From Bordetella genomosp. 12 (GTDB taxonomy: Bacteria; Pseudomonadota; Gammaproteobacteria; Burkholderiales; Burkholderiaceae_B), in the NCBI RefSeq assembly GCF_002261355.1, contig NZ_NEVU01000002.1, positions 992,001 through 1,056,000 of the forward strand: DNA of 64,000 nucleotides, in the 5' to 3' direction. Below the pieces are notes generated by a model. It was not told where the DNA came from. It made no database searches and worked only from the letters and a program-made list of their open reading frames with translations. Positions 1-64,000 of the stretch are shown here, one piece after another (the stretch's first letter is position 1; each line of letters opens with the position of its first letter). A program made the position numbers and the translations under genes.

Positions 1-37
1 CTGGTCGCCGCCTAGACATCCAGGCGGCATGGGGGCA

Positions 38-964
38 TCATAAATCGAGAAGGGTGGCGCCCGGCCAACTGCCGTGGCGCACCAGACTGCGCATGACATC
101 GACCAGCACCACGCGCGTGGCCAGCGCCGCCGGCGAAAGCTCATCTTCGTTCAGGCAGCTCACCAGATTGCGGCGGAACAAATAAGGATCTTCAATCGGG
201 TGCATGTCGAGCAGCCCGCTCTCGACGCGGGCCACGGCCGCGCCGGGTTGAATGGTCGCCATGGCATTGGCCTGCACGATGTCCATGAGCGTGGTCAGCC
301 CATCGATCTCCACGGCGATCCAGGGTTCGCGTCCCGCGCGCTCGAACGCGGCCTGCACCCAGGCGCGCAACCCATGCGCCTTACTGGTCACCGCCAGGGG
401 CAGGCCGGCCAACTGGTCGATGTTCACGGGCTGGCCGTCGGGCAGGGCGAGCAAACCGCGCCGCGCCAGCAAAAACAGCTTCTCGTCCAGCACCGCGACG
501 GCATTGCGGCTCTTGCCGCCATCGTTTTGAAACAGCACCGCCAACTCCAGACGGCGCGACGCCAGCGATTCATTCAGATTGCCGGACAGCCCCTCGACCA
601 GATGCAGCCGCACGTTGGGATGACGCTCGGCCATGGCCGCGAAAAAATGCCGTGCCACGAGCGAAGCCGTCGTGGGCGTGAAGCCCACGCTGACCATGCC
701 GGAGAGCCTGGCCTCGCGCGCCGCCGCCACGGCGCTCTCGGCATGGCGCAGCGTCAACTGCGCCTGACGCAAGAAGGCCTGCCCGGCCGGCGTGGGCACC
801 ACCCCCGTCGGGCTGCGCAGCAAAAGCCGCGTGGAGAGTTCGCTTTCCAGGCGGCTGATCTGCTGGCTGAGCGCCGAGGCCACCACATCGAGGTCACGCG
901 CGGCGCGGCCGATACTGCCCAATTCGGCCACGCGCACGAAATAACGGAGTTGTCGCAGTTCCAT
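38..964 (-). CDS. LysR-family transcriptional regulator (Nac-like)
   Basis: This is a 308-residue LysR-type regulator. The winged helix-turn-helix begins at the start (MELRQLRYFVRVAELGS) and continues through a recognition segment near SALSQQISRLESEL. An effector-binding domain follows from about residue 90 (VGFTPTT). I chose the ATG at 964 because the family consistently begins with MELRQLRYF; the reading frame stays open 12 codons further upstream without family similarity. The stop is at 38. The nearest downstream neighbour in its direction lies outside the window. The transketolase pair is encoded just upstream on the same strand, ending at 1022, so it may be a target or a co-transcribed partner. 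The effector cannot be told from the sequence. Confidence 0.9.
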   Translation of the reverse strand: MELRQLRYFVRVAELGSIGRAARDLDVVASALSQQISRLESELSTRLLLRSPTGVVPTPAGQAFLRQAQLTLRHAESAVAAAREARLSGMVSVGFTPTTASLVARHFFAAMAERHPNVRLHLVEGLSGNLNESLASRRLELAVLFQNDGGKSRNAVAVLDEKLFLLARRGLLALPDGQPVNIDQLAGLPLAVTSKAHGLRAWVQAAFERAGREPWIAVEIDGLTTLMDIVQANAMATIQPGAAVARVESGLLDMHPIEDPYLFRRNLVSCLNEDELSPAALATRVVLVDVMRSLVRHGSWPGATLLDL

Positions 965-1021
965 GGCGCCCAGGGTAAGCGTGGCGCCGGGTCCTGGCAA
1001 GGCGCCGATGCGGGCGCCGTG

Positions 1022-1969
1022 TTAACGCAGGGCCAGGAATGCGCGCGCTATCGCCGGCGCATCCATGCCGAGCTCACGCATGAGATGTTCCGTGCTGGCT
1101 CCATAAGCAAAAACGTCTGGCACGCCAATCCGGCCAAACCGTAAGGCACGGCCGCTCTCGGCTATCCCCTCTGCGAGCGCCGACCCCAAGCCTCCTATGA
1201 TGGAGTGATTCTCGATGGTAAGGACGGTGCCCGCAGCGAGCGCCGCGTCCAGCACGGCGGCTGGGAGGGGCTTGAGATGGGTGACAGCGGCGACGGCGAC
1301 CTGTTTGCCTTCGGCACTAAGCAAATCAGCTGCCGCAAGAGCTAGCGGTATGCTGAGCCCGCAGGCAAGCAGCAGGCCATCGCGCCCGTCGCGCAGTGTG
1401 GCCATTCCGTTGTCGGCTTGCGGGTAGCGTTCGCGCTGGGGGCGAGCTCGGGTCAGGCGCAGATAGACCGGGCCATCATAGGCCAAGGCCGCCTGGACCG
1501 CCTCGCCGGCCTGGCCCGGAGCCGGTTCGATGATGTGCATGTTGGGCAGGGCACGCATCAACGCAATATCGTCGATCGCCTGATGGCTGACTCCGAGCAA
1601 CGTGTCAACGCCAGGAATGAAACCAACCACCTTGGCATTGGCACGGGGGTAGGCCAGTTGCATGGCAAGCTGGTCATAGGCCCGTCGTGTTGCAAAGACG
1701 CTGAAGGTATGCACGAAAGGGATGCGTCCGCAGCGCGCCATACCGCCTGCCATGCCCATCATATTGGCTTCGGCAATGCCGACCTGGAAAAATTGCTGGG
1801 GCAGTTGGTCGCGCAGGAGGTCTGTTTCGGTTGGCCCGCTCAGATCGGCCGTGAGTGCCACGATGCGCGGGTCACGGCGCGCTGCGTCCAGCAGAGCCTG
1901 TCCATAAGGTTTCTCTATCTCGCCCGTACCGCTGCGATCCGTGAAGTCATTGACAGTAAGGCTGCTCAT
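1022..1969 (-). CDS. Transketolase, C-terminal (pyrimidine-binding) subunit
   Basis: This 315-residue protein carries the transketolase pyrimidine-binding domain and C-terminal domain as a separate chain. The motif QVGIAEANMMGMAGGMA contains the Glu that activates the TPP aminopyrimidine. It is followed by an HTFSVFATRRAYDQ segment and a C-terminal domain (LAAADLLSAEGKQVAV) typical of split transketolases and DXS-like enzymes. It overlaps the N-terminal subunit gene by 4 bases (ATGA-type coupling), so the two chains should form one TPP-dependent ketol transferase. Split transketolases of this type usually lie in catabolic or secondary-metabolic clusters rather than serving the central pentose pathway. 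The donor and acceptor are unknown. Here the pair follows a class III aminotransferase in one operon. Confidence 0.9.
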   Translation of the reverse strand: MSSLTVNDFTDRSGTGEIEKPYGQALLDAARRDPRIVALTADLSGPTETDLLRDQLPQQFFQVGIAEANMMGMAGGMARCGRIPFVHTFSVFATRRAYDQLAMQLAYPRANAKVVGFIPGVDTLLGVSHQAIDDIALMRALPNMHIIEPAPGQAGEAVQAALAYDGPVYLRLTRARPQRERYPQADNGMATLRDGRDGLLLACGLSIPLALAAADLLSAEGKQVAVAAVTHLKPLPAAVLDAALAAGTVLTIENHSIIGGLGSALAEGIAESGRALRFGRIGVPDVFAYGASTEHLMRELGMDAPAIARAFLALR

Positions 1970-2808
1970 ACTTTGACCTCGTTCAGTTCTTGCAGGGCTC
2001 GCTCAGCCGCCTCGGGCGGCAATCGGAGGTTATGGCCCAGTATTCCCTCTAGTGAGGGGGCGCCTTTGCCGACCAAGGTGCGAGCAATCAGGCAATGCGG
2101 TTGGCCTGGCGTGCTGCGCGTTCTTGCGAATGCCGCCAAGACGGCTTGCATGTCATTGCCGTCGATGTCCTCCACGCGCCACCCGAAGGCGCGCCACTTG
2201 TCACCGAGCGGCTCGTGGGGCTGTACCTGGTTCACGTGTCCCTCGACCTGCATATCGTTGGCGTCGATGACGAGACACAGGTTGTCCAATCCCCAATTGC
2301 CGGCAGCCATGGCGGCCTCCCAGACCTGGCCTTCCTGCAACTCACCATCGCCGAGCATGACGTAAACACGGCTATCGGCACCGCTGCGCCTGAGTGTGGC
2401 AGCCATGCCCACACCGACCGATAGCCCCTGGCCCAGCGAGCCGCAAGTCGCCTCGATCATCGGCCCAAGGCGCTCGGAAGCGTTGATTTCCAGCGCTGAT
2501 CCATCCTCGCAATAGGTTTCCAGGCGAGAGCCGTCGAAGTAGCCCCGCGCAGCTAAAGTGGCGTAGAAAATGGCGGTATTGTGAGCTGTTGAGAGGATGA
2601 AACGATCGCGGTCAGGCCAATCGGCCTGGTCAGGGCGTAGCCGCAGTTCGGAAAAATAGAGTGCCGTAAACAGATCGGCGGCCCCCAATCCTTGTTGCAC
2701 ATAACCTTGGCCGGTGCGGGCCACCATTTTCACGACCTGTTTGCGAAGTGCGAGGGCAATCCCTTGCAGTTCGGCGGTGTCTTTCGTGGGCGCGGATGAC
2801 AAGCTCAT
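1966..2808 (-). CDS. Transketolase, N-terminal (TPP-binding) subunit
   Basis: This 280-residue protein corresponds to the TPP/Mg-binding half of transketolase. The TPP motif is clear: GDG at about residues 153-155 (MLGDGELQEGQVWEAA), closed by DAND at about 182-185, where many family members have Asn-Asn. Other conserved features are STAHNTAIFYATLA and GSLGQGLSVGVGMA, which line the active site. The gene lies 10 bases downstream of the aminotransferase gene and overlaps the C-terminal subunit gene by 4 bases. The three genes therefore form one tightly packed minus-strand operon. Its promoter is upstream of the aminotransferase gene, where a candidate GntR operator sits at 4112-4136. Confidence 0.9.
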   Translation of the reverse strand: MSLSSAPTKDTAELQGIALALRKQVVKMVARTGQGYVQQGLGAADLFTALYFSELRLRPDQADWPDRDRFILSTAHNTAIFYATLAARGYFDGSRLETYCEDGSALEINASERLGPMIEATCGSLGQGLSVGVGMAATLRRSGADSRVYVMLGDGELQEGQVWEAAMAAGNWGLDNLCLVIDANDMQVEGHVNQVQPHEPLGDKWRAFGWRVEDIDGNDMQAVLAAFARTRSTPGQPHCLIARTLVGKGAPSLEGILGHNLRLPPEAAERALQELNEVKV

Positions 2809-2818
2809 GATGAGGTCC

Positions 2819-4075
2819 TCAAAAGGCGGCAGCCACGCGGGAAAATGCGTGGTCTGTCACTTCAAGCGCTTGGTCGATGTCTTTTTCGGTATGCGCCAGG
2901 CTGAGGAACATGTTGTGGCGATGATGCAGATAGACGCCCTCCCGCAATGCCGACGCGGCAAAGCATGCGCCCTTGGCCTGACCGGGGTCATCCTCAAAGA
3001 GAACCATGGGCAGCTGCACCGGACCGCTTTGGCATATGGCTAGCCCGTGCCGGATCGCCTGGGCATGCAAACCGTCGCGCAGACGCTGGCCCATGCGCTG
3101 CAGATACGCGGGAGCCTCATTTTGCTCAAGGACGTCCAGCGTGGCCAGGGAGGCAGCCATCGCGGTTCCTCCCATCCAGAAAGAGCCGGTGATGTAGATG
3201 TCTTGCGCTGCGCGGCGCCAGTTCTCGCCGCCGGTGACAGCGGCCAGTGCATGACCGTTGGCAATCGCCTTGCTCCAGGCCGACAAGTCTGGACGCACAT
3301 TCAGGGATTCCCAACTGCCAGCCAGCGACAGTCGCAAACCCGCCCGGACTTCGTCTATGACCAACGCCGCGCCTTCGGCGTCGCACAGCGCACGGGCCCG
3401 TGCTGCGAATGCAGCATCGGGCAATTCCTGGTGCTGGCCCAAATCATGCCGGAACGCCGATACGAGAATCGCGGCCAGGTCATTGCCAGCCTGGCGTGCG
3501 GCGGTCTCGAGGCTTTCGATGTCGTTGTATTGAAAATAGATCAAATGCGCCCGGTCCTCGGCAGTGACGCCAGCCAATGACGGTGTGCACCAAGGCACCG
3601 CGCCGTGATAGGCGCCTTTGGCGAGCAGAATCTTGCGTTTCCCCGTGCCGGCGCGGGCGATCATGACAGCCGCTGTCGTGGCGTCGGTGCCGTTTTTCTG
3701 AAACATCGCCCAGTCGGCGTGGGGCAGCAGCCCGACCATGCGTTCAGCCAACTCGACAAATCGGGCGGATGGCCCATTCATACAGTCGCCTTGCTCCGCT
3801 TGGCGGCGCGCGGCTGCCTCGATGACGGGGTGCTTGTGCCCCGCGATCACCGGCCCCCAACTGCACATGAAGTCCAGATACTCACGTCCATCCACGTCCC
3901 AAAGACGGCAACCTTCCGCTCGCGAAAAGAACTGCGGATAGCCCTCGGGCAGGCCGCTCGCCCGCAGGTGACCATACATTCCTCCCGGGATGACCCGGTT
4001 TGCGCGGTGGCGCAACGCCGCATCCTCAATGCCAATGCGGGTGCCAGGATCTACTACCGTTGAAATGGCGGTCAT
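2819..4075 (-). CDS. Class III aminotransferase, glutamate-1-semialdehyde aminomutase-like
   Basis: This 418-residue PLP enzyme has the fold-type I class III layout. It begins with an N-terminal NRVIPGGMYG segment resembling GSA aminomutase. A cofactor phosphate region follows around QKNGTDATTAAVMIAR. The PLP ring-stacking Asp lies in LVIDEVRAGLRLS, and the Schiff-base Lys is about residue 269 in SAWSKAIANGHALAA. It is unlikely to be the haem-pathway HemL, because it is the first gene of a catabolic-looking operon with a split transketolase. It lies across from a GntR regulator and an amide-hydrolase/ABC-transport operon. A role as transaminase or aminomutase acting on the amine released by that operon is inference. 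The start at 4075 is followed by MTAISTVVDPGTR and has a weak AAAAAAGATG context. Confidence 0.85.
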   Translation of the reverse strand: MTAISTVVDPGTRIGIEDAALRHRANRVIPGGMYGHLRASGLPEGYPQFFSRAEGCRLWDVDGREYLDFMCSWGPVIAGHKHPVIEAAARRQAEQGDCMNGPSARFVELAERMVGLLPHADWAMFQKNGTDATTAAVMIARAGTGKRKILLAKGAYHGAVPWCTPSLAGVTAEDRAHLIYFQYNDIESLETAARQAGNDLAAILVSAFRHDLGQHQELPDAAFAARARALCDAEGAALVIDEVRAGLRLSLAGSWESLNVRPDLSAWSKAIANGHALAAVTGGENWRRAAQDIYITGSFWMGGTAMAASLATLDVLEQNEAPAYLQRMGQRLRDGLHAQAIRHGLAICQSGPVQLPMVLFEDDPGQAKGACFAASALREGVYLHHRHNMFLSLAHTEKDIDQALEVTDHAFSRVAAAF

Positions 4076-4111
4076 CTTTTTTCCTGTCTAGGCGTTACCG
4101 GTCTTGGAGCA

Positions 4112-4136
4112 AACACGATACAGGATATATGATGTT
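4112..4136. promoter_or_regulatory. Candidate GntR operator upstream of aminotransferase-transketolase operon
   Basis: This 25-base imperfect dyad starts AACAC and ends TGTT, with an AT-rich centre. Read on the minus strand, it matches the dyad at 5026-5050 at 19 of 25 positions, including the outer AACA and CGTGTT. It lies 37 bases upstream of the aminotransferase start codon. It is the only such element I found outside the acylase promoter. The GntR/FCD gene lies between the two sites, so this regulator is the obvious candidate to bind both. Confidence 0.55.
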
Positions 4137-4179
4137 TTAAAGTGTGCAAAGCGACACGTAGGGTCCGTGCAACAAGGAC

Positions 4180-4911
4180 TCAGGCTCGCGGGGTGCGCCG
4201 AACGGTTTTGGTCGACGATTTTTTGACGGGCTCGATGTCTTGTCCGTCGATGGTTTCCAGATAAGCGACAAACTGCTGGCCGCCCTCGATCAGATCCTGT
4301 TCGACCGCGTTCGATAAGGCCGGCGCATCGCCGGCTTGCAGAGCGGCGATGATGCGCGTGTGCTGGTGGTCGCCCTGATAGCTGGGGTGGCCATGCGGGT
4401 AAAGATAGTTCAGCAGCGGCCCAGCCTGTATCCATAGCCGCTCGAGTATGTCGGTCAACTGACTCATGCCGGAGCGGCGGTAGAGGGTGAAATGGAAGTC
4501 GAAGTTGGATTTCACGGCCTGGGGATAGTCCCTTTCTTTTTCAGCCCTCACAAGCGTGGCGTGAATAGTCTGGAGCTCGGCGATGAACTCGGCATCCACA
4601 TGGGGCAGGGCTTCGACGGCAGCGAGCGGCTCGAGCAGGAGTCGCAGGCGCCTGATCTCCATGTACTCAGCCAAAGAGAGCCGACGCGTCAGAAAGTAGT
4701 AGCCCGCTTTCATTTCGACTGCGCCGTCGTTGGTGAGCAGCAGGATGGCTTCGCGGACGGGCGTTTCGCTGACCCCCAGGTCGGCGGCGAGCTCACCGAT
4801 CTTCAGGCGCTCTCCAGGTTGAAAGCGGCCCGACATAAGGCGATCGCGCAAAGTGCGATAGACCTGAGCCGTGAGGCTGGAGCGGACGACAGAAGGTTTG
4901 GAGATGGCCAT
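4180..4911 (-). CDS. GntR-family regulator, FadR/FCD subfamily
   Basis: This 243-residue protein has an N-terminal winged helix (about residues 10-75) with the family signatures LRDRLMSGRFQPGERL, KIGELAADLGVSETPVREAI and LLLTNDGAV. An all-helical FCD effector domain follows (about residues 90-220). Its metal- and ligand-binding residues are expected in segments such as NFDFHFTLYRRSG and DHQHTRIIAALQAGD, which supply conserved Asp and His residues. It lies between a minus-strand aminotransferase/transketolase operon and a divergent plus-strand acylase/ABC-transporter operon. Matching 25-base dyads in front of both operons suggest it controls both, most likely as a repressor released by a carboxylate or amine intermediate. 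The ligand is unknown. Confidence 0.92.
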   Translation of the reverse strand: MAISKPSVVRSSLTAQVYRTLRDRLMSGRFQPGERLKIGELAADLGVSETPVREAILLLTNDGAVEMKAGYYFLTRRLSLAEYMEIRRLRLLLEPLAAVEALPHVDAEFIAELQTIHATLVRAEKERDYPQAVKSNFDFHFTLYRRSGMSQLTDILERLWIQAGPLLNYLYPHGHPSYQGDHQHTRIIAALQAGDAPALSNAVEQDLIEGGQQFVAYLETIDGQDIEPVKKSSTKTVRRTPRA

Positions 4912-5025
4912 GGCATCGTTGGACGTGATATCGGCCCCTATTTTAGGGAAGCCCGGGTGCTGGCGGGATATTTAGCGTCGCAGGGCCTTATAGGTAGAAC
5001 TCCCCATATCAGGCCGGTTTGAAAA

Positions 5026-5050
5026 AACACAATATATTATATAACGTGTT
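5026..5050. promoter_or_regulatory. Candidate GntR operator upstream of acylase-ABC operon
   Basis: This 25-base AT-rich dyad has perfect outer arms AACAC and GTGTT and an AATATATTATATAAC core. It lies 34-59 bases upstream of the probable acylase start codon at 5085. It matches the element at 4112-4136, which precedes the opposite operon. It falls in a region where the acylase frame is open further upstream from a TTG at 5019. The presence of the operator, and of a ribosome-binding site further down, argues that this region is promoter and not coding. Confidence 0.6.
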
Positions 5051-5084
5051 AGCTGGCGTCGGCCAGCCCTATGAGGAGCGCTGG

Positions 5085-7331
5085 ATGTCGTCATCCCCGG
5101 AAGTGCTGCGTGACCGTTGGGGCATACCGCATGTGCGGGCACAAGGTATAGACGACCTGTTCTACGCCAATGGATATGTGCATGCGCAGGACAGGATGTG
5201 GCAGATGGATGCCGCGCGCCGCCGCGCGGTCGGGCGTTACGCCGAATGGGTCGGCGCCGAAGGCGTGCCTGCCGACAGCCTCGCGCGCCGCTTAGGCGTG
5301 GAAGCGGCATCTCGTCGCGACTATGCGCATCTGAACGGGGAAACGCAGCGCATGCTGGAGTGCTATACGGCTGGCGTCAATGCAGCCATGGCGCAGCTCC
5401 CCCTGCCGCTGGAGTATCGGCTGCTCGGTGAACGACCGGAGCCTTGGGAGCCCTGGCAATCGGTGGCCGTCATGCGCCAGCGAGGTCTGTTGATGGGATC
5501 CATATGGTTCAAGCTGTGGCGCGCGGCGGCCTTGCGTACCGTCGGGCCCGAAGCCATACGTTGGCTGCGCTACGACGACGGAGGTCAGGAGCGCTATGTT
5601 TCGCCGCAGGATGCCGCCTTGACCGGACGCTGGATCGCGGGTCTGAAGGACTTGGCCCCGGCGATCGAGGCGCTGTTGGCCTTGGCACCGGAAGACGCCA
5701 CCATCGCGGGGTCGAACAACTGGGCGCTATCGGGAGCCCACACTGCCAGTGGCCTGCCGCTGGTTGCAGGCGATCCGCATCGTATTTACGAGATCCCGGG
5801 AATGTATGCGCAACTTCACCTGAGTTGCGACGATTTTGACGCATTGGGTTTCTCTGTCCCTGGGGTACCGGCCTTTCCCCACTTTTGTCATACCGAGTCG
5901 GTCGCTTGGTGTGTGACGCACGCTTTCGCCGATATCCATGACCTCTATCTGGAACGGTTCGACCCTGCGCGGCCAGATCATTATGAAACCGAGACGGGAT
6001 GGCAACGGGCCGATAGCCGGACAGAGGCCATCTCCGTAAGAGATGGCGCCGAGGTGCAGGTGGCGATTGAGCATACCCGGCACGGTCCTGTCATTGCACG
6101 CATGGGGCGTCACGCGGTGGCCTTGCGTTCCGTTCAGCTCGACCCGGTGGATCGTTCATTAGATTGCTTGTTGCCCATGCTACGGGCAGGCGACGTACAG
6201 CACTTTAATGAAGCCAGCCGTGCCTGGGGGGTTATCGACCACAGCGTGGTATCGGCTGACCGGCAGGGGCATATCAGCGTCAATGTCCGCGCCATCGTCC
6301 CTGAGCGCGACCGCGTCAACGGCTGGTTGCCAGTGCCTGGGTGGACAGGGCAGCACGAATGGAAGGGCTTTATCCCCTGGGCACGTATGCCGCGCGTGGT
6401 CGATCCGGCGGATGGGATGATCGTGACCGCCAACAATCGCATTTCTCCGGAAGATGCGGGCGATTACCTCTGTACGGATTGCCATCCGTCGACGCGCGCC
6501 TGTCGTATCGCGGATCTGCTGCGCCCGATGACCGCGGCCTGCGTTGATGACATGCAAACCCTTCTCGGCGATGTGAGCAGCGCCAGGGCCCGAGAAATTG
6601 CCGCAAGAATCGCAGCCGTATCTGTGGAAGAGGGCGCTGCCAAGGCGCTGCAGGCCATGCTCAGTGGCTGGAATGGACAAATGGTGCTGGATGCTGTCGA
6701 GCCGACCGCCTACATGGCGCTGCGGCAGACCATGACCCGACTGCTGGCGCAGCGCAGCGGACTTGAGAATGCGGCCGCGGACCCGTTTGCCAGCATGGCG
6801 GCACCTAGCGTGGTACCCGTCAATCAGCTGTGGTGGTCGTTGCCAGAGTTACTGCGACGTGATGACTGCAGTCTGCTTAACGGTGCCAGTTGGGACGAGA
6901 TCATTAAGGAATCGCTCGAATGGGTCGCATCTTCCGCGCCGCTGTCGCCGTGGGGGCGCGCGCATCGTCCCCGCTTTGCGCATCCGCTAGGTCTGCATTT
7001 CGCCGGGCAGGCTGTTGCACCGGTCTCCAATCCCGTGGCTGGCGATGGCGATTGTGTCAATGCCAATGGCGCCTATCCGTCTTCCGGATTGGCGGCCACC
7101 TATGGACCCGTGGCCCGTTACATCTTCGACGTGGCCGACTGGGATAACAGCCGCTGGGTCGTGCTGCATGGCAGCTCCGGCGAGCCTGGCCATGCTCACT
7201 ATGAAGACCAAAATGCATATTGGGCGCGTTGCGAGCTCGTACCAGCGCCATTTTCACGCCAAGCGGTCGATGCGGCCGCCGTGTCGCGTACCCATCTAAC
7301 CGTGCCGTTGCAGGCCCTGTCTGCTCAGTAA
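5085..7331 (+). CDS. Penicillin acylase family protein (Ntn amidohydrolase)
   Basis: This 748-residue precursor belongs to the penicillin G acylase/AHL acylase family of N-terminal nucleophile hydrolases, which cleave amide bonds of acylated amines. The predicted autoprocessing site is Gly-Ser in ATIAGSNNWALSG. Ser210 would become the N-terminal nucleophile of the beta chain (residues 210-748), with residues 1-209 as the alpha chain plus linker. The supporting motif GDPHR follows about 22 residues later. The N-terminal DRWGIPHVRA and YVHAQDRMWQMD are classic for the family. I chose ATG 5085 because AGGAG lies 9 bases upstream; an upstream TTG at 5019 falls in the operator. I see no clear signal peptide, which is unusual because most relatives are periplasmic. 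It is the first gene of the ABC-transporter operon. Confidence 0.88.
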   Translation: MSSSPEVLRDRWGIPHVRAQGIDDLFYANGYVHAQDRMWQMDAARRRAVGRYAEWVGAEGVPADSLARRLGVEAASRRDYAHLNGETQRMLECYTAGVNAAMAQLPLPLEYRLLGERPEPWEPWQSVAVMRQRGLLMGSIWFKLWRAAALRTVGPEAIRWLRYDDGGQERYVSPQDAALTGRWIAGLKDLAPAIEALLALAPEDATIAGSNNWALSGAHTASGLPLVAGDPHRIYEIPGMYAQLHLSCDDFDALGFSVPGVPAFPHFCHTESVAWCVTHAFADIHDLYLERFDPARPDHYETETGWQRADSRTEAISVRDGAEVQVAIEHTRHGPVIARMGRHAVALRSVQLDPVDRSLDCLLPMLRAGDVQHFNEASRAWGVIDHSVVSADRQGHISVNVRAIVPERDRVNGWLPVPGWTGQHEWKGFIPWARMPRVVDPADGMIVTANNRISPEDAGDYLCTDCHPSTRACRIADLLRPMTAACVDDMQTLLGDVSSARAREIAARIAAVSVEEGAAKALQAMLSGWNGQMVLDAVEPTAYMALRQTMTRLLAQRSGLENAAADPFASMAAPSVVPVNQLWWSLPELLRRDDCSLLNGASWDEIIKESLEWVASSAPLSPWGRAHRPRFAHPLGLHFAGQAVAPVSNPVAGDGDCVNANGAYPSSGLAATYGPVARYIFDVADWDNSRWVVLHGSSGEPGHAHYEDQNAYWARCELVPAPFSRQAVDAAAVSRTHLTVPLQALSAQ

Positions 7332-7344
7332 AAAGGGGAAAACC

Positions 7345-8895
7345 ATGCTGACCAAATTCTCGATCAAGCAAGCCACTTTATGCGCGGCGCTATGCCTTGC
7401 ACTGCCTGCCTTGGCCGCGCAGGAGGAAAAGCCGAAAACGGGGGGAACGCTGGTCTATGCCAGTCTGTCGGGACCCGGTACGCTTGATCCCCAGGTGGCA
7501 GCGAGCATGGTGGACCTGGAAGTCATCCATCATCTGTTTGAGGGGCTGGTGGCCATGGACGCCCACTACAACACCAAGCCCTTGCTGGCCCGGGAAGTCA
7601 AAGTCAGTGATGATCAGAAAACCTTCACGTTCCTGCTTCGTAAGGGTGTGAAGTTTCACAACGGCAAAACAATGACTTCGGCCGACGTGAAAGCCACCTT
7701 CGAACGCTATGCACGCGTCAGCCCCAATAAGGCCGTTCTCGATGACGTGCTGAAGTACGACACGCCAGACGACGACACCTTCGTCATTGAACTGAAGAAA
7801 CCCAACTCGGTTTTTCTGGACGTGTTGAAAACGCCGGTTTATCCCTTCGTGATTTTGCCCGCTGAGCAAAAAGACAAGCCGGCTCGGGGGATCGATATCA
7901 TCGGCACGGGGGTGTTCAAGCTGGGGCAGTGGGTCAAGGACAGCCATCTGACGATTCAGCGGTTTGCCGATTATGTCGCCGACGATAGCGCAAGCGGGCC
8001 TGACGGCTTTGCCGGCAAGCGTACGGCCTATGTCGATGCGGTGCGGTTCAACTTTGTACCGGAGGCGAATGCACGCGTGGCGGCCATGCAGACGGGGGAG
8101 GCCGTGTTCACGTCGACCGTGCCCCCCGAACTGGCCGCGCGCTTGAAATCGCAGAAGCACCTGGAGGAAGTGACGGTTTATCCATATTGCCAACAGTACT
8201 TCATCGTCAATTCGCAGCAACAACCGACGGACAAGCCGCAGGTGCGCCAGGCGATCCGTACGGCGGTGCATGTCGACGATATCATGAAGGTGATCGGCGC
8301 CTCGCGCAAGAATCACTCTATGGTCTATCCGGACGGCGCGTACTACGGCGGCGACGTCACCAATGGCCGCTACAACGAGAACGACCCGAAGAAAGCGCGG
8401 GATCTGCTCAAAGAAGCAGGTTATCAGGACGAGCCCATAGTCCTGCAGACGAATAATAACTACGACTACATGCGCGACTCCATTCTGGTGTTGTCGGAGC
8501 AATTGAAGAAGGCCGGGATGAACGTCAAGATCGACATCACGGACTGGACCAGCAACGCCTCCAATCTGCAAACCGGCAAGGGCAATTGGAATGTGTCGAC
8601 GACCAGTTTCTGCTCTAACCCCATCCTGGGGCCGCAGCAATGGCAGTCGATGATTTACAACTTCCCGCACGTCAAGAACGACAAGGTGCTGGATGACGCT
8701 TATGAGACGTTTTACAAGACCGGCGATCTTGAGGGGCGAAAGAAAGCGTGGCTGGATATCGAACAACGCGTGCTGGATCAGGCCTATCTGATCAAGGTTG
8801 CCGACCGGGGTAACGTCCAGATACTGAACACGCGGAAAGTGGGTGGATTCGAGCCGTACTACATGAACCATTTCTGGAACGTCTGGCTCAAGTAA
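7345..8895 (+). CDS. ABC transporter substrate-binding protein, family 5 (peptide/opine/glutathione type)
   Basis: This 516-residue periplasmic binding protein has a Sec signal peptide ending near ALPALAAQ. An SBP_bac_5 domain follows, with the usual LVYASLSGPGTLDPQ opening, GLVAMD, FLLRKGVKFHNGK and SADVKATFERY segments. It starts 13 bases after the acylase stop, with AAAAGGGGAAAACC as ribosome-binding region. It should deliver the substrate of the DppBCDF-like permease encoded next. The neighbouring acylase and amidase suggest an amide, N-acyl amino acid or small peptide as ligand. The family is too broad to say more. Confidence 0.9.
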   Translation: MLTKFSIKQATLCAALCLALPALAAQEEKPKTGGTLVYASLSGPGTLDPQVAASMVDLEVIHHLFEGLVAMDAHYNTKPLLAREVKVSDDQKTFTFLLRKGVKFHNGKTMTSADVKATFERYARVSPNKAVLDDVLKYDTPDDDTFVIELKKPNSVFLDVLKTPVYPFVILPAEQKDKPARGIDIIGTGVFKLGQWVKDSHLTIQRFADYVADDSASGPDGFAGKRTAYVDAVRFNFVPEANARVAAMQTGEAVFTSTVPPELAARLKSQKHLEEVTVYPYCQQYFIVNSQQQPTDKPQVRQAIRTAVHVDDIMKVIGASRKNHSMVYPDGAYYGGDVTNGRYNENDPKKARDLLKEAGYQDEPIVLQTNNNYDYMRDSILVLSEQLKKAGMNVKIDITDWTSNASNLQTGKGNWNVSTTSFCSNPILGPQQWQSMIYNFPHVKNDKVLDDAYETFYKTGDLEGRKKAWLDIEQRVLDQAYLIKVADRGNVQILNTRKVGGFEPYYMNHFWNVWLK

Positions 8896-8904
8896 GGATC
8901 GGCT

Positions 8905-9849
8905 ATGTACCGCATCGTTTTCACCCGGATCGGACAGGCTTTGCCGGTGATGCTCATCGTGGCGGTCCTCACTTTTTTCCTGATGCATATGCTGCCGGGA
9001 GATCCGGCGGTCATCATCGCGGGAGATCAGGCGGGGCCGGACGCCATCGCCGCGGTCCGTCACAGCCTGGGGCTGGACCGGCCGTTGCTGGATCAATTGT
9101 GGTTATGGCTGACTCATCTGGCTCAGGGTAATTTCGGCGAGTCTCTGATTCTGAATCAGCCGGTGCTCCAAGCGGTGGCCGAGCGTTTGCCGGTGACCTT
9201 GTCGCTCGCCACAGTCGCTTTCGCGATCACGCTCCCGGTTGGGATAGGGATGGGGATGATTGCCGCTTACTGGCGCAACTCCTGGTTGGATTCGGCAGTG
9301 ATGGGGTTCGCGCTGATCGGCGTATCCGTTCCGAGCTTTTGGATAGGGACTCTGTCGGTCATCCTGTTCAGCGTGAACCTGGGTTGGCTGCCATCGGCCG
9401 GCTACGTGCCAATCGAGGATGGTTTCTGGGAGTGGCTCGGCGCATTGATTCAACCCGCGGTTGTGCTTGCCTTGTTTCAGATAGGGTTCATGGCGAGGAT
9501 GACAAGGTCTGAGATGCTTGAAATCCTGGACCAGGATTATGTTCGCACGGCGCGCGCCAAAGGGGTCTCGGAGTTCCTGACCGTCAGCAAGCACGCGTTC
9601 CGTAATACGCTGGTTTCCGTGGTGACGGTTGGTGGATACATACTGAGCCTTTTGATAGGCGGATCGGTCGTGGTGGAGCAAGTGTTTGCGCTGCCCGGAA
9701 TCGGCAGACTCCTGGTGCAGGCCATCATGGCGCGCGACTATCCCACCGTACAGGGCACGATGTTGCTGCTGGGGTTCGCCTTCGTACTTATCAACGTGTT
9801 GATCGATGTGGTCTACACCTTTCTCGACCCACGAGTGCGTTATGACTGA
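8905..9849 (+). CDS. ABC transporter permease, DppB/OppB type
   Basis: This 314-residue integral membrane protein starts with the typical [19 protein letters not shown] helix and the LPGDPAVII motif. Several hydrophobic segments follow, as does the EAA-type loop [12 protein letters not shown] that contacts the ATPase. It lies 9 bases downstream of the binding-protein gene. Its last 8 bases overlap the start of the second permease gene, indicating translational coupling. It forms a heterodimeric channel with the DppC-like subunit. Confidence 0.92.
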
Positions 9850-10735
9850 GACCGTCGCCCACATTGCGGCCCCGGCGGAGTCACCCGCCACCCATTCCAG
9901 GACACTGGTGCTCAAACGGCTGTGGCGACACCGGTCTTTCCGGCTGGGAGCCATTGTGCTGTGGCTTATCGTAATGGCCGCGGTCTGTGCGCCCTTCCTG
10001 ACAAAGGGGGATCCCATGGCCATGCAGATCGCCAATCGATTTCATCCGCCTTCTTGGGAGTACCCTTTCGGAGCGGATCAGTACGGACGGGATGTGTTTA
10101 CCCGTGTGCTCTACGGTGCGCGTCTGTCGCTCTGGATTGGCTTTACGGTGTCCATTCTTGCCGCCATCGGCGGCGCAGTGATCGGTATGGCGGCGGGCTA
10201 CTTCAGCTGGCTGGATTCCCTGCTCATGCGATTCATGGACGCGTTGCTGGCATTCCCGGCCATCCTGCTTGCCATAGGCATCAATGCGGTGCTTGGGCCC
10301 CAAATCCATAGCGTCATCATTGCTCTAGCCAGTGCTTACATCCCGCGCACCGCGCGCATCGTTCGCGCGTCGGTGCTGGTGATCAGGCGTCTCGATTATG
10401 TTGACGCTGCACGCATCAGCGGGGCAGGCGCCTGGCGCATTCTTACGCGTCATATATTTCCCAATACGATGGCGCCGTTGCTGGTATCGCTGACCTTCAT
10501 TTTTGCCTACGCGATTCTGGCTGAAGCCACCTTGAGCTTTCTCGGGATCGGCCCTCCGCCGCCCATGCCGAGCTGGGGCAACATTATCTCCGAAGGACGG
10601 GATTACGCGGTCGAGGCCTGGTGGATCATGCTCTTCCCAGGGTTGGCGATCAGTCTCTCAGCGCTTGCCATCAATCTGTTGGGTGATGGATTACGCGATG
10701 TCCTGGATCCGAGGCTGAAAGTGGAGGGCAATTGA
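9842..10735 (+). CDS. ABC transporter permease, DppC/OppC type
   Basis: This 297-residue permease has the family N-terminal cytosolic stretch, an [20 protein letters not shown] first helix and the [20 protein letters not shown] motif. It ends with the transport-domain loop [17 protein letters not shown] chose ATG 9842, which overlaps the preceding permease gene by 8 bases; an in-frame upstream TTG lies inside that gene. Its TGA overlaps the ATG of the first ATPase gene by one base. Confidence 0.92.
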
Positions 10736-11718
10736 TGAGCCTGCTGGAAGTCGATAACCTCAGCGTGGATTTTCGTGGTGACACGGGCTGGACGCGCGCT
10801 GTCAGCAACGTTAGCTTTTCTCTGGAGGCCAATACCTCATTGGGTATCGTGGGCGAGTCAGGAAGCGGCAAGAGTGTGTGTGCGCTGTCGATTCTGCGCT
10901 TGCACCATCGGCGCATGTCCCGGATGCCCGAGGCCAGCATCCGTTTTGACGGCAGCGATCTTCTGGGTATGGGTGAGAGGGAGTTGAGGCGCGTGCGCGG
11001 CGCAGATATTGCGATGATCTTTCAGGATCCCATGAGCTCGCTCAATCCTGTGCTGACCATCGCTGATCAGATAGGCGAGACCTTGCGGATTCATCAGGGT
11101 CTGGACAGACAGGCAGCTCGCCGCCGGGCGGTTGAGCTGCTGGATTTGGTCCGGATACCCGACGCGGCCCGGCGGGTGGACGAGTATCCCCATCGATTGT
11201 CAGGAGGCATGCGGCAGAGGGTAATGATTGCGATGGCCATCGCCTGTAGGCCACGGTTGCTGATCGCCGACGAGCCGACCACCGCGCTGGATGTCACGAT
11301 TCAGGCGCAAATCATGCAGCTCCTGCGTGAACTGCAGGCTGAAATCGGTATGTCGGTGATTCTGATATCGCATGACCTCGGGTTGGTGGCGGAGTTTGCG
11401 CAGCGCGTCATCGTCATGTACGCCGGGCATATCGTGGAGCAGGCCGATGCTGCCGACATGTTCGAACGTCCGTTGCATCCTTATACGGAAGGTTTGTTGC
11501 GCGCGATTCCCAGGCTCGATAGCGTACCGGGTCGGCTGCCGGCCATCCCCGGCAACATTCCAGCACCCGGAAACTGGCCCAAGGGTTGCCGCTTCGGTCC
11601 ACGCTGCGGGTTGGCTCGGCCGGCCTGCCTGGCGCGTGCGGTTCCACTCGAAACCGTGCAGGGACACCGGCTGTTGCGCTGTCCGCCGCGGCGCCTAAGC
11701 CTGGAGGCGACCCCATGA
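10735..11718 (+). CDS. ABC transporter ATP-binding protein, DppD/OppD type
   Basis: This 327-residue ATPase has a Walker A motif GESGSGKSV at about residues 38-46. The Q-loop is in IFQDPMSSLNP, the signature LSGGMRQRVMIAMA, the Walker B LLIADEPTTALDV and the H-loop ISHDLGLVAE. The C-terminal oligopeptide-transporter extension is present, with the Cys-rich pattern CRFGPRCGLARPAC that can bind an Fe-S cluster in relatives. The ATG at 10735 overlaps the upstream stop. It works with the second ATPase to energise the importer. Confidence 0.93.
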   Translation: MSLLEVDNLSVDFRGDTGWTRAVSNVSFSLEANTSLGIVGESGSGKSVCALSILRLHHRRMSRMPEASIRFDGSDLLGMGERELRRVRGADIAMIFQDPMSSLNPVLTIADQIGETLRIHQGLDRQAARRRAVELLDLVRIPDAARRVDEYPHRLSGGMRQRVMIAMAIACRPRLLIADEPTTALDVTIQAQIMQLLRELQAEIGMSVILISHDLGLVAEFAQRVIVMYAGHIVEQADAADMFERPLHPYTEGLLRAIPRLDSVPGRLPAIPGNIPAPGNWPKGCRFGPRCGLARPACLARAVPLETVQGHRLLRCPPRRLSLEATP

Positions 11719-12689
11719 GCGAAATCGTACGTGTGCGCGGGCTGACACGGGACTTCAAACTGGGTCGCGCTGCGGGCAATGCCGTCCTTCGGGCGGTCAA
11801 TGATGTCAATTTTGACATCGGCTTGGGCGAAACATTGGGGTTGGTCGGCGAGTCCGGGTCCGGTAAATCGACCATCGGCCGGATGATGATAGGGCTGCTT
11901 GCGCCGTCACAAGGCGAGATATGCCTGTTCGGGGAGTCGATTACGGGTCTGGACGGCAAGAAGAAACTGGAACGAGTGCGGCGCCGCCTGCAGTTCGTTT
12001 TTCAGGATCCCTATTCTTCGCTGAACCCGCGCATGCGCGTAGGTGATGCCGTGGCCGAACCCATCGATATCGCGCTGAAACTCGGCTCGAGGGAGCGTCA
12101 GGAGCGCATTGCCGAGTTGTTCGAGATGGTGGGGCTACCCCCCTCTTTTGCGTCTCGATTCCCCCACGAGTTTTCGGGAGGGCAGCGGCAGCGCATCGTC
12201 ATCGCCCGCGCCTTGGCTTTGAATCCGGAATTCGTGGTGTGTGACGAAGCTGTGGCCTCGCTCGATGTATCCATGCAGGCCCAGATCGTCAATCTGTTGA
12301 TGGATTTGCAAGAGAAGTTGGGCTTGAGCTATCTGTTCATCGCCCATGATTTGGCCGTCGTGCGGGCGATCGCGCAGCGCGTGGCAGTGCTGTATGCCGG
12401 AGAGGTGGTGGAGGTGGGCAAGCGCGAAGGGCTGTATTCCCGCCCGCGTCATCCCTACACGCAGGCCTTGCTCAAAGCGGTGCCAAGGCCAGAAGTCGGG
12501 CGACCTCGCCCGCCGCCCATCAAGGGCGAACTCTTGAGCGTGCTCAATCGGCCCAAAGGGTGCAGTCTCAGCCCACGCTGCGCCTACGCCACAGGACGCT
12601 GCCACGAAGAAAAACCGCAGTTGCGGGATGTCGAGCCCGGGTGGATGGTGGCATGCCATCACCACGAGACGATCGAAGGCCGTGGCTGA
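11715..12689 (+). CDS. ABC transporter ATP-binding protein, DppF/OppF type
   Basis: This 324-residue ATPase has a Walker A GESGSGKST, Q-loop FQDPYSSLNPRMRV, signature FSGGQRQRIVIARAL, Walker B VVCDEAVASLDVSMQ and H-loop IAHDLAVVRA. The short C-terminal oligo_HPY tail contains CSLSPRCAYATGRC. The ATG at 11715 overlaps the previous stop by four bases, while the frame extends upstream only as read-through of the previous gene. In Walker B, Glu-Ala replaces the more usual Glu-Pro, a common variant in DppF. Confidence 0.93.
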   Translation: MSEIVRVRGLTRDFKLGRAAGNAVLRAVNDVNFDIGLGETLGLVGESGSGKSTIGRMMIGLLAPSQGEICLFGESITGLDGKKKLERVRRRLQFVFQDPYSSLNPRMRVGDAVAEPIDIALKLGSRERQERIAELFEMVGLPPSFASRFPHEFSGGQRQRIVIARALALNPEFVVCDEAVASLDVSMQAQIVNLLMDLQEKLGLSYLFIAHDLAVVRAIAQRVAVLYAGEVVEVGKREGLYSRPRHPYTQALLKAVPRPEVGRPRPPPIKGELLSVLNRPKGCSLSPRCAYATGRCHEEKPQLRDVEPGWMVACHHHETIEGRG

Positions 12690-12714
12690 ACATTCAAACC
12701 AAGGAAGTTTCCCG

Positions 12715-14388
12715 ATGCCCCGCAACCGCCCAGAGTTTGGCCCGCATAATCAGCGGGCCCGTACGACCAGTGTCATGCATCCCGATCAAGGCCTGCATTT
12801 GTCGCATTGGTACGAGGCGCCCCGCGAAGATCCAACTCAGGCGGAAGTCTATGTCTACACCGATGATCTCTCGTATGCGCCCGGCGATACGGTAGTCTTC
12901 AGAGCGTCGAGCAACGCGGCTCACTTCAGTCTGGAAGTCTGGCGTGATGGCGTGGAGGCTGTTTGCGTCCATGCCGCCGATAACATAGCTGGCCAGTTCG
13001 TACCCATGCCGGCGCAAGCCTACCGCCAGGGGTGTGCGTGGCCCGAAGCCCATCGCTGGACGATTCCGGAAGATGCGGTCAGTGGTTTCTATCGCGTGGC
13101 TTCGTGGTGCCAGCGGCCTGACGGGTCCCGGTTCTTGCAGCATCATTTCTTTGTCCTGCGGCCCCCCATTGGTCAAGCCAAAGCATCGGGACGGTTCTTG
13201 CTTTTGTTGTCGACCTCGACATGGACGGCTTATAACGATTGGGGGGGAGCAAACGCCTACGACGGCATAGACGGCCCGAATGGGTGTGACTTTTCACCGG
13301 TCTTAAGTGTGCAACGTCCCTGGACCCGTGGCTTGGTGTGGTTGCCGCCCGGCGCGCCGCGCCTGTGTGACCCGGTGCCACGCGAACCCTGGGAAGCTCC
13401 GCGCTATCCGACCAAGGAGTGGGCCTATACGAATGGCTATGCCCAGTATTACGCTTCTTCCGGCTGGGCGCAGTTCGAGCGGCATTTCGTGATCTGGGCC
13501 GAGCGTGAGGGTTATCACTTCGACATGATGACTCAAACCGACCTGCATTACCGTCCGGAATTGCTTGAGGCGTACGGCACGGTGGTTATCGCCGGCCACG
13601 ATGAGTACTGGACGCGCCAGATGCGCGAAAGCATCGACGGTTTCGTTGAACGTGGCGGGGCGGTGGCGCGCTTTGGCGGGAATTTTATGTGGCAGATCCG
13701 CCTGGAGGACGAAGGCAGACGCCAGGTTTGCTACAAAGCGCGCGCCAAGGATGAGGACCCGGTACGGGGAGGCTGCGACCACGCCTATCTCACCGGGGCC
13801 TGGGAGGAGCAGGCCGTCAACTGGCCCGGCGCAACGACTTTTGGCGTCAATGGTATGCGAGGTGTTTACTCGTCTTGGGGCGGATTTGCCCCGCGTGCGA
13901 GCCGGGGCTTTACCATCTACCGCCCGCAGCATTGGGCGTTTCACGGTCTTGACGTGCACTATGGTGATGTCATGGGCGCTCAGGCCGGTATATTCGCCTA
14001 TGAAGTCGATGGTTTGGAATATACGTTCCGCCATGGCCTGCCGTACCCCACACACGAGGACGGAGCGCCGGAGAATACGCAGATCCTGGCGATGTCACCG
14101 GCTCTGTACGGTGAAGAAATGCATGATGGCGAAGGTTTTCGCTACTATCTCAAAGATGGTGGACTGGCCCGCAAGGCCGAGGCGCTCAGCGGAGATTCCA
14201 GCCCCGAGTCCATCGCACGACATCAATACGGTTCGGGCATGATGGTGTCGTTTACTCGTGGTCGTGGTGAGGTGTTCACCGCTGGAAGCTGCGAATGGGT
14301 CATGGGGCTGACCCGCAACTGTTACTACACCCAAGGTGTCACACGTAATGTGCTGGCACGTTTTCTCGCGCGGCAAACATCCGTGTAG
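12715..14388 (+). CDS. N,N-dimethylformamidase large-subunit-like protein
   Basis: This 557-residue protein resembles the C-terminal part of the beta (large) subunit of N,N-dimethylformamidase, an iron-dependent amidohydrolase. Visible family segments are LLLLSTSTWTAYNDWGG, YHFDMMTQTDLHY (Tyr267), VIAGHDEYWTRQM (Tyr298) and GGAVARFGGNFMWQI. Tyrosines and a carboxylate coordinate the iron in the Paracoccus enzyme, and Tyr298 is a good candidate, though I could not align it. It is shorter than the classical large subunit and there is no small-subunit gene beside it. ATG 12715 has AAGGAAG 8 bases upstream, while the longer frame starts inside the ATPase gene. It closes the operon and likely hydrolyses an amide after import. 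Confidence 0.78.
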   Translation: MPRNRPEFGPHNQRARTTSVMHPDQGLHLSHWYEAPREDPTQAEVYVYTDDLSYAPGDTVVFRASSNAAHFSLEVWRDGVEAVCVHAADNIAGQFVPMPAQAYRQGCAWPEAHRWTIPEDAVSGFYRVASWCQRPDGSRFLQHHFFVLRPPIGQAKASGRFLLLLSTSTWTAYNDWGGANAYDGIDGPNGCDFSPVLSVQRPWTRGLVWLPPGAPRLCDPVPREPWEAPRYPTKEWAYTNGYAQYYASSGWAQFERHFVIWAEREGYHFDMMTQTDLHYRPELLEAYGTVVIAGHDEYWTRQMRESIDGFVERGGAVARFGGNFMWQIRLEDEGRRQVCYKARAKDEDPVRGGCDHAYLTGAWEEQAVNWPGATTFGVNGMRGVYSSWGGFAPRASRGFTIYRPQHWAFHGLDVHYGDVMGAQAGIFAYEVDGLEYTFRHGLPYPTHEDGAPENTQILAMSPALYGEEMHDGEGFRYYLKDGGLARKAEALSGDSSPESIARHQYGSGMMVSFTRGRGEVFTAGSCEWVMGLTRNCYYTQGVTRNVLARFLARQTSV

Positions 14389-14393
14389 CGGGC

Positions 14394-14418
14394 TGGCCAG
14401 GCTTGCCGCGCCTGGCCA
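14394..14418. terminator. Hairpin between convergent amidase and Bug genes
   Basis: Perfect 8-base arms TGGCCAGG and CCTGGCCA flank a 9-base loop, just after the plus-strand amidase stop and before the minus-strand Bug stop. There is no strong T run, so it may work as a bidirectional structure rather than a classical intrinsic terminator. Confidence 0.45.
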
Positions 14419-14435
14419 CATAACCGTGCGCTGCC

Positions 14436-15407
14436 TCAATTGGCCGTGAGGCCTGCCTGTTTGACGACATCGGCCCAGTGGGCGAGATCTTTTTTCAGCG
14501 TGGCACCCACGACCTCGGGGGGTTGATAGCTCGCGTAGCTGCCCTGTTTGGTGATCTGCTCCTGGAACGCGGGCGAGGTCACGACGGTCTGCATGGCTTT
14601 GGAGAGTTTCTGCACGACGTCGGGCGGCATGTTGGCCGGGCCGAACAGCGAGAACCAGGCCTCGAGCTGGAAGTCGGGCAGGCCCGCTTCGGCGGTGGTC
14701 GGCACGTCGGGCAGCATGGGATGACGGCGGGCGCTGGTGATGGCCAGGCCGCGCAATTGGCCGGCCTGGATCTGGCCGATGACGGTCGGCGGGGTGGTGA
14801 TCAGCAGCTGGACTCTATTGGCCAGCAGGTCCTGCATGGCGGGCGCCGCGCCGTTGTAGGGCACGTGGGTCATGTGGGCCTTGGTGAGCAGTTTGAATTG
14901 TTCGGTACCCAGGTGCTGGATGGATCCCGTGCCGGAAGAGGCGTAGTTGAGATTGGCGTCGGGCTTTTGCGCCAGGGCGATGAATTCGCGCAGATCCTTG
15001 GCGGGCGAGGATTTCGGTACGGTGATCACGTGCGGCCCGCGCGTGACTTCGGCGATGGGCGTGAAGCTCTTGATGGGGTCCCAGGGCAGATTCTGGGTCA
15101 GCGCGGGGTTGCCGGCATGGAAGCCCTCATAGGAGAACAACAGGGTGTAGCCATCCGGTTTGGCGCGCGCGACATGGCCATAGGCGATGTTGCCGCTGCC
15201 ACCGGGTTTGTTCTCGACGATAACGGGCTGGCCCAGTACGTCCTTCAGATGCTGCGCCAGCGCGCGGCCGGCGATGTCCATGGCGCCGCCGGCGGCCACG
15301 GGCACCACGATGCTGACGGGGTGGTTGGGGTAGTCCTGGGCGGCGTGGCTTGCGCAGGTCAACAGGCTGGCCGCGCAGGCCAGGGCAAAGGTCCAGCGAC
15401 GGGTCAT
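14436..15407 (-). CDS. Bug/TctC-family tripartite tricarboxylate receptor
   Basis: This 323-residue periplasmic solute receptor has a signal peptide (MTRRWTFALACAASLLTCASHAAQ). The Bug signature is YPNHPVSIVVPVAAGGAMDIAGRALA, followed by VIVENKPGGSGNIAYGHVAR. I chose ATG 15407 because GGAGGAAG lies just upstream and the signal peptide starts there. No TctA/TctB membrane genes are adjacent, as is usual for orphan Bug proteins in Bordetella. It converges on the amidase gene and lies next to a LysR gene on the same strand. Its carboxylate ligand is unknown. Confidence 0.9.
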   Translation of the reverse strand: MTRRWTFALACAASLLTCASHAAQDYPNHPVSIVVPVAAGGAMDIAGRALAQHLKDVLGQPVIVENKPGGSGNIAYGHVARAKPDGYTLLFSYEGFHAGNPALTQNLPWDPIKSFTPIAEVTRGPHVITVPKSSPAKDLREFIALAQKPDANLNYASSGTGSIQHLGTEQFKLLTKAHMTHVPYNGAAPAMQDLLANRVQLLITTPPTVIGQIQAGQLRGLAITSARRHPMLPDVPTTAEAGLPDFQLEAWFSLFGPANMPPDVVQKLSKAMQTVVTSPAFQEQITKQGSYASYQPPEVVGATLKKDLAHWADVVKQAGLTAN

Positions 15408-15562
15408 AGTCTTCCTCCTGGGTGCGCGTCTGGGCGCGCTGTGTCGATGCGCCATGTTGAATGCACGGCGCCTTGCGACACATTATTGGCCGCGCCACGG
15501 CTTCGCACCGATGGTCCCGCGCTTGTATCAGCTATGCTTTTTTGTACTAGGACGCGCCAGGT

Positions 15563-16486
15563 TCAGGCCAGCGCGATGCCCAGATCCCGCTCGCTGGCGG
15601 CCAGCGCGTCGCGCAGGGTGGGGGCCAGGGCTTCGGCGACCGTGCGTGCGGCGCGGGTCAGCGGACGCGATACCGACGTGGCGACCATGAGGCGCGTGGC
15701 CAACTGCGGCGCGCCCAGCGCGGTGGCGTGCAGCCGGCCGTCACGCAGCTCCTCGGCCACGGCCGGCAAGGCCAGAACCGTATGGGCGGCCCCGGTGACC
15801 GCCACGGCTTTCATGAGACTTAGGTCGTCGAGTTCATAGTCGACCCGCAGCGTGACCCGGGCTTTGGCCGCGGCGGCTTCCAGCGTGCGGCGCAGACCAT
15901 GCGTGGCGCTGGGCAAAGCCAAAGGCAGTTGCGCCAGGGTCGCGATGTCCACCGGACGCGGTCCGGACGGGGGAAGGGCGGATATCAGGAACAGCCGGGC
16001 TTCGCCGAGAAAGTCCACGCCGATATGGCGGGAGCGGCGGGCATCGTGCAGGATGGCGATATCCAGCCTGCCGTCGACCAGCCATTCGTGGACATAGCCG
16101 CTGTAACCGGACAGGAAGTTCAGGCGCAGGCCGGGATGGCGTGCGCGCAGGCGTTCGATCAGCGGCAGACCCAGCAAGGACAGTATCGTCGGCGTGATGC
16201 CGATGCGGACCAGCCCCGAGATGGGACGCTCGCTGTCGCCCAGCCCGGTCATGGCCGAACTCAGCTCCCGCATGAGCGGCAAAATGCGTTGGCGGAAGGC
16301 TTCGCCCTCCGGCGTGAGCGAGACGCCGCGTCCGTGACGGTAAAAGAGGCGGGCGCCGCAGCTTTCTTCCAGACGCTGCACCTGACGGCCCAGGGCCGGC
16401 TGGGCGACGCCGATCACGCTGGCCGCGCGGGAAAAACTGCCGTGTTCGGCCACACTGAGAAAGTACTCAAGCCGCTTGAAATCCAT
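15563..16486 (-). CDS. LysR-family transcriptional regulator
   Basis: This 307-residue regulator starts MDFKRLEYFLSVAEHGSFSRAA, followed by IGVAQPALGRQVQRLEE. An effector domain starts near VRIGITPTILSLLGLPL. The start at 16486 is set by the family N-terminus; upstream codons show no similarity. It is divergent from the TPP-enzyme gene at 16646, with 159 bases between the starts. It may regulate that gene and the downstream Bug receptor. Confidence 0.9.
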   Translation of the reverse strand: MDFKRLEYFLSVAEHGSFSRAASVIGVAQPALGRQVQRLEESCGARLFYRHGRGVSLTPEGEAFRQRILPLMRELSSAMTGLGDSERPISGLVRIGITPTILSLLGLPLIERLRARHPGLRLNFLSGYSGYVHEWLVDGRLDIAILHDARRSRHIGVDFLGEARLFLISALPPSGPRPVDIATLAQLPLALPSATHGLRRTLEAAAAKARVTLRVDYELDDLSLMKAVAVTGAAHTVLALPAVAEELRDGRLHATALGAPQLATRLMVATSVSRPLTRAARTVAEALAPTLRDALAASERDLGIALA

Positions 16487-16645
16487 GCCTATTCCTTGGC
16501 TGGCGGGTCCATGACGCCGATGATGCCTGGATTTCGGCTGGCAAGCCATGCCTGCCCGGCATAGCTGATAACGGCGCGGGGATATTGAAGCCGGCCCGGG
16601 GCCGAGCCCAGAATGCGGGCGATACCTTTTGCGCAGCCCGCCACC

Positions 16646-18265
16646 ATGTCACAGACTTCTTCGCACGCTTTGCTCAACGTTCTGGCCGCCAATGGCGTGG
16701 ACCGGGTCTTCCTCGTCCCGGGCGAGAGCTATCTCGGCATTCTCGATGCCCTGGTGGATTTTCCGCAGATCGATACGGTCACCTGCCGTCATGAGGGCGG
16801 GGCGGGCTACATGGCCGTGGCCGATGGGCGGCTGGCTGGCCGTCCTGGCGTGGCCCTGGTCAGCCGCGGACCGGGGATGAGCAATGCGGCCATTGCCGTT
16901 CACACCGCGCAGCAGGATGCGGTGCCCCTCATCATGATCGTGGGCCAGGTGGCCAAGAAAGATCTGCGGCGAGAGGCTTTTCAGGAAATCGACTACCAGA
17001 AGATGTTCGGCAGTATCGCGAAATGGGTGTTCGAGCCGACCGAACCCGGCCAGTTGGCCGAGGCGGCTTTCAAAGCGGTCCGCCTGGCGACGACCGGCAC
17101 ACCGGGCCCGGTGGTGCTGGTCATTCCCGAAGACATCCAGCAGCAAGAGACCGAACAGCCCGAGTGGCAGGCGCGCGGCCATGCGGCAACCTTGCCCGAT
17201 GCGCGCACGATGGACGATCTGGCGCACGCGTTGCAGCGCGCGCAGCGGCCCTTGGTGATTGCCGGCGGTACGTTGGAGCAGGGGGAGGGACGCGCGGCAT
17301 TGTTGGCCCTGGCTCAGGCCTGGGCGCTGCCGGTGGCGGTGTCGTTCCGGCGGCACGATGTCTTTCCCAATACGCATCCGCAGTACGTGGGTGAGTTGGG
17401 CCTGGCCAATCCCGCCGCCCAGATCGCCGCTTTCGAGGAGGCGGATTTCATTCTGGCGCTGGGCACGCGCCTGGGCGACATTCCCACGCAGGGCTATGCC
17501 TTCCCGGCGTTGCCGCAACCGCGGCAGGTACTGGCGCACTGCTATCCCGATCCGCATATCGTGGGGTTGAACCACGCCGCCGATTACGGGCTGGTCTGCA
17601 GCCCCGAGGCCCTGGCGCAAGCGCTGGCGTTGCGCGCCGGCCCGGCCGCGCCCGAGCGTCAGGCGTGGATCGCGCGCCTGCGGGCGCTGCACGAAGCCCG
17701 CGCGGCCTGGCCCCAGCGCACGCCCCAGGATGGGGTGGACTTCGCGGCCGTGGTGCACAGTGTGGCGCGGCAGGCGCCCGCCGACCTTGCCGTCTGCCTG
17801 GACGCGGGCACCTTCGCCGCCCCGGTGTACCGGCACTTCCCGTTTGTCTATCCGCAGCGGTTAATGTCGCCCATCGCCGGCGCAATGGGCTACGGCGTGC
17901 CGTCGGCCATCGCCACCGCGCTGCGCGGGCAGCGCGCGGTCTGCATGGTGGGCGATGGCGGGCTGCTGATGACGGGCAACGAAATGATCTTGGCGGTGGA
18001 GCGCCGCCTGCCTATCCTGTTTATCGTGTCGAACAATGGCAGTTATGCGTCCATCCGCATTCACCAGGAGCGCCACTATCCCGGGCGCGTCAGCGGCACC
18101 GCCCTGAACAACCCTGACTTCCTCGCTTTGGCGCGCGCCTACGGCATGCCCGCGCAACGTATTACCGAGGCCGCGCAGATCGATGAGGCGATCGCCCGGG
18201 GCCTGGCAGCGCCGGGACCGGTGTTCATCGAGGTCGCCAGCAGCCTGGGCAGTGTATTGCCCTGA
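16646..18265 (+). CDS. Thiamine pyrophosphate-dependent enzyme, acetolactate synthase/decarboxylase-like
   Basis: This 539-residue TPP enzyme has three domains in the order Pyr-(central FAD/NAD-like fold)-PP. The catalytic Glu is about residue 50 in TVTCRHEGGAGYMA. The central domain contains RPLVIAGGTLEQGEG. The TPP motif is GDGGLLMTGNE, closed by IVSNNGSYAS. It is not the biosynthetic IlvB, because it lacks a nearby small subunit and an FAD-type signature. Relatives act as benzoylformate-, oxalyl- or sulfoacetaldehyde-type lyases. I chose ATG 16646 as the family start; the frame is open 11 codons upstream. A divergent LysR gene is the likely regulator. Confidence 0.85.
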   Translation: MSQTSSHALLNVLAANGVDRVFLVPGESYLGILDALVDFPQIDTVTCRHEGGAGYMAVADGRLAGRPGVALVSRGPGMSNAAIAVHTAQQDAVPLIMIVGQVAKKDLRREAFQEIDYQKMFGSIAKWVFEPTEPGQLAEAAFKAVRLATTGTPGPVVLVIPEDIQQQETEQPEWQARGHAATLPDARTMDDLAHALQRAQRPLVIAGGTLEQGEGRAALLALAQAWALPVAVSFRRHDVFPNTHPQYVGELGLANPAAQIAAFEEADFILALGTRLGDIPTQGYAFPALPQPRQVLAHCYPDPHIVGLNHAADYGLVCSPEALAQALALRAGPAAPERQAWIARLRALHEARAAWPQRTPQDGVDFAAVVHSVARQAPADLAVCLDAGTFAAPVYRHFPFVYPQRLMSPIAGAMGYGVPSAIATALRGQRAVCMVGDGGLLMTGNEMILAVERRLPILFIVSNNGSYASIRIHQERHYPGRVSGTALNNPDFLALARAYGMPAQRITEAAQIDEAIARGLAAPGPVFIEVASSLGSVLP

Positions 18266-18333
18266 GGCCGCCCGGCCTCGCGATGGCGCCCGCCGGGCCA
18301 TTGCTGAAAAAATCCTGATGGATCGATCGGGAA

Positions 18334-18413
18334 TTCTCTTCTTTGCTTAACGGGCCTTTCACGTTGCGCCGCCACGATGTGGTCAGCGTGAAAACCCTGA
18401 CTAAAGAAGAGAA
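18334..18413 (+). promoter_or_regulatory. Nested inverted repeats in the leader, sequestering a ribosome-binding site
   Basis: An 11-base perfect inverted repeat (TTCTCTTCTTT at 18334-18344, AAAGAAGAGAA at 18403-18413) encloses a second perfect 7-base pair (TTTCACG at 18357-18363, CGTGAAA at 18387-18393). Inside these is a CCAC/GTGG stem at 18372-18382. The right outer arm covers the purine-rich ribosome-binding site of the gene starting at 18416. In RNA this would fold into one long interrupted stem that hides the translation start. Confidence 0.55.
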
Positions 18414-18415
18414 AC

Positions 18416-20413
18416 ATGCAAGGATTGAACTGGAGAAGGTGGTGCGCGCTGGCCGTGACCACCGGGGCGCTGGCGGCCTGCGGCGGCGGTGACGGCGATG
18501 ATGCCGATGATCCGCCAGCCGAAACGCCCGTCACCCAGCCCGGCGCCTCGGTCAAGAAGGTGTTGTTGGTGGGGATCGATGGCCTGACCTACGACGCCCT
18601 GCGGCAGGGGCTCGAGGCCAAAACACTTCCGAACCTGGCACAGTATTCGATCACGCGCGCCTGGACGGGCGGCGTGACGGCGGCGCCCACGCAGCAAGCC
18701 ACGCTTGCCGCCCCGGGCTGGGCGACCCTGCTCAGCGGCCAATGGGCGGACCGGCACGGCGTGCGCTCAAATGCGGCCGATCAGGCTATCAAGACCGCCA
18801 GTGTGTTTCAGCGCGTCAAGAGCGCTCAGCCTCAAGTGCGTAGCGCCGCCGCCATGCATTCCACGCTGTTGGCCGGTTTGATCCGCCGTGACCGGGACGC
18901 GGGCTATCTCGATTCCCTGACGGACTGCGCGGGCCTGGACGACTGCGTCTCTTCGCAAGTGCGCGACCGTATTACCGAAGGCTACGATGTGGTCGTGGCC
19001 CAATTCGGTGCGCCGGGCAGCGCCGCCGCCGAGGGCGGCTTCGACACCCGCTATGAATCCGTGCTGCAACGCACGGATGCGGCGCTGGGCGTGCTGGCCG
19101 CGCAGATCGCCGAGCGGCGTGCCTCCCACCCGCAGGAGAGCTGGCTGACGGTCGTGGTCAGCAGCCACGGCCTGGGCAAGACGGGCACGCAAGACGGGCT
19201 GCCCCTGGCGCCGAACAAGACGGTTTTTGTCGCGAGCAGCTTGCCCGACATGCTGGGCGGCAGCGCCGACGATGCGGCCTTCGATGGCGCCTGGGATAGC
19301 AATTGGTACGCGCTGCCCAGCGCGGCCGATGTGGCGCCGACGCTGCTCAGCCATATGGATGCCCTGCCCGAAGCGGCGGGGTATGACCTGGCCGGCACCT
19401 CGCTGGCCGAGTCCCTGGCCGTGCGCCGCCTGGTGACGCGTACCGCGATGGACAACAAGAGCGTGACCCTGAACTGGGTACGCGTGGGCGAACCCGAAGG
19501 CGAGATCGTCATCAGCCGCGATGGCACGGAGATTGCTCGGGTGGCCGGCACTTCTGCCGAGTATGTCGATAGCGCTTTTGCTTTTGACACCGAGGGCCTG
19601 CACAGCCTGAACTACACCGTGGCGGCCGGTCATTCGGTGGCGTCGGCGCGCGCGACCGTGCTCTACACCAAACCGGTGCTGCTGCTGGCGTCGTTGCGCA
19701 CCGGCCTGACGATGTTCTTCCCCTTCGAGGGTGATCTGGCGGATCTGGCCAACGGCGGCGGGGCCATCACGCCTTATGACGGCACGCAGCAGCCGGTCTT
19801 CGCCCAGCAGGGCGTCTTTGGCAGCATGTTCCAGAACGAGCGCGGCTCGGCGGCCAGCGGCGCGTTCAAACTGGACCACCCCGCCGGAATGCTGACGACA
19901 CCCAACGCGTTCACCATCGGGTTTTGGTACCAATCGGATGGCGTGGCCAACGACCGCTCCATCATCGGCAACAAGAACTACAACTCGGGCGGCAATCCCG
20001 GCATCACCATCGCGCAATGGGCCGGTCCCGAGCTGCGATTCAACCTGGCTGGCGGGTCGCGCGTCGATATCAACGGCGTGAAGTTCACGCCCAACAAGCC
20101 TATCTACGTGGCCATGGTGATCGACAAGACCGCCAAAACCATGGAGGCCTATGCCTACGACCCGGAGCTGGGCTTCTCGCGCCGCAGTGTCGCCACCGGC
20201 TCGGTCAACCTGGCCCAGGTCGAGGGGGTGTTCGGTCCGCACATTGGACTGAATGAGGACGGCCTGGGCACCTACGGTGTGTGCTGCGCCGGCACCAAGG
20301 GCCCGTACACCATGTACTTCGATGATCTGGCCATCTGGTCGCGCGCGTTGACCGAAGCCGAGGTGCGGTCCATCGCGCTGTCCGGCAAGTCCATCCAGGA
20401 ACTGTTTCGCTGA
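18416..20413 (+). CDS. Lipoprotein with type I phosphodiesterase/pyrophosphatase domain and C-terminal LamG domain
   Basis: This 665-residue predicted lipoprotein has a signal peptide with lipobox LAAC near residue 22 and an acidic linker (GDGDDADDPPAETP). An alkaline-phosphatase-superfamily domain follows (about 45-330), with VLLVGIDGLTYDAL carrying the first metal Asp. The expected nucleophile region is TLAAPGWATLLSGQWADRHGV, and VVSSHGLGKTG supplies a metal His. After a short beta linker comes a concanavalin/LamG-like domain (about 440-650) ending YFDDLAIWSRALTEAEVRSI. It probably cleaves phosphodiesters at the outer membrane. It precedes a small lipoprotein and a phospholipase C in the same orientation, suggesting a phosphate- or lipid-scavenging set. 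Confidence 0.82.
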   Translation: MQGLNWRRWCALAVTTGALAACGGGDGDDADDPPAETPVTQPGASVKKVLLVGIDGLTYDALRQGLEAKTLPNLAQYSITRAWTGGVTAAPTQQATLAAPGWATLLSGQWADRHGVRSNAADQAIKTASVFQRVKSAQPQVRSAAAMHSTLLAGLIRRDRDAGYLDSLTDCAGLDDCVSSQVRDRITEGYDVVVAQFGAPGSAAAEGGFDTRYESVLQRTDAALGVLAAQIAERRASHPQESWLTVVVSSHGLGKTGTQDGLPLAPNKTVFVASSLPDMLGGSADDAAFDGAWDSNWYALPSAADVAPTLLSHMDALPEAAGYDLAGTSLAESLAVRRLVTRTAMDNKSVTLNWVRVGEPEGEIVISRDGTEIARVAGTSAEYVDSAFAFDTEGLHSLNYTVAAGHSVASARATVLYTKPVLLLASLRTGLTMFFPFEGDLADLANGGGAITPYDGTQQPVFAQQGVFGSMFQNERGSAASGAFKLDHPAGMLTTPNAFTIGFWYQSDGVANDRSIIGNKNYNSGGNPGITIAQWAGPELRFNLAGGSRVDINGVKFTPNKPIYVAMVIDKTAKTMEAYAYDPELGFSRRSVATGSVNLAQVEGVFGPHIGLNEDGLGTYGVCCAGTKGPYTMYFDDLAIWSRALTEAEVRSIALSGKSIQELFR

Positions 20414-20431
20414 TTTTCACCAGGAATGACC

Positions 20432-20614
20432 ATGACTACCTACCCGAAGCTGCGCGGAGCCTTCCGCCTGGGCGCTGCCCTGTTGTTGACCGCCGCGCTG
20501 GCCGCCTGCAGTGGCAGCGATCACGACGACGACGAGAGTGCGGCCACGCCGCCCGACAGCGGTACCCAGCCCGAGACGCCCGTCGTCAAACCTGAATTGC
20601 GCTGCGCGCCCTAA
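20432..20614 (+). CDS. Small acidic lipoprotein
   Basis: This 60-residue predicted lipoprotein has the signal peptide MTTYPKLRGAFRLGAALLLT, lipobox LAAC and then a short Asp-rich tail (SGSDHDDDESAATPPDSG) ending ELRCAP. I prefer ATG 20432, since AGGA lies six bases upstream; ATG 20426 is too close to it. Its acidic tail resembles the linker of the upstream phosphoesterase lipoprotein, as if the N-terminus of that protein had been duplicated. It lies 26 bases before the phospholipase gene. Function unknown. Confidence 0.7.
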   Translation: MTTYPKLRGAFRLGAALLLTAALAACSGSDHDDDESAATPPDSGTQPETPVVKPELRCAP

Positions 20615-20640
20615 GCCCGAACACCCGTCAGGAAACCCCT

Positions 20641-22812
20641 GTGAACTCGAACGACACCTCCATCCACGCCGGCAAGCGGCGTTTCCTGCGCAACGCGCTG
20701 GCCTCCACGGCCGGTCTGACCGCGCTTTCCATGTTCCCGCCTTCGATCCGCCGTGCGCTGGCCATTCCCGCCAACAATCGCACCGGCACGATCAACGATG
20801 TCGAGCATGTGGTGATCCTGATGCAGGAGAACCGTTCTTTCGATATGTACTTCGGCACATACAAGGGTGCGCGCGGTTTTGGTGACCGCATCACCATCCC
20901 CTTGCCGAACGGCCGCAGCGTGTGGGAGCAAAGCAACGGCACGCGCGTCGTCATGCCCTATCACCTGGACAGCACGCAGGGCAACGCGCAGCGCGTGGCA
21001 GGCACCCCGCACGACTATGTCGATGCGCAGAACGCCTGGGACGCCGGCCGGATGGCGCAATGGCCGCGCTATAAGCAGGATCAGTCCATGGGGTATTACC
21101 GGCAGAAGGAGCTGGAGTTCCAGTTCGCGCTGGCCGAGGCCTTCACCTTGTGCGACGCCTATCATTGCGCCTCGCACGGTGGGACCAATACCAATCGTTT
21201 GTTCCACTGGACGGGCACGAACGATCCGCTGGCGCAGGGCAATGGGCCGTCGACCCGCAACCAATGGGACGGCTTGGGTGCGTCCTCGACCGGCTGGACG
21301 TGGAAGACCTACCCCGAGCGGCTGCAAAGCGCTGGCGTGTCCTGGAAGGTCTATCAGAATCTGCCCGATAACTACACCGACAACCCGCTGGCCGGCTTCC
21401 AGCAGTTCCGCCGTGCCAATGAGCTGGCGGGCAATGCCAGCAGCGGCTCGCCGTACACGCCGTGGACCTCCAGCATGGATGCCGGAAATCCGTTGTATCG
21501 GGGCGTGGCCAACACCATGCCCGACGGCGGTTTCCTGCAGGCCCTGCGCGACGATGTCCAGAACGGCACCTTGCCGCAAGTGTCCTGGATCGTGGCACCA
21601 GCCAACTATTCGGAGCACCCGGGTCCGTCCAGCCCGGTGCAGGGCGCCTGGTACATCCAGGAGGCGCTCGACGCCTTGACCTCCAATCCGGACGTCTGGA
21701 GCAAGACCGTCTTTCTCATCAACTTCGACGAGAACGATGGCTACTTCGACCATGTGCCGTCGCCGGCCGCGCCGTCCTTGAACACGGATGGCTCGATGGC
21801 GGGCGCATCGACCGTCAATACCGATATGGAGCGCCACACGCACGCGTCGGCGCAGGATGCCGCCGACAACCGCGTCTACGGACCCGGCCCGCGCGTACCC
21901 ATGTACGTGGTGTCGCCCTGGAGCCGTGGCGGCTGGATCAATTCGCAGGCCTTTGACCACACTTCCGTGCTGCGTTTCCTGGAAGCGCGCTTCGGCGTGG
22001 CCGAAGAAAACATCAGCCCGTGGCGGCGCGCCGTGCTGGGCGATATGACCTCGGCCTTCAATTTCGCTACGCCCAACGATGAGGTGCTGCCCGATCTCAA
22101 TCTGCTGACCCGCGCGGGTTCGGATCAGGAGCGCAGCGCGCAGCAGGCTTTGCCCGCCGTGCCCTTGCCCGACGCCACCAGCCAGGCGCGGCCAGTGCAG
22201 GAGCCGGGTGTTCGCCCTTCGCGAGCCTTGCCTTATGAACTGCACACCAGCGGCCGCAGTCAGCCAGGCAACGGCCTGATGTGGCTCGTGTTCGCCAACA
22301 CGGGCAAGGCGGCGGCCGTGTTCCATGTCTACGACCGGCTGCATCTGGATCGTGTGCCGCGCCGCTATACCGTCGAAGCGGGCAAGCAGCTCGAAGGCAG
22401 TTGGGACGTGGCGGGCGACGGCGGCAAGTACGATCTGTGGGTGCTGGGCCCCAATGGCTATCACCGCCATTTTGCCGGCGATCTGGCGCTGGCCAGAACG
22501 TCGCAGCTCGATGCCGAGATCCGCGTCTGCTATGACGTCGCCAACGGAGATGTGTACGCGAGCTTCATCAATAGCGGTAAGGTCGCCTGCAATTTCTCGG
22601 TCACGCCCAATGCGTACTACGCCAGCGAGGCGAGCCGGACCTTCAGTGTCGCACCCGGGGCGCAGGCCGAAGCGCATTGGCCGCTGGCCGACAGTGGCAG
22701 TTGGTACGACTTCACGGTGCGTCTGGCCGAGGATCCCGCCTATGAGCGCCGGTTCGCCGGGCGGGTGGAAACCGGCAAAGCCTCGGTGACCGATCCGGCC
22801 ATGGGGCAGTAG
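20641..22812 (+). CDS. Phosphocholine-specific phospholipase C (PlcH/PlcN family)
   Basis: This 723-residue secreted enzyme hydrolyses phosphatidylcholine or sphingomyelin head groups. The N-terminus has a Tat-like signal with KRRFLRNALAS, in keeping with this family's Tat export. The phosphoesterase domain shows VVILMQENRSFDMYFGTYKG (metal Glu-Asn), FTLCDAYHCASHGGTNTNR, INFDENDGYFDHV and a CDS-wide match to the PlcH core. Two beta-rich C-terminal repeats follow (from about residue 525, PYELHTSGRSQPGNGLMW; then AEIRVCYDVANGDVYASF), which bind the substrate surface in relatives. The start is GTG 20641 with AGGAAA upstream. It is the third gene of the phosphoesterase set. Confidence 0.92.
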   Translation: MNSNDTSIHAGKRRFLRNALASTAGLTALSMFPPSIRRALAIPANNRTGTINDVEHVVILMQENRSFDMYFGTYKGARGFGDRITIPLPNGRSVWEQSNGTRVVMPYHLDSTQGNAQRVAGTPHDYVDAQNAWDAGRMAQWPRYKQDQSMGYYRQKELEFQFALAEAFTLCDAYHCASHGGTNTNRLFHWTGTNDPLAQGNGPSTRNQWDGLGASSTGWTWKTYPERLQSAGVSWKVYQNLPDNYTDNPLAGFQQFRRANELAGNASSGSPYTPWTSSMDAGNPLYRGVANTMPDGGFLQALRDDVQNGTLPQVSWIVAPANYSEHPGPSSPVQGAWYIQEALDALTSNPDVWSKTVFLINFDENDGYFDHVPSPAAPSLNTDGSMAGASTVNTDMERHTHASAQDAADNRVYGPGPRVPMYVVSPWSRGGWINSQAFDHTSVLRFLEARFGVAEENISPWRRAVLGDMTSAFNFATPNDEVLPDLNLLTRAGSDQERSAQQALPAVPLPDATSQARPVQEPGVRPSRALPYELHTSGRSQPGNGLMWLVFANTGKAAAVFHVYDRLHLDRVPRRYTVEAGKQLEGSWDVAGDGGKYDLWVLGPNGYHRHFAGDLALARTSQLDAEIRVCYDVANGDVYASFINSGKVACNFSVTPNAYYASEASRTFSVAPGAQAEAHWPLADSGSWYDFTVRLAEDPAYERRFAGRVETGKASVTDPAMGQ

Positions 22813-22820
22813 GTCAAGGC

Positions 22821-22854
22821 GCCGGCCTGCCCAGCGTGTGCTGCGCAGGCCGGC
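22821..22854. terminator. GC hairpin between convergent phospholipase and MFS genes
   Basis: Perfect 10-base arms GCCGGCCTGC and GCAGGCCGGC surround a 14-base loop between two convergent genes. It lacks a T run, so the terminator role is inferred from position and stability. Confidence 0.45.
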
Positions 22855-22861
22855 GGCGCCC

Positions 22862-24238
22862 TCAGGCCGCTTGCGGCCGCAGGGCGACGGGCGCGTCTAT
22901 GCGGCGAAAAACGAGCGCCGAGGCCAGGGTCACCAGGCCAGTGACCGCGAAGGCAATGCGAAACGCACTGGCCGCATCGCCGGTGCTGCCGGCAAAGAGC
23001 GAAACCAGACCGCCGCCAATGGTCACGCCCAGGCCTATGGCCAGCATCTGTACCATGGAGAACAGGCTGTTGCCGCTGCCGGCCTCGCGCGCAGGCAGGC
23101 CTTTGAGCGTCACGCCATTCATGGCCGCGAATTGCATGGAGTTGCTCGCGCCAAAGACGCACAGCACGGCGATCTCCAGCCACAGCGGCGTGCCGCGCGC
23201 AAAGGTCGCGAAAGCGGCAATGGACGCGCCCACGATGACGGTGTTCCAGATGAGGAACTGGGTATAGCCGAAGCGCTTGAGCAGCGGCGCGATCCAGCTT
23301 TTGGCGATCGCGCCGGCGACCGCGGCCGGCAGCAGCATCAGCCCGGAATGCAGCGGGCTATAGCCCAACTGCAGTTGCAACAGCAGCGGCAGCAAAAAGG
23401 GCACCGCGCTGGAGCCGATGCGGCAGACGAGATTGCCGGCCAGGCCCACGCTGAAGTTCGGCGCTTTGAACAGGCCGAGCCGGAACAGCGGGTTGGCGTG
23501 GCGCCGCGCATGCCAGATGTAGGCAGCGACAGACAACACGCTCACGCACAGCAGCAGGCTGGAGATCAGCATGCGGTGGGTGTGGGCCGGGCCTTCGAGC
23601 GCCAGCGAGAAGCTGACCATGCACAGCGACAGCAAGGCGCCGCCGAGCCAGTCGAAACGCGGTGCGTCGGGCAGGCTGTCATCGGGCAAAAATTTCCAGA
23701 CCGCCACCAGCCCTACGGCGCCCACCGGAACGTTGATGAGAAAGATGGTGTGCCAGCTCATGGATTGCACGAACCAGCCGCCCAAGGTGGGGCCGACGAT
23801 GGGGCCGACCTGGCCGGCGATCGAAATCATGGCCAGCGCCGCCACATAGGCCTCGCCGCGGATCGCGCGCAACACGGCCAGCCGGCCGACAGGCAGCAGC
23901 ATCGCGCCGCCCACGCCCTGCACCACGCGCGCGGCGGTCAGTTGCGGCAAGGACTGCGACAGGGCACAGAACACCGAGCCTAGTACGAAAAGCAGGATGG
24001 AAACGAAATACACCCGGCGTGAACCAAACCGGTCGGACAGCCAGCCCGAGGCCGGGGTGAGCAGGGCCATGGTCAAGGTGTAGGCGACCACCACCGGTTG
24101 CATTTGCAGCGCCGAAACGCCGAGGCTGTCGGCCATGGACGGCAAGGCGGTATTGATGATGGTGGTATCGAGCGCCTGCATGAAAAAACCGCCTGCTACG
24201 GTCCATAGCATGGCGGTATGAGCGGAAGACTTGGGCAT
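22862..24238 (-). CDS. MFS drug exporter, DHA2 (EmrB/QacA, MdtD-like) family
   Basis: This 458-residue transporter has 12-14 hydrophobic segments. It carries the DHA2 motif C-like opening MQALDTTIINTALPSMADSLG and the motif A loop GWLSDRFGSRRVY between helices 2 and 3. The motif C region is SIAGQVGPIVGPTLGGWF. It should export drugs or organic compounds with proton antiport. It is divergent from a LysR gene, with a palindrome-rich 157-base spacer. Confidence 0.92.
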   Translation of the reverse strand: MPKSSAHTAMLWTVAGGFFMQALDTTIINTALPSMADSLGVSALQMQPVVVAYTLTMALLTPASGWLSDRFGSRRVYFVSILLFVLGSVFCALSQSLPQLTAARVVQGVGGAMLLPVGRLAVLRAIRGEAYVAALAMISIAGQVGPIVGPTLGGWFVQSMSWHTIFLINVPVGAVGLVAVWKFLPDDSLPDAPRFDWLGGALLSLCMVSFSLALEGPAHTHRMLISSLLLCVSVLSVAAYIWHARRHANPLFRLGLFKAPNFSVGLAGNLVCRIGSSAVPFLLPLLLQLQLGYSPLHSGLMLLPAAVAGAIAKSWIAPLLKRFGYTQFLIWNTVIVGASIAAFATFARGTPLWLEIAVLCVFGASNSMQFAAMNGVTLKGLPAREAGSGNSLFSMVQMLAIGLGVTIGGGLVSLFAGSTGDAASAFRIAFAVTGLVTLASALVFRRIDAPVALRPQAA

Positions 24239-24335
24239 GAACGGCGGGGGTCCTGAAAGCGGGCCCGAAGCGCGTAGGCTTCAGGCCGGGGGGCAATGCA
24301 GTCATTCTAGTGATCGTGACCCTATCGATATATCC

Positions 24336-24350
24336 GTTAGGTACACTAAC
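24336..24350. promoter_or_regulatory. Candidate LysR operator between MFS exporter and LysR genes
   Basis: A GTTAG-GTACA-CTAAC dyad is flanked by ATCGATA on the left (to 24330) and TATCGA on the right (from 24354). The combined symmetric element spans about 24323-24360. It sits in the middle of the divergent promoter region, where a LysR-type regulator would be expected to bind. Confidence 0.5.
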
Positions 24351-24395
24351 TGCTATCGAAATTGTCGATGAGTAGTATTTGATCAGGCGCAGCCC

Positions 24396-25256
24396 ATGCT
24401 CAATCCTGTCTGGTTACGCACCTTCGCCACGGTGGCGACCTCGCACAGTTTCTCGGCGGCCGGCCGTGAGCTGGGCCTGACGCAGTCCACGGTCAGCGAA
24501 CACATCCGCCGCCTGGAAAGCGCCGTGGGCCGGCGGCTGCTGACTCGCGACACCCATACGGTCGCGCTTACGCCGGACGGTGAAGCCATGCTGGTGCACG
24601 CCCGGGTGATTCTCGAGGCCATGGCGCATGCACAATCGCAGTTTCTCTCGCCGCGCCTGCGGGGCCGGGTGCGGCTGGGCTGCTCCGACGATATTGCGCT
24701 GGGCCCGCTGCCCAGCATTCTGGCGGCCTTTCGTAATGCGCACCCCGATGTGGAGCTGCAACTGACGATTGCCATGACCGGCAAGCTCTATGAATTGCTC
24801 GATGCCGGCGCGATCGATCTGCTGGTGGGCAAGCGCCGGCCGGGAGATTCGCGTGGCGCCCGCCTGTTTACCAGCCATATGCTGTGGATCGCGCGCAGCG
24901 GGACCGAGGTGGATCTCACGCAACCGCTGCCGCTGGTGCTGGCGGCCGAACCCAGTGTGTCACGCACCGTCGTGCTGGATACCCTGGCGCAGGCCGGCGC
25001 GAGCTGGCGCATCGTATGCACGAGCAGTTCGCTGGCGGGCAGCAGTGCAGCCGCCCGGGGCGGCCTGGGCTTGACCGTGCGCCCGGAATTCATGAGCGGC
25101 AGAGGGCTTGCCCCGCCGGTCAACGCCGCCAGGCTGCCGCCCTTGCCGGACGCGGAGTTCGTCACGCTGGGGGCCGCCCATCTGAGCCGGCCGGCGGAAA
25201 CCTTGCTGCAGATCCTGCACGACAGCGAGTTGCGCGGCACCTGGACGACGGTTTAG
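24396..25256 (+). CDS. LysR-family transcriptional regulator
   Basis: This 286-residue regulator begins MLNPVWLRTFATVATSHSFSAAGRELGLTQ, followed by STVSEHIRRLESAVGRRLL. The effector domain opens with VRLGCSDDIALGPLPSILA. It is divergent from the DHA2 exporter and probably controls it. It overlaps the convergent MFS gene by four bases at its stop. Confidence 0.93.
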   Translation: MLNPVWLRTFATVATSHSFSAAGRELGLTQSTVSEHIRRLESAVGRRLLTRDTHTVALTPDGEAMLVHARVILEAMAHAQSQFLSPRLRGRVRLGCSDDIALGPLPSILAAFRNAHPDVELQLTIAMTGKLYELLDAGAIDLLVGKRRPGDSRGARLFTSHMLWIARSGTEVDLTQPLPLVLAAEPSVSRTVVLDTLAQAGASWRIVCTSSSLAGSSAAARGGLGLTVRPEFMSGRGLAPPVNAARLPPLPDAEFVTLGAAHLSRPAETLLQILHDSELRGTWTTV

Positions 25257-26476
25257 GCCGCGGGCGAGGGCAAAGGGCGGCGCGGGCCGGCCAGGTATGC
25301 GACCATCATCTGCACAATGCCTGCCGTGATGCCCAGCCCCGCGCCGATCTGCCAGGCCAGGGTATAGCTGTGGAGCAGGTCGTAAGCCAGCCCGCCGCCG
25401 ATGGCGCCCGTGAAGCTGCCCAACTGGTGGCCGCAAAAAGCGACCCCCGTGAGCATGGCCTGCCAGCGCAGGCCGAAGGTCTGGGCGATCCAGCCAGTGA
25501 CCAGCGGCGCCACGCCCAGCCAGAGAAACCCGATCACCGCCGCGAAGATCAAGGTGCTCTCGGGCGTCGGCAAGGTATGGAAGTATCCAATGAACGTCAC
25601 CGAGCGCAGGATATAGATCAGGCCCAGCAGCATCTGTTTGTTCCAGCGGCCGCCCGCCCAGCCGAAAAAGAGACTGCCCAGGGCGTTAAAGCCGCCGATG
25701 GTGGCCAGCGCCTTGGCTGACAGCATGGGGTCCAGGCCGCAGAGCGCAAGATAGGCCGGCAGGTGCGTGGTCAGAAACACCAACTGCATGCCGCAGACGA
25801 AGTAGGCCGTGGCCATCACCACGAAGGGCAGATTTTTCATCGCCATCGACAAGGCCTGGCGCGCATTTTGTTCGCCGGCGGCGGCGGGCGCCAGGCGGGG
25901 CAACGCGTCGACCTTGCCGGCATACCAGGCGGCCGGCAGCATGAAGACGGCCAACACCACGAATGACAGGCCGCCCATGCGCCAATCCCAATGCTGCGCG
26001 ACGGCCTGACCCAGCGGCGCGGCCAGCATGGCGCCCAGCGATCCGGCGGCGGACACGATGCCCAGCACCAGGCTGCGCAGTGCGGGCGATACCGGCCGCA
26101 CGGAAGCCGCCATGGCCACCGCACTGCCGGTCGCGGCCAAGGCCGCGCCCACGGCAAAGCCCGCGCCCAGCAATACGCCCAGCATGCCATGCGCGGTGGT
26201 CAGCAGCACCATGCCCAGGATATAGAGCAATGCGCCGCCCACCATCAGGGGCCGAAAACCCCAGCGCACCACGAGCGCGCCGGCAAAGGGCTGTAAAACG
26301 CCCCAGACGAGATTCTGTACCGAAATGGCGATGGTGAAATCGCTGACCGATATCCCCAGATCCTGGGTCAGCGGCGGCAGAAAAATGCCCAGGCTTTGCC
26401 GCAACCCCATCGCCAGACTGAGCATGATCGAGGCACCGATCAGAATGGGCAATGCAGGGCGCAGAGAGGCGGACAT
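25253..26476 (-). CDS. MFS transporter (monocarboxylate/oxalate-formate antiporter-like)
   Basis: This 407-residue protein has 12 hydrophobic helices. The opening is LPILIGASIMLSLAMGLRQSLGIFLPPLTQDLGIS, typical of the YnfM/OFA-like branch. Helix 2-3 loop basic residues are in VVRWGFRPLMVGG. I place the start at ATG 26476 (MSASLRP). The frame is open for 26 further codons of low-complexity sequence without a membrane segment. The substrate is unknown. Confidence 0.85.
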   Translation of the reverse strand: MSASLRPALPILIGASIMLSLAMGLRQSLGIFLPPLTQDLGISVSDFTIAISVQNLVWGVLQPFAGALVVRWGFRPLMVGGALLYILGMVLLTTAHGMLGVLLGAGFAVGAALAATGSAVAMAASVRPVSPALRSLVLGIVSAAGSLGAMLAAPLGQAVAQHWDWRMGGLSFVVLAVFMLPAAWYAGKVDALPRLAPAAAGEQNARQALSMAMKNLPFVVMATAYFVCGMQLVFLTTHLPAYLALCGLDPMLSAKALATIGGFNALGSLFFGWAGGRWNKQMLLGLIYILRSVTFIGYFHTLPTPESTLIFAAVIGFLWLGVAPLVTGWIAQTFGLRWQAMLTGVAFCGHQLGSFTGAIGGGLAYDLLHSYTLAWQIGAGLGITAGIVQMMVAYLAGPRRPLPSPAA

Positions 26477-26829
26477 TGTTGCGATCAGCTTGTCAGGGGT
26501 TGCACGGCCGGGCGGCCGCGCCTGGGGCAGTGTATCCCTTTGTGTGCGTGCCAAGCATAAAGATAGATGTTTTTCGTATAAGCCTTGTCCCGCCTGCGTG
26601 GCGGCCCGCCTGACCCCGGCGCAAGCGGGCCGCCGCGTCCCGCGGGGCCGGGTTTTCGTCAGGAGGGGTTACGGAGCAGGCGTGCGCCGGGCGGCGGCGG
26701 ATTCAGCGTGCCGTAATCTTGCGCACCTGGTTTCCTTCGCTTACATCGGTGCGGGGCGCAGTTCCTACCATGGGGTCGTGGGCTTCAAAGACGGCGCCGC
26801 CAGGCGCCGCGACATCAAAGGAGGCAAGC
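26477..26829. other. 353-base non-coding spacer
   Basis: This spacer separates the divergent MFS and BON-protein genes. It holds the 5' region of both and several short GC-rich inverted segments (for example GGCGGCCCGCC near 26599 against GCGGGCCGCC near 26625). A strong AAAGGAGG ribosome-binding site lies just before 26830. I find no convincing gene, tRNA or operator in it. Confidence 0.5.
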
Positions 26830-27321
26830 ATGCATAAGCATTCCGCAGCGCAGCGTGACCCCGGAATTGGTGAGCAGGCGCGAGATCAGGGCAAGGCCAA
26901 GAGCGGCCGCGTCGGCGCGCAGGAGCCGGGCTACGGAAAACCGTCGGGTCAGAAACCCGCGGGCAAGGGCCAGCAAAAGCCCAACCCCAACGGCCCGCAA
27001 TACGAAGAGGGCGGCCAGTATCCTGGCCCGCGCCCGGGGAGCAGCCGCCAGGCCAGCGCGCAGCCTGAACGACGTGAGGTCATCAGCGGCGACCTGCGGG
27101 TGGGCGAAATTGTGCGCGAGCAACTGCGCCACAGTGGTTACGACGTCAGCGCCGTGACCGTCGATGTGCACCAGGGCTGTGTCCGGCTTGATGGCATGGT
27201 GCCCGACGGGCGCACCCGCCATGGTGTGCAGAGCTGCGCCGATAGTTGCGTGGGCGTGCGGGGCGTGGAGAACCACACCCGCGTCAGCGAGGCGTCCCGC
27301 ACCGGCGCCGCGCGCCACTGA
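26830..27321 (+). CDS. BON-domain protein with disordered Gly/Pro/Lys-rich N-terminus
   Basis: This 163-residue protein is preceded by a near-perfect AAAGGAGG ribosome-binding site 7 bases upstream of ATG 26830. The first 85 residues are low-complexity and polar (GKAKSGRVG, KPSGQKPAGKGQQKP). A BON domain follows (about 88-155; DLRVGEIVREQLRHSG, VSAVTVDVHQGCVRLDGMV). BON domains usually bind phospholipid in periplasmic proteins, yet this one has no signal peptide or membrane helix. It stands alone in its orientation. Function unknown, perhaps stress related. Confidence 0.8.
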   Translation: MHKHSAAQRDPGIGEQARDQGKAKSGRVGAQEPGYGKPSGQKPAGKGQQKPNPNGPQYEEGGQYPGPRPGSSRQASAQPERREVISGDLRVGEIVREQLRHSGYDVSAVTVDVHQGCVRLDGMVPDGRTRHGVQSCADSCVGVRGVENHTRVSEASRTGAARH

Positions 27322-27357
27322 TTCGCCCGCGAGCCGGCCCCGGGGCGGCGCTGCACT

Positions 27358-28140
27358 TCAGGCCAATTCTGGACGGCCGAAGCGGCGATTCTGCAGCACC
27401 GGCAAGGCCTGCCGGGCTTGCGCAATCCGCGCCGTATCGATGTCCGCGAAGACCAGCGCATCGGTTTCCGCGGCGCGGGCGACGATGACGCCCAGCGGGT
27501 CGATGGTCATGCTCGCGCCAATGTTGCGCGGCCCGCATTCGCCGACGGCAACCACATAGCAGGTGTTCTCCAGGGCGCGGGCTTGCGAGAGCACCTGCCA
27601 GTGCATTTCTTTCATGGGGCCCTTCACCCAGGCCGATGGCGCGACCAGCACATCGGCGCCATCGAGCGCCAGGCGCCGCGGCAACTCGGGAAAGCGCAGG
27701 TCATAACATGTGAGCATGCCGATCTTCAGGCCGCCCACCTCGACCAGGGGCGGGATGTCCGCGCCCGCCAGCACATTGACCGACTCCTGCATATTGAACG
27801 CATCGTACAGATGCAGCTTGCGGTATTGCGCAATGACCTGGCCATCGCGCAGCGCGACTTGCGTGTTCCAGACCTTGCCGTTGTCGGCCGGCACGTGCAC
27901 ACAGAAAAACACGGTCAGGCCCTGCGTGGCCGGCAGCAGCGCGGAGAGAAAAGGGCCGTCCAGCGGCTGGGCCGAGCGCTTGACGATATCGGGGTCGGTA
28001 ATGTCGCGGGCCAGCACCCCTTCGGGCAGGACCAGGGCCTGGGCGCCGCCGGCGCGGGCGCGCTCCATCAGCTCGCGGCAGATGGCGGCGTTTTCTTCCC
28101 AGACGGGGCGGACGGCGAATTGCCCCATGGCAATCTTCAT
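27358..28140 (-). CDS. ybeM: Carbon-nitrogen hydrolase, deaminated glutathione amidase (YbeM/Nit1)
   Basis: This 260-residue nitrilase-superfamily enzyme closely follows E. coli YbeM (MKIAMGQFAVRPVWEENAAIC; LHLYDAFNMQES). The Glu-Lys-Cys triad is visible: Glu in LVLPEGVLARD, Lys in YRKLHLYD and Cys in GMLTCYDLRFPELPRRLA. It is expected to hydrolyse deaminated glutathione formed by transaminase side reactions, a metabolite-repair role in the cytosol. The start at 28140 matches the family. The slyX gene lies 26 bases upstream on the same strand. Confidence 0.9.
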   Translation of the reverse strand: MKIAMGQFAVRPVWEENAAICRELMERARAGGAQALVLPEGVLARDITDPDIVKRSAQPLDGPFLSALLPATQGLTVFFCVHVPADNGKVWNTQVALRDGQVIAQYRKLHLYDAFNMQESVNVLAGADIPPLVEVGGLKIGMLTCYDLRFPELPRRLALDGADVLVAPSAWVKGPMKEMHWQVLSQARALENTCYVVAVGECGPRNIGASMTIDPLGVIVARAAETDALVFADIDTARIAQARQALPVLQNRRFGRPELA

Positions 28141-28166
28141 GGTGTTCTCCAGACAGGATGCGAGAT

Positions 28167-28385
28167 TCAATAGTGCGGCGGACGTTCGTCCAGCAAGCTG
28201 CGCCAGGGGCCATTGGCGCCGTCGGATTGCTGATGGCGCAACTGGCCGATATGAGCGGCCATCGCTTCGATCTGTTTTTGCTGCTCGAATACCAGCAGAT
28301 TGAGGCGGTCCAGCAGGTCTTCGGCGAAGCCCAGCTTGACCTCCAGCTCCGTGACGCGGGCAGCAAGTTCGTGTTCGTGTTCCAT
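28167..28385 (-). CDS. slyX: SlyX family protein
   Basis: This 72-residue protein is one coiled coil with the SlyX pattern: RVTELEVKLGFAEDLLDRLN, EQQKQIEAMAAHIGQLR and the C-terminal SLLDERPPHY (the usual PPPHY ending). The molecular function is unknown. I chose ATG 28385 because the helix starts there and upstream codons are unrelated. It is divergent from the DUF1805 gene and probably co-transcribed with ybeM. Confidence 0.9.
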   Translation of the reverse strand: MEHEHELAARVTELEVKLGFAEDLLDRLNLLVFEQQKQIEAMAAHIGQLRHQQSDGANGPWRSLLDERPPHY

Positions 28386-28459
28386 GGCCTTATTAAACCG
28401 CAGACTCGGCCGGCTGTGACACAATGGTCCTTTCTTCAGCGCCTGGGGGCCCGTCGATC

Positions 28460-28729
28460 ATGGATATCAACCTCAACGATTTCGAACAGATCCGCCACGA
28501 ACTGGCGCGCCCTTTGTTGTTGCTCAAAGGCGGGCATGGCGTGTTGGCCTGCGGCTATCTCAATATCGCGACCTTCGACAAGACCGGCGAGGCGGCCGCC
28601 ATCGTCACCGGGGTTTCCGATCATGCGCAAATGTTGGCCGCGCCGCTTGTCGCGGTCAGTCAGGCCGCGCGTGCGCTGGGCGTGCAGGAAGGCATGACCG
28701 GCGCGCAGGCATTGGCCCATTTCAAGTAA
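28460..28729 (+). CDS. DUF1805 (YunC-like) protein
   Basis: This 89-residue protein shows the DUF1805 core PLLLLKGGHGVLACGYLNIATFDKTGEAAAIVTGV, a small mixed alpha/beta fold seen in B. subtilis YunC. ATG 28460 gives MDINLNDFEQI. The frame begins 12 codons upstream within the slyX promoter region. Function unknown. Confidence 0.85.
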   Translation: MDINLNDFEQIRHELARPLLLLKGGHGVLACGYLNIATFDKTGEAAAIVTGVSDHAQMLAAPLVAVSQAARALGVQEGMTGAQALAHFK

Positions 28730-28784
28730 GGTGATGCGCGCCGCCCGTTTGACAACGTGCCGGCCGCGGCACACACTTATATCC

Positions 28785-28856
28785 ATGTCGTATTTTCTGG
28801 TTCTCGCCATTCGATGCTGCCCAACGGTAATCACCCCGGGGACGCGCGCGCGCTGA
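28785..28856 (+). CDS. Possible 23-codon leader peptide before a terminator
   Basis: A short frame encodes MSYFLVLAIR then CCPTVITPGTRAR and ends 17 bases before an intrinsic terminator hairpin. It lies in the 218-base gap before the GNAT gene. It contains Leu, Val, Ile and tandem Cys codons, as leader peptides of attenuators may. CCGGGG at its end could pair with CCCCGG inside the terminator stem region and form a weak alternative hairpin. I see no good ribosome-binding site, so translation is uncertain. Confidence 0.3.
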   Translation: MSYFLVLAIRCCPTVITPGTRAR

Positions 28857-28873
28857 ACGCAATCCGCACACGC

Positions 28874-28909
28874 AAGGCCTGCCCCGGTTGACGGAGCAGG
28901 CCTTTTTTA
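28874..28909 (+). terminator. Intrinsic terminator upstream of GNAT gene
   Basis: Arms AAGGCCTGC (28874-28882) and GCAGGCCTT (28896-28904) form a perfect 9-base stem, followed by a run of T. It can end DUF1805 transcription or act as an attenuator for the GNAT gene 39 bases further on. Confidence 0.85.
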
Positions 28910-28947
28910 TTTGTGATGAGCGGCGCGGTGCGCCGCGAAGGTAGGCC

Positions 28948-29412
28948 ATGTTTCAGATCCAAGGCGCCCGGTTTCCCCAGGATCGCGATGCTTTGATCGC
29001 CATCATCCGCGAATACATCAGCAGTACCCGCGTCAGTCTGGAGTATCAGCATTACGAAGAGGAACGCGATGGCCTGCCGGGCAAGTACGCTGCGCCGCGC
29101 GGCTTGATGCTGCTGGCCTGGAATGCGGGCGTGGTGGTGGGCTGTGGCGGCTTTCGCGAAGTCGATGCCACGACCTGTGAGATGAAACGGGTCTATGTCA
29201 GGCCCGAGGCGCGCGGGCGGCAATTGGGCCGGCAGCTGATGGAGCGCCTTTTGCAGGAGGCGCGCGCCGCGGGCTATCGCCGTATCTGTCTGGACGTGTT
29301 GCCGGAGTTTCTGGCGGCGCAGTATCTCTATGAATCGCTCGGTTTTCGCGAGACCAAGCCGGTGACGCAAAATCCGGTGCCGGGCTCGCGCTTTCTGGGC
29401 CGTGATCTCTAG
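28948..29412 (+). CDS. GNAT-family N-acetyltransferase
   Basis: This 154-residue acetyltransferase has the acetyl-CoA binding motif A in MKRVYVRPEARGRQLGRQLMERLL (R/Q-x-x-G-x-G/A-type loop). A C-terminal strand-helix follows (ICLDVLPEFLAAQYLYESLGF). Proteins of this group acetylate small amines or protein N-termini; the substrate is not predictable. A perfect terminator stands 39 bases before its start codon. Confidence 0.9.
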   Translation: MFQIQGARFPQDRDALIAIIREYISSTRVSLEYQHYEEERDGLPGKYAAPRGLMLLAWNAGVVVGCGGFREVDATTCEMKRVYVRPEARGRQLGRQLMERLLQEARAAGYRRICLDVLPEFLAAQYLYESLGFRETKPVTQNPVPGSRFLGRDL

Positions 29413-29434
29413 GCTTGCCGATCGCGCGAGCGCG

Positions 29435-29480
29435 GGGTTCGCCCAGCCCGGGCAGGCACCCGGGGCCGGAGGGCGAACCC
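29435..29480. terminator. Bidirectional hairpin between GNAT and PpiC genes
   Basis: Perfect 10-base arms GGGTTCGCCC and GGGCGAACCC, extended by GC-rich flanks, lie between convergent genes. Confidence 0.55.
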
Positions 29481-29490
29481 GCTTTCGCGA

Positions 29491-29772
29491 TTAGTCGCGG
29501 CGGCTGGTGACTTCGACCAGGTGGTAGCCGAATTGCGTCTTGACCGGGCCCTGGACCTGGTTGACCGGGGCGCTGAACACGACCTGATCGAACTCGCGCA
29601 CCATTTCGCCGGGGCCGAACGTGCCCAGGTCGCCGCCTTGGCGGGCCGACGGGCAGCTGGAGTTTTCGCGCGCGACGTCGGCGAAATCGGCGCCGTTTTC
29701 GATGGCGGTCTTCAGTTCCTGGGCTTTGGCTTCGGTCGAGACGAGGATGTGACGGGCAGAGGCTTGTGCCAT
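29491..29772 (-). CDS. ppiC: Parvulin-type peptidyl-prolyl isomerase (PpiC)
   Basis: This 93-residue single-domain parvulin has the family pattern ARHILVSTEAKAQELK, ADFADVARENSSCPS, GGDLGTFGPGEMVREFDQVVF and a closing FGYHLVEVTSR. It has no signal peptide, so it acts in the cytosol like E. coli PpiC. It assists folding by isomerising peptidyl-proline bonds. It is followed 113 bases upstream on the map by the integrase gene end. Confidence 0.93.
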   Translation of the reverse strand: MAQASARHILVSTEAKAQELKTAIENGADFADVARENSSCPSARQGGDLGTFGPGEMVREFDQVVFSAPVNQVQGPVKTQFGYHLVEVTSRRD

Positions 29773-29885
29773 GTGAGGCTCCAGTAAGGGCTGGCCGGGA
29801 AACGGCCAGCGCCGGATGAATGTTGCGGGCAGTGCCCGCCTGACCCGCTAGTGTAGCGCGGGGCTGCGTTGCCCGAGGCCGATCT

Positions 29886-30995
29886 TCAATCCTCATCGAG
29901 CAGGCGGGCCGCCTTGGACGAGGCCGCCGCGCCGGCACGGTGGTAATGCATGACGGTCGCGACGCTGGCGTGACCGCTCATCGCCATGACCTCGGCCAAA
30001 GGCAAGCCCTGCCGGCCGGCTTCGGTGATGAAACCCGCCCGCAGGCTGTGCGCGGCAAAATCGCCCTGCAGACCCGCCTGGCGGGCCCGCGCCTGCACCA
30101 TGCGGCGCAGGGCCTCGGCGCCCAAGGCTTCCCCCACGATGCCGCCGCGCCGCACACGACGAAACAACGCACCCTCGGTGATACCGGCGGCCTCCAGCCA
30201 GGCGGACAAGGCCTGCGCGGCCCGGCCGGCCACCGGTTTGTGGATGTCGGGACGGGCGCGGCCTTCCTGATTCGTTTTCGAATGCGCCAGCGTATAGAGA
30301 TAGCCGTCCGGGGTGCGCCGCGTGTTCTCCAATGTGGCGGCCACGACTTCCGAGCGGCGGCGTCCGCCGCTGGCCCAGGCGAACAACAGCATGGCGCGGT
30401 CGCGCAACCCGATCAGACTGTCGTCGCAGGTCGCCAGCAATTGCTCGAGCGGCTCGCGGGTGAGGGCGTCTTTACCCTGAGGCAGATCGCCGCGCCGGGC
30501 ATAAGCCGCGCGGCTGCGTTTCATGAGCGCGCGCACGGCGCGATCGCGGCAGGGGTTGGGCAGCCCTTGGGTTTCATGGGCCTCGGACAACACGGCCAGC
30601 CGATGACGCACCGTGGACAGTTTCAATGGGCCAGGCGTTCGCTTCATGCCCGTGGCAAGCAGCTGCTCATCGACCGCCGCGGGCAAATCGTGCGTCAGCC
30701 CGTGAGGGCCATGGTGTTGCAGGTGGTCCGCGATGAACTGCAGGACCGTGGCGACGGGCAAGGGCAGGGCCATGGGGCGCGCGAGCCGCAGCGCGTGCCA
30801 CGCGGCCCAATAGCGGATGGCCGAGCGATATGCCGCGCGGGTATTGGGCGAACTGCCTTCGCGCAGCAGCGCACGCAGCGACTCGGCGCTCGCGCCCAGC
30901 ATGTCCAGGTGCTGTCCCAACGACGTTTGAAGCGGCACATCCCCCGCTGCCGCGGCCGGATCAGCACGCTGAGGCTTGGAAATGTTATAAATCAT
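29886..30995 (-). CDS. Tyrosine recombinase (TnpS/XerC-like integrase)
   Basis: This 369-residue site-specific recombinase has an N-terminal SAM-like DNA-binding domain (about 30-145, NTRAAYRSAIRYWAAWHALR). The C-terminal catalytic domain has all expected residues: Arg213 in GGRRRSEVV, Lys240 in AHSKTN, His316 and Arg319 in AAHSLRAGF, His342 in SGHASVATV and nucleophile Tyr351 in MHYHR. It is divergent from a KfrA-like coiled-coil gene, with a 13-7-13 bp palindrome between them. That layout equals the TnpS-rst-TnpT cointegrate resolution modules of Tn4651-type Tn3 transposons. It is not a phage integrase by context: no phage or attachment-site duplication is seen. No transposase is in the window. 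Confidence 0.88.
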   Translation of the reverse strand: MIYNISKPQRADPAAAAGDVPLQTSLGQHLDMLGASAESLRALLREGSSPNTRAAYRSAIRYWAAWHALRLARPMALPLPVATVLQFIADHLQHHGPHGLTHDLPAAVDEQLLATGMKRTPGPLKLSTVRHRLAVLSEAHETQGLPNPCRDRAVRALMKRSRAAYARRGDLPQGKDALTREPLEQLLATCDDSLIGLRDRAMLLFAWASGGRRRSEVVAATLENTRRTPDGYLYTLAHSKTNQEGRARPDIHKPVAGRAAQALSAWLEAAGITEGALFRRVRRGGIVGEALGAEALRRMVQARARQAGLQGDFAAHSLRAGFITEAGRQGLPLAEVMAMSGHASVATVMHYHRAGAAASSKAARLLDED

Positions 30996-31031
30996 ATGTA
31001 GTATGTATGAATAAATACTTTGTTGATTATT

Positions 31032-31064
31032 TTAGCGCGGATAAACATCTATTATCCGCGCTAA
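31032..31064. promoter_or_regulatory. 33-bp perfect palindrome, candidate recombination core or KfrA operator
   Basis: Perfect 13-base inverted arms TTAGCGCGGATAA (31032-31044) and TTATCCGCGCTAA (31052-31064) flank a 7-base asymmetric spacer ACATCTA. It lies 36 bases from the recombinase start and 51 from the KfrA-like start. Arms of 11-13 bases around a 6-8 base spacer are the geometry of tyrosine-recombinase crossover sites such as loxP, FRT and dif. KfrA proteins also bind inverted repeats in their own promoters, so it could serve as operator, core site, or both. Confidence 0.7.
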
Positions 31065-31115
31065 TTCGGCGCGGCGGCCAAGATGCCGCGTTTTGGTTGA
31101 GGCAAGAGGCGAAAA

Positions 31116-32114
31116 ATGGCTATCGGAATTCAGCAGCAGGATGTTTGGGCGGCGGCGGATGCCTTGCTGCGCGCGGGGGAGCAACCCACGATAGAAAGGG
31201 TGCGCTCGCACCTGGGCCGGGGGTCGCCCAACACCGTGGGGCCGCACCTGAAAGCCTGGTTGCGCGAGCTGGGCGGGCGCTTGGATCAGGGCGAGCCGCC
31301 CGATGCGGTGATGTCGGCGGCCCAGGCTCTTTGGCAGGAGGCGGTGTCGCAGGCTCAGGGCGAGGCGGCCGCGCAGATGGCACAAACCCGGCAAGCCCTG
31401 CAGGCCGAGCAGGAGGCCCTGGACGCGGAGCGCCAGGCGCTTGCCCAGGCGCAGGCGCGCCTGCAGCAACGGGAGGCGGATCTGGAGGCTGCCGTGAAGG
31501 CGGCGCAGGCGCTGGCCGACGCCGCGCAGGCACGGGCGCAGTCCCTGCAAGGGCGGCTCGACGCGGCGCTGGGTGAGCGGGACGCGCTGCGTCAGGCGCT
31601 GGAGCAGGCGCGCCAACAGGCGCAACAGGCCGAGCGGCAGGGCAGGGACGCGCTGGCCGAGGCTCAGCAGGCGCACCAGGCGGCCCTGGCGCAGGCCGAG
31701 GCTCGCCATGCCAGCCACGAACGGCGTTGGCTGATGGATATCGACGCCCAGCGTCAGGTGGCGCGGCGCTTGCAAGAAGAGCGGGACGCCGGCGCGCGCC
31801 AACTCGCGGCGCGCGAGCAGGCGCATGCGCAAGTCCTGCTCTCGCGGGATGAGGAGGCCCGCGCCGAGGCCGAACGGCTGGCGGCCGCCACGGCGGCGGC
31901 GCGCGAGGCGCAGGCGGCCCAGGCGCAGTGGCAGGCCATGGCCGAGGCCGGGCAGCGCGCCCTGGCCATGCGTGAAGAGGCCCTGGCTCAGCGTCACGCC
32001 GATATCGAAGCGCATGCGGCGCAGTTGCGCGCGCAGCTTGCCGTCAAGGATGAGCAGATCGCCGGCCTGCTAGCGGCCACGCGCACCAAGGGCAGGGCTG
32101 CCCGGCCGGCCTGA
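31116..32114 (+). CDS. KfrA-like DNA-binding coiled-coil protein (TnpT-like)
   Basis: This 332-residue protein has an N-terminal KfrA-type DNA-binding domain (about 1-115). Its typical segment is VWAAADALLRAGEQPTIERV then RSHLGRGSPNTVGPHLKAWL. A very long Ala/Gln/Glu-rich alpha-helical coiled coil follows from about residue 85 to the end. KfrA is a plasmid regulator and segregation accessory; the same architecture occurs in TnpT, the partner that stimulates TnpS-mediated cointegrate resolution. The divergent tyrosine recombinase and the intervening palindrome favour the TnpT role. AAGAGG upstream of ATG 31116 serves as ribosome-binding site. Confidence 0.85.
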   Translation: MAIGIQQQDVWAAADALLRAGEQPTIERVRSHLGRGSPNTVGPHLKAWLRELGGRLDQGEPPDAVMSAAQALWQEAVSQAQGEAAAQMAQTRQALQAEQEALDAERQALAQAQARLQQREADLEAAVKAAQALADAAQARAQSLQGRLDAALGERDALRQALEQARQQAQQAERQGRDALAEAQQAHQAALAQAEARHASHERRWLMDIDAQRQVARRLQEERDAGARQLAAREQAHAQVLLSRDEEARAEAERLAAATAAAREAQAAQAQWQAMAEAGQRALAMREEALAQRHADIEAHAAQLRAQLAVKDEQIAGLLAATRTKGRAARPA

Positions 32115-32174
32115 GGCGATGTAGGTATAGTGTGCGCCGCCGCAGGCCATGGCCTGTCTACCGCCGGAGTACAC

Positions 32175-32600
32175 ATGTCCTTACCTGCCCTGGGTGTCTG
32201 TTTCGTTCTGTGCCTGTCCTTCCTGAGCGCCGCGGCCGTGGCACAGACGCCGGTGCCCGATACGCCCGCGGCTGTCCCGCGAGTGCGCCAGCAAATGCAC
32301 CTGACCTTCGCCGAAGAGGGCACGGGCGTGCAACGGACCATCGGATGGTATCGGCCGGCCTATCCGGCCAAGGCGCGCCGTTTGCTGCAAGAAGGCACGG
32401 TCACGCTCAGGATCGAAATGGATCCCGCCGGTGAGCATCGCGTGGAGATCGCGCAGTCTTCAGGGTGGCCCATGCTCGATCAGTCGGCGCTGGAAGCCAT
32501 GAGCGGGCTGGCGATCGATGACGGTCCGCCGCTGCTGCGCCGCACGCGCTTCAGGCTGCCGGTACGGTTTGTCCTGGCACCGCCGCCGCCCGCGCCTTGA
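32175..32600 (+). CDS. Periplasmic TonB C-terminal-domain protein
   Basis: This 141-residue protein has a signal peptide ending near AAAVAQT and one TonB-like C-terminal domain (YRPAYPAKARRLLQEGTVTL; AQSSGWPMLDQSALEAM). It has no membrane anchor-plus-proline spacer like full TonB, so it is a free periplasmic or processed form. ATG 32175 starts the signal peptide; the longer frame begins 15 codons upstream. Its partner is unknown. Confidence 0.82.
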   Translation: MSLPALGVCFVLCLSFLSAAAVAQTPVPDTPAAVPRVRQQMHLTFAEEGTGVQRTIGWYRPAYPAKARRLLQEGTVTLRIEMDPAGEHRVEIAQSSGWPMLDQSALEAMSGLAIDDGPPLLRRTRFRLPVRFVLAPPPPAP

Positions 32601-32659
32601 GGGCGGGCACGGGCCTGCTATCCTTTCGGCGTCATCCCATCTCAAAACAGGAAGCCCGC

Positions 32660-33571
32660 ATGCACGCTGTTTTCATCGACGCCAATCCCACCCTGGCCGC
32701 GGTCGCCGAGCGGCTGCACCGCCAGAGCGATCCGGATCTGAAAATCAACCAGCAGCCGGATATCCGGCCGGACCAGATCCCGGCGGTACTGGGCGGCGCG
32801 GCCATTGCCATCATCGACCACACGCATCTTCCCACCGACGTGGCGCGGGACTGCAAGGGTTTGAAGCACGTCGTGTTTCTGGGAACCGGTGCGCGCTCCT
32901 ATATGAACCCGGAGGAGCTTGCCGGCCTCGGCATCGAGGTGCATATCATCAAGGGCTACGGCGACACGGCGGTGGCCGAATGCGCGTTTGCCTTGATGTG
33001 GGCCGCGGCGCGCGGCTTTTGCAAAATGGATCGCGGGATGCGCGCCGGCCAATGGCTGCGCACCGATGCGGTGCAACTGACGGGCAAGACCCTGGGCCTG
33101 CTGGGTTTTGGCGGCATCGCCGCCGAGATGGCGCGGCTGGCGCAAGGCGTGGGCATGAAGGTGCTGGCCTGGAATCGCAGCCCCAAGTCTCACCCTGGCG
33201 TGACGTTCGTGCCAGCGGATGTGTTGCTGGCGCAAAGCGACGTGGTGTCGCTGCACCTGCTGCTCAATGACGAAACCCGCGGCTGGCTGTCGGCGCAGCG
33301 CATCGCCGGCATGCGCGACGGCGCCATTCTGGTCAATACCGCCCGTGGCGCCCTGGTCGACGAGGCCGCCATGATCGCCGCGCTGCAAAGCGGCAAGCTG
33401 CGCCACGCGGCGCTGGACGTCTTCGACGTCGAACCCATGCCGGCCGCGCATCCCCTGTATGCGCTGGATAACGTCACCTTGTCGGCGCACTCGGCATTTC
33501 GTACGCCAGAGGCGAGCGACAACCTGATCGAGGCGGCGCTGGCGCATTGCCGGCGGGTCGCGGCCGCGTGA
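32660..33571 (+). CDS. D-isomer-specific 2-hydroxyacid dehydrogenase
   Basis: This 303-residue NAD-dependent enzyme reduces 2-oxo acids or oxidises D-2-hydroxy acids. The Rossmann fold shows LGLLGFGGIAAEMARLAQGVGMKVLAWNRS (GxGxxG-like, here GFGGIA). Downstream are the catalytic Arg region NTARGALVDEAAMI and the Asp/Glu region ALDVFDVEPMPAAHPL. His of the usual pair lies in VTLSAHSAFRTPE. The start at 32660 matches the family fold (MHAVFIDANP). Substrate unknown. Confidence 0.88.
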   Translation: MHAVFIDANPTLAAVAERLHRQSDPDLKINQQPDIRPDQIPAVLGGAAIAIIDHTHLPTDVARDCKGLKHVVFLGTGARSYMNPEELAGLGIEVHIIKGYGDTAVAECAFALMWAAARGFCKMDRGMRAGQWLRTDAVQLTGKTLGLLGFGGIAAEMARLAQGVGMKVLAWNRSPKSHPGVTFVPADVLLAQSDVVSLHLLLNDETRGWLSAQRIAGMRDGAILVNTARGALVDEAAMIAALQSGKLRHAALDVFDVEPMPAAHPLYALDNVTLSAHSAFRTPEASDNLIEAALAHCRRVAAA

Positions 33572-33580
33572 TGCTCGCAG

Positions 33581-33616
33581 GGCTGCGAATCTCGTAAATA
33601 ACCAAAATTCGCAGCC
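33581..33616 (+). terminator. Hairpin after hydroxyacid dehydrogenase gene
   Basis: Perfect 10-base arms GGCTGCGAAT and ATTCGCAGCC around a 16-base loop, ten bases after the stop codon. Confidence 0.6.
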
Positions 33617-33703
33617 TATTGTTGCCATCATCGTTCTTCTTGCGCTCATTGCATCCGCGGTCTAATCTGAGCGCACTTTCATCCCCGGCTGGCGCGTCCC
33701 GTT

Positions 33704-35758
33704 ATGGCCCAGGCAGCTTATAGCCCCGCACTCATTCTGCTGTCCATCGCGCTGGCCGTGCTGGCTTCTTACACGGCGCTTTCCATTGCCGCCCGCATCG
33801 TGGTCGAACGCCAAGGGGTCAGTTCCGCCTGGCTCTGGGTGGGGGCCTGCATCACCGGCTTTGGCCTGTGGGGCATGCATTTCGTGGGCATGCTGGCTTT
33901 CGGCCTGCCTCTGCCCTGGGGTTATGGCCGGCTGGCCACCCTCATCGCACTGTTGATCGCCATCGCCTTCGCGGCGCTGGCGCTGTGGCTCATGACCCAA
34001 CCGGGCCTGGCGCGCTGGGAGCGGGCGCTGGGCGCGGTGATCGTGGGCACCGGGATTGCCGGCATGCATTACACCGGCATGGAAGCGGTGCGAATTTCGT
34101 CGAGTTTTTCATGGCCGCTCGTGCTGTTGTGCTTTGCCGCGGCCATTTTCGCGGCGGGGCTGGGCATTTGGCGCGGCTGCCGCCAGCGGGCGCAACCGGA
34201 ACGCCCTTCGTTGCGGGTCTGGGAGGCGGCGGCCATGGGCTTGGGCCTGTCGGCGATGTATTACAGCGGCATGGCTTCGGCCGTTCAGGGCGCAGACGCA
34301 GGAACGCCCTCGCTGGCCGTGAGCGCCGAAGGGTTGGCAGCGACCATTCTGGGCCTGTCGGTCGTGTTGTCGCTGGCGGCGATAAAACTGTCTGCCAGCT
34401 ACGCACAGACCTCGGCCAAGAGCGCGCAGTTGGCCAGTTCGCTGCAAGAGGCGCGCCATCGGCTTTCCTATCTGAATTCGCACGACAGCGTCACCGGCGC
34501 GGTGAATCGGCGCATGTTCGACAAACGCCTTGCGGCGGCCATCGATGGCAGCCGCGCCGAGGGCGGGCAGCTCGCCCTCATGGTGATCGACGTGGACAGC
34601 TTTCGGTCCATCAACGACGCCTATGGCTATCCGGTGGGCGACGAAGTGCTCATGCAGGCCGCGCAGCGCCTGTCTCAGGCGGCCGGCCCGGCCGACAGCT
34701 TCGCGCGCCTCGGTGGCGACGAGTTCGTCGCGGCGGCCGTCTTGCCGCATCCGAGCTATGCCAGCCATGCGGCGGAAAACTATCTGGCCAGTCTGCGGCA
34801 GCCTTTCCTGGTGGCCGGGCAGGAGATCCGGATTTCGGCCAGTGTCGGCATCGCGGTCTATCCCCATGATGGCGTCGATCCGCATGCCTTGATGGCCAAA
34901 GCCGAGGCCGCCAAGACCTATGCCAAGAATCTCGGCCGCGATCGCCACGCCTTTTTCGAGCCGTCCATGAATGCCGGCAGCGAGCGGCATTTGCAGGTGC
35001 TCGAGCAATTGCGTCTGGCCGTCGAGCGCGGCGAGTTGCGCCTGTTCTATCAGCCCAAGGTCAAGGCGCAGACCGGCGAGCGGGTGGGGGTCGAGGCCTT
35101 GCTGCGCTGGCACAACAAGACGCTGGGGGATGTGAGCCCGGGCGAATTCATCCCGCTGGCCGAGCAGGCCGGCCTCATTCTCGCTTTGCAGGCCTGGGTG
35201 CTGGACGAGGCCTGCCGCCAGCTGGCGGCCTGGGACAGGCAGGCGGCCGACATCCCCACCGTGGCCATCAATATTTCTGCCTTGCAGTTCCAGCAGCCTG
35301 ATTTCGTGGACAGCATCGCCGCGGCTCTCAAGCGCCATGGCCTGGCGGCCAAACGCGTGGTGCTGGAAATCACCGAAACCACGGCCATGAAGCAGGCCGC
35401 GCAAAGTGTGAAAATCATGCGCCGGCTTTATGCCATGGGCGTCGGGCTGTCGATCGACGACTTCGGGACTGGCTATTCCAGCCTGTCTTACCTGAAACGC
35501 TTCCCGGCGCGCGAGCTGAAGATAGACCGCGAGTTCGTCATGGAACTGGCGCAAGACAGTGAAGACGTCTCCATCGTGGCCGCGATCGTCGCCCTGGCGC
35601 ATGCCTTGCGTCTGTCGGTCGTTGCCGAAGGCGTCGAAACCGAAGCACAGCGGCAGTTGCTCGTCAGCCTGGGGTGTGACGTGCTGCAGGGCTATCTGAC
35701 CGGCCGGCCCGCGCCGGCCTGGACCTTCGATCCCGAGGCGCCCGGCCTGCCGGCCTGA
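33704..35758 (+). CDS. MHYT-GGDEF-EAL cyclic-di-GMP signalling protein
   Basis: This 684-residue inner-membrane protein starts with a seven-helix MHYT sensor domain (residues about 1-245). Its three metal-type repeats are GMHFVGM, GMHYTGM and AMYYSGM, proposed to sense oxygen, CO or NO through copper. A GGDEF domain (about 260-425) has an intact active loop RLGGDEFVAA, so cyclase activity is possible. The EAL domain (about 430-680) keeps GVEALLRWHN, ITETTAM and DDFGTGYSSLSYLKRF, so phosphodiesterase activity is also likely. Both halves look catalytically complete. It stands as its own transcription unit between a terminator and a convergent FAH gene. Confidence 0.93.
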   Translation: MAQAAYSPALILLSIALAVLASYTALSIAARIVVERQGVSSAWLWVGACITGFGLWGMHFVGMLAFGLPLPWGYGRLATLIALLIAIAFAALALWLMTQPGLARWERALGAVIVGTGIAGMHYTGMEAVRISSSFSWPLVLLCFAAAIFAAGLGIWRGCRQRAQPERPSLRVWEAAAMGLGLSAMYYSGMASAVQGADAGTPSLAVSAEGLAATILGLSVVLSLAAIKLSASYAQTSAKSAQLASSLQEARHRLSYLNSHDSVTGAVNRRMFDKRLAAAIDGSRAEGGQLALMVIDVDSFRSINDAYGYPVGDEVLMQAAQRLSQAAGPADSFARLGGDEFVAAAVLPHPSYASHAAENYLASLRQPFLVAGQEIRISASVGIAVYPHDGVDPHALMAKAEAAKTYAKNLGRDRHAFFEPSMNAGSERHLQVLEQLRLAVERGELRLFYQPKVKAQTGERVGVEALLRWHNKTLGDVSPGEFIPLAEQAGLILALQAWVLDEACRQLAAWDRQAADIPTVAINISALQFQQPDFVDSIAAALKRHGLAAKRVVLEITETTAMKQAAQSVKIMRRLYAMGVGLSIDDFGTGYSSLSYLKRFPARELKIDREFVMELAQDSEDVSIVAAIVALAHALRLSVVAEGVETEAQRQLLVSLGCDVLQGYLTGRPAPAWTFDPEAPGLPA

Positions 35759-35781
35759 GACGGCCGGCCGGGGCCTTGGCG

Positions 35782-36486
35782 TCAAGCCTGCGGCTTGGGT
35801 CCGATGGTCAGCTCGAACTCGCCGATGCCATCCGCGCCGCCATGGGCCACATCGCCCGGCTGCAGTGCCGCCACACCGGCCGGCGTGCCGGTGAAGATGA
35901 GGTCGCCCGGCTGCAGCGCGACCGAGCGGGAGATGGCCGCGATGACTTCCGGCACCGACCAGATGAGTTCGGCCAGGTCGCCTTGCTGGCGAACGGCGCC
36001 GTTGACTTCCAGCCAGATGCGGCCTTTCTGCGGATGGCCGATGTCGCTGGCCGCACGCAAAGGCGTGATCGGGCCGGAGGCATCGAAGGCCTTGCTCCAG
36101 TCCCACGGGCGGCCCAGCTTCTTGGCCTGTGCCTGCAGATCCCGGCGGGTGAGATCCAGCCCCACCGCGTAACCCCAGACATGGGTCAGGGCGTCGTCCA
36201 CCGCGATGTTGACGCCGCCCTTGCCTATGGCCACCACCATTTCGATCTCATGGTGCAAATCTTCGGTCAGCGGCGGGTAGGGCAGCGTGCCCTGGGCAGG
36301 CACGACTGCGTCGGCCGGCTTCGTGAAGAAAAACGGCGGTTCGCGGTCCGGGTCGTGGCCCATTTCGCGGGCGTGTTCGGCGTAGTTGCGGCCCACGCAG
36401 AAGACCCGGCGGATGGGAAACCGCTGGCTGCTGCCGGCCACGGCGGCCGATGCTCGTTCAGGGGCGGCAATCACATAGTTGGACAT
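35782..36486 (-). CDS. Fumarylacetoacetate hydrolase family protein
   Basis: This 234-residue protein has the FAH domain: RVFCVGRNYAEHAREMGHDP, then the metal ligands in LHHEIEMVVAIGKGG, the VGLDLTRRDLQ segment and a closing LIFTGTPAGVAALQPGD. Such single-domain members act as acylpyruvase, oxaloacetate decarboxylase or fumarylpyruvate hydrolase. ATG 36486 gives the usual short N-terminus; the frame upstream is long but has no similarity. It is followed by an AraC gene 95 bases upstream on the same strand. Confidence 0.9.
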   Translation of the reverse strand: MSNYVIAAPERASAAVAGSSQRFPIRRVFCVGRNYAEHAREMGHDPDREPPFFFTKPADAVVPAQGTLPYPPLTEDLHHEIEMVVAIGKGGVNIAVDDALTHVWGYAVGLDLTRRDLQAQAKKLGRPWDWSKAFDASGPITPLRAASDIGHPQKGRIWLEVNGAVRQQGDLAELIWSVPEVIAAISRSVALQPGDLIFTGTPAGVAALQPGDVAHGGADGIGEFELTIGPKPQA

Positions 36487-36580
36487 GAGGACTCTCTTGT
36501 TGCTGTCAGGAGGCCCTAGTCTAGAGCCGCGCGGCAGCCCAGACTTGGACAAAGCTGCCAAGGACTTGGACGCGGCGAGC

Positions 36581-37465
36581 TTACTGCTGGCGAAACTGGC
36601 GCGGCGACATACCGACGGCCTGACGGAAGCGGCGCGAAAAATAGGCTTCGTCGGCAAACCCGCAGGCGTGGGCGACCTCTCCGATGCGCTTATCCGAGGT
36701 CAGCAACAGCGATTTTGCGCGTGTCATGCGCCGCTCCAGCACCCACTCGGTGAAGCTGCGGTCCAGCGTCTTGCGCAGCAGGTGCGCCAGATGGCTGGGC
36801 GACAGAAACGCCGCGGCCGCCGCGCTGTTGAGCGACAGGTCGGCCTGATCCAGGCGGGCGTCGATATGGGCACTGACCCGCGCCAAGGCCTGGCGCCGGC
36901 CATGGCGCGGCAGGCCGGCCTGCAAGGCCTCGGCCTGCCGCATGCAGGCCTGCCCGATCAGCTGCAGCAGACAGCCGCGCAGCACCGCCGCTGAACCAAA
37001 GCCGCGCTCGCGATCGACCTGCAGCATGCGCGCCAGCAGCGCCTCCAGGGCCGGGAGCTCTTCGGCGGGCACCTGAAAATCCAGGTTTTCCTGAAAGCGG
37101 AACGGCGCCAGCTCCGGCGCTTGCGACAAGGGCACATCCTCCAGGTCCAGCGGATCGCACTGCAGGCCAGGCAAGAGGAAGTCCTGCGACACATTGATGA
37201 CCATGAACCGGCCATCCGGCGGATGCGGAATGCGATGCAGGCGGTGGGGCAGAATGAAGGCTATCGTACCCGTCGGGAAAGGACGCGTCGCCCCGCCGAT
37301 CTGTTGCACCGTGTCGCCGCCCAGATTGATCTGGATCTGAAAGTAGTCATGCCGGTGCATCTCTTCCAGCGGCGGACGCGCGTCTTGCGTGCGGATATAG
37401 AAATCCAGGCGGTCGCTGCGCTCGCGCATGCCATAGGTGCGGACGGACTTGGAACGGGATTTCAT
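36581..37465 (-). CDS. AraC-family transcriptional regulator
   Basis: This 294-residue regulator has a cupin-like ligand domain in the first half (RHDYFQIQINLGG, TIAFILPHRLHRIPHPPDGR) and a double helix-turn-helix at the C-terminus. The signatures are LNSAAAAAFLSPSHLAHLLRK and IGEVAHACGFADEAYFSRRF. It is upstream of the FAH-hydrolase gene in the same direction and may control it. Confidence 0.92.
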   Translation of the reverse strand: MKSRSKSVRTYGMRERSDRLDFYIRTQDARPPLEEMHRHDYFQIQINLGGDTVQQIGGATRPFPTGTIAFILPHRLHRIPHPPDGRFMVINVSQDFLLPGLQCDPLDLEDVPLSQAPELAPFRFQENLDFQVPAEELPALEALLARMLQVDRERGFGSAAVLRGCLLQLIGQACMRQAEALQAGLPRHGRRQALARVSAHIDARLDQADLSLNSAAAAAFLSPSHLAHLLRKTLDRSFTEWVLERRMTRAKSLLLTSDKRIGEVAHACGFADEAYFSRRFRQAVGMSPRQFRQQ

Positions 37466-37529
37466 GCGCGGATTTTATCCGCCCGCGCGGCGCGCAAGGA
37501 GGCGCGGGCCTCGAGGCGTGGCGCGCATG

Positions 37530-37928
37530 TCATGCGGCGGGAGGGGTCGCGCTGATCCGGCCGTGGCGTGGCAATTCAAGCGCGACCACCGCGATCCAGC
37601 CCAGTGCGTACGCCAGGATATCCCACCAGTCGGCGGTGCTGCCGAGCACGATGCGCAGCACGGGGTTGGGCAGGCGCCAGCCGAGATAGGAGGCCAGGTA
37701 TTGCCCCATTTCGATGAAGACGCCCATGCCAAAGGCCAGGCCCGCCAGCGTCAGCACATGGGCGCCCAGAAAAGTCTTGAACAGGTAGTAAATCCAGATG
37801 ACGGCCAGGGTGTCGCCCAGAAAGCTGCGCACCCACCCCCACCGTGCGCCGAAGGTGGCCAGCGCCACCATGGCCACAAACAGCAGGATGGCAATGACCA
37901 GAGAGCGGAAATGGAAGCGGATCGTCAT
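37530..37928 (-). CDS. DUF2809 membrane protein
   Basis: This 132-residue protein has about four hydrophobic helices and the DUF2809 pattern: RSFLGDTLAVIWIYYLFK, GVFIEMGQYLASYLGW, RIVLGSTADWWDILAYALG. The family is uncharacterised and resembles VanZ-like proteins. It has no obvious operon partner. Confidence 0.85.
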   Translation of the reverse strand: MTIRFHFRSLVIAILLFVAMVALATFGARWGWVRSFLGDTLAVIWIYYLFKTFLGAHVLTLAGLAFGMGVFIEMGQYLASYLGWRLPNPVLRIVLGSTADWWDILAYALGWIAVVALELPRHGRISATPPAA

Positions 37929-38014
37929 GCGCGTGATCGTAACCCGCGGCGCGGCGCGCAGCAGCCGATGCGCGCGACGACGTTGGGGCGCGAGCGCCGG
38001 CCGCGCCCGGCGCT

Positions 38015-38161
<147 letters not shown>

Positions 38162-38249
38162 GGGGCTCCTTCGGGGCAGAATTCAACAGGACCCGCGCAT
38201 GGGGCGCATCTCCAAAATATAAAACGTTATAACATATCAATAATAGCGG

Positions 38250-38287
38250 AAAAAAGAGCGCCGGGCGATCGGACCGGCGCCTTTTTT
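38250..38287 (-). terminator. Terminator of the MFS gene
   Basis: Arms GCGCCGG (38258-38264) and CCGGCGC (38274-38280) have an A run on the left and a T run on the right. This gives a functional intrinsic terminator in either direction, right after the MFS stop. Confidence 0.8.
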
Positions 38288-38288
38288 C

Positions 38289-39590
38289 TTACTTATTGAC
38301 GAGGTGTTTGGGCTGAGCGAGCACGATCAAGGCGCCGATCAGCAGGCAGGCGGCCAGGACATAAAGCCCGGTATTGGTCGTGCCGGTCAGGTCTTTGAGC
38401 CAGCCGACGAGATAGGGGCTGGCAAAGCCCGCCAGATTGCCCACCGAATTGATGAGGGCAATGCCTGCCGCGGCGGCCGTGCCGCCGAGCAAGGCGGTCG
38501 GCAAGCTCCAGAACAGGGGTAAAACGGTGCAGATGCCGATGTTGGCGATGGTGAGCGCGAGCATGGCCAAAGCGGTGTTGGTGCCCCAGAGCGCCGAGAA
38601 CACCAGTCCCACCGCGCCCAGGGCCGCCGGGATGGCCAGATGCCAGCGGCGTTCACGCCTGCGATCCGAGCTGCGGGCGATCCATATCATGCCGATGACG
38701 GCGAAAAGATTGGGAATCGCCGTCAGCAGACCGATGACGAGCGCGCTTTGCACGCCGGTGCCCTTGATCAGCGTGGGCATCCAGAATCCCACGCCATACA
38801 GACCCATCACGAAAGAAAAGTAGATCACGGCCATGGCCCAGACACGCGGGTGCGCCAGTGCCGCGCGGATCGGAGGATCGTGCTTGTCGGTATCCTCGGC
38901 CGCGATGTTGCGGATGAGGATGGCTTTCTCGCTGTCATCCAGCCATTTGGCGCGGTCGATGCGGTCGTCGAGCAGTTTGAGCACCAGCAGGCCGATGACG
39001 ACCGAGGGAATGCCTTCGATCACGAACAACCATTGCCAGCCGCTCCAGCCATGGTTGCCGTGAAAGGTTTCGACGATCCAGCCCGACAGCGGGCCGCCGA
39101 CCAGGCCCGATAGGGGCACGGCCGTCATGAAGAAGGTGGTGATGCGCCCACGGCGGGCGTTGGGAAACCAGTACGTCAGGTAGAGGATGATGCCGGGGAA
39201 AAAGCCGGCCTCGGCCGCGCCGAGCAGAAAGCGCAGGAAGTAAAACATGCCCGGCGTGGTGACGAAGGCCATCGCCGCCGAGATCAGCCCCCAGGTGATC
39301 ATGATGCGGGCAATCCAGATTTTGGCGCCCACCTTATGGAGGATGATGTTGCTCGGGACCTCGAAAATGAAATACCCGATGAAAAATATCCCCGCGCCCA
39401 GGCCATACACGGTGTCGCTGAAGCCTAACTCCTGGAGCATTTGCAGTTTGGCAAAGCCGACATTGACGCGGTCGAGATACGCGACCACATAGCAAAGCAC
39501 CAGAAAGGGCACCAGGCGCGCCGCGACTTTGCGGTAAAGCCGGTCTTGCGTGCTGTCCGGCGCACGGGTCGCCGCTATCGTATTGTCCAT
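38289..39590 (-). CDS. MFS transporter, anion:cation symporter (phthalate/tartrate/glucarate type)
   Basis: This 433-residue transporter of the ACS family starts RLYRKVAARLVPFLVLCYVVAYLDRVNVGFAKLQM, a highly typical helix 1. It has a TYWFPNARRGRITTFFM loop and an internal YGVGFWMPTLIKG motif. It imports organic anions with protons. I place the start at ATG 39590, with AGGAGAC upstream. The frame is open for 30 further codons without similarity. It follows the TetR gene on the same strand after a 244-base gap. Confidence 0.9.
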   Translation of the reverse strand: MDNTIAATRAPDSTQDRLYRKVAARLVPFLVLCYVVAYLDRVNVGFAKLQMLQELGFSDTVYGLGAGIFFIGYFIFEVPSNIILHKVGAKIWIARIMITWGLISAAMAFVTTPGMFYFLRFLLGAAEAGFFPGIILYLTYWFPNARRGRITTFFMTAVPLSGLVGGPLSGWIVETFHGNHGWSGWQWLFVIEGIPSVVIGLLVLKLLDDRIDRAKWLDDSEKAILIRNIAAEDTDKHDPPIRAALAHPRVWAMAVIYFSFVMGLYGVGFWMPTLIKGTGVQSALVIGLLTAIPNLFAVIGMIWIARSSDRRRERRWHLAIPAALGAVGLVFSALWGTNTALAMLALTIANIGICTVLPLFWSLPTALLGGTAAAAGIALINSVGNLAGFASPYLVGWLKDLTGTTNTGLYVLAACLLIGALIVLAQPKHLVNK

Positions 39591-39834
39591 CTTGTCTCCT
39601 CCGGCATGGGTCGGCGAATACGCCGCCCTGTCGATGCTGTTGTGGGCTTGCCCGGGCTCGTGGCGCGAGCAAGTGGCCAAGCCTAGAGCGCGCGCTTTGA
39701 CGTTTTCCTGAATTCGGCGTCAACGGCGGGGAGGACTTACCCTGTATGGACGAGAGCAGGCCGGCGCCGAGGGCGCCGTGGCCGGTAGACGGGCTGGCAG
39801 AAGGCGGCCGCCGCGACGCGCGGCGGCATGCGGG

Positions 39835-40536
39835 TCAGGCTTGGGCCGTGGCGGGCAGGGTGCCGGCGGCGCCTTGCAGAAAGAGCGCCCAGGCCTGATC
39901 GAAGTAGGCTTGGCGGTCTTCGGGCCGCTCATAACGTGCACCGCCCAGCATGGTGCTGAGCAGCGGCTGGATGGACGTGGCGTAGAGCAATTGCCCGGCG
40001 ATGAAGGCCGGGTCTCCCGCGGCGAGCTTGCCCTGGGCCTGCGCCTGTTGCACCCATCCAGCCAGGCCCTGCATAAAGGGGTCTTCGGCGGCGGGCGGCG
40101 GCTCCACGCCTTTGGCCGAGACCGCTTCGCCCAAGGCCACGCGGTGCAGGGCGAGCAGGTCGGCACGCAGGTTGATGTCCAGCAGCGCCCGGGCATAGGC
40201 CTGCAACTGCCGCAGAGGATCGGTGTGCCGGGGCATACAGGCGAGTAACTCCGCATGGGTCTGCGTGCGCAGGCGATCCAGCAAGGCGGAGAACAGCGCG
40301 CTTTTGGACGGATAGCGGCGGTAAATGGTGTCTTTGCCTGCTTGGCAGTGCTCGGCGACTTGCTCCATGGAGGTCGCAGCATAGCCCTGGGCGGCGAACA
40401 GACTGGCCGCGACGTCGAGAATGCGGCGCTCCAGTTGCGCGGCGGCCTCCCGGGTCGGGCGGCCGCCCGCCGAGGGGCGCCGGCTCGCGCCCGGCGCCGG
40501 GGCGGTGGAGGAGGTGCGGGCCGTGCCTGAGGTCAT
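39835..40536 (-). CDS. TetR/AcrR-family transcriptional regulator
   Basis: This 233-residue regulator has a TetR helix-turn-helix: RRILDVAASLFAAQGYAATSMEQVAEHCQAGKDTIYRRY. A C-terminal TetR_C-like domain (LARALLDINLRADLLALHRV) follows. It is preceded by a basic, Pro/Ala-rich N-terminal stretch. It is divergent from the siderophore-receptor operon, with 189 bases between the starts. It may regulate that operon or the MFS gene downstream. Confidence 0.9.
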   Translation of the reverse strand: MTSGTARTSSTAPAPGASRRPSAGGRPTREAAAQLERRILDVAASLFAAQGYAATSMEQVAEHCQAGKDTIYRRYPSKSALFSALLDRLRTQTHAELLACMPRHTDPLRQLQAYARALLDINLRADLLALHRVALGEAVSAKGVEPPPAAEDPFMQGLAGWVQQAQAQGKLAAGDPAFIAGQLLYATSIQPLLSTMLGGARYERPEDRQAYFDQAWALFLQGAAGTLPATAQA

Positions 40537-40682
40537 CCGTGGTCCTTGTGAAAGCGGCCGTGCCAGCATCGGCGCGGATAATAATCATACGACATATTCC
40601 CGTTACCACTGAGCGAAGGCGGCCGTCAAGACGAATATTTTCGCTTGATAACTGGACGTAAGCGTCCCGTTTGTGTGAAGAT

Positions 40683-40715
40683 TATTGCAATTGAGATTCC
40701 TTTTCGTTTGCAATA
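40683..40715 (+). promoter_or_regulatory. Inverted repeat abutting the ribosome-binding site of the siderophore receptor
   Basis: Perfect 8-base arms TATTGCAA (40683-40690) and TTGCAATA (40708-40715) surround GAGATTCC-type sequence. The right arm touches the AGGTGA ribosome-binding site. It could be an iron-responsive operator (Fur-like AT-rich dyad) or an RNA hairpin that limits translation. A match to the Fur consensus is weak. Confidence 0.4.
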
Positions 40716-40725
40716 GGTGAGTGTG

Positions 40726-42867
40726 ATGGCGATAGATGCGCGGCTGGTCCTTGGGGCGGGCTTGCTGGTGGTTGGCGGTGCGGCACAGGCGCAGAGCCTT
40801 GCGCCGCAACTGGCTCCCGTTTATGTGCAGGGAGAGGCCGACGAACCTTTGGACACCAGCGATCGCGTTTATCAGCCGGGGACGTACGCGGCGACCAAAA
40901 CCGTGACGCCGGTGCTGGAGACGGCACAGTCCATCACCACGATCACCCGCCGGCAGATGGACGAACAGGCGCCGAGGACGGTCAGCGAGGCACTGCGCTA
41001 TACGGCGGGCGTGCTGTCGGACCGCGACACCAACTCGCGCTATGACTCCATCTTTCTGCGCGGTTTTGGGGCGTTTGGCACGGCGACCAACTACGTCAGT
41101 TATCTCGATGGCCTGAAGCTGCCGCGCGGGCAGGCCTTCGCACAGGCGGCCATCGATCCCTATCTCCTGGATCGCCTCGATGTGCTCAAGGGCCCGTCGG
41201 CCCTGCTTTACGGGCAGGTGAGCCCCGGCGGCCTGGTCAATATGGCCAGCCGTATGCCGACGGCGCAGTCGTCGAATGAAGTCTTCGTCGAAGGCGGAAC
41301 CCACAACCTGGCGCAGGCGGGTTTGAACACGCGCGGCTCGTTCAACGAGGATGGCACCTTGCTCTATGGGCTGACCGTCGTTGGCCGCCATTCGGATACG
41401 CGTTATAGCGGTGTGGAAGAGGGGCGGGTGGGCGTGGCGCCTTCCCTGACCTGGAAACCCAGCGCGGACACGACGCTCACCCTGACGGCCTACTATCAAA
41501 AAGACCCTGAGGGCGGCTACTTCAATTCGCTCTATCCGACCTTCCTCGCACCCTCCCAGTACAAGTCCGATCTGGGCCGCCGGCTGAACATCGGTGACCC
41601 GGATTTCGACAACTTCAAGCGGGAGCAACACGGGGTGGGCTATCAGCTGGAGCATCGCGTCAACGCGGCGGTGACGCTGCGTTCCCGGTTGCGCTATGCC
41701 GATGTGGATGTGGACTTCAGTTCCTTGCAGATGGCGGGCCCGCTGGACGCGGCCGGCTATATCCCGCGCCAGGCGTTGCGCTCCATCGAGCACGTCAAAG
41801 GGGTGTCCACCGACAACCAGGCGCAAATCGACTTCACCACCGGCGCCTTGGCCCACACGGTGCTCACCGGGCTCGACTATCAATACACCAAGAGTGACTG
41901 GCGCTACAACTGGGCGCCCGCCTCAGCGCTGAATGTCGCCAACCCGCAATACGGCCAGCCGGTGGGGCCTCTGACCACCATCATCGACAGCGCGCAGACC
42001 TTGCGCCAGACCGGCGCTTATCTGCAGGATCAGCTGCGTTACGGCAATTGGCGCGCCTTGCTGGGCGTGCGGCATGACTGGACCACGCAAGACAGCGACA
42101 ATCGCCTGGCGGGCTCGTCTACCGATCAGTCCAGCGAACAGACCAGCTACCGGGCCGGTCTGCTCTATATGTTCGATAACGGCCTGGCCCCCTATGCGAG
42201 CTATTCCACGTCTTTCGAGCCGAACATTGGCGTGGATGCCAGTGGCAATCCCTTCGTGCCGAGCAAGGCCAGGCAGTATGAAATCGGCTTGAAGTACCAA
42301 CCCACGGGCGTCGATGCGCTCTTTACCGTGGCGGCGTTCGATATTCAGCAGCGCGACGCACTGGTGCCGGATGTGATCGGATTCAATACGCAGGAAGGCC
42401 GCATCCGGTCCCGCGGGCTGGAGTTCGAGGCACGCGGGCAGGTCAGTAAAACCCTGGAACTCATTGCCGCGGTTACGTTGCTGGATATCAAGGTGACCCA
42501 GGCAGCCGTGGCGGCCAACGAGGGCAAACGGCCCCAGGCGGTGCCTAAGTACTTCGGTTCCTTGTGGGCGAATTATCGCTTCACCCCGGGAGCGCTCGAG
42601 GGGGTGAAAGTGGGGGCCGGGGTCCGCGTCGTGGGCTCGAGTTACGCCGACAACGCCAACGAGATCAAGGCATCGGGCTACACGCTGATGGACGCCGCAT
42701 TGCGCTACGACTTCGGCGCCAAGTTCCCCAGTCTCAAGGGGCTCGAAGGACGGATCAACGTCAACAACCTCTTTGACAAGACCTATTACTCCAGCTGCAG
42801 TTCCAACTATTACTGCCAGTATGGCAATGGCCGTCAGGTGATTGCCGGGCTGAGCTACCGTTGGTAA
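40726..42867 (+). CDS. TonB-dependent ferric-siderophore receptor
   Basis: This is a 713-residue outer-membrane receptor. A signal peptide ends at GGAAQAQS. The plug domain follows: TKTVTPVLETAQSITTITRRQM, SEALRYTAGV, IFLRGFGAFGT and DRLDVLKGPSALLYGQVSPGGLVNM. The 22-strand barrel ends with the aromatic C-terminus GLSYRW. The plug resembles hydroxamate (ferrichrome/ferrioxamine) receptors of the FhuA/FoxA branch. GTG 40717 or ATG 40726 may start it; I prefer the latter because AGGTGA is 5 bases upstream. It leads an operon with a periplasmic binding protein and a siderophore reductase. Confidence 0.92.
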   Translation: MAIDARLVLGAGLLVVGGAAQAQSLAPQLAPVYVQGEADEPLDTSDRVYQPGTYAATKTVTPVLETAQSITTITRRQMDEQAPRTVSEALRYTAGVLSDRDTNSRYDSIFLRGFGAFGTATNYVSYLDGLKLPRGQAFAQAAIDPYLLDRLDVLKGPSALLYGQVSPGGLVNMASRMPTAQSSNEVFVEGGTHNLAQAGLNTRGSFNEDGTLLYGLTVVGRHSDTRYSGVEEGRVGVAPSLTWKPSADTTLTLTAYYQKDPEGGYFNSLYPTFLAPSQYKSDLGRRLNIGDPDFDNFKREQHGVGYQLEHRVNAAVTLRSRLRYADVDVDFSSLQMAGPLDAAGYIPRQALRSIEHVKGVSTDNQAQIDFTTGALAHTVLTGLDYQYTKSDWRYNWAPASALNVANPQYGQPVGPLTTIIDSAQTLRQTGAYLQDQLRYGNWRALLGVRHDWTTQDSDNRLAGSSTDQSSEQTSYRAGLLYMFDNGLAPYASYSTSFEPNIGVDASGNPFVPSKARQYEIGLKYQPTGVDALFTVAAFDIQQRDALVPDVIGFNTQEGRIRSRGLEFEARGQVSKTLELIAAVTLLDIKVTQAAVAANEGKRPQAVPKYFGSLWANYRFTPGALEGVKVGAGVRVVGSSYADNANEIKASGYTLMDAALRYDFGAKFPSLKGLEGRINVNNLFDKTYYSSCSSNYYCQYGNGRQVIAGLSYRW

Positions 42868-42872
42868 AGGCC

Positions 42873-43970
42873 ATGGATAGACGCCGCTTTTGTGCCGGGC
42901 TATTGCTGGCCAGCCTCGGCGGTCCGGTCTGCCGGGCGGCGGGCACGATCACCGATCTGGCCGGCCGGCAGCAGCCGCTCGCGGCGCTGCCGCGCCGCAT
43001 CGTTCTGCTGGAAGCGCGCGACATCCTCACCATGGCGTTGCTGCACCCGGACCCGGCCAGGCTGGTCGTGGGATGGGCGGCTGCCGATCGCATCGACAGC
43101 GCCGAGTTGCAGGCGCGCTATGAGCGGCAAGGCCGTATTCCTGCCGTGGGCAAGCAGACGGCGGCCACGGTCTCCCTGGAAGGCATTCTGGCGCTGGCGC
43201 CCGATCTGGTCGTCGCCAGCGCCTTCATGGCGCCCGAGGGCGGTACGCTGCTGCGCGGTTTGCAGCAGGCGGGCATTCCGGTCGTGTTCAGCGACGTGGC
43301 CAGCAATGCCGCCGCGCCCCAGGCCAGCCCCATCGACAATCTGCACCGGCAGTTGCGCATGTGGGGGGACATCCTCGGCGAGCCCGAGCGAGCGCAGGCC
43401 TACATCGCTTTTGCAGATCAGCATCTGCAGCACGTTCGACAGCGCCTGGCCGGCGTTGAGCCGGTCACGGCCTATCTTGAAGTGCAGTCCACCGTGGATG
43501 ACTGCTGCTGGGCAGCCGGTACCCAGGTCTGGGGCGAGTTGCTGACCTTGGCGGGCGGCCGGATTCTGCCGGGCATCACGGCACCGTGGTACCAGAAACT
43601 GCAGCTCGAGTACCTTCTGAGCGCGCCGCAGGAGGTCTATATCGCGTCGGGCGGCGGTTGGGCGTCGGGCGGGCGGCCTGCCATCGGTCCGGGCATGGAT
43701 TCGGCCCAGGGGCGGGCCGGCCTGCAAGGCTTGCTCAAGCGCCCCGGTTTTGCGCAGTTGTCCAGCGTGCGGCAGGGCAGGGTGCACGGCATTTGGACCG
43801 GCCTCATCACCCTGGCGCCCTTGAATATCCTCTTTGTCGAGGTGGCCGCCAAGTGGCTGCACCCCGATGTGTTCGCAGACCTCGACCCGTCGCAGACGCT
43901 GGCCGACATCAACCGGCGCTTTCTTGCCGAGCCGATGCGGGGCCCGTTGTGGCTGTCGTTAAAGGAGTAA
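42873..43970 (+). CDS. Periplasmic ferric-siderophore/cobalamin-type binding protein
   Basis: This 365-residue protein of the FecB/BtuF (PF01497-like) class has the signal peptide MDRRRFCAGLLLASLGGPVC, with a twin-arginine-like RRRF. The fold starts TITDLAGRQQPLAALPRRIVLLEA, and substrate-binding segments include SLEGILALAPDLVVASAF and IPVVFSDVA. It starts 5 bases after the receptor stop. No permease or ATPase for it is in the window, so the receptor operon may pair with transporter genes elsewhere or with reduction in the periplasm. Confidence 0.88.
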   Translation: MDRRRFCAGLLLASLGGPVCRAAGTITDLAGRQQPLAALPRRIVLLEARDILTMALLHPDPARLVVGWAAADRIDSAELQARYERQGRIPAVGKQTAATVSLEGILALAPDLVVASAFMAPEGGTLLRGLQQAGIPVVFSDVASNAAAPQASPIDNLHRQLRMWGDILGEPERAQAYIAFADQHLQHVRQRLAGVEPVTAYLEVQSTVDDCCWAAGTQVWGELLTLAGGRILPGITAPWYQKLQLEYLLSAPQEVYIASGGGWASGGRPAIGPGMDSAQGRAGLQGLLKRPGFAQLSSVRQGRVHGIWTGLITLAPLNILFVEVAAKWLHPDVFADLDPSQTLADINRRFLAEPMRGPLWLSLKE

Positions 43971-43974
43971 ATGC

Positions 43975-45072
43975 ATGACGTCCTGTACGGCCACGGCCAT
44001 CGTGGAGCTTGACGCGCTGGCCGACCATCTGGAGGCCATTCTGGCGTCCATCGCCACCCACGATATGCAGGTGGAACAGGCTGAAGACCACTATCGGATC
44101 CGCGCGGCGTTTGGCCAGGCTCGCCTGACCGTGCGCGGGGCGGGCTTGCATATCGAGATAGCGACGCCGGACCGCGCTTCGCTTAACCGGATGAAGCACG
44201 GCCTGGCGGGGCCCATCGGCTTTATCGCGGCCAAGGCGCGGCCGCGCATCCGCTGGATGGGCGAGCAGACCGGGCTGGTCGCCCTGGCGGATTTGCGCGT
44301 GGTGCATGTCGTGAGCACCCAGGCACTCACACCCATGATGCGGCGCGTCGTGCTCGCGGGCGAGGATCTCGGCCACTTGGCGCGCGCCGATCAAATGCAT
44401 TGCCGGCTCATCTTTGCGCCGGAAGGCGAGGCGGAGCCGGCCTGGCCTATGCTCGATGACCAAGGCCATATCGTCTGGCCCGCGGGCAAGATGGCCACGC
44501 GAGTCTATACCTTGCGCAAGGTGCAGGGTGATCGGATCACCATCGATTTCGCCTTGCATGAGCATGCAGGTCCAGCCACGCGCTGGGCCTTGTCGGCCCG
44601 GCCCGGCGCGCGGGTCGGCGTCGTCGGCCCGGCCGCGGGCGGGCCGCGCGCGGCCGACCTGCACGTCATGCTGGGCGATGAAACGGGCTTGCCCGGCATC
44701 GCCCGCATGCTGGAGTCCCTGCCTTCGCAGGCTCGCGGCCATGCCTTCATCGAGGTGCGTGACGCGGCCTGCGAGGTGGCGTTGCAGGCGCCGGCGGGCG
44801 TCGCCGTGCGCTGGTTGCATCGCGGCGCAGCGCCCGCCGGCACCACCTTGCTCTTGCCCCAAGCCCTGCGCCAGGTGGACTGGCCGCAGGATCTGAGCGG
44901 TGTTTTCGTATGGGCAGGCTGCGAGTATCAGGCCTTCCGGCAGATGCATCGTTATCTCAAGCATGAGCTGGGTCTGCCGCGGGCGTGCCAGCTGCTCTAC
45001 TCGCACTGGCATCGGACCCTGAGCGAAGAGCAGATCATCGAGATCGGCGGCGAAGCCTATCTGCCCGAATAG
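43975..45072 (+). CDS. Siderophore-interacting protein with N-terminal DUF2218 domain (ferric reductase)
   Basis: This 365-residue fusion has a small DUF2218 domain (about 1-95; DHLEAILASIATHDMQVEQ, MKHGLAGPIGFI). A SIP/ViuB flavin-reductase domain follows (about 110-360; LRVVHVVSTQALTPMMRRVVLAGED, then ATRVYTLRK for FAD binding). A NAD(P)H-type C-terminal domain ends VWAGCEYQAFRQMHRYL. It should reduce Fe(III) from the imported siderophore. AAGGAG is 8 bases upstream of ATG 43975; an ATG at 43971 is out of frame. It ends the receptor operon. Confidence 0.88.
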   Translation: MTSCTATAIVELDALADHLEAILASIATHDMQVEQAEDHYRIRAAFGQARLTVRGAGLHIEIATPDRASLNRMKHGLAGPIGFIAAKARPRIRWMGEQTGLVALADLRVVHVVSTQALTPMMRRVVLAGEDLGHLARADQMHCRLIFAPEGEAEPAWPMLDDQGHIVWPAGKMATRVYTLRKVQGDRITIDFALHEHAGPATRWALSARPGARVGVVGPAAGGPRAADLHVMLGDETGLPGIARMLESLPSQARGHAFIEVRDAACEVALQAPAGVAVRWLHRGAAPAGTTLLLPQALRQVDWPQDLSGVFVWAGCEYQAFRQMHRYLKHELGLPRACQLLYSHWHRTLSEEQIIEIGGEAYLPE

Positions 45073-45101
45073 CGCCCGCGGGCTGCGCTGGCGTCTGCGC
45101 T

Positions 45102-46139
45102 TCAGGCCGGATAAGGCCGGGTGGAGCCGCGGATGGCCAGCGTGGCCGCAAAGCGTGCCGGCAACGCCGGCCCGTTTTGCGCAGCAGCCGACGCGCTTTC
45201 TCCATGGATGCGGGCCAACAGCAGATTGATGGTGTAGGTACCGAGCGACTGAACCGGCGGCGCGATCGTCGTCAATCCTTCACCCACCAGTTCGAACCAA
45301 TCCGGGTCGCCATAGCCCACAACCGATACGTCCTCGGGGCAGGTCAGGCGCAAACTACGCAGCGCTTTCAGGGCGCCGGCTGTCAGACGCGAACTGCCCA
45401 CGACGAGCGCGCTGGGCGGCGAGGCGGCGCTCATCATGCCGTGGACGATGCGCTGCGCGAACTCCAGCCGGGGCGGGCCGGCTGCGATCAGATCGGCCGG
45501 CAGCCCGGCGGCCTGCATCGCATCGCAAAAACCCGCCAGCCTCTCTTGGCCGCAACTGATATCGCTGCGGGTGCCCACGTAGGCAATGCGCCGATGGCCG
45601 TAATGGATCAGGTGCTCGGTGGCGGCGCGGATCGCAGCCTGTTCATCGATGGCCACTGCCTCGGCGGGCAAGCCTGTGTGCTGCCGGATGAACTGAATGG
45701 CATGCACGTTCTGCAGCAGGTCGACGGTCTGCGGCCGGGGCAGGGGGGTGGGCGTCAGGATCACGCCGGCCGCGCGCGCCACCACAAAAGCGCGCAGATC
45801 ATTCAGTTCGCGCTCGGGATTGTCTTCCGTGATGCTCAGCGCCAGCTGAAAGCCGCGCGCCGCCGCGGCGTCGGCCACGATCTTGGCCGTGGCCGCATAG
45901 AAATCATTCTGGATGTCGGGGACCATCAAGCCGATGAGCCGGCTATGCCCCGCACGCATGGTCTGCGCCGTGCCGTTGGGTACGTAGCCCATGGTGCCGG
46001 CGGCTTCGCGCACCTTGGCCTTGGTCGCGGCGCTGATCTTGGGATGGTCGGCCAAGGCACGCGAGACGGTGGCGTGGGACAGCCCTAGCGCTTGCGCGAT
46101 GTCCTTGATCGTTACGGTGCTGCGGGCATTGAGCGTCAT
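45102..46139 (-). CDS. LacI-family transcriptional regulator
   Basis: This 345-residue repressor has the HTH and hinge VTIKDIAQALGLSHATVSRALADHPKISAATKAKV. A periplasmic-binding-protein-like effector domain follows (RLIGLMVPDIQNDFYAATAK). It is divergent from the enolase-superfamily dehydratase gene. The perfect 20-base palindrome at 46246-46265 in the intergenic region is the expected operator. A half-site TGCACACG at 46161-46168 close to its own start hints at autoregulation. The likely inducer is the dehydratase substrate or a related sugar acid. Confidence 0.93.
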   Translation of the reverse strand: MTLNARSTVTIKDIAQALGLSHATVSRALADHPKISAATKAKVREAAGTMGYVPNGTAQTMRAGHSRLIGLMVPDIQNDFYAATAKIVADAAAARGFQLALSITEDNPERELNDLRAFVVARAAGVILTPTPLPRPQTVDLLQNVHAIQFIRQHTGLPAEAVAIDEQAAIRAATEHLIHYGHRRIAYVGTRSDISCGQERLAGFCDAMQAAGLPADLIAAGPPRLEFAQRIVHGMMSAASPPSALVVGSSRLTAGALKALRSLRLTCPEDVSVVGYGDPDWFELVGEGLTTIAPPVQSLGTYTINLLLARIHGESASAAAQNGPALPARFAATLAIRGSTRPYPA

Positions 46140-46245
46140 GGCAGGGATAAGGGCTGAGCGTGCACACGATTGAATTATGCCTGCGTACGGCGTTTCCGGG
46201 TAAACCAGTGATTACATGTGCTGCAGTTGCAGATTATAGTTTTAT

Positions 46246-46265
46246 TGATGCACACGTGTGCATCA
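46246..46265. promoter_or_regulatory. LacI-family operator (perfect 20-bp palindrome)
   Basis: TGATGCACACGTGTGCATCA is a perfect palindrome with the central CG step typical of LacI-family sites. It stands 51 bases upstream of the dehydratase start. A half-site TGCACACG recurs at 46161-46168 near the regulator's own start. Confidence 0.8.
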
Positions 46266-46316
46266 GGTTGCAGTGACGCTGCCTCCGTTTCCTAGATCCT
46301 TTTTCCAGAGCCCTCC

Positions 46317-47489
46317 ATGCGCATCACCGCCATCCGGGAAGTCTCCGTGCCCCTGCAGGGCAATCTGTCCAATTCGCTCGTCAGTTTTGCCGAACATACC
46401 GTTTCCCTGGTGGCCATCGAGTGCGACGTGCGGCGTCAGGGCAGGCCGCTGGTGGGCTACGCGTTTGACTCCATCGGTCGCTATGCGCAGCCGGGCCTGT
46501 TGCGCGAGCGCTTCATTCCCCGGCTGCTGGCGGCCGCGCCCGCGTCGCTCCTGGATGACAGTGGCATGGCCTTCGACCCGGCGCGCGCCTGCGCGGTGAT
46601 GCTGCGCAATGAGAAGCCGGGTGGCCACGGCGACCGCGCCGCAGCGATCGCGGCCTTGGAGCTTGCCTTCTGGGACCTGAACGCCAAGCTCAACGACGAA
46701 CCCGCCTTTCACACCATCGCGCGCCGGGCCGGCCGGACGGTGCGGCATGCGCGCGCGCCCGTGTATGCCGCGGGCGGCTACTACTACGGCAGCGGCGACG
46801 GGTGCGAGCGCCTGCGCCAGGAGTTTCAGGGCTACCAGGATCGAGGTTTCAGCAAGTTCAAGATGAAGGTGGGCGGCGCGCCGCTGGCGGAAGATCTGGC
46901 GCGCATCGAAGCCGCGCTGGAGGTGGCGGGCGAGGGCAGCCGCTTGGCGGTCGACGCCAATGGCCGCTTCGAGACAGCGGCGGCCCTGCGCTATGCGCAG
47001 GCCATCGCCCCTTATGCGCTGCGCTGGTTCGAGGAAATCGGCGACCCGCTGGATTACGCCCTGAACCAGCGCGTGGCCCAGGACTATGCCGGCCCGATCG
47101 CCACGGGCGAAAACCTTTTTTCGCTAGCCGACGTCAACAATCTGCTGCGCTATGCCGGCTTGCGGCCGGACCGCGACATCCTGCAGATGGATGCGGGGCT
47201 GTCGTATGGGCTGAGCGAGTACCTGCGCATGATCCAGGCCGTCGAGGCCGCCGGCTTTGATCGGCGCAGTATGCACCCCCATGGCGGACATCTGATCAAT
47301 CTGCACATCGCCGTGGGCCTGGGGCTGGGCGGCTGCGAGGCCTATCCGGGCGTGTTTCAACCGTTTGGCGGGTATTCCCCCCAGTGCGCGCTGAGCGGCG
47401 GGGAGGTGGGTCCCTCCGACGCGCCGGGTTTCGGCTTGGAGCAAAAGCCCGAACTGGCGGCGGCCATCGAGGCGTTGGATCGGCGTTGA
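46317..47489 (+). CDS. tarD: Enolase-superfamily dehydratase, D-tartrate dehydratase-like
   Basis: This 390-residue enzyme matches D-tartrate dehydratase (TarD) of Bradyrhizobium along its length from my memory of that sequence: NSLVSFAEHTVSLVAIECDV, NEKPGGHGDRAA, VYAAGGYYYGSGDG, SKFKMKVGGAPLAEDLARIE, then WFEEIGDPLDYAL and ATGENLFS. The acid/base pair is expected at Lys in KMKVGG and His in SMHPHGGHL. The metal ligands are Asp in VDANGRF, Glu in WFEEIGDP and Glu in ATGENLF. It dehydrates a D-tartrate-like acid to oxaloacetate. The exact substrate could be a related sugar acid. It is controlled by the divergent LacI repressor. Confidence 0.85.
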   Translation: MRITAIREVSVPLQGNLSNSLVSFAEHTVSLVAIECDVRRQGRPLVGYAFDSIGRYAQPGLLRERFIPRLLAAAPASLLDDSGMAFDPARACAVMLRNEKPGGHGDRAAAIAALELAFWDLNAKLNDEPAFHTIARRAGRTVRHARAPVYAAGGYYYGSGDGCERLRQEFQGYQDRGFSKFKMKVGGAPLAEDLARIEAALEVAGEGSRLAVDANGRFETAAALRYAQAIAPYALRWFEEIGDPLDYALNQRVAQDYAGPIATGENLFSLADVNNLLRYAGLRPDRDILQMDAGLSYGLSEYLRMIQAVEAAGFDRRSMHPHGGHLINLHIAVGLGLGGCEAYPGVFQPFGGYSPQCALSGGEVGPSDAPGFGLEQKPELAAAIEALDRR

Positions 47490-47615
47490 CCGCGGTGGCG
47501 GGCCGCGTAGCGGCATCGAGCCTTGCCGCGCAAGCGCGCCGGGCATGGCAGCGCTGGCGCCATTGCCATGCCGGCCGTTCGTGCAGGGCTCCGACGGGGT
47601 CCGTCCGGGCGGCGT

Positions 47616-48593
47616 TCACTCGGCCTTCATGTTCGCGCTTTTCACGATGTCGCCCAACCGCTTGTCTTCCGCGGCGATAAAGGCCGTGAATTGCGCAACC
47701 GTGTTGGGGATGGCTTCATAGCCGGCATCCTCCAGCTTCTGTTTGACGCCGGGATTGGCCATGACATCGGCGATCGCCCGGTTCATGGCCGTGATGATGG
47801 CCTGGGGCGTCGCCTTCGGGGCGTACATGCCCCCCCAATGCGTGATGTTGATCTGCTTGAATCCCTGCTCCGCGGTGGTCGGCGTGTCTGGCAGCAAGGG
47901 CGAGCGGTGATCGGCGGTGGCCGCCAGGGCGCGCACGCGGCCGGACTCGACATATTTGCGCACGGAGACCGCGGCTTCCGAGGCCGCATCGACCTGCCCC
48001 CCCATCAGGGCCGTCGCGCTTTCCGAACCGCTTTTGTAGGGTACGACCGTGACCGGCACTTTGAGCGCCTGGCCCAGCATTTCGGCGACGAAGTGACCGG
48101 TGCTGCCCGTGCCCGCTGTCGCAAACAGGATGGGATGTCGCGTCTGCGCGGCCTGCTGTTGCCAGTCCTTGAGCGTGTGAATCTTGCTGTTTGCGCTGAC
48201 CACGATGACGGAGGCCGACTCGAACAGCAATCCCACGGGTGCGAGATCGTTGTCCTCATAGGGCATCGTCTTGCGCAGCATCTTGTTGGTAATGGCGCCG
48301 TTTCCTGCCACCAGGAAGGTATAGCCATCCGGAGCAGCCTTGGCCACCATGTCCGACCCGATGATGCCTCCGGCGCCGGGGCGGTTATCGATGATGACGG
48401 GCTGCTTCAGGTGTTCGGCCAGGCCGGTGGCGAAGATACGGGTCATGTTGTCGAGCTGGCCGCCGGCCGAGAACGGAACGACCAGGCGCACCGCACGATC
48501 TGGCCATGGCGCGGCCTGAGATAGCGACGCGGCTGTCAGGCCGGCCGCCAGCGCCAACGCCCGTAAGGGAAACTGGAAGCGGGTGAATGTCAT
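47616..48593 (-). CDS. Bug/TctC-family tripartite tricarboxylate receptor
   Basis: This 325-residue periplasmic receptor has a signal peptide (MTFTRFQFPLRALALAAG, ending LSQAAP) and Bug signatures: WPDRAVRLVVPFSAGGQLDN, VIIDNRPGAGGIIGSDMVAK. GAGGAGAC upstream sets the start at 48593. The gene is the third of a minus-strand operon after prpB and acnA, 37 bases downstream of acnA. A tri- or dicarboxylate of the methylcitrate family is a likely ligand. Confidence 0.9.
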   Translation of the reverse strand: MTFTRFQFPLRALALAAGLTAASLSQAAPWPDRAVRLVVPFSAGGQLDNMTRIFATGLAEHLKQPVIIDNRPGAGGIIGSDMVAKAAPDGYTFLVAGNGAITNKMLRKTMPYEDNDLAPVGLLFESASVIVVSANSKIHTLKDWQQQAAQTRHPILFATAGTGSTGHFVAEMLGQALKVPVTVVPYKSGSESATALMGGQVDAASEAAVSVRKYVESGRVRALAATADHRSPLLPDTPTTAEQGFKQINITHWGGMYAPKATPQAIITAMNRAIADVMANPGVKQKLEDAGYEAIPNTVAQFTAFIAAEDKRLGDIVKSANMKAE

Positions 48594-48630
48594 GTTGTCT
48601 CCTCGTTGTAAGTATGCGCGGCAAACGTCC

Positions 48631-51321
48631 TCAGGTCTGGAGTGTTTCGCTCGCGTCCTGCAGGGCCTGGCGCAAAACGGAGGGCAGGATTCCACCCGCG
48701 CGCCAGATGTCGATTTCATGCTCGTTGTCCAGGCGACAGCGCAGCAACACAGACCGCGGCGCCGCGGATCCCCGGATGCGGCACGGCACCATCCCTTGCG
48801 GCGTCAAATCCGCGGGAATATCGAAGTCGAAGTATTCCGTGCCGTCCAGCCCGAGAGTCGTTCGCGTTTCACCGGGAGGCAGTTCCAGCGGCAAAATGCC
48901 CATGTTCACAAGATTCGATCGGTGGATGCGCTCGAAGCTTTCGGCCAGCACGGCCCGCACGCCCAGCAGCCGGGTGCCTTTGGCTGCCCAGTCGCGTGAG
49001 GATCCATTGCCATAATCCTTGCCTGCCACGACGATGACGGGCGTGCCCGCTTCGCGGTATCGCATGGCCACATCGTAGATGGGCAGGATCTGGCCGCCGG
49101 GCTGTTCACGTGTCGCGCCAGGCGGTCCTTGCGGCAGCAACTCATTGACCAGCGTGGGCTGGGCGAACGTGGCGCGCATCATCACACGATGATTGCCGCG
49201 CCGGGCTAGATAGGTATGGAGTTGGTCGGCCGACACGCCGAGCGACAGAAGATAGCGTCCCGCGCTGGAATCGGGCGGGATCTCGTTGGCGGGCGAGATA
49301 TGGTCGGTCGTGACGGCGTCGCCCAGAATGAGCAGGGCGCGCGCATTCTCGACGTGCACACGGCCCAGTTGCGTGGGCACATCCAGATAGGGCGGGCGGC
49401 GCAGGTAAAGACTGTCCGCCTCCCAGGGATAACAGGCCCCGCTGCCGTCAGGCAAGGCCTGCCACGAAGCGTCGCCGTCGAATACGTCGCGATAGCGAGC
49501 CACGAACATCTCCGGTCGCACGAAGGCCTCCACCACAGCATCGATCTCTGCATCGCTGGGCCAGAGGTCGGCGAGCCTCACGGGCTGGCCGTCTGCCCGC
49601 CAAGCGAGGACGTCCCGCTCCAGATCGTGGGTAACCGTTCCGGCCAGCGCGTAGGCGACCACGAGCGGGGGAGACACGAGATAGTTGGCGCGCGCCTGTG
49701 GATGTACGCGGCCCGGGAAATTGCGGTTGCCAGACAGCACGGCCGCCACTCGGCGGCTGCCCGCCTCGATGCCGGCCTGGGTGTCGGCCGACAGCGGTCC
49801 GGACAGCCCGGCACAGGTGGCGCAGCCATAGCCGGCGACCTGAAATCCCAATTCGTCCAGGGCCGTCTGCAGGCCGCTGGCCTGCAGATAGTCCGCCACT
49901 ACCCGCGAGCCCGGTGTAAAGGAGGTTTTGGTCCACGCTGCGGCGCGCAGGCCTTGGGCGCGCGCCTTGCGCGCCAATAGCCCTGCCGCCACGAGCAGGC
50001 GCGGGTTGGACGTGTTGGTGCAGCTGGTAATGGCGGCCAGTACGACCGCGCCCTCGGGAAGGGATTCCGCATGGCTTGCGGGCAGGGGCAGCGTTGCGCG
50101 GGCAAAGCTGATAGGTACCTCAGACAGCCCCATCCGGTCTTGTGGGCGGCTCGGCCCGGCGGCCACGCGGCCCAGGCTGGCCAGATCCACTTCTATTGTC
50201 TTGCGATAAGTGGGTTGCACCGGACCGCGCCACAGACCCGCGGCTTTGGCATAGCGCCGCACATGCTCGATGTGGTCGGCGCCGCGACCCGTGCGCGCCA
50301 TATAGGAGAGGGTTTCCTCATCGATGGGGAAGTAGGCACAGGTCGACCCATATTCGGGTGCCATGTTTGAAAGTGTGGCCCGGTCTTCCAACGAGAGCGC
50401 GCCATCGAGCGCCGGCCCGCTGAACTCGACGAACTGGGCCACCACCTTGGCCTCGCGCAGAATGCGTGTCAGGTTCAAGACCAGGTCTGTTGCGTTGATG
50501 CCGGGGTGCGGCTGATTGATCAGCCGCACCCCCACGATCTGGGGCGCACGCTGTACCAGCGCGTCGCCCAGCATGGCGGCCTCGGCTTCTATGCCGCCCA
50601 CTCCCCAGCCCAGAACGCCCAGTGCGTTGACCATGGTGGTGTGGCTGTCGGTGCCCACGAGGGTGTCCGGGCAGGTATACCACTCGCCATTGCCGCCACA
50701 TACCGTGGTGGCTACCGCCGCGAGATACTCAAGATTGATCTGATGCAAAATCCCTTTTCCGGGGGGCACCAGCCGAAGATTGTCGAATGCGCCCTGCGCC
50801 CATTTGAGAAAGGTATAGCGCTCCTGATTCTGAAGGTGTTCCCGAGCCTCGTTGGCCGCGCGCGCGCCGGCGTGTCCGCCCTCCTCAGCAATCAAGGAGT
50901 GGTCGACAATCAGGTCCGTCGGAATCACCGGATTGATGCGACGGGGGTCTCCCCCGCGCTGACGCAGCGCATCGCGCATGGCGGCCAGGTCGATCAGCGC
51001 CGGTATGCCGCTGACATCCTGGGCCAGCACGCGCGTGGGATACAGCCAGATGTCTGCGGCCTCGTCGGGGGCAGCCAGGTCGGGATGATACGTGCGCAAC
51101 AGCGCCAGCGCCTTGGGGCGCTGCCGGTGCGAAGCGCTTTCATGGCGCAGCGCATTTTCGATCAGAATTCGTGCGACATAAGGAAGCGGTTCCAGGAGAA
51201 CACCGTGGTCGCGCACAAAGCGCGGCACACTGAAATGCTGGCCATGTCCGCGGTCCGCGTCATAGATCTCTACATAGGGGTCGGAAGATTGCACGCTCTG
51301 GGTCTCCGTTGTCTGCGCCAC
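48631..51321 (-). CDS. acnA: Aconitate hydratase A-type protein
   Basis: This 896-residue protein follows AcnA over its full length: RILIENALRHESA, VLAQDVSGIPALIDLAAMRD, FLKWAQGAFDNLRLVPPGKGI, DTLVGTDSHTTMVNALGVLGWG. The 4Fe-4S Cys residues are in AITSCTNTSNPR and GYGCATCAG. Catalytic-loop segments SGNRNFPGRVHP and YGNGSSRDWAAKG are intact. The GCATCAGLSG stretch differs from the usual GCTTCIGNSG, so this is a divergent paralog. The GTG start directly follows the prpB stop. It could work on citrate or 2-methylcitrate/2-methylaconitate, given its neighbour prpB. The operon has lost its prpB start. Confidence 0.9.
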   Translation of the reverse strand: MAQTTETQSVQSSDPYVEIYDADRGHGQHFSVPRFVRDHGVLLEPLPYVARILIENALRHESASHRQRPKALALLRTYHPDLAAPDEAADIWLYPTRVLAQDVSGIPALIDLAAMRDALRQRGGDPRRINPVIPTDLIVDHSLIAEEGGHAGARAANEAREHLQNQERYTFLKWAQGAFDNLRLVPPGKGILHQINLEYLAAVATTVCGGNGEWYTCPDTLVGTDSHTTMVNALGVLGWGVGGIEAEAAMLGDALVQRAPQIVGVRLINQPHPGINATDLVLNLTRILREAKVVAQFVEFSGPALDGALSLEDRATLSNMAPEYGSTCAYFPIDEETLSYMARTGRGADHIEHVRRYAKAAGLWRGPVQPTYRKTIEVDLASLGRVAAGPSRPQDRMGLSEVPISFARATLPLPASHAESLPEGAVVLAAITSCTNTSNPRLLVAAGLLARKARAQGLRAAAWTKTSFTPGSRVVADYLQASGLQTALDELGFQVAGYGCATCAGLSGPLSADTQAGIEAGSRRVAAVLSGNRNFPGRVHPQARANYLVSPPLVVAYALAGTVTHDLERDVLAWRADGQPVRLADLWPSDAEIDAVVEAFVRPEMFVARYRDVFDGDASWQALPDGSGACYPWEADSLYLRRPPYLDVPTQLGRVHVENARALLILGDAVTTDHISPANEIPPDSSAGRYLLSLGVSADQLHTYLARRGNHRVMMRATFAQPTLVNELLPQGPPGATREQPGGQILPIYDVAMRYREAGTPVIVVAGKDYGNGSSRDWAAKGTRLLGVRAVLAESFERIHRSNLVNMGILPLELPPGETRTTLGLDGTEYFDFDIPADLTPQGMVPCRIRGSAAPRSVLLRCRLDNEHEIDIWRAGGILPSVLRQALQDASETLQT

Positions 51322-52200
51322 TCAGGCTGGCTTGTCGTTCGCGTACAGCGCATCCAGGCGTTGCTCATACGCGAAGTAGCCAATGCTGTCATACAACTCC
51401 ATGCGGGTCTGCATCTGGTCCAGCATGGCGCGTTGCGTGCCATCGCGGCGGATGGCCTCATACGTGCGTTGTGCCGCGCGATTCATGGCGCGAAAAGCCG
51501 ACAAGGGGTAGAGCGCCATCGCAATGTGCGCCGATGCCAACTCGTGCAGGGTGAGCATGGGCGTCTGCCCGAATTCCGTGATGTTGGCCAGGATAGGGGC
51601 AGGCAGGGCGCGTGCGAAGTCGCGAAAGCCCTCCAGATCGCGGACGGCTTCCGGAAACGCGACGTCGGCCCCCGCTTCGATGCACGCCGCCAGGCGGTCC
51701 AGCGCGCTCTGGCGGCCTTCGCTGGCCAGGGCGTCGGTGCGGGCGATGATGACGAAGTTCGGGTCTACGCGAGCATCGACGGCAGCTTTTATCCTGTCGA
51801 CCATTTCCGGCAGCGTCACGACCTCTTTGTTCGGCCGGTGGCCACAACGTTTGGCGCCAGCTTGATCTTCGATTTGCAGGCCCGCGGCACCGGCGGCGAT
51901 CAACGATCGGGTGGTTCGGGCGACGTTGAAGGCCGAAGCGCCAAATCCTGTGTCGACATCGACGATCAAGGGCAAGCGGCAAACAGCCGTGATGCGTCGC
52001 ACATCGGTGAGAACGTCATCCAGGCCCAGAATGCCCAGATCCGGTACGCCCAGCGATCCAGCCGCCACGCCGCCGCCCGACAGATAAATCGCCTTGAAAC
52101 CGGCTTGCTGGGCCAATAGGGCGTGATTGGCGTTGATGGCGCCCACGACTTGGAGCGGTTGTTCGGAACTTCGCCGGCAACGATATCGTCGGCGATGCAA
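51322..52200 (-). CDS. prpB: 2-Methylisocitrate lyase PrpB, N-terminus lost at a fusion junction
   Basis: From about 52163 leftward this is a normal Prp[66 protein letters not shown] (catalytic KRCGHR) and [16 protein letters not shown]. It splits 2-methylisocitrate into pyruvate and succinate. About the first 15-20 residues of the family are missing. Codons beyond 52163 (HRRRYRCRR) are the antisense of the adhesin gene and start only from a TTG at 52200. The next in-frame start is a GTG at QVV. The native promoter and ribosome-binding site are gone, so expression of the prpB-acnA-bug operon is doubtful. It is best viewed as a 5'-truncated gene. Confidence 0.85.
52155..52180. other. Junction between prpB and the autotransporter gene
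   Basis: PrpB-coding sequence (minus strand) gives way here to YadA-head-repeat sequence (plus strand) with no spacer. Both genes lack their N-terminal coding part and promoter. The plus-strand adhesin frame has a stop at 52134 inside the prpB part and no ATG, GTG or TTG before 52284. The break is therefore a rearrangement or assembly join rather than a natural gene start. Confidence 0.75.
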
Positions 52201-52283
52201 ACATCTCGATTGGCAACCGCGCGAATGCGGCAGGCGGAGACGACAACGATCAGAGGATCGCGATCGGCTCCGACACTTATGTC

Positions 52284-55200
52284 GTGGGCGACAAAGGCAT
52301 CGCGATGGGGATGGAGGCCAAAGCGATTGGCGCCAATGCCATGGCGCTGGGTGCTGGGTCGACCGCCTCGTCGGGCAACTCCTTGGCTTTGGGCGCCGGC
52401 GCGTACGCCTCGGGCGGCAACGCCGTGGCGCTGGGTGCCGGATCGTACATGGAAGTGCCCATGGGCGCGGCCTATTTGACCGGGCTGGCCGCCCCGGCGG
52501 CCAGTGTCTCGGTGGGCAACGCCAACGCGGCGTTCGGACCCACCTTCCAGCGGCGCATTTCTAACGTGTCCGATGGCGCCGATGGCTACGACGCCGTGAA
52601 CGTTCGTCAATTGAGCCAACTGCAACAGAACGTGGCCACCATGGTCGGCAGCGGCGTCACGGTCAACCCGGATGGCTCTTTTTCGTATGCGCTGACGGCC
52701 GGCGCGCCGGGAAGCGAAACGACCTACACGTCGATCAATCAAGCGCTGGCCGTCGCGCTCGGGGATGTGATCCCGCCCGGGAGCGGTACCAGCCTGGCGG
52801 TGCAATACAGCAGTACGAATCAAGAAGCGATCAACCTGTCTGGCGCATTGGATGGCTCGCAGATTGGCACCCGCATCACCAACCTGGCTGACCCCACCGC
52901 GCCGCGGGACGCCACCAACAAGCAGTATGTGGACACGCTGGTGGACGCCAACAGTGTGCATTACTTCTCGGTGGAGGGTGCCAACATCAATGATGCCAAT
53001 TACGGCAACGATGGCGCCTTTGGCAACAACTCGATCGCTCTGGGACGCTCCTCGATCGCAATGGGGCAGGATTCTGTCGCCTTTGGGACGGGCACGGCCG
53101 CGGGGGCCAATAGCACCCAGTCAGGCGTCGTGGCCTTAGGGTCGGAGGCGGTGGCTTACGGCACGCAGGCGATTTCCGTCGGGCAGGCTGCCGCGACATA
53201 CTTCGACGGGGCTATTGCCATGGGCGGGCAGTCCGTCAGCTACGGCGAGGATGGCATTGCGATTGGCCGCAATGCCTTGGTCGATCAGAATGTGGTTAAC
53301 GGCTCGCGTGCTGATTATGGCGTGGCGGTTGGCTCGAATGCTTACGTGGAGCGCCAGCGGGGTGTGGCAGTGGGGCCGGACGCGCAATCGCGCGCCGATG
53401 CGGCGATTGCGCTGGGGTCTCTGTCCAACGCGAGCGGCACGCAGGCCATCGCCCTGGGCGTGGCGTCGGCCGGCTCCGGGCAAGATGCCATCGCCGTGGG
53501 CTCATCGTCCGTCGGCGCAGGTAAAGAAGCGACGGCCATCGGCATGCGATCAGAAGCCTATGCTGAACAGGGCATCGCGATCGGGATGAGTGCGATAAGC
53601 GGTTATAGAAATGCCACGCCCGAGCAAGCGGCGGCTAGCACCGGCGCGGCGGCATTGGGAACGTATGCCACGGCGCAGGGCAGGGAGTCGATCGCGCTGG
53701 GCTATAGCACGCAGACGTACGCCGTCCAGGCGACGGCCCTGGGTGCAGGCGCCACCGCGGGCGTGGCGACGCCGGATGACCCGGAGTCTGCGCCCGGGCG
53801 AGGCGCCGTGGCGGTCGGTTATGGCGCGGGCGCAAGAGCAGACGAATCAACGGCTTTGGGCAATAACGCGCAGGCTACCGCTGCCCGAACGGTGGTGTTG
53901 GGATCTCAGGCCCAGGCATGGGCGGAAAACGCCGTGGCGTTGGGTTCAGGAGCGAGCGCATCGGCCGCGAACTCCATTGCGATAGGCACCGGATCGATCA
54001 CCGAGTCGGGCTACGGCACCAGTACCGCGGTCTACAGCAACATTCAGAACAACGATGGGGCCAGCGGAGTCGTTTCCCTGGGTGGCGGCGGAATCAGCCG
54101 CCGGATCACCAACGTCGCCGGCGGGCAGGATCCCGGTGATGCGGTCAACGTTGCCCAACTGCAAGCGGTCGATGAGCTGCTCACCCAGCGCGGCGTCAGC
54201 GTGCGCACGCAAGACAACGTCGTCACGCATCGCGACCTCGGCCAAACCTTTGACATTTCCGGCGGCGGCACCACGGCAGGCACCTATAGCAGCCGCAATA
54301 CCAAGACCGTCACCTCCGGAGGAACCGTCTTCATTCAACTCGCCGACACGCCCAGCTTCTCGGGGGCCGACATGGGAAATCAGAAAATCACCCGCGTGGC
54401 GCCCGGCATTTTGTCGGCGGCATCAACCGATGCGGTCAATGGTTCCCAGCTCTATGCGACCAACACCAGCCTGACCACGCTGACCAACACCTTCAATCAG
54501 ATCGCCGGCGATACATCGCAGGCCTATACGGATCTCAACGGGATGGGTATCCGGTACGTGCGGACCAATGAAAACGGCTTGTCGCCGCAAGATGCCTATG
54601 CAACGGGCCAGGGCTCGACCGCGCTAGGCTATCAGGCGACGGCCGCGGCGGCGAGCGCCTTGGCCGCGGGCCGTGGCAGTCAAGCCAGTGGTGTGAACTC
54701 GGTAGCGTTGGGGTCGGGGGCCAAGGTGACGGCAGCCTCCAGCGTGGCCTTGGGTGCGGCAAGCATCGCCGACGGCACCACCTTGGGCGGGCCCGCCTAC
54801 ACGCCGGGCGCGGGGCAGGTGGCCGGGCTGACACCGGTCGGCGAGGTTTCGGTGGGCTCGGCCAACAACGAGCGGCGGATCACCAATGTGGCCGCGGGCT
54901 CGAAGGCCACCGACGCCGTCAATGTCAGTCAGCTGCAATCGGTACAGGGCGAGATCACCGACGTGAGCGACCGGGCCGTCAAGTATGACGGTAGCTCGGG
55001 CGATCCCAAGACCACCATTACCCTGGAGGGTCCGGTGTCTGCCGACGGTGGCGTGACCGGGGGCACGCGCATGACCAACCTTGCGCAAGGGGATTTGAGC
55101 GCTACCAGCACGGATGCCGTCAATGGCGCGCAACTGTACGCCACCAACAATAACGTGACGACGCTGGGCAACACCGTGAATCACATCGCCGGGGATACCT

Positions 55201-57644
55201 CGGCGGTTTATACCGATGCCAACGGCATGGGTATCCGCTATGTGCGCACCAACGAACAGGGACTGGCCGAGGAGGATGCCTATGCGCAGGGCCAGGGGTC
55301 TACCGCATTGGGTTACACGGCCACGGCGAGCGGACAGAACGCCCTGGCGGCAGGGCGGGGGGCCATGGCGACTGCGGCAAACAGTGTCGCGTTGGGCGCC
55401 GCCAGCATCGCCTCGGGAGCCAGCCTGGGCAGCGCGGCCTACAATCCGGGCCGGGGCCAACTGGCCGGCCTGGTGCCCGTGGGTGAGGTATCGATCGGCT
55501 CGGCCGGCAACGAGCGCCGGATCACCAACGTGGCGGCGGGTTCCCAGGACACCGACGCGGTCAATGTCAGCCAATTGCGGTCGGTGCAGGGCGAGATCGT
55601 GGACGTGACCGACCGGGCGGTGAAGTATGACGGCGCGTCCGGGGACCCGAAAACCTCGATCACGCTGGAAGGCCCGGCCTCGCCCGACGGCGGCGTGACA
55701 GGCGGCACGCGTATCACCAACGTGGCGCAAGGCGACCTGAGCGCAACCAGTACGGACGCGGTCAACGGCGCGCAACTCTACGCGACGAACACCAACCTGA
55801 CGACACTGGGCGACACGGTCTATCACATCACCGGCGACACCTCGCTCGCCTTCACTAATACCAATGGCATCGGTATTCGATACGCGCGCACCAACGAGAG
55901 CGGCCTGCCCGAAGAGGATGCCTATGCGCAAGGGCAGGGCTCGACCGCCTTGGGATACCAGGCCACCGCGGCAGGCCAGAACGCGCTGGCGGCAGGCCGG
56001 GACGCGTCCGCCAGCGCCACCGACGCCGTGGCGTTGGGGCAGGGCGCCAATGCCAGCATGGCAAACAGTGTCGCGCTCGGCGCGGGCAGCATCGCCGATG
56101 GCGCGACCTTGGGCAATCCCGCCTACCAGCCCGGCATCGGCGTCGTGGCAGGACTGGTTCCCTTTGGCGAGGTTTCGGTTGGCGCGGCGGGCCGCGAGCG
56201 CAGAATTACCAACGTCGCGGCGGGCGCCGAAGATACCGATGCGGTCAACGTGAGCCAGTTGCGCAACGTGCAGAACCAGGTCGATGTCAATACGGGCGAC
56301 ATTGTGGGGCTGGACGGCCGGGTCACGAATATCGAAGGTGATATCGGTGACATCAACACCGGCGCGGCAGGCATGTTCCGGGTCAGCCAGGATAACAATG
56401 CCCCCCCGCCGACACCCACGGGTTTGAATTCAGCGGCAGGGGGGACCGGTGCGGTCGCCAGCGGCGCCAATGCCCTGGCAGTAGGCAACGGCAGCCAGGC
56501 GACGGCCGACAATGCCACGGCCATCGGCACCGGCGCGCAGGCCAACCAGGCCGGCGATGTGGCGCTCGGCGCGGGCGCGGTGGCCGACCGTGGCAGCGAG
56601 TCATACGTGGGTTTGTATTCCGGGGCCAACAACGTCACCTCCGGCACCGTGTCGGTGGGTAACGCCGCAACGGGCGAAACCCGCACGATCAGCAACGTCG
56701 CCGACGGCAGGCTGGCAACGGATGCCGTCAACGTCCGGCAGCTCGAGGGCGCGGTACAGGCCGCAAACAACTATACCGACCAGCAGATCAACAACGCCTT
56801 GCAGGATATCGACACTGGCAGCGTGGGCATGTTCCAGGTCAGCCAGGACAACAATGCGCCCATGCCTTCTCCCACCGGCCAGGACTCGGCGGCAGGCGGG
56901 GCCGGCGCCGTGGCTTCCGGCAACCATTCCACGGCCATCGGCAATGGCAGCCGTGCCTCCGCAGAAGGGGCCACCTCACTGGGCAACGGCGCGCAAGCGA
57001 CAGCAGCCAACAGTGTGGCCATCGGCCAGGGATCGGTTGCAGACCAGGCCAACACGGTGTCCGTCGGCAGTGCCGGCGCCGAAAGGCGCATCACCAATGT
57101 GGCTGCAGGGGTGGTTTCTGCGACCAGCACGGATGCGGTCAACGGCTCGCAACTGCATGGCACGAATGAGCTGATCAATACCGTCATCGAAGGCAAGGCG
57201 GGTCTGGTGCAGCAACAGACGTCGGACGGCGATGTCACCGTCGCCAAAAACTCGGGCGGCACGACGGTCAACGTCAGCGGCACCAGCGGCGATCGCCGTC
57301 TCAGCGGCGTGGCCGATGGGCGGGCGCCCAACGATGCCGCCACGGTCAATCAGTTGGCCGGGCTGAGCAACCAGGTCGGAAATCTGGATGGCCGCATCAA
57401 CCGGGTCGAAAACCGCGCCAACGCGGGCGTGGCGTCCGCGCTGGCCGCGGCCGGTTTGCCGCAAGCCTATCTGCCGGGCAAGAGCATGCTCAGCATGGCC
57501 GGCGGCAGCTGGAACGGCGAGACGGGCCTGGCGCTGGGCCTGTCCGCGGTCTCCGACAACGGCAGTTGGGTCGTCAAGGGCAATGCCACCACCTCGTCAC
57601 GCGGCGACTTCGGGGGTTCGGTCGGGGTGGGCTACCAATGGTGA
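52284..57644 (+). CDS. Trimeric autotransporter adhesin (YadA/Hia-like), 5'-truncated
   Basis: This protein of at least 1786 residues is a type Vc adhesin. Coding similarity begins upstream near 52165 ([17 protein letters not shown]), but the first usable start is GTG 52284. The extended signal peptide expected at the N-terminus is absent. The passenger has many YadA-head motifs (AxALGxGA-type, as in [17 protein letters not shown]) and necks ([22 protein letters not shown]). Three large tandem units start at [11 protein letters not shown]-type motifs (54540, 55224 and 55866; spacing 228 then 214 residues). Two [12 protein letters not shown] units follow, 152 residues apart (56370 and 56826). 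The C-terminus is a complete YadA anchor ending VGVGYQW. Without a signal peptide it cannot be exported, so it is probably a pseudogene as given. Confidence 0.88.
54426..56280 (+). repeat. Three tandem ~0.65-kb repeats inside the adhesin gene
   Basis: Three in-frame copies each run from STDAVNGxQLYATN, through GDTSxxYTDxNGxGIRYxRTNE and [13 protein letters not shown], to [21 protein letters not shown]. They are 684 and 642 bases apart by the RTNE anchor. Between copies 1 and 2 and between copies 2 and 3 lies a shared VKYDGxSGDPKTxITLEGP segment. Copies are diverged but obviously homologous, so the array can change length by recombination. Confidence 0.85.
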
Positions 57645-57673
57645 GGCGCATCAGGAACAAAGGGAGCATGGGT

Positions 57674-58453
57674 ATGACACGACGGCTGAATCGAAGCCTG
57701 ATGGCAGGCGGGGCAGGGTTGTTGGCAGTGATGCTGGCCGGCTGCGGCACGCCCAGCACGGTCAACCCCGACGGCACCGCAGCGCAACTGGTATGGCCGG
57801 ATCCGGCTTCGGCCGTTTTCCGGCAGGGCAGTTATCCCAATGTCCAGGACTTGAGGTTGATCGGCCCGGGCATGACGCGCGACGAGATCTATAACCTCAT
57901 CGGCAGGCCCCACTTCCGTGAGGGGTTCCGGGTGCGCGAGTGGAATTATCTATTCCACTTCCGCACGCCGGCTGGCGAGCAGGTGTGCCAGTACAAGGTC
58001 GTGTTCGACACCGACCGGATCGTGCGCAGCATGTACTGGCAGCCCGAAGCCTGCGCCGGCGTACTGGACATGCAGGCGCCGGCCGTGCAGCGCCTATCGC
58101 TGTCCAGCGACGTGCTGTTTGCCTTCGATAGCGCCAACTTGACTGCTTCCGGGCGGGAGCGCCTGCAGGGGCTGGCCCAGCGGTTCAACGCGCAGCCCGA
58201 GTCGCGGATAACCGTTATTGGCCACACGGACCGGCTCGGGCCGGCGGCCTATAACCAGGATCTCTCCGAGCGCCGGGCGGCACAGGTGCGCGACGCCCTG
58301 GTCAGCGCCGGCGTTGCGGCCGAGCATATTCGATCGCGAGGCGCGGGCAGCAGCGAGCCGCAGGCCGAATGCGCCGCCCAACCCCGGGAGGGGCTCATCG
58401 CCTGCCTGGCGCCGGACAGGCGGGTGGACATCGAGGTGAAACCGGGACGCTGA
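57674..58453 (+). CDS. tpgA: TpgA-like lipoprotein: SmpA/OmlA (BamE-like) plus OmpA C-terminal domain
   Basis: This 259-residue predicted lipoprotein has a signal peptide with lipobox LAGC near residue 24. A BamE/SmpA-type domain follows (about 55-130; LRLIGPGMTRDEIYNLIGRPHF, VREWNYLFHF). A peptidoglycan-binding OmpA-like domain follows (about 150-255; VLFAFDSANLTASGRERLQG, VIGHTDRLGPAAYNQDLSERRA, DRRVDIEV). The combination and the position, 29 bases after a trimeric autotransporter, are those of TpgA in Acinetobacter, which binds the adhesin's membrane anchor and peptidoglycan. ATG 57674 has AGGGAG 7 bases upstream; ATG 57668 is too close to it. Confidence 0.85.
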   Translation: MTRRLNRSLMAGGAGLLAVMLAGCGTPSTVNPDGTAAQLVWPDPASAVFRQGSYPNVQDLRLIGPGMTRDEIYNLIGRPHFREGFRVREWNYLFHFRTPAGEQVCQYKVVFDTDRIVRSMYWQPEACAGVLDMQAPAVQRLSLSSDVLFAFDSANLTASGRERLQGLAQRFNAQPESRITVIGHTDRLGPAAYNQDLSERRAAQVRDALVSAGVAAEHIRSRGAGSSEPQAECAAQPREGLIACLAPDRRVDIEVKPGR

Positions 58454-58518
58454 CGGCTCCCCGCCACGCATTTGCACGACATCCATCACGCACCCACGCA
58501 TCTCGATAGGAGAACATC

Positions 58519-59073
58519 ATGTTCAAAGCCAACCTGGTTCCGGCGATGATCGCCTTGCTCATACTCGGGGGCTGCCAGAATGTGCCGTCTGGCAAAGCCG
58601 CTACGGCAGCGAGCCCGGCAAGCCAAGCCGCCGCGGCGCCGGCTGCCGGCAGCGCGCCGGCGGCCAGCCAACGCTCGCCGGCCGTCGACTTCAGGCTGGC
58701 CCAAACCAAAGCCGGCCCCAATCTGACCGAAGTCAAGCTTGCCAACGGTTCGGTGTGGGTCACCCCGCAGCCCGTGCTCACGCGTGCGGATCTGACCGCC
58801 GTTGCCCCGGTACGTGATGACAAGGGCAACACCTATGTGCGCTTCGACTTCACCCCGCAAGGCGCTCAGCGGCTGGCCGAGGTGACGCGCAAAAATGTCG
58901 GGCGCCTGCTGTTTCTGACGGTCAACAATGACATCGCGGCCATTCCGCAGATCTCCGACCCGGCGTTGAAAGGCACGTTACTGGTCCGGACCGTCGACGA
59001 AAACCAGGCCTTGCAACTCGCCAAAGCGGTGGCCGGGCCCAAGGCGGGCATCGTGCCCGGCACGCCGCAATAA
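58519..59073 (+). CDS. Lipoprotein with SecD P1-head-like domain
   Basis: This 184-residue protein has a signal peptide (MFKANLVPAMIALLILGGCQ) with lipobox LGGC and an Ala/Pro-rich linker. A domain like the P1 head of SecD follows (about 70-180; VTPQPVLTRADLTAVAPV, YVRFDFTPQGAQRLAEVTR, NVGRLLFLTVNNDIAAIP, GTLLVRTVDENQALQLAKAV). In SecDF this region captures translocated chains in the periplasm. AGGAG precedes ATG 58519. It lies 65 bases after the TpgA-like gene, so it may assist adhesin export or assembly; that is inference. Confidence 0.8.
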   Translation: MFKANLVPAMIALLILGGCQNVPSGKAATAASPASQAAAAPAAGSAPAASQRSPAVDFRLAQTKAGPNLTEVKLANGSVWVTPQPVLTRADLTAVAPVRDDKGNTYVRFDFTPQGAQRLAEVTRKNVGRLLFLTVNNDIAAIPQISDPALKGTLLVRTVDENQALQLAKAVAGPKAGIVPGTPQ

Positions 59074-59087
59074 ATGGGGCAGGGGCC

Positions 59088-59945
59088 TTAGGGCAGGCCC
59101 CGCCAACCATTGAGCCCCACCCAAACCCCTACCGCGATGATCAGGGCGCTGGACAAATAGGGGGCTCGCCGCGCGATACCGTTGAACCATGGCGCATGGC
59201 GGCTCACATGCCGCACACTCAGCGCCGCGGCCGCGCCCACGGTGATGAGCGTGATCGCCAGGCCGATGGAAAAGCACAGCACCAACACGGCGCCCAGCGT
59301 GAACTCCTTGAGCTGCAGACACAGCAGCAGCACCGTGATGGCCGCAGGGCAGGGGATGAGCCCGCCCGTCAGCCCGAACAGCGCGATCTGCCAATTGTTG
59401 ACCTTGCGTTGAGCGAAACGGCGGCGAATGTCCTTGGCGTGGGCCAATTGGTGGGCATCCTCATCGCCGGTCAGCGCAAAGGGATCCGCGTCGTGCTGCG
59501 GGTGCCCATGATCGTGGTCATGTCCCTGGCCATCCGGATGGCCTGTGTGCTCTGGTGCGGGATGATGGTGGTCATGGTGATGGTGATGGTGGTCATGGTG
59601 CTGGTCGCGCCAGGTGCGCCAGAACATCCACATCGCAATCAACACTATGATCACACCGGAAGCAAGCTGGAAGTAGGGCTCCAGCGTTTCGGCGGCCATC
59701 CCTTGCCACAAATACATACCGCCCAGGCCGATCCCCCAGACAATCAGCGTGTGCGAGATCGTCGCGGTAATCCCCAACAGCACGGCTTGCCAGACGGAGC
59801 CCCGGATCGCCACGATGAACGCAGCCATCATGGTCTTGGAGTGGCCCGGCTCCAGGCCGTGCAGGGCGCCCAGCAAAATGGCGCTCGGAATGAAAAGCCA
59901 GGCGTGCGCGGCGCCCTGAGCAATGAGGTCGGAAAAAGACAGCAT
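59088..59945 (-). CDS. rcnA: Nickel/cobalt exporter RcnA (NicO family)
   Basis: This 285-residue inner-membrane exporter matches E. coli RcnA: FIPSAILLGALHGLEPGHSKTMMAAFIVAI, WMFWRTWRDQ, ITVLLLCLQLKEFTLG. It has the cytosolic His/Asp-rich loop (HHDHHHHHHDHHHPAPEHTG) that captures Ni or Co. It has about six membrane segments. It is encoded 12 bases downstream of a metal-sensing repressor gene, as an operon. The minus-strand promoter lies past 60236. Confidence 0.94.
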   Translation of the reverse strand: MLSFSDLIAQGAAHAWLFIPSAILLGALHGLEPGHSKTMMAAFIVAIRGSVWQAVLLGITATISHTLIVWGIGLGGMYLWQGMAAETLEPYFQLASGVIIVLIAMWMFWRTWRDQHHDHHHHHHDHHHPAPEHTGHPDGQGHDHDHGHPQHDADPFALTGDEDAHQLAHAKDIRRRFAQRKVNNWQIALFGLTGGLIPCPAAITVLLLCLQLKEFTLGAVLVLCFSIGLAITLITVGAAAALSVRHVSRHAPWFNGIARRAPYLSSALIIAVGVWVGLNGWRGLP

Positions 59946-59957
59946 GAAAGTCTTGCC

Positions 59958-60236
59958 TTAGAGATACTTGGTGATGGCCTTGAATTCCTCGATCGCGCGC
60001 TGCCGGTCCGCATCCAGCTCGCCGACGGATGCCTCAAGGCAATGATCGATGTGATCCTGGATCAGGACCTTCTTGGCCTGGGAGATCGCTTTTTCCACGG
60101 CGTGGAGCTGTTGGGCCAGCTCCAGGCAGGAACGATGGTCGGCCATCATCTGCAGAATGCTGCGCAAATGGCCTTCGGCGCGTTTCAGGCGCTTGGCGAC
60201 GACGTCGTGGTGGTGGTGGGGGTCGGGAGAATTCAT
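59958..60236 (-). CDS. CsoR/RcnR-family metal-responsive repressor
   Basis: This 92-residue helical repressor belongs to the DUF156 family: VAKRLKRAEGHLRSILQMM, DHRSCLELAQQLHAVEKAISQAKKVLIQDHIDHC. Metal ligands are the His-rich N-terminus, Cys in RSCLE and His residues in DHIDHC, a layout like RcnR/DmeR nickel-cobalt sensors. It represses itself and rcnA until metal binds. A 21-base GC-rich palindrome lies 10 bases upstream of its start and is the likely operator. Confidence 0.9.
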   Translation of the reverse strand: MNSPDPHHHHDVVAKRLKRAEGHLRSILQMMADHRSCLELAQQLHAVEKAISQAKKVLIQDHIDHCLEASVGELDADRQRAIEEFKAITKYL

Positions 60237-60625
60237 GCCCGGATAATATCCCCCCGGGGAGGATATGGCGCGATAGACCCTGGCGAGCGCAAGGGTTTGA
60301 TGTACATACGATACTTTACATAATATACATTATGCGTATTTCGTATGGAAGGGGTTCGGGATTGGGCTTTCTACGGCTTGATGCACCCACGGCAACCGGA
60401 TTTGGGCCCCGGGATGCATGGCCGATGGGTTCGGTTTGCGGCCGCGGATCACCTCCAGATCTCCACGCGGTGATCGCCGGCATGCCGCGCCCGAACCGGA
60501 ATGCCGCGCGCTGCGCGCGAGTATCCCGGCCGGTCTGACGTCAAGCGTGGCCGCGCTGCCGGCTTGCCGTGCACAGGACGAGGCGAGCGGCGGCTGGCTC
60601 GCCGCTCATCTGCCCTGCTCTGCCT
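60237..60625. other. 389-base spacer with an AT-rich dyad
   Basis: Besides the RcnR operator, this holds an AT-rich island at 60297-60347. It has nested dyads (CATACGA with TCGTATG; CATAAT-ATAC-ATTATG) and a plausible plus-strand promoter (TTGATG, 18-base gap, TAATAT). It also has a GATCACC/GGTGATC pair at 60447-60475. The only frame after the promoter (60332-60538, 68 codons) shows no recognisable fold. I see no definite gene here. Confidence 0.5.
60246..60266. promoter_or_regulatory. Candidate RcnR/CsoR-type operator
   Basis: A near-perfect palindrome (ATATCC, then CCCCGGGG, then A and GGATAT) with an uninterrupted run of C then G is typical of sites for this repressor family. It sits 10 bases upstream of the repressor start codon. 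Confidence 0.65.
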
Positions 60626-61423
60626 TTACGCCGTGAGTTCCATGCTGCGCGTGACTTCCTCCTGCACGCGCTCCCAGATGGCGCGCTTGAGCTGGACGAA
60701 CTGTTCCGAGAGCTGGACGTCGGCGCTGCGCGGGTGCGGCAGGTCGTTCTGGATGTCCTGCACGATGCGCCCTGGTTTGGAACCCATGACCGCCATCCGC
60801 GTCGACAGCGTCAAGGCCTCGTCGATCGAGTGCGTGATGAAGACGATGGTTTTGCCGCTTTCTTCGTAGATCTTGAGCAGCTGATCCTGCAAAACCTGGC
60901 GCGTCATGGCGTCCAGGGCGGCGAACGGTTCGTCGAACAGCATGACGTCGGGGTCGTTGGCCAGAACCCGCGCAATCGAGACGCGCTGTTTCATGCCGCC
61001 AGACAGCGCATGGGGGTACTTATCCGCGGCGTGCTTCAGGCCCACCATCTCGATGTACTTGCGGGCGATCGGCGCGCGCTCCGATTTGGGCATGCCGCGC
61101 ATCTTGAGCCCGAATTCGACGTTCTCCTGCACGGTGCGCCAGGGAAAGAGCGCGTACTGCTGAAAAACCATGCCGCAGGCAGCGGTGACATCGGTGATCT
61201 GCCGGCCATTGACTTCGACCGAACCGGTGTTGGGCGTGATGAAGCCCGCGATCAGGTTGATCAAGGTGGATTTGCCGCAGCCCGAGGCGCCCAGCAGGAC
61301 GAGAAATTCGCCCCGTTTGACCTCCAGGTTGACGTTGTCCAGCACTTTGACGTCGCCATAGGATTTGGATACGTCGCGCATGCGGATCATGGGGGTGGTG
61401 TCAGGAGTGTTCAACGTTGCCAT
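60626..61423 (-). CDS. ABC transporter ATP-binding protein, nitrate/sulfonate/taurine type
   Basis: This 265-residue ATPase has Walker A LLGASGCGKST, Q-loop MVFQQYALFPWR, signature ALSGGMKQRVSIARVL, Walker B VMLFDEPFAALD and H-loop VFITHSIDEAL, as in TauB/SsuB. It overlaps the permease gene by 13 bases. It drives import of a sulfonate, nitrate-like anion or aromatic compound. Confidence 0.93.
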   Translation of the reverse strand: MATLNTPDTTPMIRMRDVSKSYGDVKVLDNVNLEVKRGEFLVLLGASGCGKSTLINLIAGFITPNTGSVEVNGRQITDVTAACGMVFQQYALFPWRTVQENVEFGLKMRGMPKSERAPIARKYIEMVGLKHAADKYPHALSGGMKQRVSIARVLANDPDVMLFDEPFAALDAMTRQVLQDQLLKIYEESGKTIVFITHSIDEALTLSTRMAVMGSKPGRIVQDIQNDLPHPRSADVQLSEQFVQLKRAIWERVQEEVTRSMELTA

Positions 61424-62181
61424 GCGAGTATCCAGCGCTCAAGTAGGCGCAAGCAGAGGTCCGTCACCAGGACCGTGAAACTGATCAAAACCATGCCCAG
61501 CACGACCGTATCCGTCTGGAAGAACTCCTTGCCGTTCATGATCATGAAGCCCAGCCCCTCCTTGGATGCCACCAGTTCCGCGGAAATGACGCAGGTCCAG
61601 GACAGGCCGAGGATGATCTTCATGCCGGACAGGATCTGCGGCAGACAGCCCGGAAACAGCACTTCGCGCATGATTTGCCAGCGGTTGGCGCCCAGGTTGC
61701 GCGCCGCGCGCACCAGCAGCGGATCGATGCTGCGCGTGGCTTCCATCACATAGAGCAGCGCCGGCACGAAAGAGCCCATGAAGACGATGCTGTACTTCTG
61801 GGTTTCCGTGATGCCAAACCACAGCAGCGACAGCGGAATCCAGCTCATCGACGGCAAAGGCCGCAGAAAGGAGATGATGGGATCGAACACCGAGCGCGCC
61901 ACCCGCGAGGTGCCCAGCAGGATACCCAGGGGGATGGCCACGACGATGGCGGCCAGAAAGCCCACCATCACCCGGCGTGCCGACGCCAGTACGTTGTAGA
62001 ACAAGGCGCCTTGGTCGGACATCGACATGGCCCGGGCCAACACCTGTGACGGCGCCGGCAGGAAGATGGGGTCAACGGCGCCGCCGCGGCACAGCGCCTC
62101 CCACACCAGGAGAAAACCAAGCAGAGACAGTACGCTGACCAGGATCAGCGAACGGCCTCCTTTGTTCGATTGCGTGGACAT
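61411..62181 (-). CDS. ABC transporter permease, nitrate/sulfonate/taurine type
   Basis: This 256-residue permease has about six helices and the EAA motif region LLVRAARNLGANRWQIMREVLFPGCLPQI. It has LRPLPSMSWIPLSLLWFGITETQK, typical of TauC/SsuC. It sits between the ATPase and binding-protein genes in one operon. Confidence 0.92.
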   Translation of the reverse strand: MSTQSNKGGRSLILVSVLSLLGFLLVWEALCRGGAVDPIFLPAPSQVLARAMSMSDQGALFYNVLASARRVMVGFLAAIVVAIPLGILLGTSRVARSVFDPIISFLRPLPSMSWIPLSLLWFGITETQKYSIVFMGSFVPALLYVMEATRSIDPLLVRAARNLGANRWQIMREVLFPGCLPQILSGMKIILGLSWTCVISAELVASKEGLGFMIMNGKEFFQTDTVVLGMVLISFTVLVTDLCLRLLERWILAWQR

Positions 62182-62196
62182 GCTTTGACTTCCGTT

Positions 62197-63189
62197 TTAC
62201 AGGTACTTGGTCTGGACCCAGTCTTTGACCACGGGCGCCTTGTCGATCTGTTTGAGCGAGACCAGCATGCCGGCCAGCTGCTGCATGCCGTTGACGAAGT
62301 TGCCGGGGTCCACCATGAGCGCGTGCTGCTCTTTCTCGGTGTACCAGGTCGTTTGCTTGATGACGGCTTCCTGCTCCTGCTGCGTCAGGCCGGTCAGTTC
62401 CAGAAGAACCTTGGCGGCCTCGGCGGGCGACTCGGTCATCATGGTGTTGGCCTGGAAGACGGCGGTCAGGAATTTGTGCACGGCCTCGGGGTTCTCCTTG
62501 CCGACGCTGGCGCGCGTGAGCAGGACGTCCGGCCCCGGCGTGATGCCGAATTGCTTGTACAGCGAGAAGGCGGTGTCATCGAGCAGCACACGGGTGCCGG
62601 GAATCGCCTTGATACGGTCGAAGGCCGGCGTCCAGGCAACGGCGGCCTCGATCTGCTTGCCCTGGAATGCTGCCAGCAGATTGGTCGCCGGCAGGTTGAT
62701 GATGGTCACGTCCTTCTCAGGATCCAGGCCCGCCTGTTGCAGGACGTCGAGCAGCAGCACGTGCGCGCTGGAGGCGTAGGTCACGCCGATCTTCTTGCCC
62801 TTGAGGCCGGCGACGTCCTTGACGTCTTCCCGCACCAGCACGCCTTCGGCGCGGCCGAAATTGTTAGGCGTGGCGATGACCTGGAACTGGCGCGCGCCCG
62901 CGGCCATCAGCGCCAGTGAAGACACCACGCCGGTGCCGGCCAGATCGATATTGCCCGCCATGACCGCGCCCATGCGGTCCGAGGACGTGGCGAAGCTTTG
63001 CCAGGCGATGTCCAGGCCCTGCTTGTCGAACAGTCCGGTCTTCAGCGCAATATAGGCAGAATAATGGCCGAGCCATCCCGACCCGCCATAGGTCAGGCGT
63101 GTCTTGGCTGCGCGGGCAATCATAGGAAAGCCCATGGTGCTGGCTGCGGCAAGCGCGGTGGCGCGTTTCAACATGTCGCGACGATTCAT
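62197..63189 (-). CDS. ABC transporter substrate-binding protein, SsuA/NMT1 type
   Basis: This 330-residue periplasmic receptor has a Tat-like signal (MNRRDMLKRATALAAAS, then GFPMIARAAKT). The SBP fold opens LTYGGSGWLGHYSAYIALKTG and continues LAGTGVVSSLALMAAGARQFQV. GGGGAATA upstream of ATG 63189 serves as ribosome-binding site. The frame extends upstream by 89 codons without family similarity, so I placed the start at MNRRDM. It heads the minus-strand operon. Its ligand is not predictable. Confidence 0.9.
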   Translation of the reverse strand: MNRRDMLKRATALAAASTMGFPMIARAAKTRLTYGGSGWLGHYSAYIALKTGLFDKQGLDIAWQSFATSSDRMGAVMAGNIDLAGTGVVSSLALMAAGARQFQVIATPNNFGRAEGVLVREDVKDVAGLKGKKIGVTYASSAHVLLLDVLQQAGLDPEKDVTIINLPATNLLAAFQGKQIEAAVAWTPAFDRIKAIPGTRVLLDDTAFSLYKQFGITPGPDVLLTRASVGKENPEAVHKFLTAVFQANTMMTESPAEAAKVLLELTGLTQQEQEAVIKQTTWYTEKEQHALMVDPGNFVNGMQQLAGMLVSLKQIDKAPVVKDWVQTKYL

Positions 63190-63346
63190 GCTGTATTCCC
63201 CTTGGTCTATGCGCCTCGATGGCGCGGATGGTGAACCCGAACTGTCTCCCGACCCGAGGGGTGCCCGCCGATATATAAGCGGCGTCGATATAAAACATCG
63301 ATTTCTCCGATCATGCGTTCGGGCTAACCCTAGGAAGGAAGCCGCC

Positions 63347-64000
63347 TCAACGGCGCAGGCTGCGCCACAGGGTGGCGCTGGGCAACTGCAGTCCCGGGAC
63401 GATTTCTTTTTCGTAAAGCGATTCGACCGCCACGAGAATGGCCTCGCGGGCTTCATAAGGCAGCCGCCCTGCTTCGCTGGCGCGCGCGGCCAGATAGAAG
63501 CTGCGGCTGTTGGGTATTTCGGCGCTGGTGGTGGGCAGATTCAAGGGCAGCACTTTCAGGGTCGGCAGAAAATGCCGGCTTTGCCACAGGCATAGCGGCG
63601 TGCTGACGGCAAAGCCCAGCCCGGCGCTGACCAGGCTGAGCAAGGGATCCGTGTTGTCGAATTCGAAGGTGCGTTCGATGAAGATGCCGCGCGACTCTAG
63701 CAGGCGGTCGATCTCGGCGCCCATGAAGGAACGCGCGCTGTAGCGGATGAATTGCGATCGCCGGGCCAGCTCGGTCAAGCTGGTGCTGGCGGTATATGGC
63801 ATGTCCTGGGGCAGCACCAGCAGATAGGGCTCGCTAAACAGCGGATACTTGCGGATCACGCTGCGGGCGGCCGTGGGGCTGGTCGTGACGGAGATATCCA
63901 GCTGCCGGTCTTCGAGCTGTTTGTCCAGCACCGGCGTGATGCCCGACCACAAGCGAATCTGCCGCGAGGCACCGCTCAAGCCGCGGATCAGCGTCGGGCC
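63347..64000 (-). CDS. LysR-family regulator, C-terminal part (partial)
   Basis: The frame runs off the right edge; only the effector-binding domain is seen. It shows LSGASRQIRLWSGITPVLDK, ISVTTSPTAARSVIRKYPLFSEPYLLVLP, LSLVSAGLGFAVSTPLCLW and AILVAVESLYEKEI. This is the usual LysR substrate domain. It lies upstream of, and on the same strand as, the sulfonate-type ABC operon and may regulate it. Confidence 0.85.
   Translation of the reverse strand, partial: GPTLIRGLSGASRQIRLWSGITPVLDKQLEDRQLDISVTTSPTAARSVIRKYPLFSEPYLLVLPQDMPYTASTSLTELARRSQFIRYSARSFMGAEIDRLLESRGIFIERTFEFDNTDPLLSLVSAGLGFAVSTPLCLWQSRHFLPTLKVLPLNLPTTSAEIPNSRSFYLAARASEAGRLPYEAREAILVAVESLYEKEIVPGLQLPSATLWRSLRR

Follow-up and report, generated by a model that had tools for sequence, protein, structure and literature searches.

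A Cre-like tyrosine recombinase, a KfrA-like protein and a 33-bp palindromic site form a conserved, dif-linked module in Bordetella and related bacteria

Introduction

The resolution of chromosome dimers in bacteria is usually described in terms of one Xer system per chromosome. The phage-plasmid P1 resolves plasmid dimers by means of Cre, which acts at loxP, a site with a spacer of 8 bp. XerS/difSL and XerH/difH each consist of a single recombinase that is linked to its own terminus site, a linkage that for XerH holds in most species of its group (PMC5357621, PMC2731167). A further arrangement is that of Tn4651, a transposon of the Tn3 family, in which the core inverted repeat and the accessory palindrome of rst lie between the divergent genes for TnpS and TnpT (PMC7157771, PMC4619425).

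The module described here was found in Bordetella genomosp. 12, in a stretch of 64,000 nucleotides (hereafter the window). Like TnpS/TnpT/rst of Tn4651, it combines divergent genes for a tyrosine recombinase and a KfrA_N coiled-coil protein with a core repeat and an accessory site between them; unlike Tn4651, it has no tnpA nearby, is linked to dif and broadly tracks its hosts. The module resembles Cre/loxP in the 13-bp arms and the asymmetric spacer, and Cre has the closest solved structure, but the spacer is 7 bp long, there are a KfrA-type partner and an accessory element, and the location is chromosomal and near dif. With XerCD/dif it shares tyrosine recombination at the replication terminus, which for the module is predicted from the sequence, whereas the enzymes and the site are separate ones and the core has a 13-7-13 rather than an 11-6-11 layout. 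Finally, XerS/difSL and XerH/difH replace XerCD, whereas the host of the module keeps XerC, XerD and dif.

Anatomy of the module

The gene tyrR (positions 29886..30995, minus strand) encodes a Cre-like tyrosine recombinase of 369 aa, TyrR, that matches the Pfam family Phage_integrase (1.2e-17). Divergent from it is a kfrA-like gene (31116..32114, plus strand), the product of which, 332 aa in length, matches KfrA_N (1.5e-27) and contains a long Ala/Gln-rich stretch that is a coiled coil by inspection. The 33-bp core site located between the two genes (31032..31064) has the sequence TTAGCGCGGATAA-acatcta-TTATCCGCGCTAA, that is, a perfect 13-bp inverted repeat around an asymmetric 7-bp spacer. 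An A/T-rich accessory element (30983..31022), a putative binding site for the KfrA-family protein, overlaps the start of tyrR and contains columns that are conserved in relatives. Thus, the intact recombinase, the divergent KfrA_N protein and the perfect palindrome of the original prediction are all present at 29886-32114, as judged by Pfam matches, open reading frames and the sequence itself. The search for further copies of the core that had been proposed there yielded a single occurrence in the host genome, with up to 3 mismatches allowed. The central part of the accessory element is likewise present in a single copy in the 64-kb window, and a spread of the KfrA-like protein over the terminus was discarded for want of a second element within that stretch.

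The recombinase and its relatives

The residues R213, E216, K240, H316, R319, H342 and Y351, which, going by family motifs, we take to be the catalytic set, are identical in all 114 homologues of the tree set. The solved structures nearest to the TyrR profile are Cre (8.7e-18) and, next, a XerC-like protein (1.2e-6). TyrR scores 43.9 and 39.9 bits against the NCBIfam equivalogs for XerC and XerD, far below the respective cut-offs of 335.15 and 329.6, and in this respect is unlike Xer proteins; the XerC and XerD of the host (G000) are separate, intact proteins above their own equivalog cut-offs. The TyrR tree, which was built by a quick method, leaves 30 of the 112 inner branches open and misplaces Advenella on a long branch, broadly follows the host families. 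Plasmid copies are nested at some points of the tree, and TnpS of Tn4651 falls far outside.

The Tn4651 plan to which the module had been likened is recognizable in part. In both, a tyrosine recombinase and a KfrA_N protein are divergently encoded around a core and an accessory site, TnpS and TyrR share 30% identity in an alignment of 263 columns, and TnpT also contains KfrA_N (2.6e-26); the recombinase itself, on the contrary, is far from TnpS and has Cre as its nearest solved relative. The order of the core and the accessory site may be swapped: in our own reading of the pWW0 sequence, as opposed to mapped rst sites, a palindrome adjoins tnpT, whereas the A/T element of the module is located between the core and TyrR.

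Distribution and copy number

A clear TyrR orthologue was identified in 15 of 61 genomes, namely the host, 10 of the 14 other genomes of the same genus and four from other genera of the family. In all 15, the TyrR and KfrA_N genes are divergent neighbours, and each of these genomes contains exactly one KfrA_N match. Two genomes of the same genus, G007 and G013, both 99% complete, show neither a TyrR orthologue nor a KfrA_N match; judging by their sequences, the module has been lost or was never gained in these two. In a profile search, TyrR was detected in 72 of the 268 host-family genomes, in 45 of 398 genomes sampled from the C. testosteroni family (f48) and in 13 of 399 genomes sampled across the order Burkholderiales. 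The copy is single in 69 of the 72 matched host-family genomes and in 41 of the 45 matched f48 genomes. Given that the module is missing from G007, G013 and most of the sampled Burkholderiales, it has to be considered dispensable.

Two genomes of the Achromobacter group encode a second TyrR, with no kfrA found nearby (G434:C1:1675043-1676038 and G440:C1:782407-783405). In another genome, G1030, two inverted copies of the module (L164 and L165) are 100% identical over at least 5.1 kb and lie at 0.515 and 0.181 from dnaA; these twin copies may reflect recent duplication, mobility or an assembly artefact. In addition, six relatives are encoded on plasmids of 183-938 kb (L052, L053, L054, L055, L056 and L057) from Achromobacter, Variovorax, Hydrogenophaga, Xanthomonas and Pseudomonas. 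The plasmid gene pairs are annotated merely as integrase and DNA-binding protein; in five plasmids the two genes are divergent neighbours, and in L052 one extra gene separates them.

No Tn3 transposase (PF01526, DDE_Tnp_Tn3) was detected in 13 of the 15 module genomes, and the lack of tnpA noted for the window extends to the entire host genome; G010 and G011 have one match each, on a contig other than that of the module. With PF01526 absent from the contig that carries the module in all 15 genomes, an ordinary Tn3 transposon is rejected, and the transposon remnant that had been offered as one option is disfavoured.

Conservation of the core and the accessory element

The surroundings of TyrR were compared in 141 loci, which include the window, 54 stretches from the genomes of the G series, 80 named loci selected as the best of 494, and 6 plasmid loci, with some places counted twice. 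In 116 of these loci, a strict core, ATAA-N7-TTAT, occurs no more than 700 nt from TyrR, and in 25 it is absent from that range, and a KfrA-like ORF is present within 3.5 kb of TyrR in 110 and absent from that range in 31, seven of which have one farther off. The core adjoins kfrA in 106 of the 141 loci (96 distinct ones), and since such a 13-7-13 site recurs beside kfrA in all of these and occurs once in the host genome, a chance palindrome is ruled out.

In the 96 distinct loci, the core consensus is T[AT]A-N4-CGATAA, a 7-bp spacer and TTATCG-N4-TAA, in which the innermost TAA and TTA letters were preset by the search pattern. The spacer itself is constrained, with T at position 4 in 95% and C at position 5 in 79% of these loci, and the set shows a conserved accessory A/T element at -49..-10 from the core, on the TyrR side. 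One window-type core was found per genome where tested. In G467 the chromosomal spacer differs from that of the plasmid, and the two modules on one plasmid of G084 have spacers unlike each other, as would be expected if each module must recombine with itself only. Both copies in G1030 have one common spacer. In C. testosteroni NFYY023, searches up to 10 kb from TyrR revealed neither a core nor kfrA, although the gene lies at 0.500 from dnaA.

Split loci

In several Achromobacter and related genomes (L155, L086, L088, L205, L206, L209, L213 and L218), cargo of 2-30 kb is located between TyrR and the unit formed by the core and kfrA. The core is next to kfrA in all eight chromosomal split loci whose sequence stretch includes both TyrR and kfrA, 2-30 kb apart, and the accessory element is also next to kfrA in the six of these that were inspected by eye. 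The opposite case is the Achromobacter plasmid pA82, where the core stands beside TyrR and one gene separates it from kfrA.

The palindrome could, in principle, be no more than an operator that controls the two divergent promoters, as might be suggested by its location between the two genes, beside the kfrA start codons. This seems very improbable given the 13-7-13 geometry with its conserved asymmetric spacer, and a core that stays with kfrA when TyrR is split off does not behave as a site that serves only as an operator of TyrR; the linkage to dif described below would, moreover, be left unexplained.

A landing or cargo-capture site, at which circular DNA with a matching core would integrate at the terminus, might be suspected from the cargo itself, which in one case (L209) contains DUF899, transporter, PALP and Sel1-repeat genes. 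Nevertheless, the odds appear to be heavily against this possibility: there is one good core per split locus, and no cores flanking the cargo were found in the DNA stretches searched, from which degenerate copies could escape; furthermore, the plasmid and chromosomal spacers of G467 differ. For plasmid integration or switching, also put forward originally, the single window-type core per genome tested and the single good core per split locus leave little support.

Linkage to dif

The window contains a 26-bp XerCD dif site (60313..60338, minus strand), 29 kb from the module, that agrees at 25 of 26 positions with the published dif of B. pertussis (PMC2731167). The polarity of the KOPS-like GGGNAGGG motif flips at this site, with 33 forward and 1 reverse occurrences in the 100 kb sampled before it and 1 forward and 10 reverse occurrences in the 64 kb sampled after it.

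A first dif pattern gave 22 matches in 20 of 31 genomes, with none in the 11 genomes of f48, and two of these matches, in G449 (on another contig) and G508 (a poor second match), were dropped by eye; the same pattern read backward gave 4 matches in the 31 genomes. The 20 genomes in which dif was mapped contain 21 copies of TyrR, every one of them situated at a distance of 6-133 kb from the site; for the 19 genomes of known length, this amounts to no more than 2.1% of the chromosome. The control consisted of 147 of the listed matches from 19 complete genomes, leaving out three on other contigs, with the two best matches per genome taken as Xer-like by rank only. Among these, 0 of 89 other tyrosine recombinases are located within 150 kb or within 300 kb of dif, and 0 of 38 Xer-like matches within 150 kb. 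The avoidance of the dif region by the other tyrosine recombinases listed, up to 300 kb, is a pattern of its own, and the same count rules out that integrases in general accumulate at the terminus.

Among the 11 genomes of f48, dif was located at 1.3, 1.3, 1.3, 2.1, 10.6 and 16.2 kb from TyrR in six and was not found within about 20 kb on either side of the module in the other five. One of the mapped genomes is probably that of R. ferrireducens DSM 15236, and its dif falls in the same place as the one published for that strain. In G759 (0.418) and G890 (0.596), the module is not opposite dnaA, yet dif is 1.3 and 2.1 kb away. Of the named loci, which are the 80 best among 494, 69 have a flank of at least 3 kb; a search of these up to 10 kb on the kfrA side located dif in 18 and did not find it in 51. 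On the TyrR side, dif was found in none of the 80. A Markov sequence of 7.2 Mb contained no dif site by chance. The linkage is tightest in nine loci of Acidovorax, Polaromonas and Rhodoferax, with dif 51-841 bp behind the kfrA stop codon. One locus, L084, has two dif-like sites, at least one of which is presumably false. A further dif expression gave no site near the modules of Pandoraea or Cupriavidus, and this same expression also missed sites that had been found before.

The orientation of the module relative to dif is fixed. In all 45 mapped copies (21 + 6 + 18), transcription of TyrR leads away from dif, and kfrA is on the dif side in the mapped loci wherever it was found. In G509, the module is located across dif from its usual side with the direction reversed, and the second TyrR of G434, found across dif at a distance of 38 kb, likewise faces away from the site; hence, in both cases, switching of the side is accompanied by reversal of the gene, so that the direction relative to dif is kept. 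Because shared ancestry inflates such counts and the genomes are not independent, the 44 dif-mapped genomes were also grouped by neighbourhood, which gave 23 groups on the TyrR side, 24 on the kfrA side and 14 when similarity on either side sufficed to join them, by a crude ORF comparison that may over-split short flanks.

The chromosomal copies away from the terminus, by distance from dnaA, are those of G866 (0.124), where no kfrA-like ORF was found near TyrR, and G690 (0.63), along with the second copy of G1030 (0.181). Apart from these and the plasmid copies, the site of the module in the genomes mapped is at the replication terminus, and the recombinase gene is linked there to its own site, with the core 2-30 kb off in some genomes. 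The chromosomal role that had been envisaged for the module is thus supported, by the linkage to dif, in the form of a role at the terminus.

MatP uses many sites. An activity of this kind, with the KfrA-like protein as the main actor that organizes the terminus by binding DNA, MatP-like in role, and TyrR as a secondary component, would fit with kfrA facing dif and remaining together with the accessory element when cargo splits off TyrR. This interpretation is nonetheless improbable: the accessory element has a single match in the 64-kb window, as against the many sites of MatP, and the active site of TyrR and the core are conserved as well.

A more serious alternative, even if an unlikely one, is that a resolution module of the plasmid or transposon type, TnpS/TnpT- or Cre-like, entered near dif, for example via an element that uses Xer, and persists as a selfish or stabilizing passenger that has no role in the host. 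The close relatives on plasmids of Achromobacter, Variovorax, Hydrogenophaga, Xanthomonas and Pseudomonas, the location of the module directly beside dif in several Comamonadaceae and the duplicated copy in G1030 are all compatible with such an origin. However, the absence of dif from the TyrR side in the 80 named loci, the best of 494, implies that there is no flanking pair of dif sites, and no Tn3 tnpA is found on the module's contig in any of the 15 genomes. Moreover, the catalytic residues and the core are kept over family-level divergence, and the linkage to dif and the orientation persist while many neighbours change. As far as can be judged from the sequences, the module is not a remnant but a conserved, dif-linked, putative recombination system.

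A proposed function at the terminus

The anatomy of the module, its conservation, its mostly single copy, its linkage to dif in fixed orientation and the intact XerCD of the host define the setting in which a function has to be sought. The interpretation that we favour, and consider probable with modest confidence, is that the module is a replicon-specific recombination system of the Cre or TnpS/TnpT kind that is located at the terminus and acts on sister chromosomes next to XerCD-dif. TyrR would bind to both arms of the core, each of 13 bp, and exchange strands across the 7-bp spacer, and the KfrA-like protein, bound to the A/T element, might be an accessory factor that makes recombination selective, by analogy with the part that TnpT is likely to play for TnpS. 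Since each chromosome was found to contain one core, this site would naturally pair with that of the sister or of the second half of a dimer. Such a reaction could resolve chromosome dimers or unlink sister termini, beside XerCD-dif or as a back-up for it. At division, dif is held at the septum, and placement near dif would supply co-location there. A point against this proposal is that XerC, XerD and dif are all present in the host, which leaves no obvious gap to fill.

By extension, many Alcaligenaceae and Comamonadaceae might run two independent terminus systems, XerCD-dif and TyrR-KfrA with its own 33-bp site, the second one being an active route of dimer resolution or unlinking, FtsK-independent or differently controlled, that was derived from plasmid biology and is fixed in its orientation to dif; we would put the chances of this extension at about even. 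The titles and abstract beginnings of the open-access PMC matches listed contain no description of a dif-linked system of this kind, and to the extent of these literature matches, the arrangement is new on chromosomes.

If the proposal is correct, bacteria can run redundant or specialized recombination at the terminus, with a recombinase of a second subfamily that acts at a site of its own and, in two families, is tied to dif in both position and direction. Resolution of the plasmid type, as represented by Cre, TnpS/TnpT and KfrA, would then be linked to chromosome segregation. A Cre-like family with many distinct sites and spacers would also be a resource for genetics.
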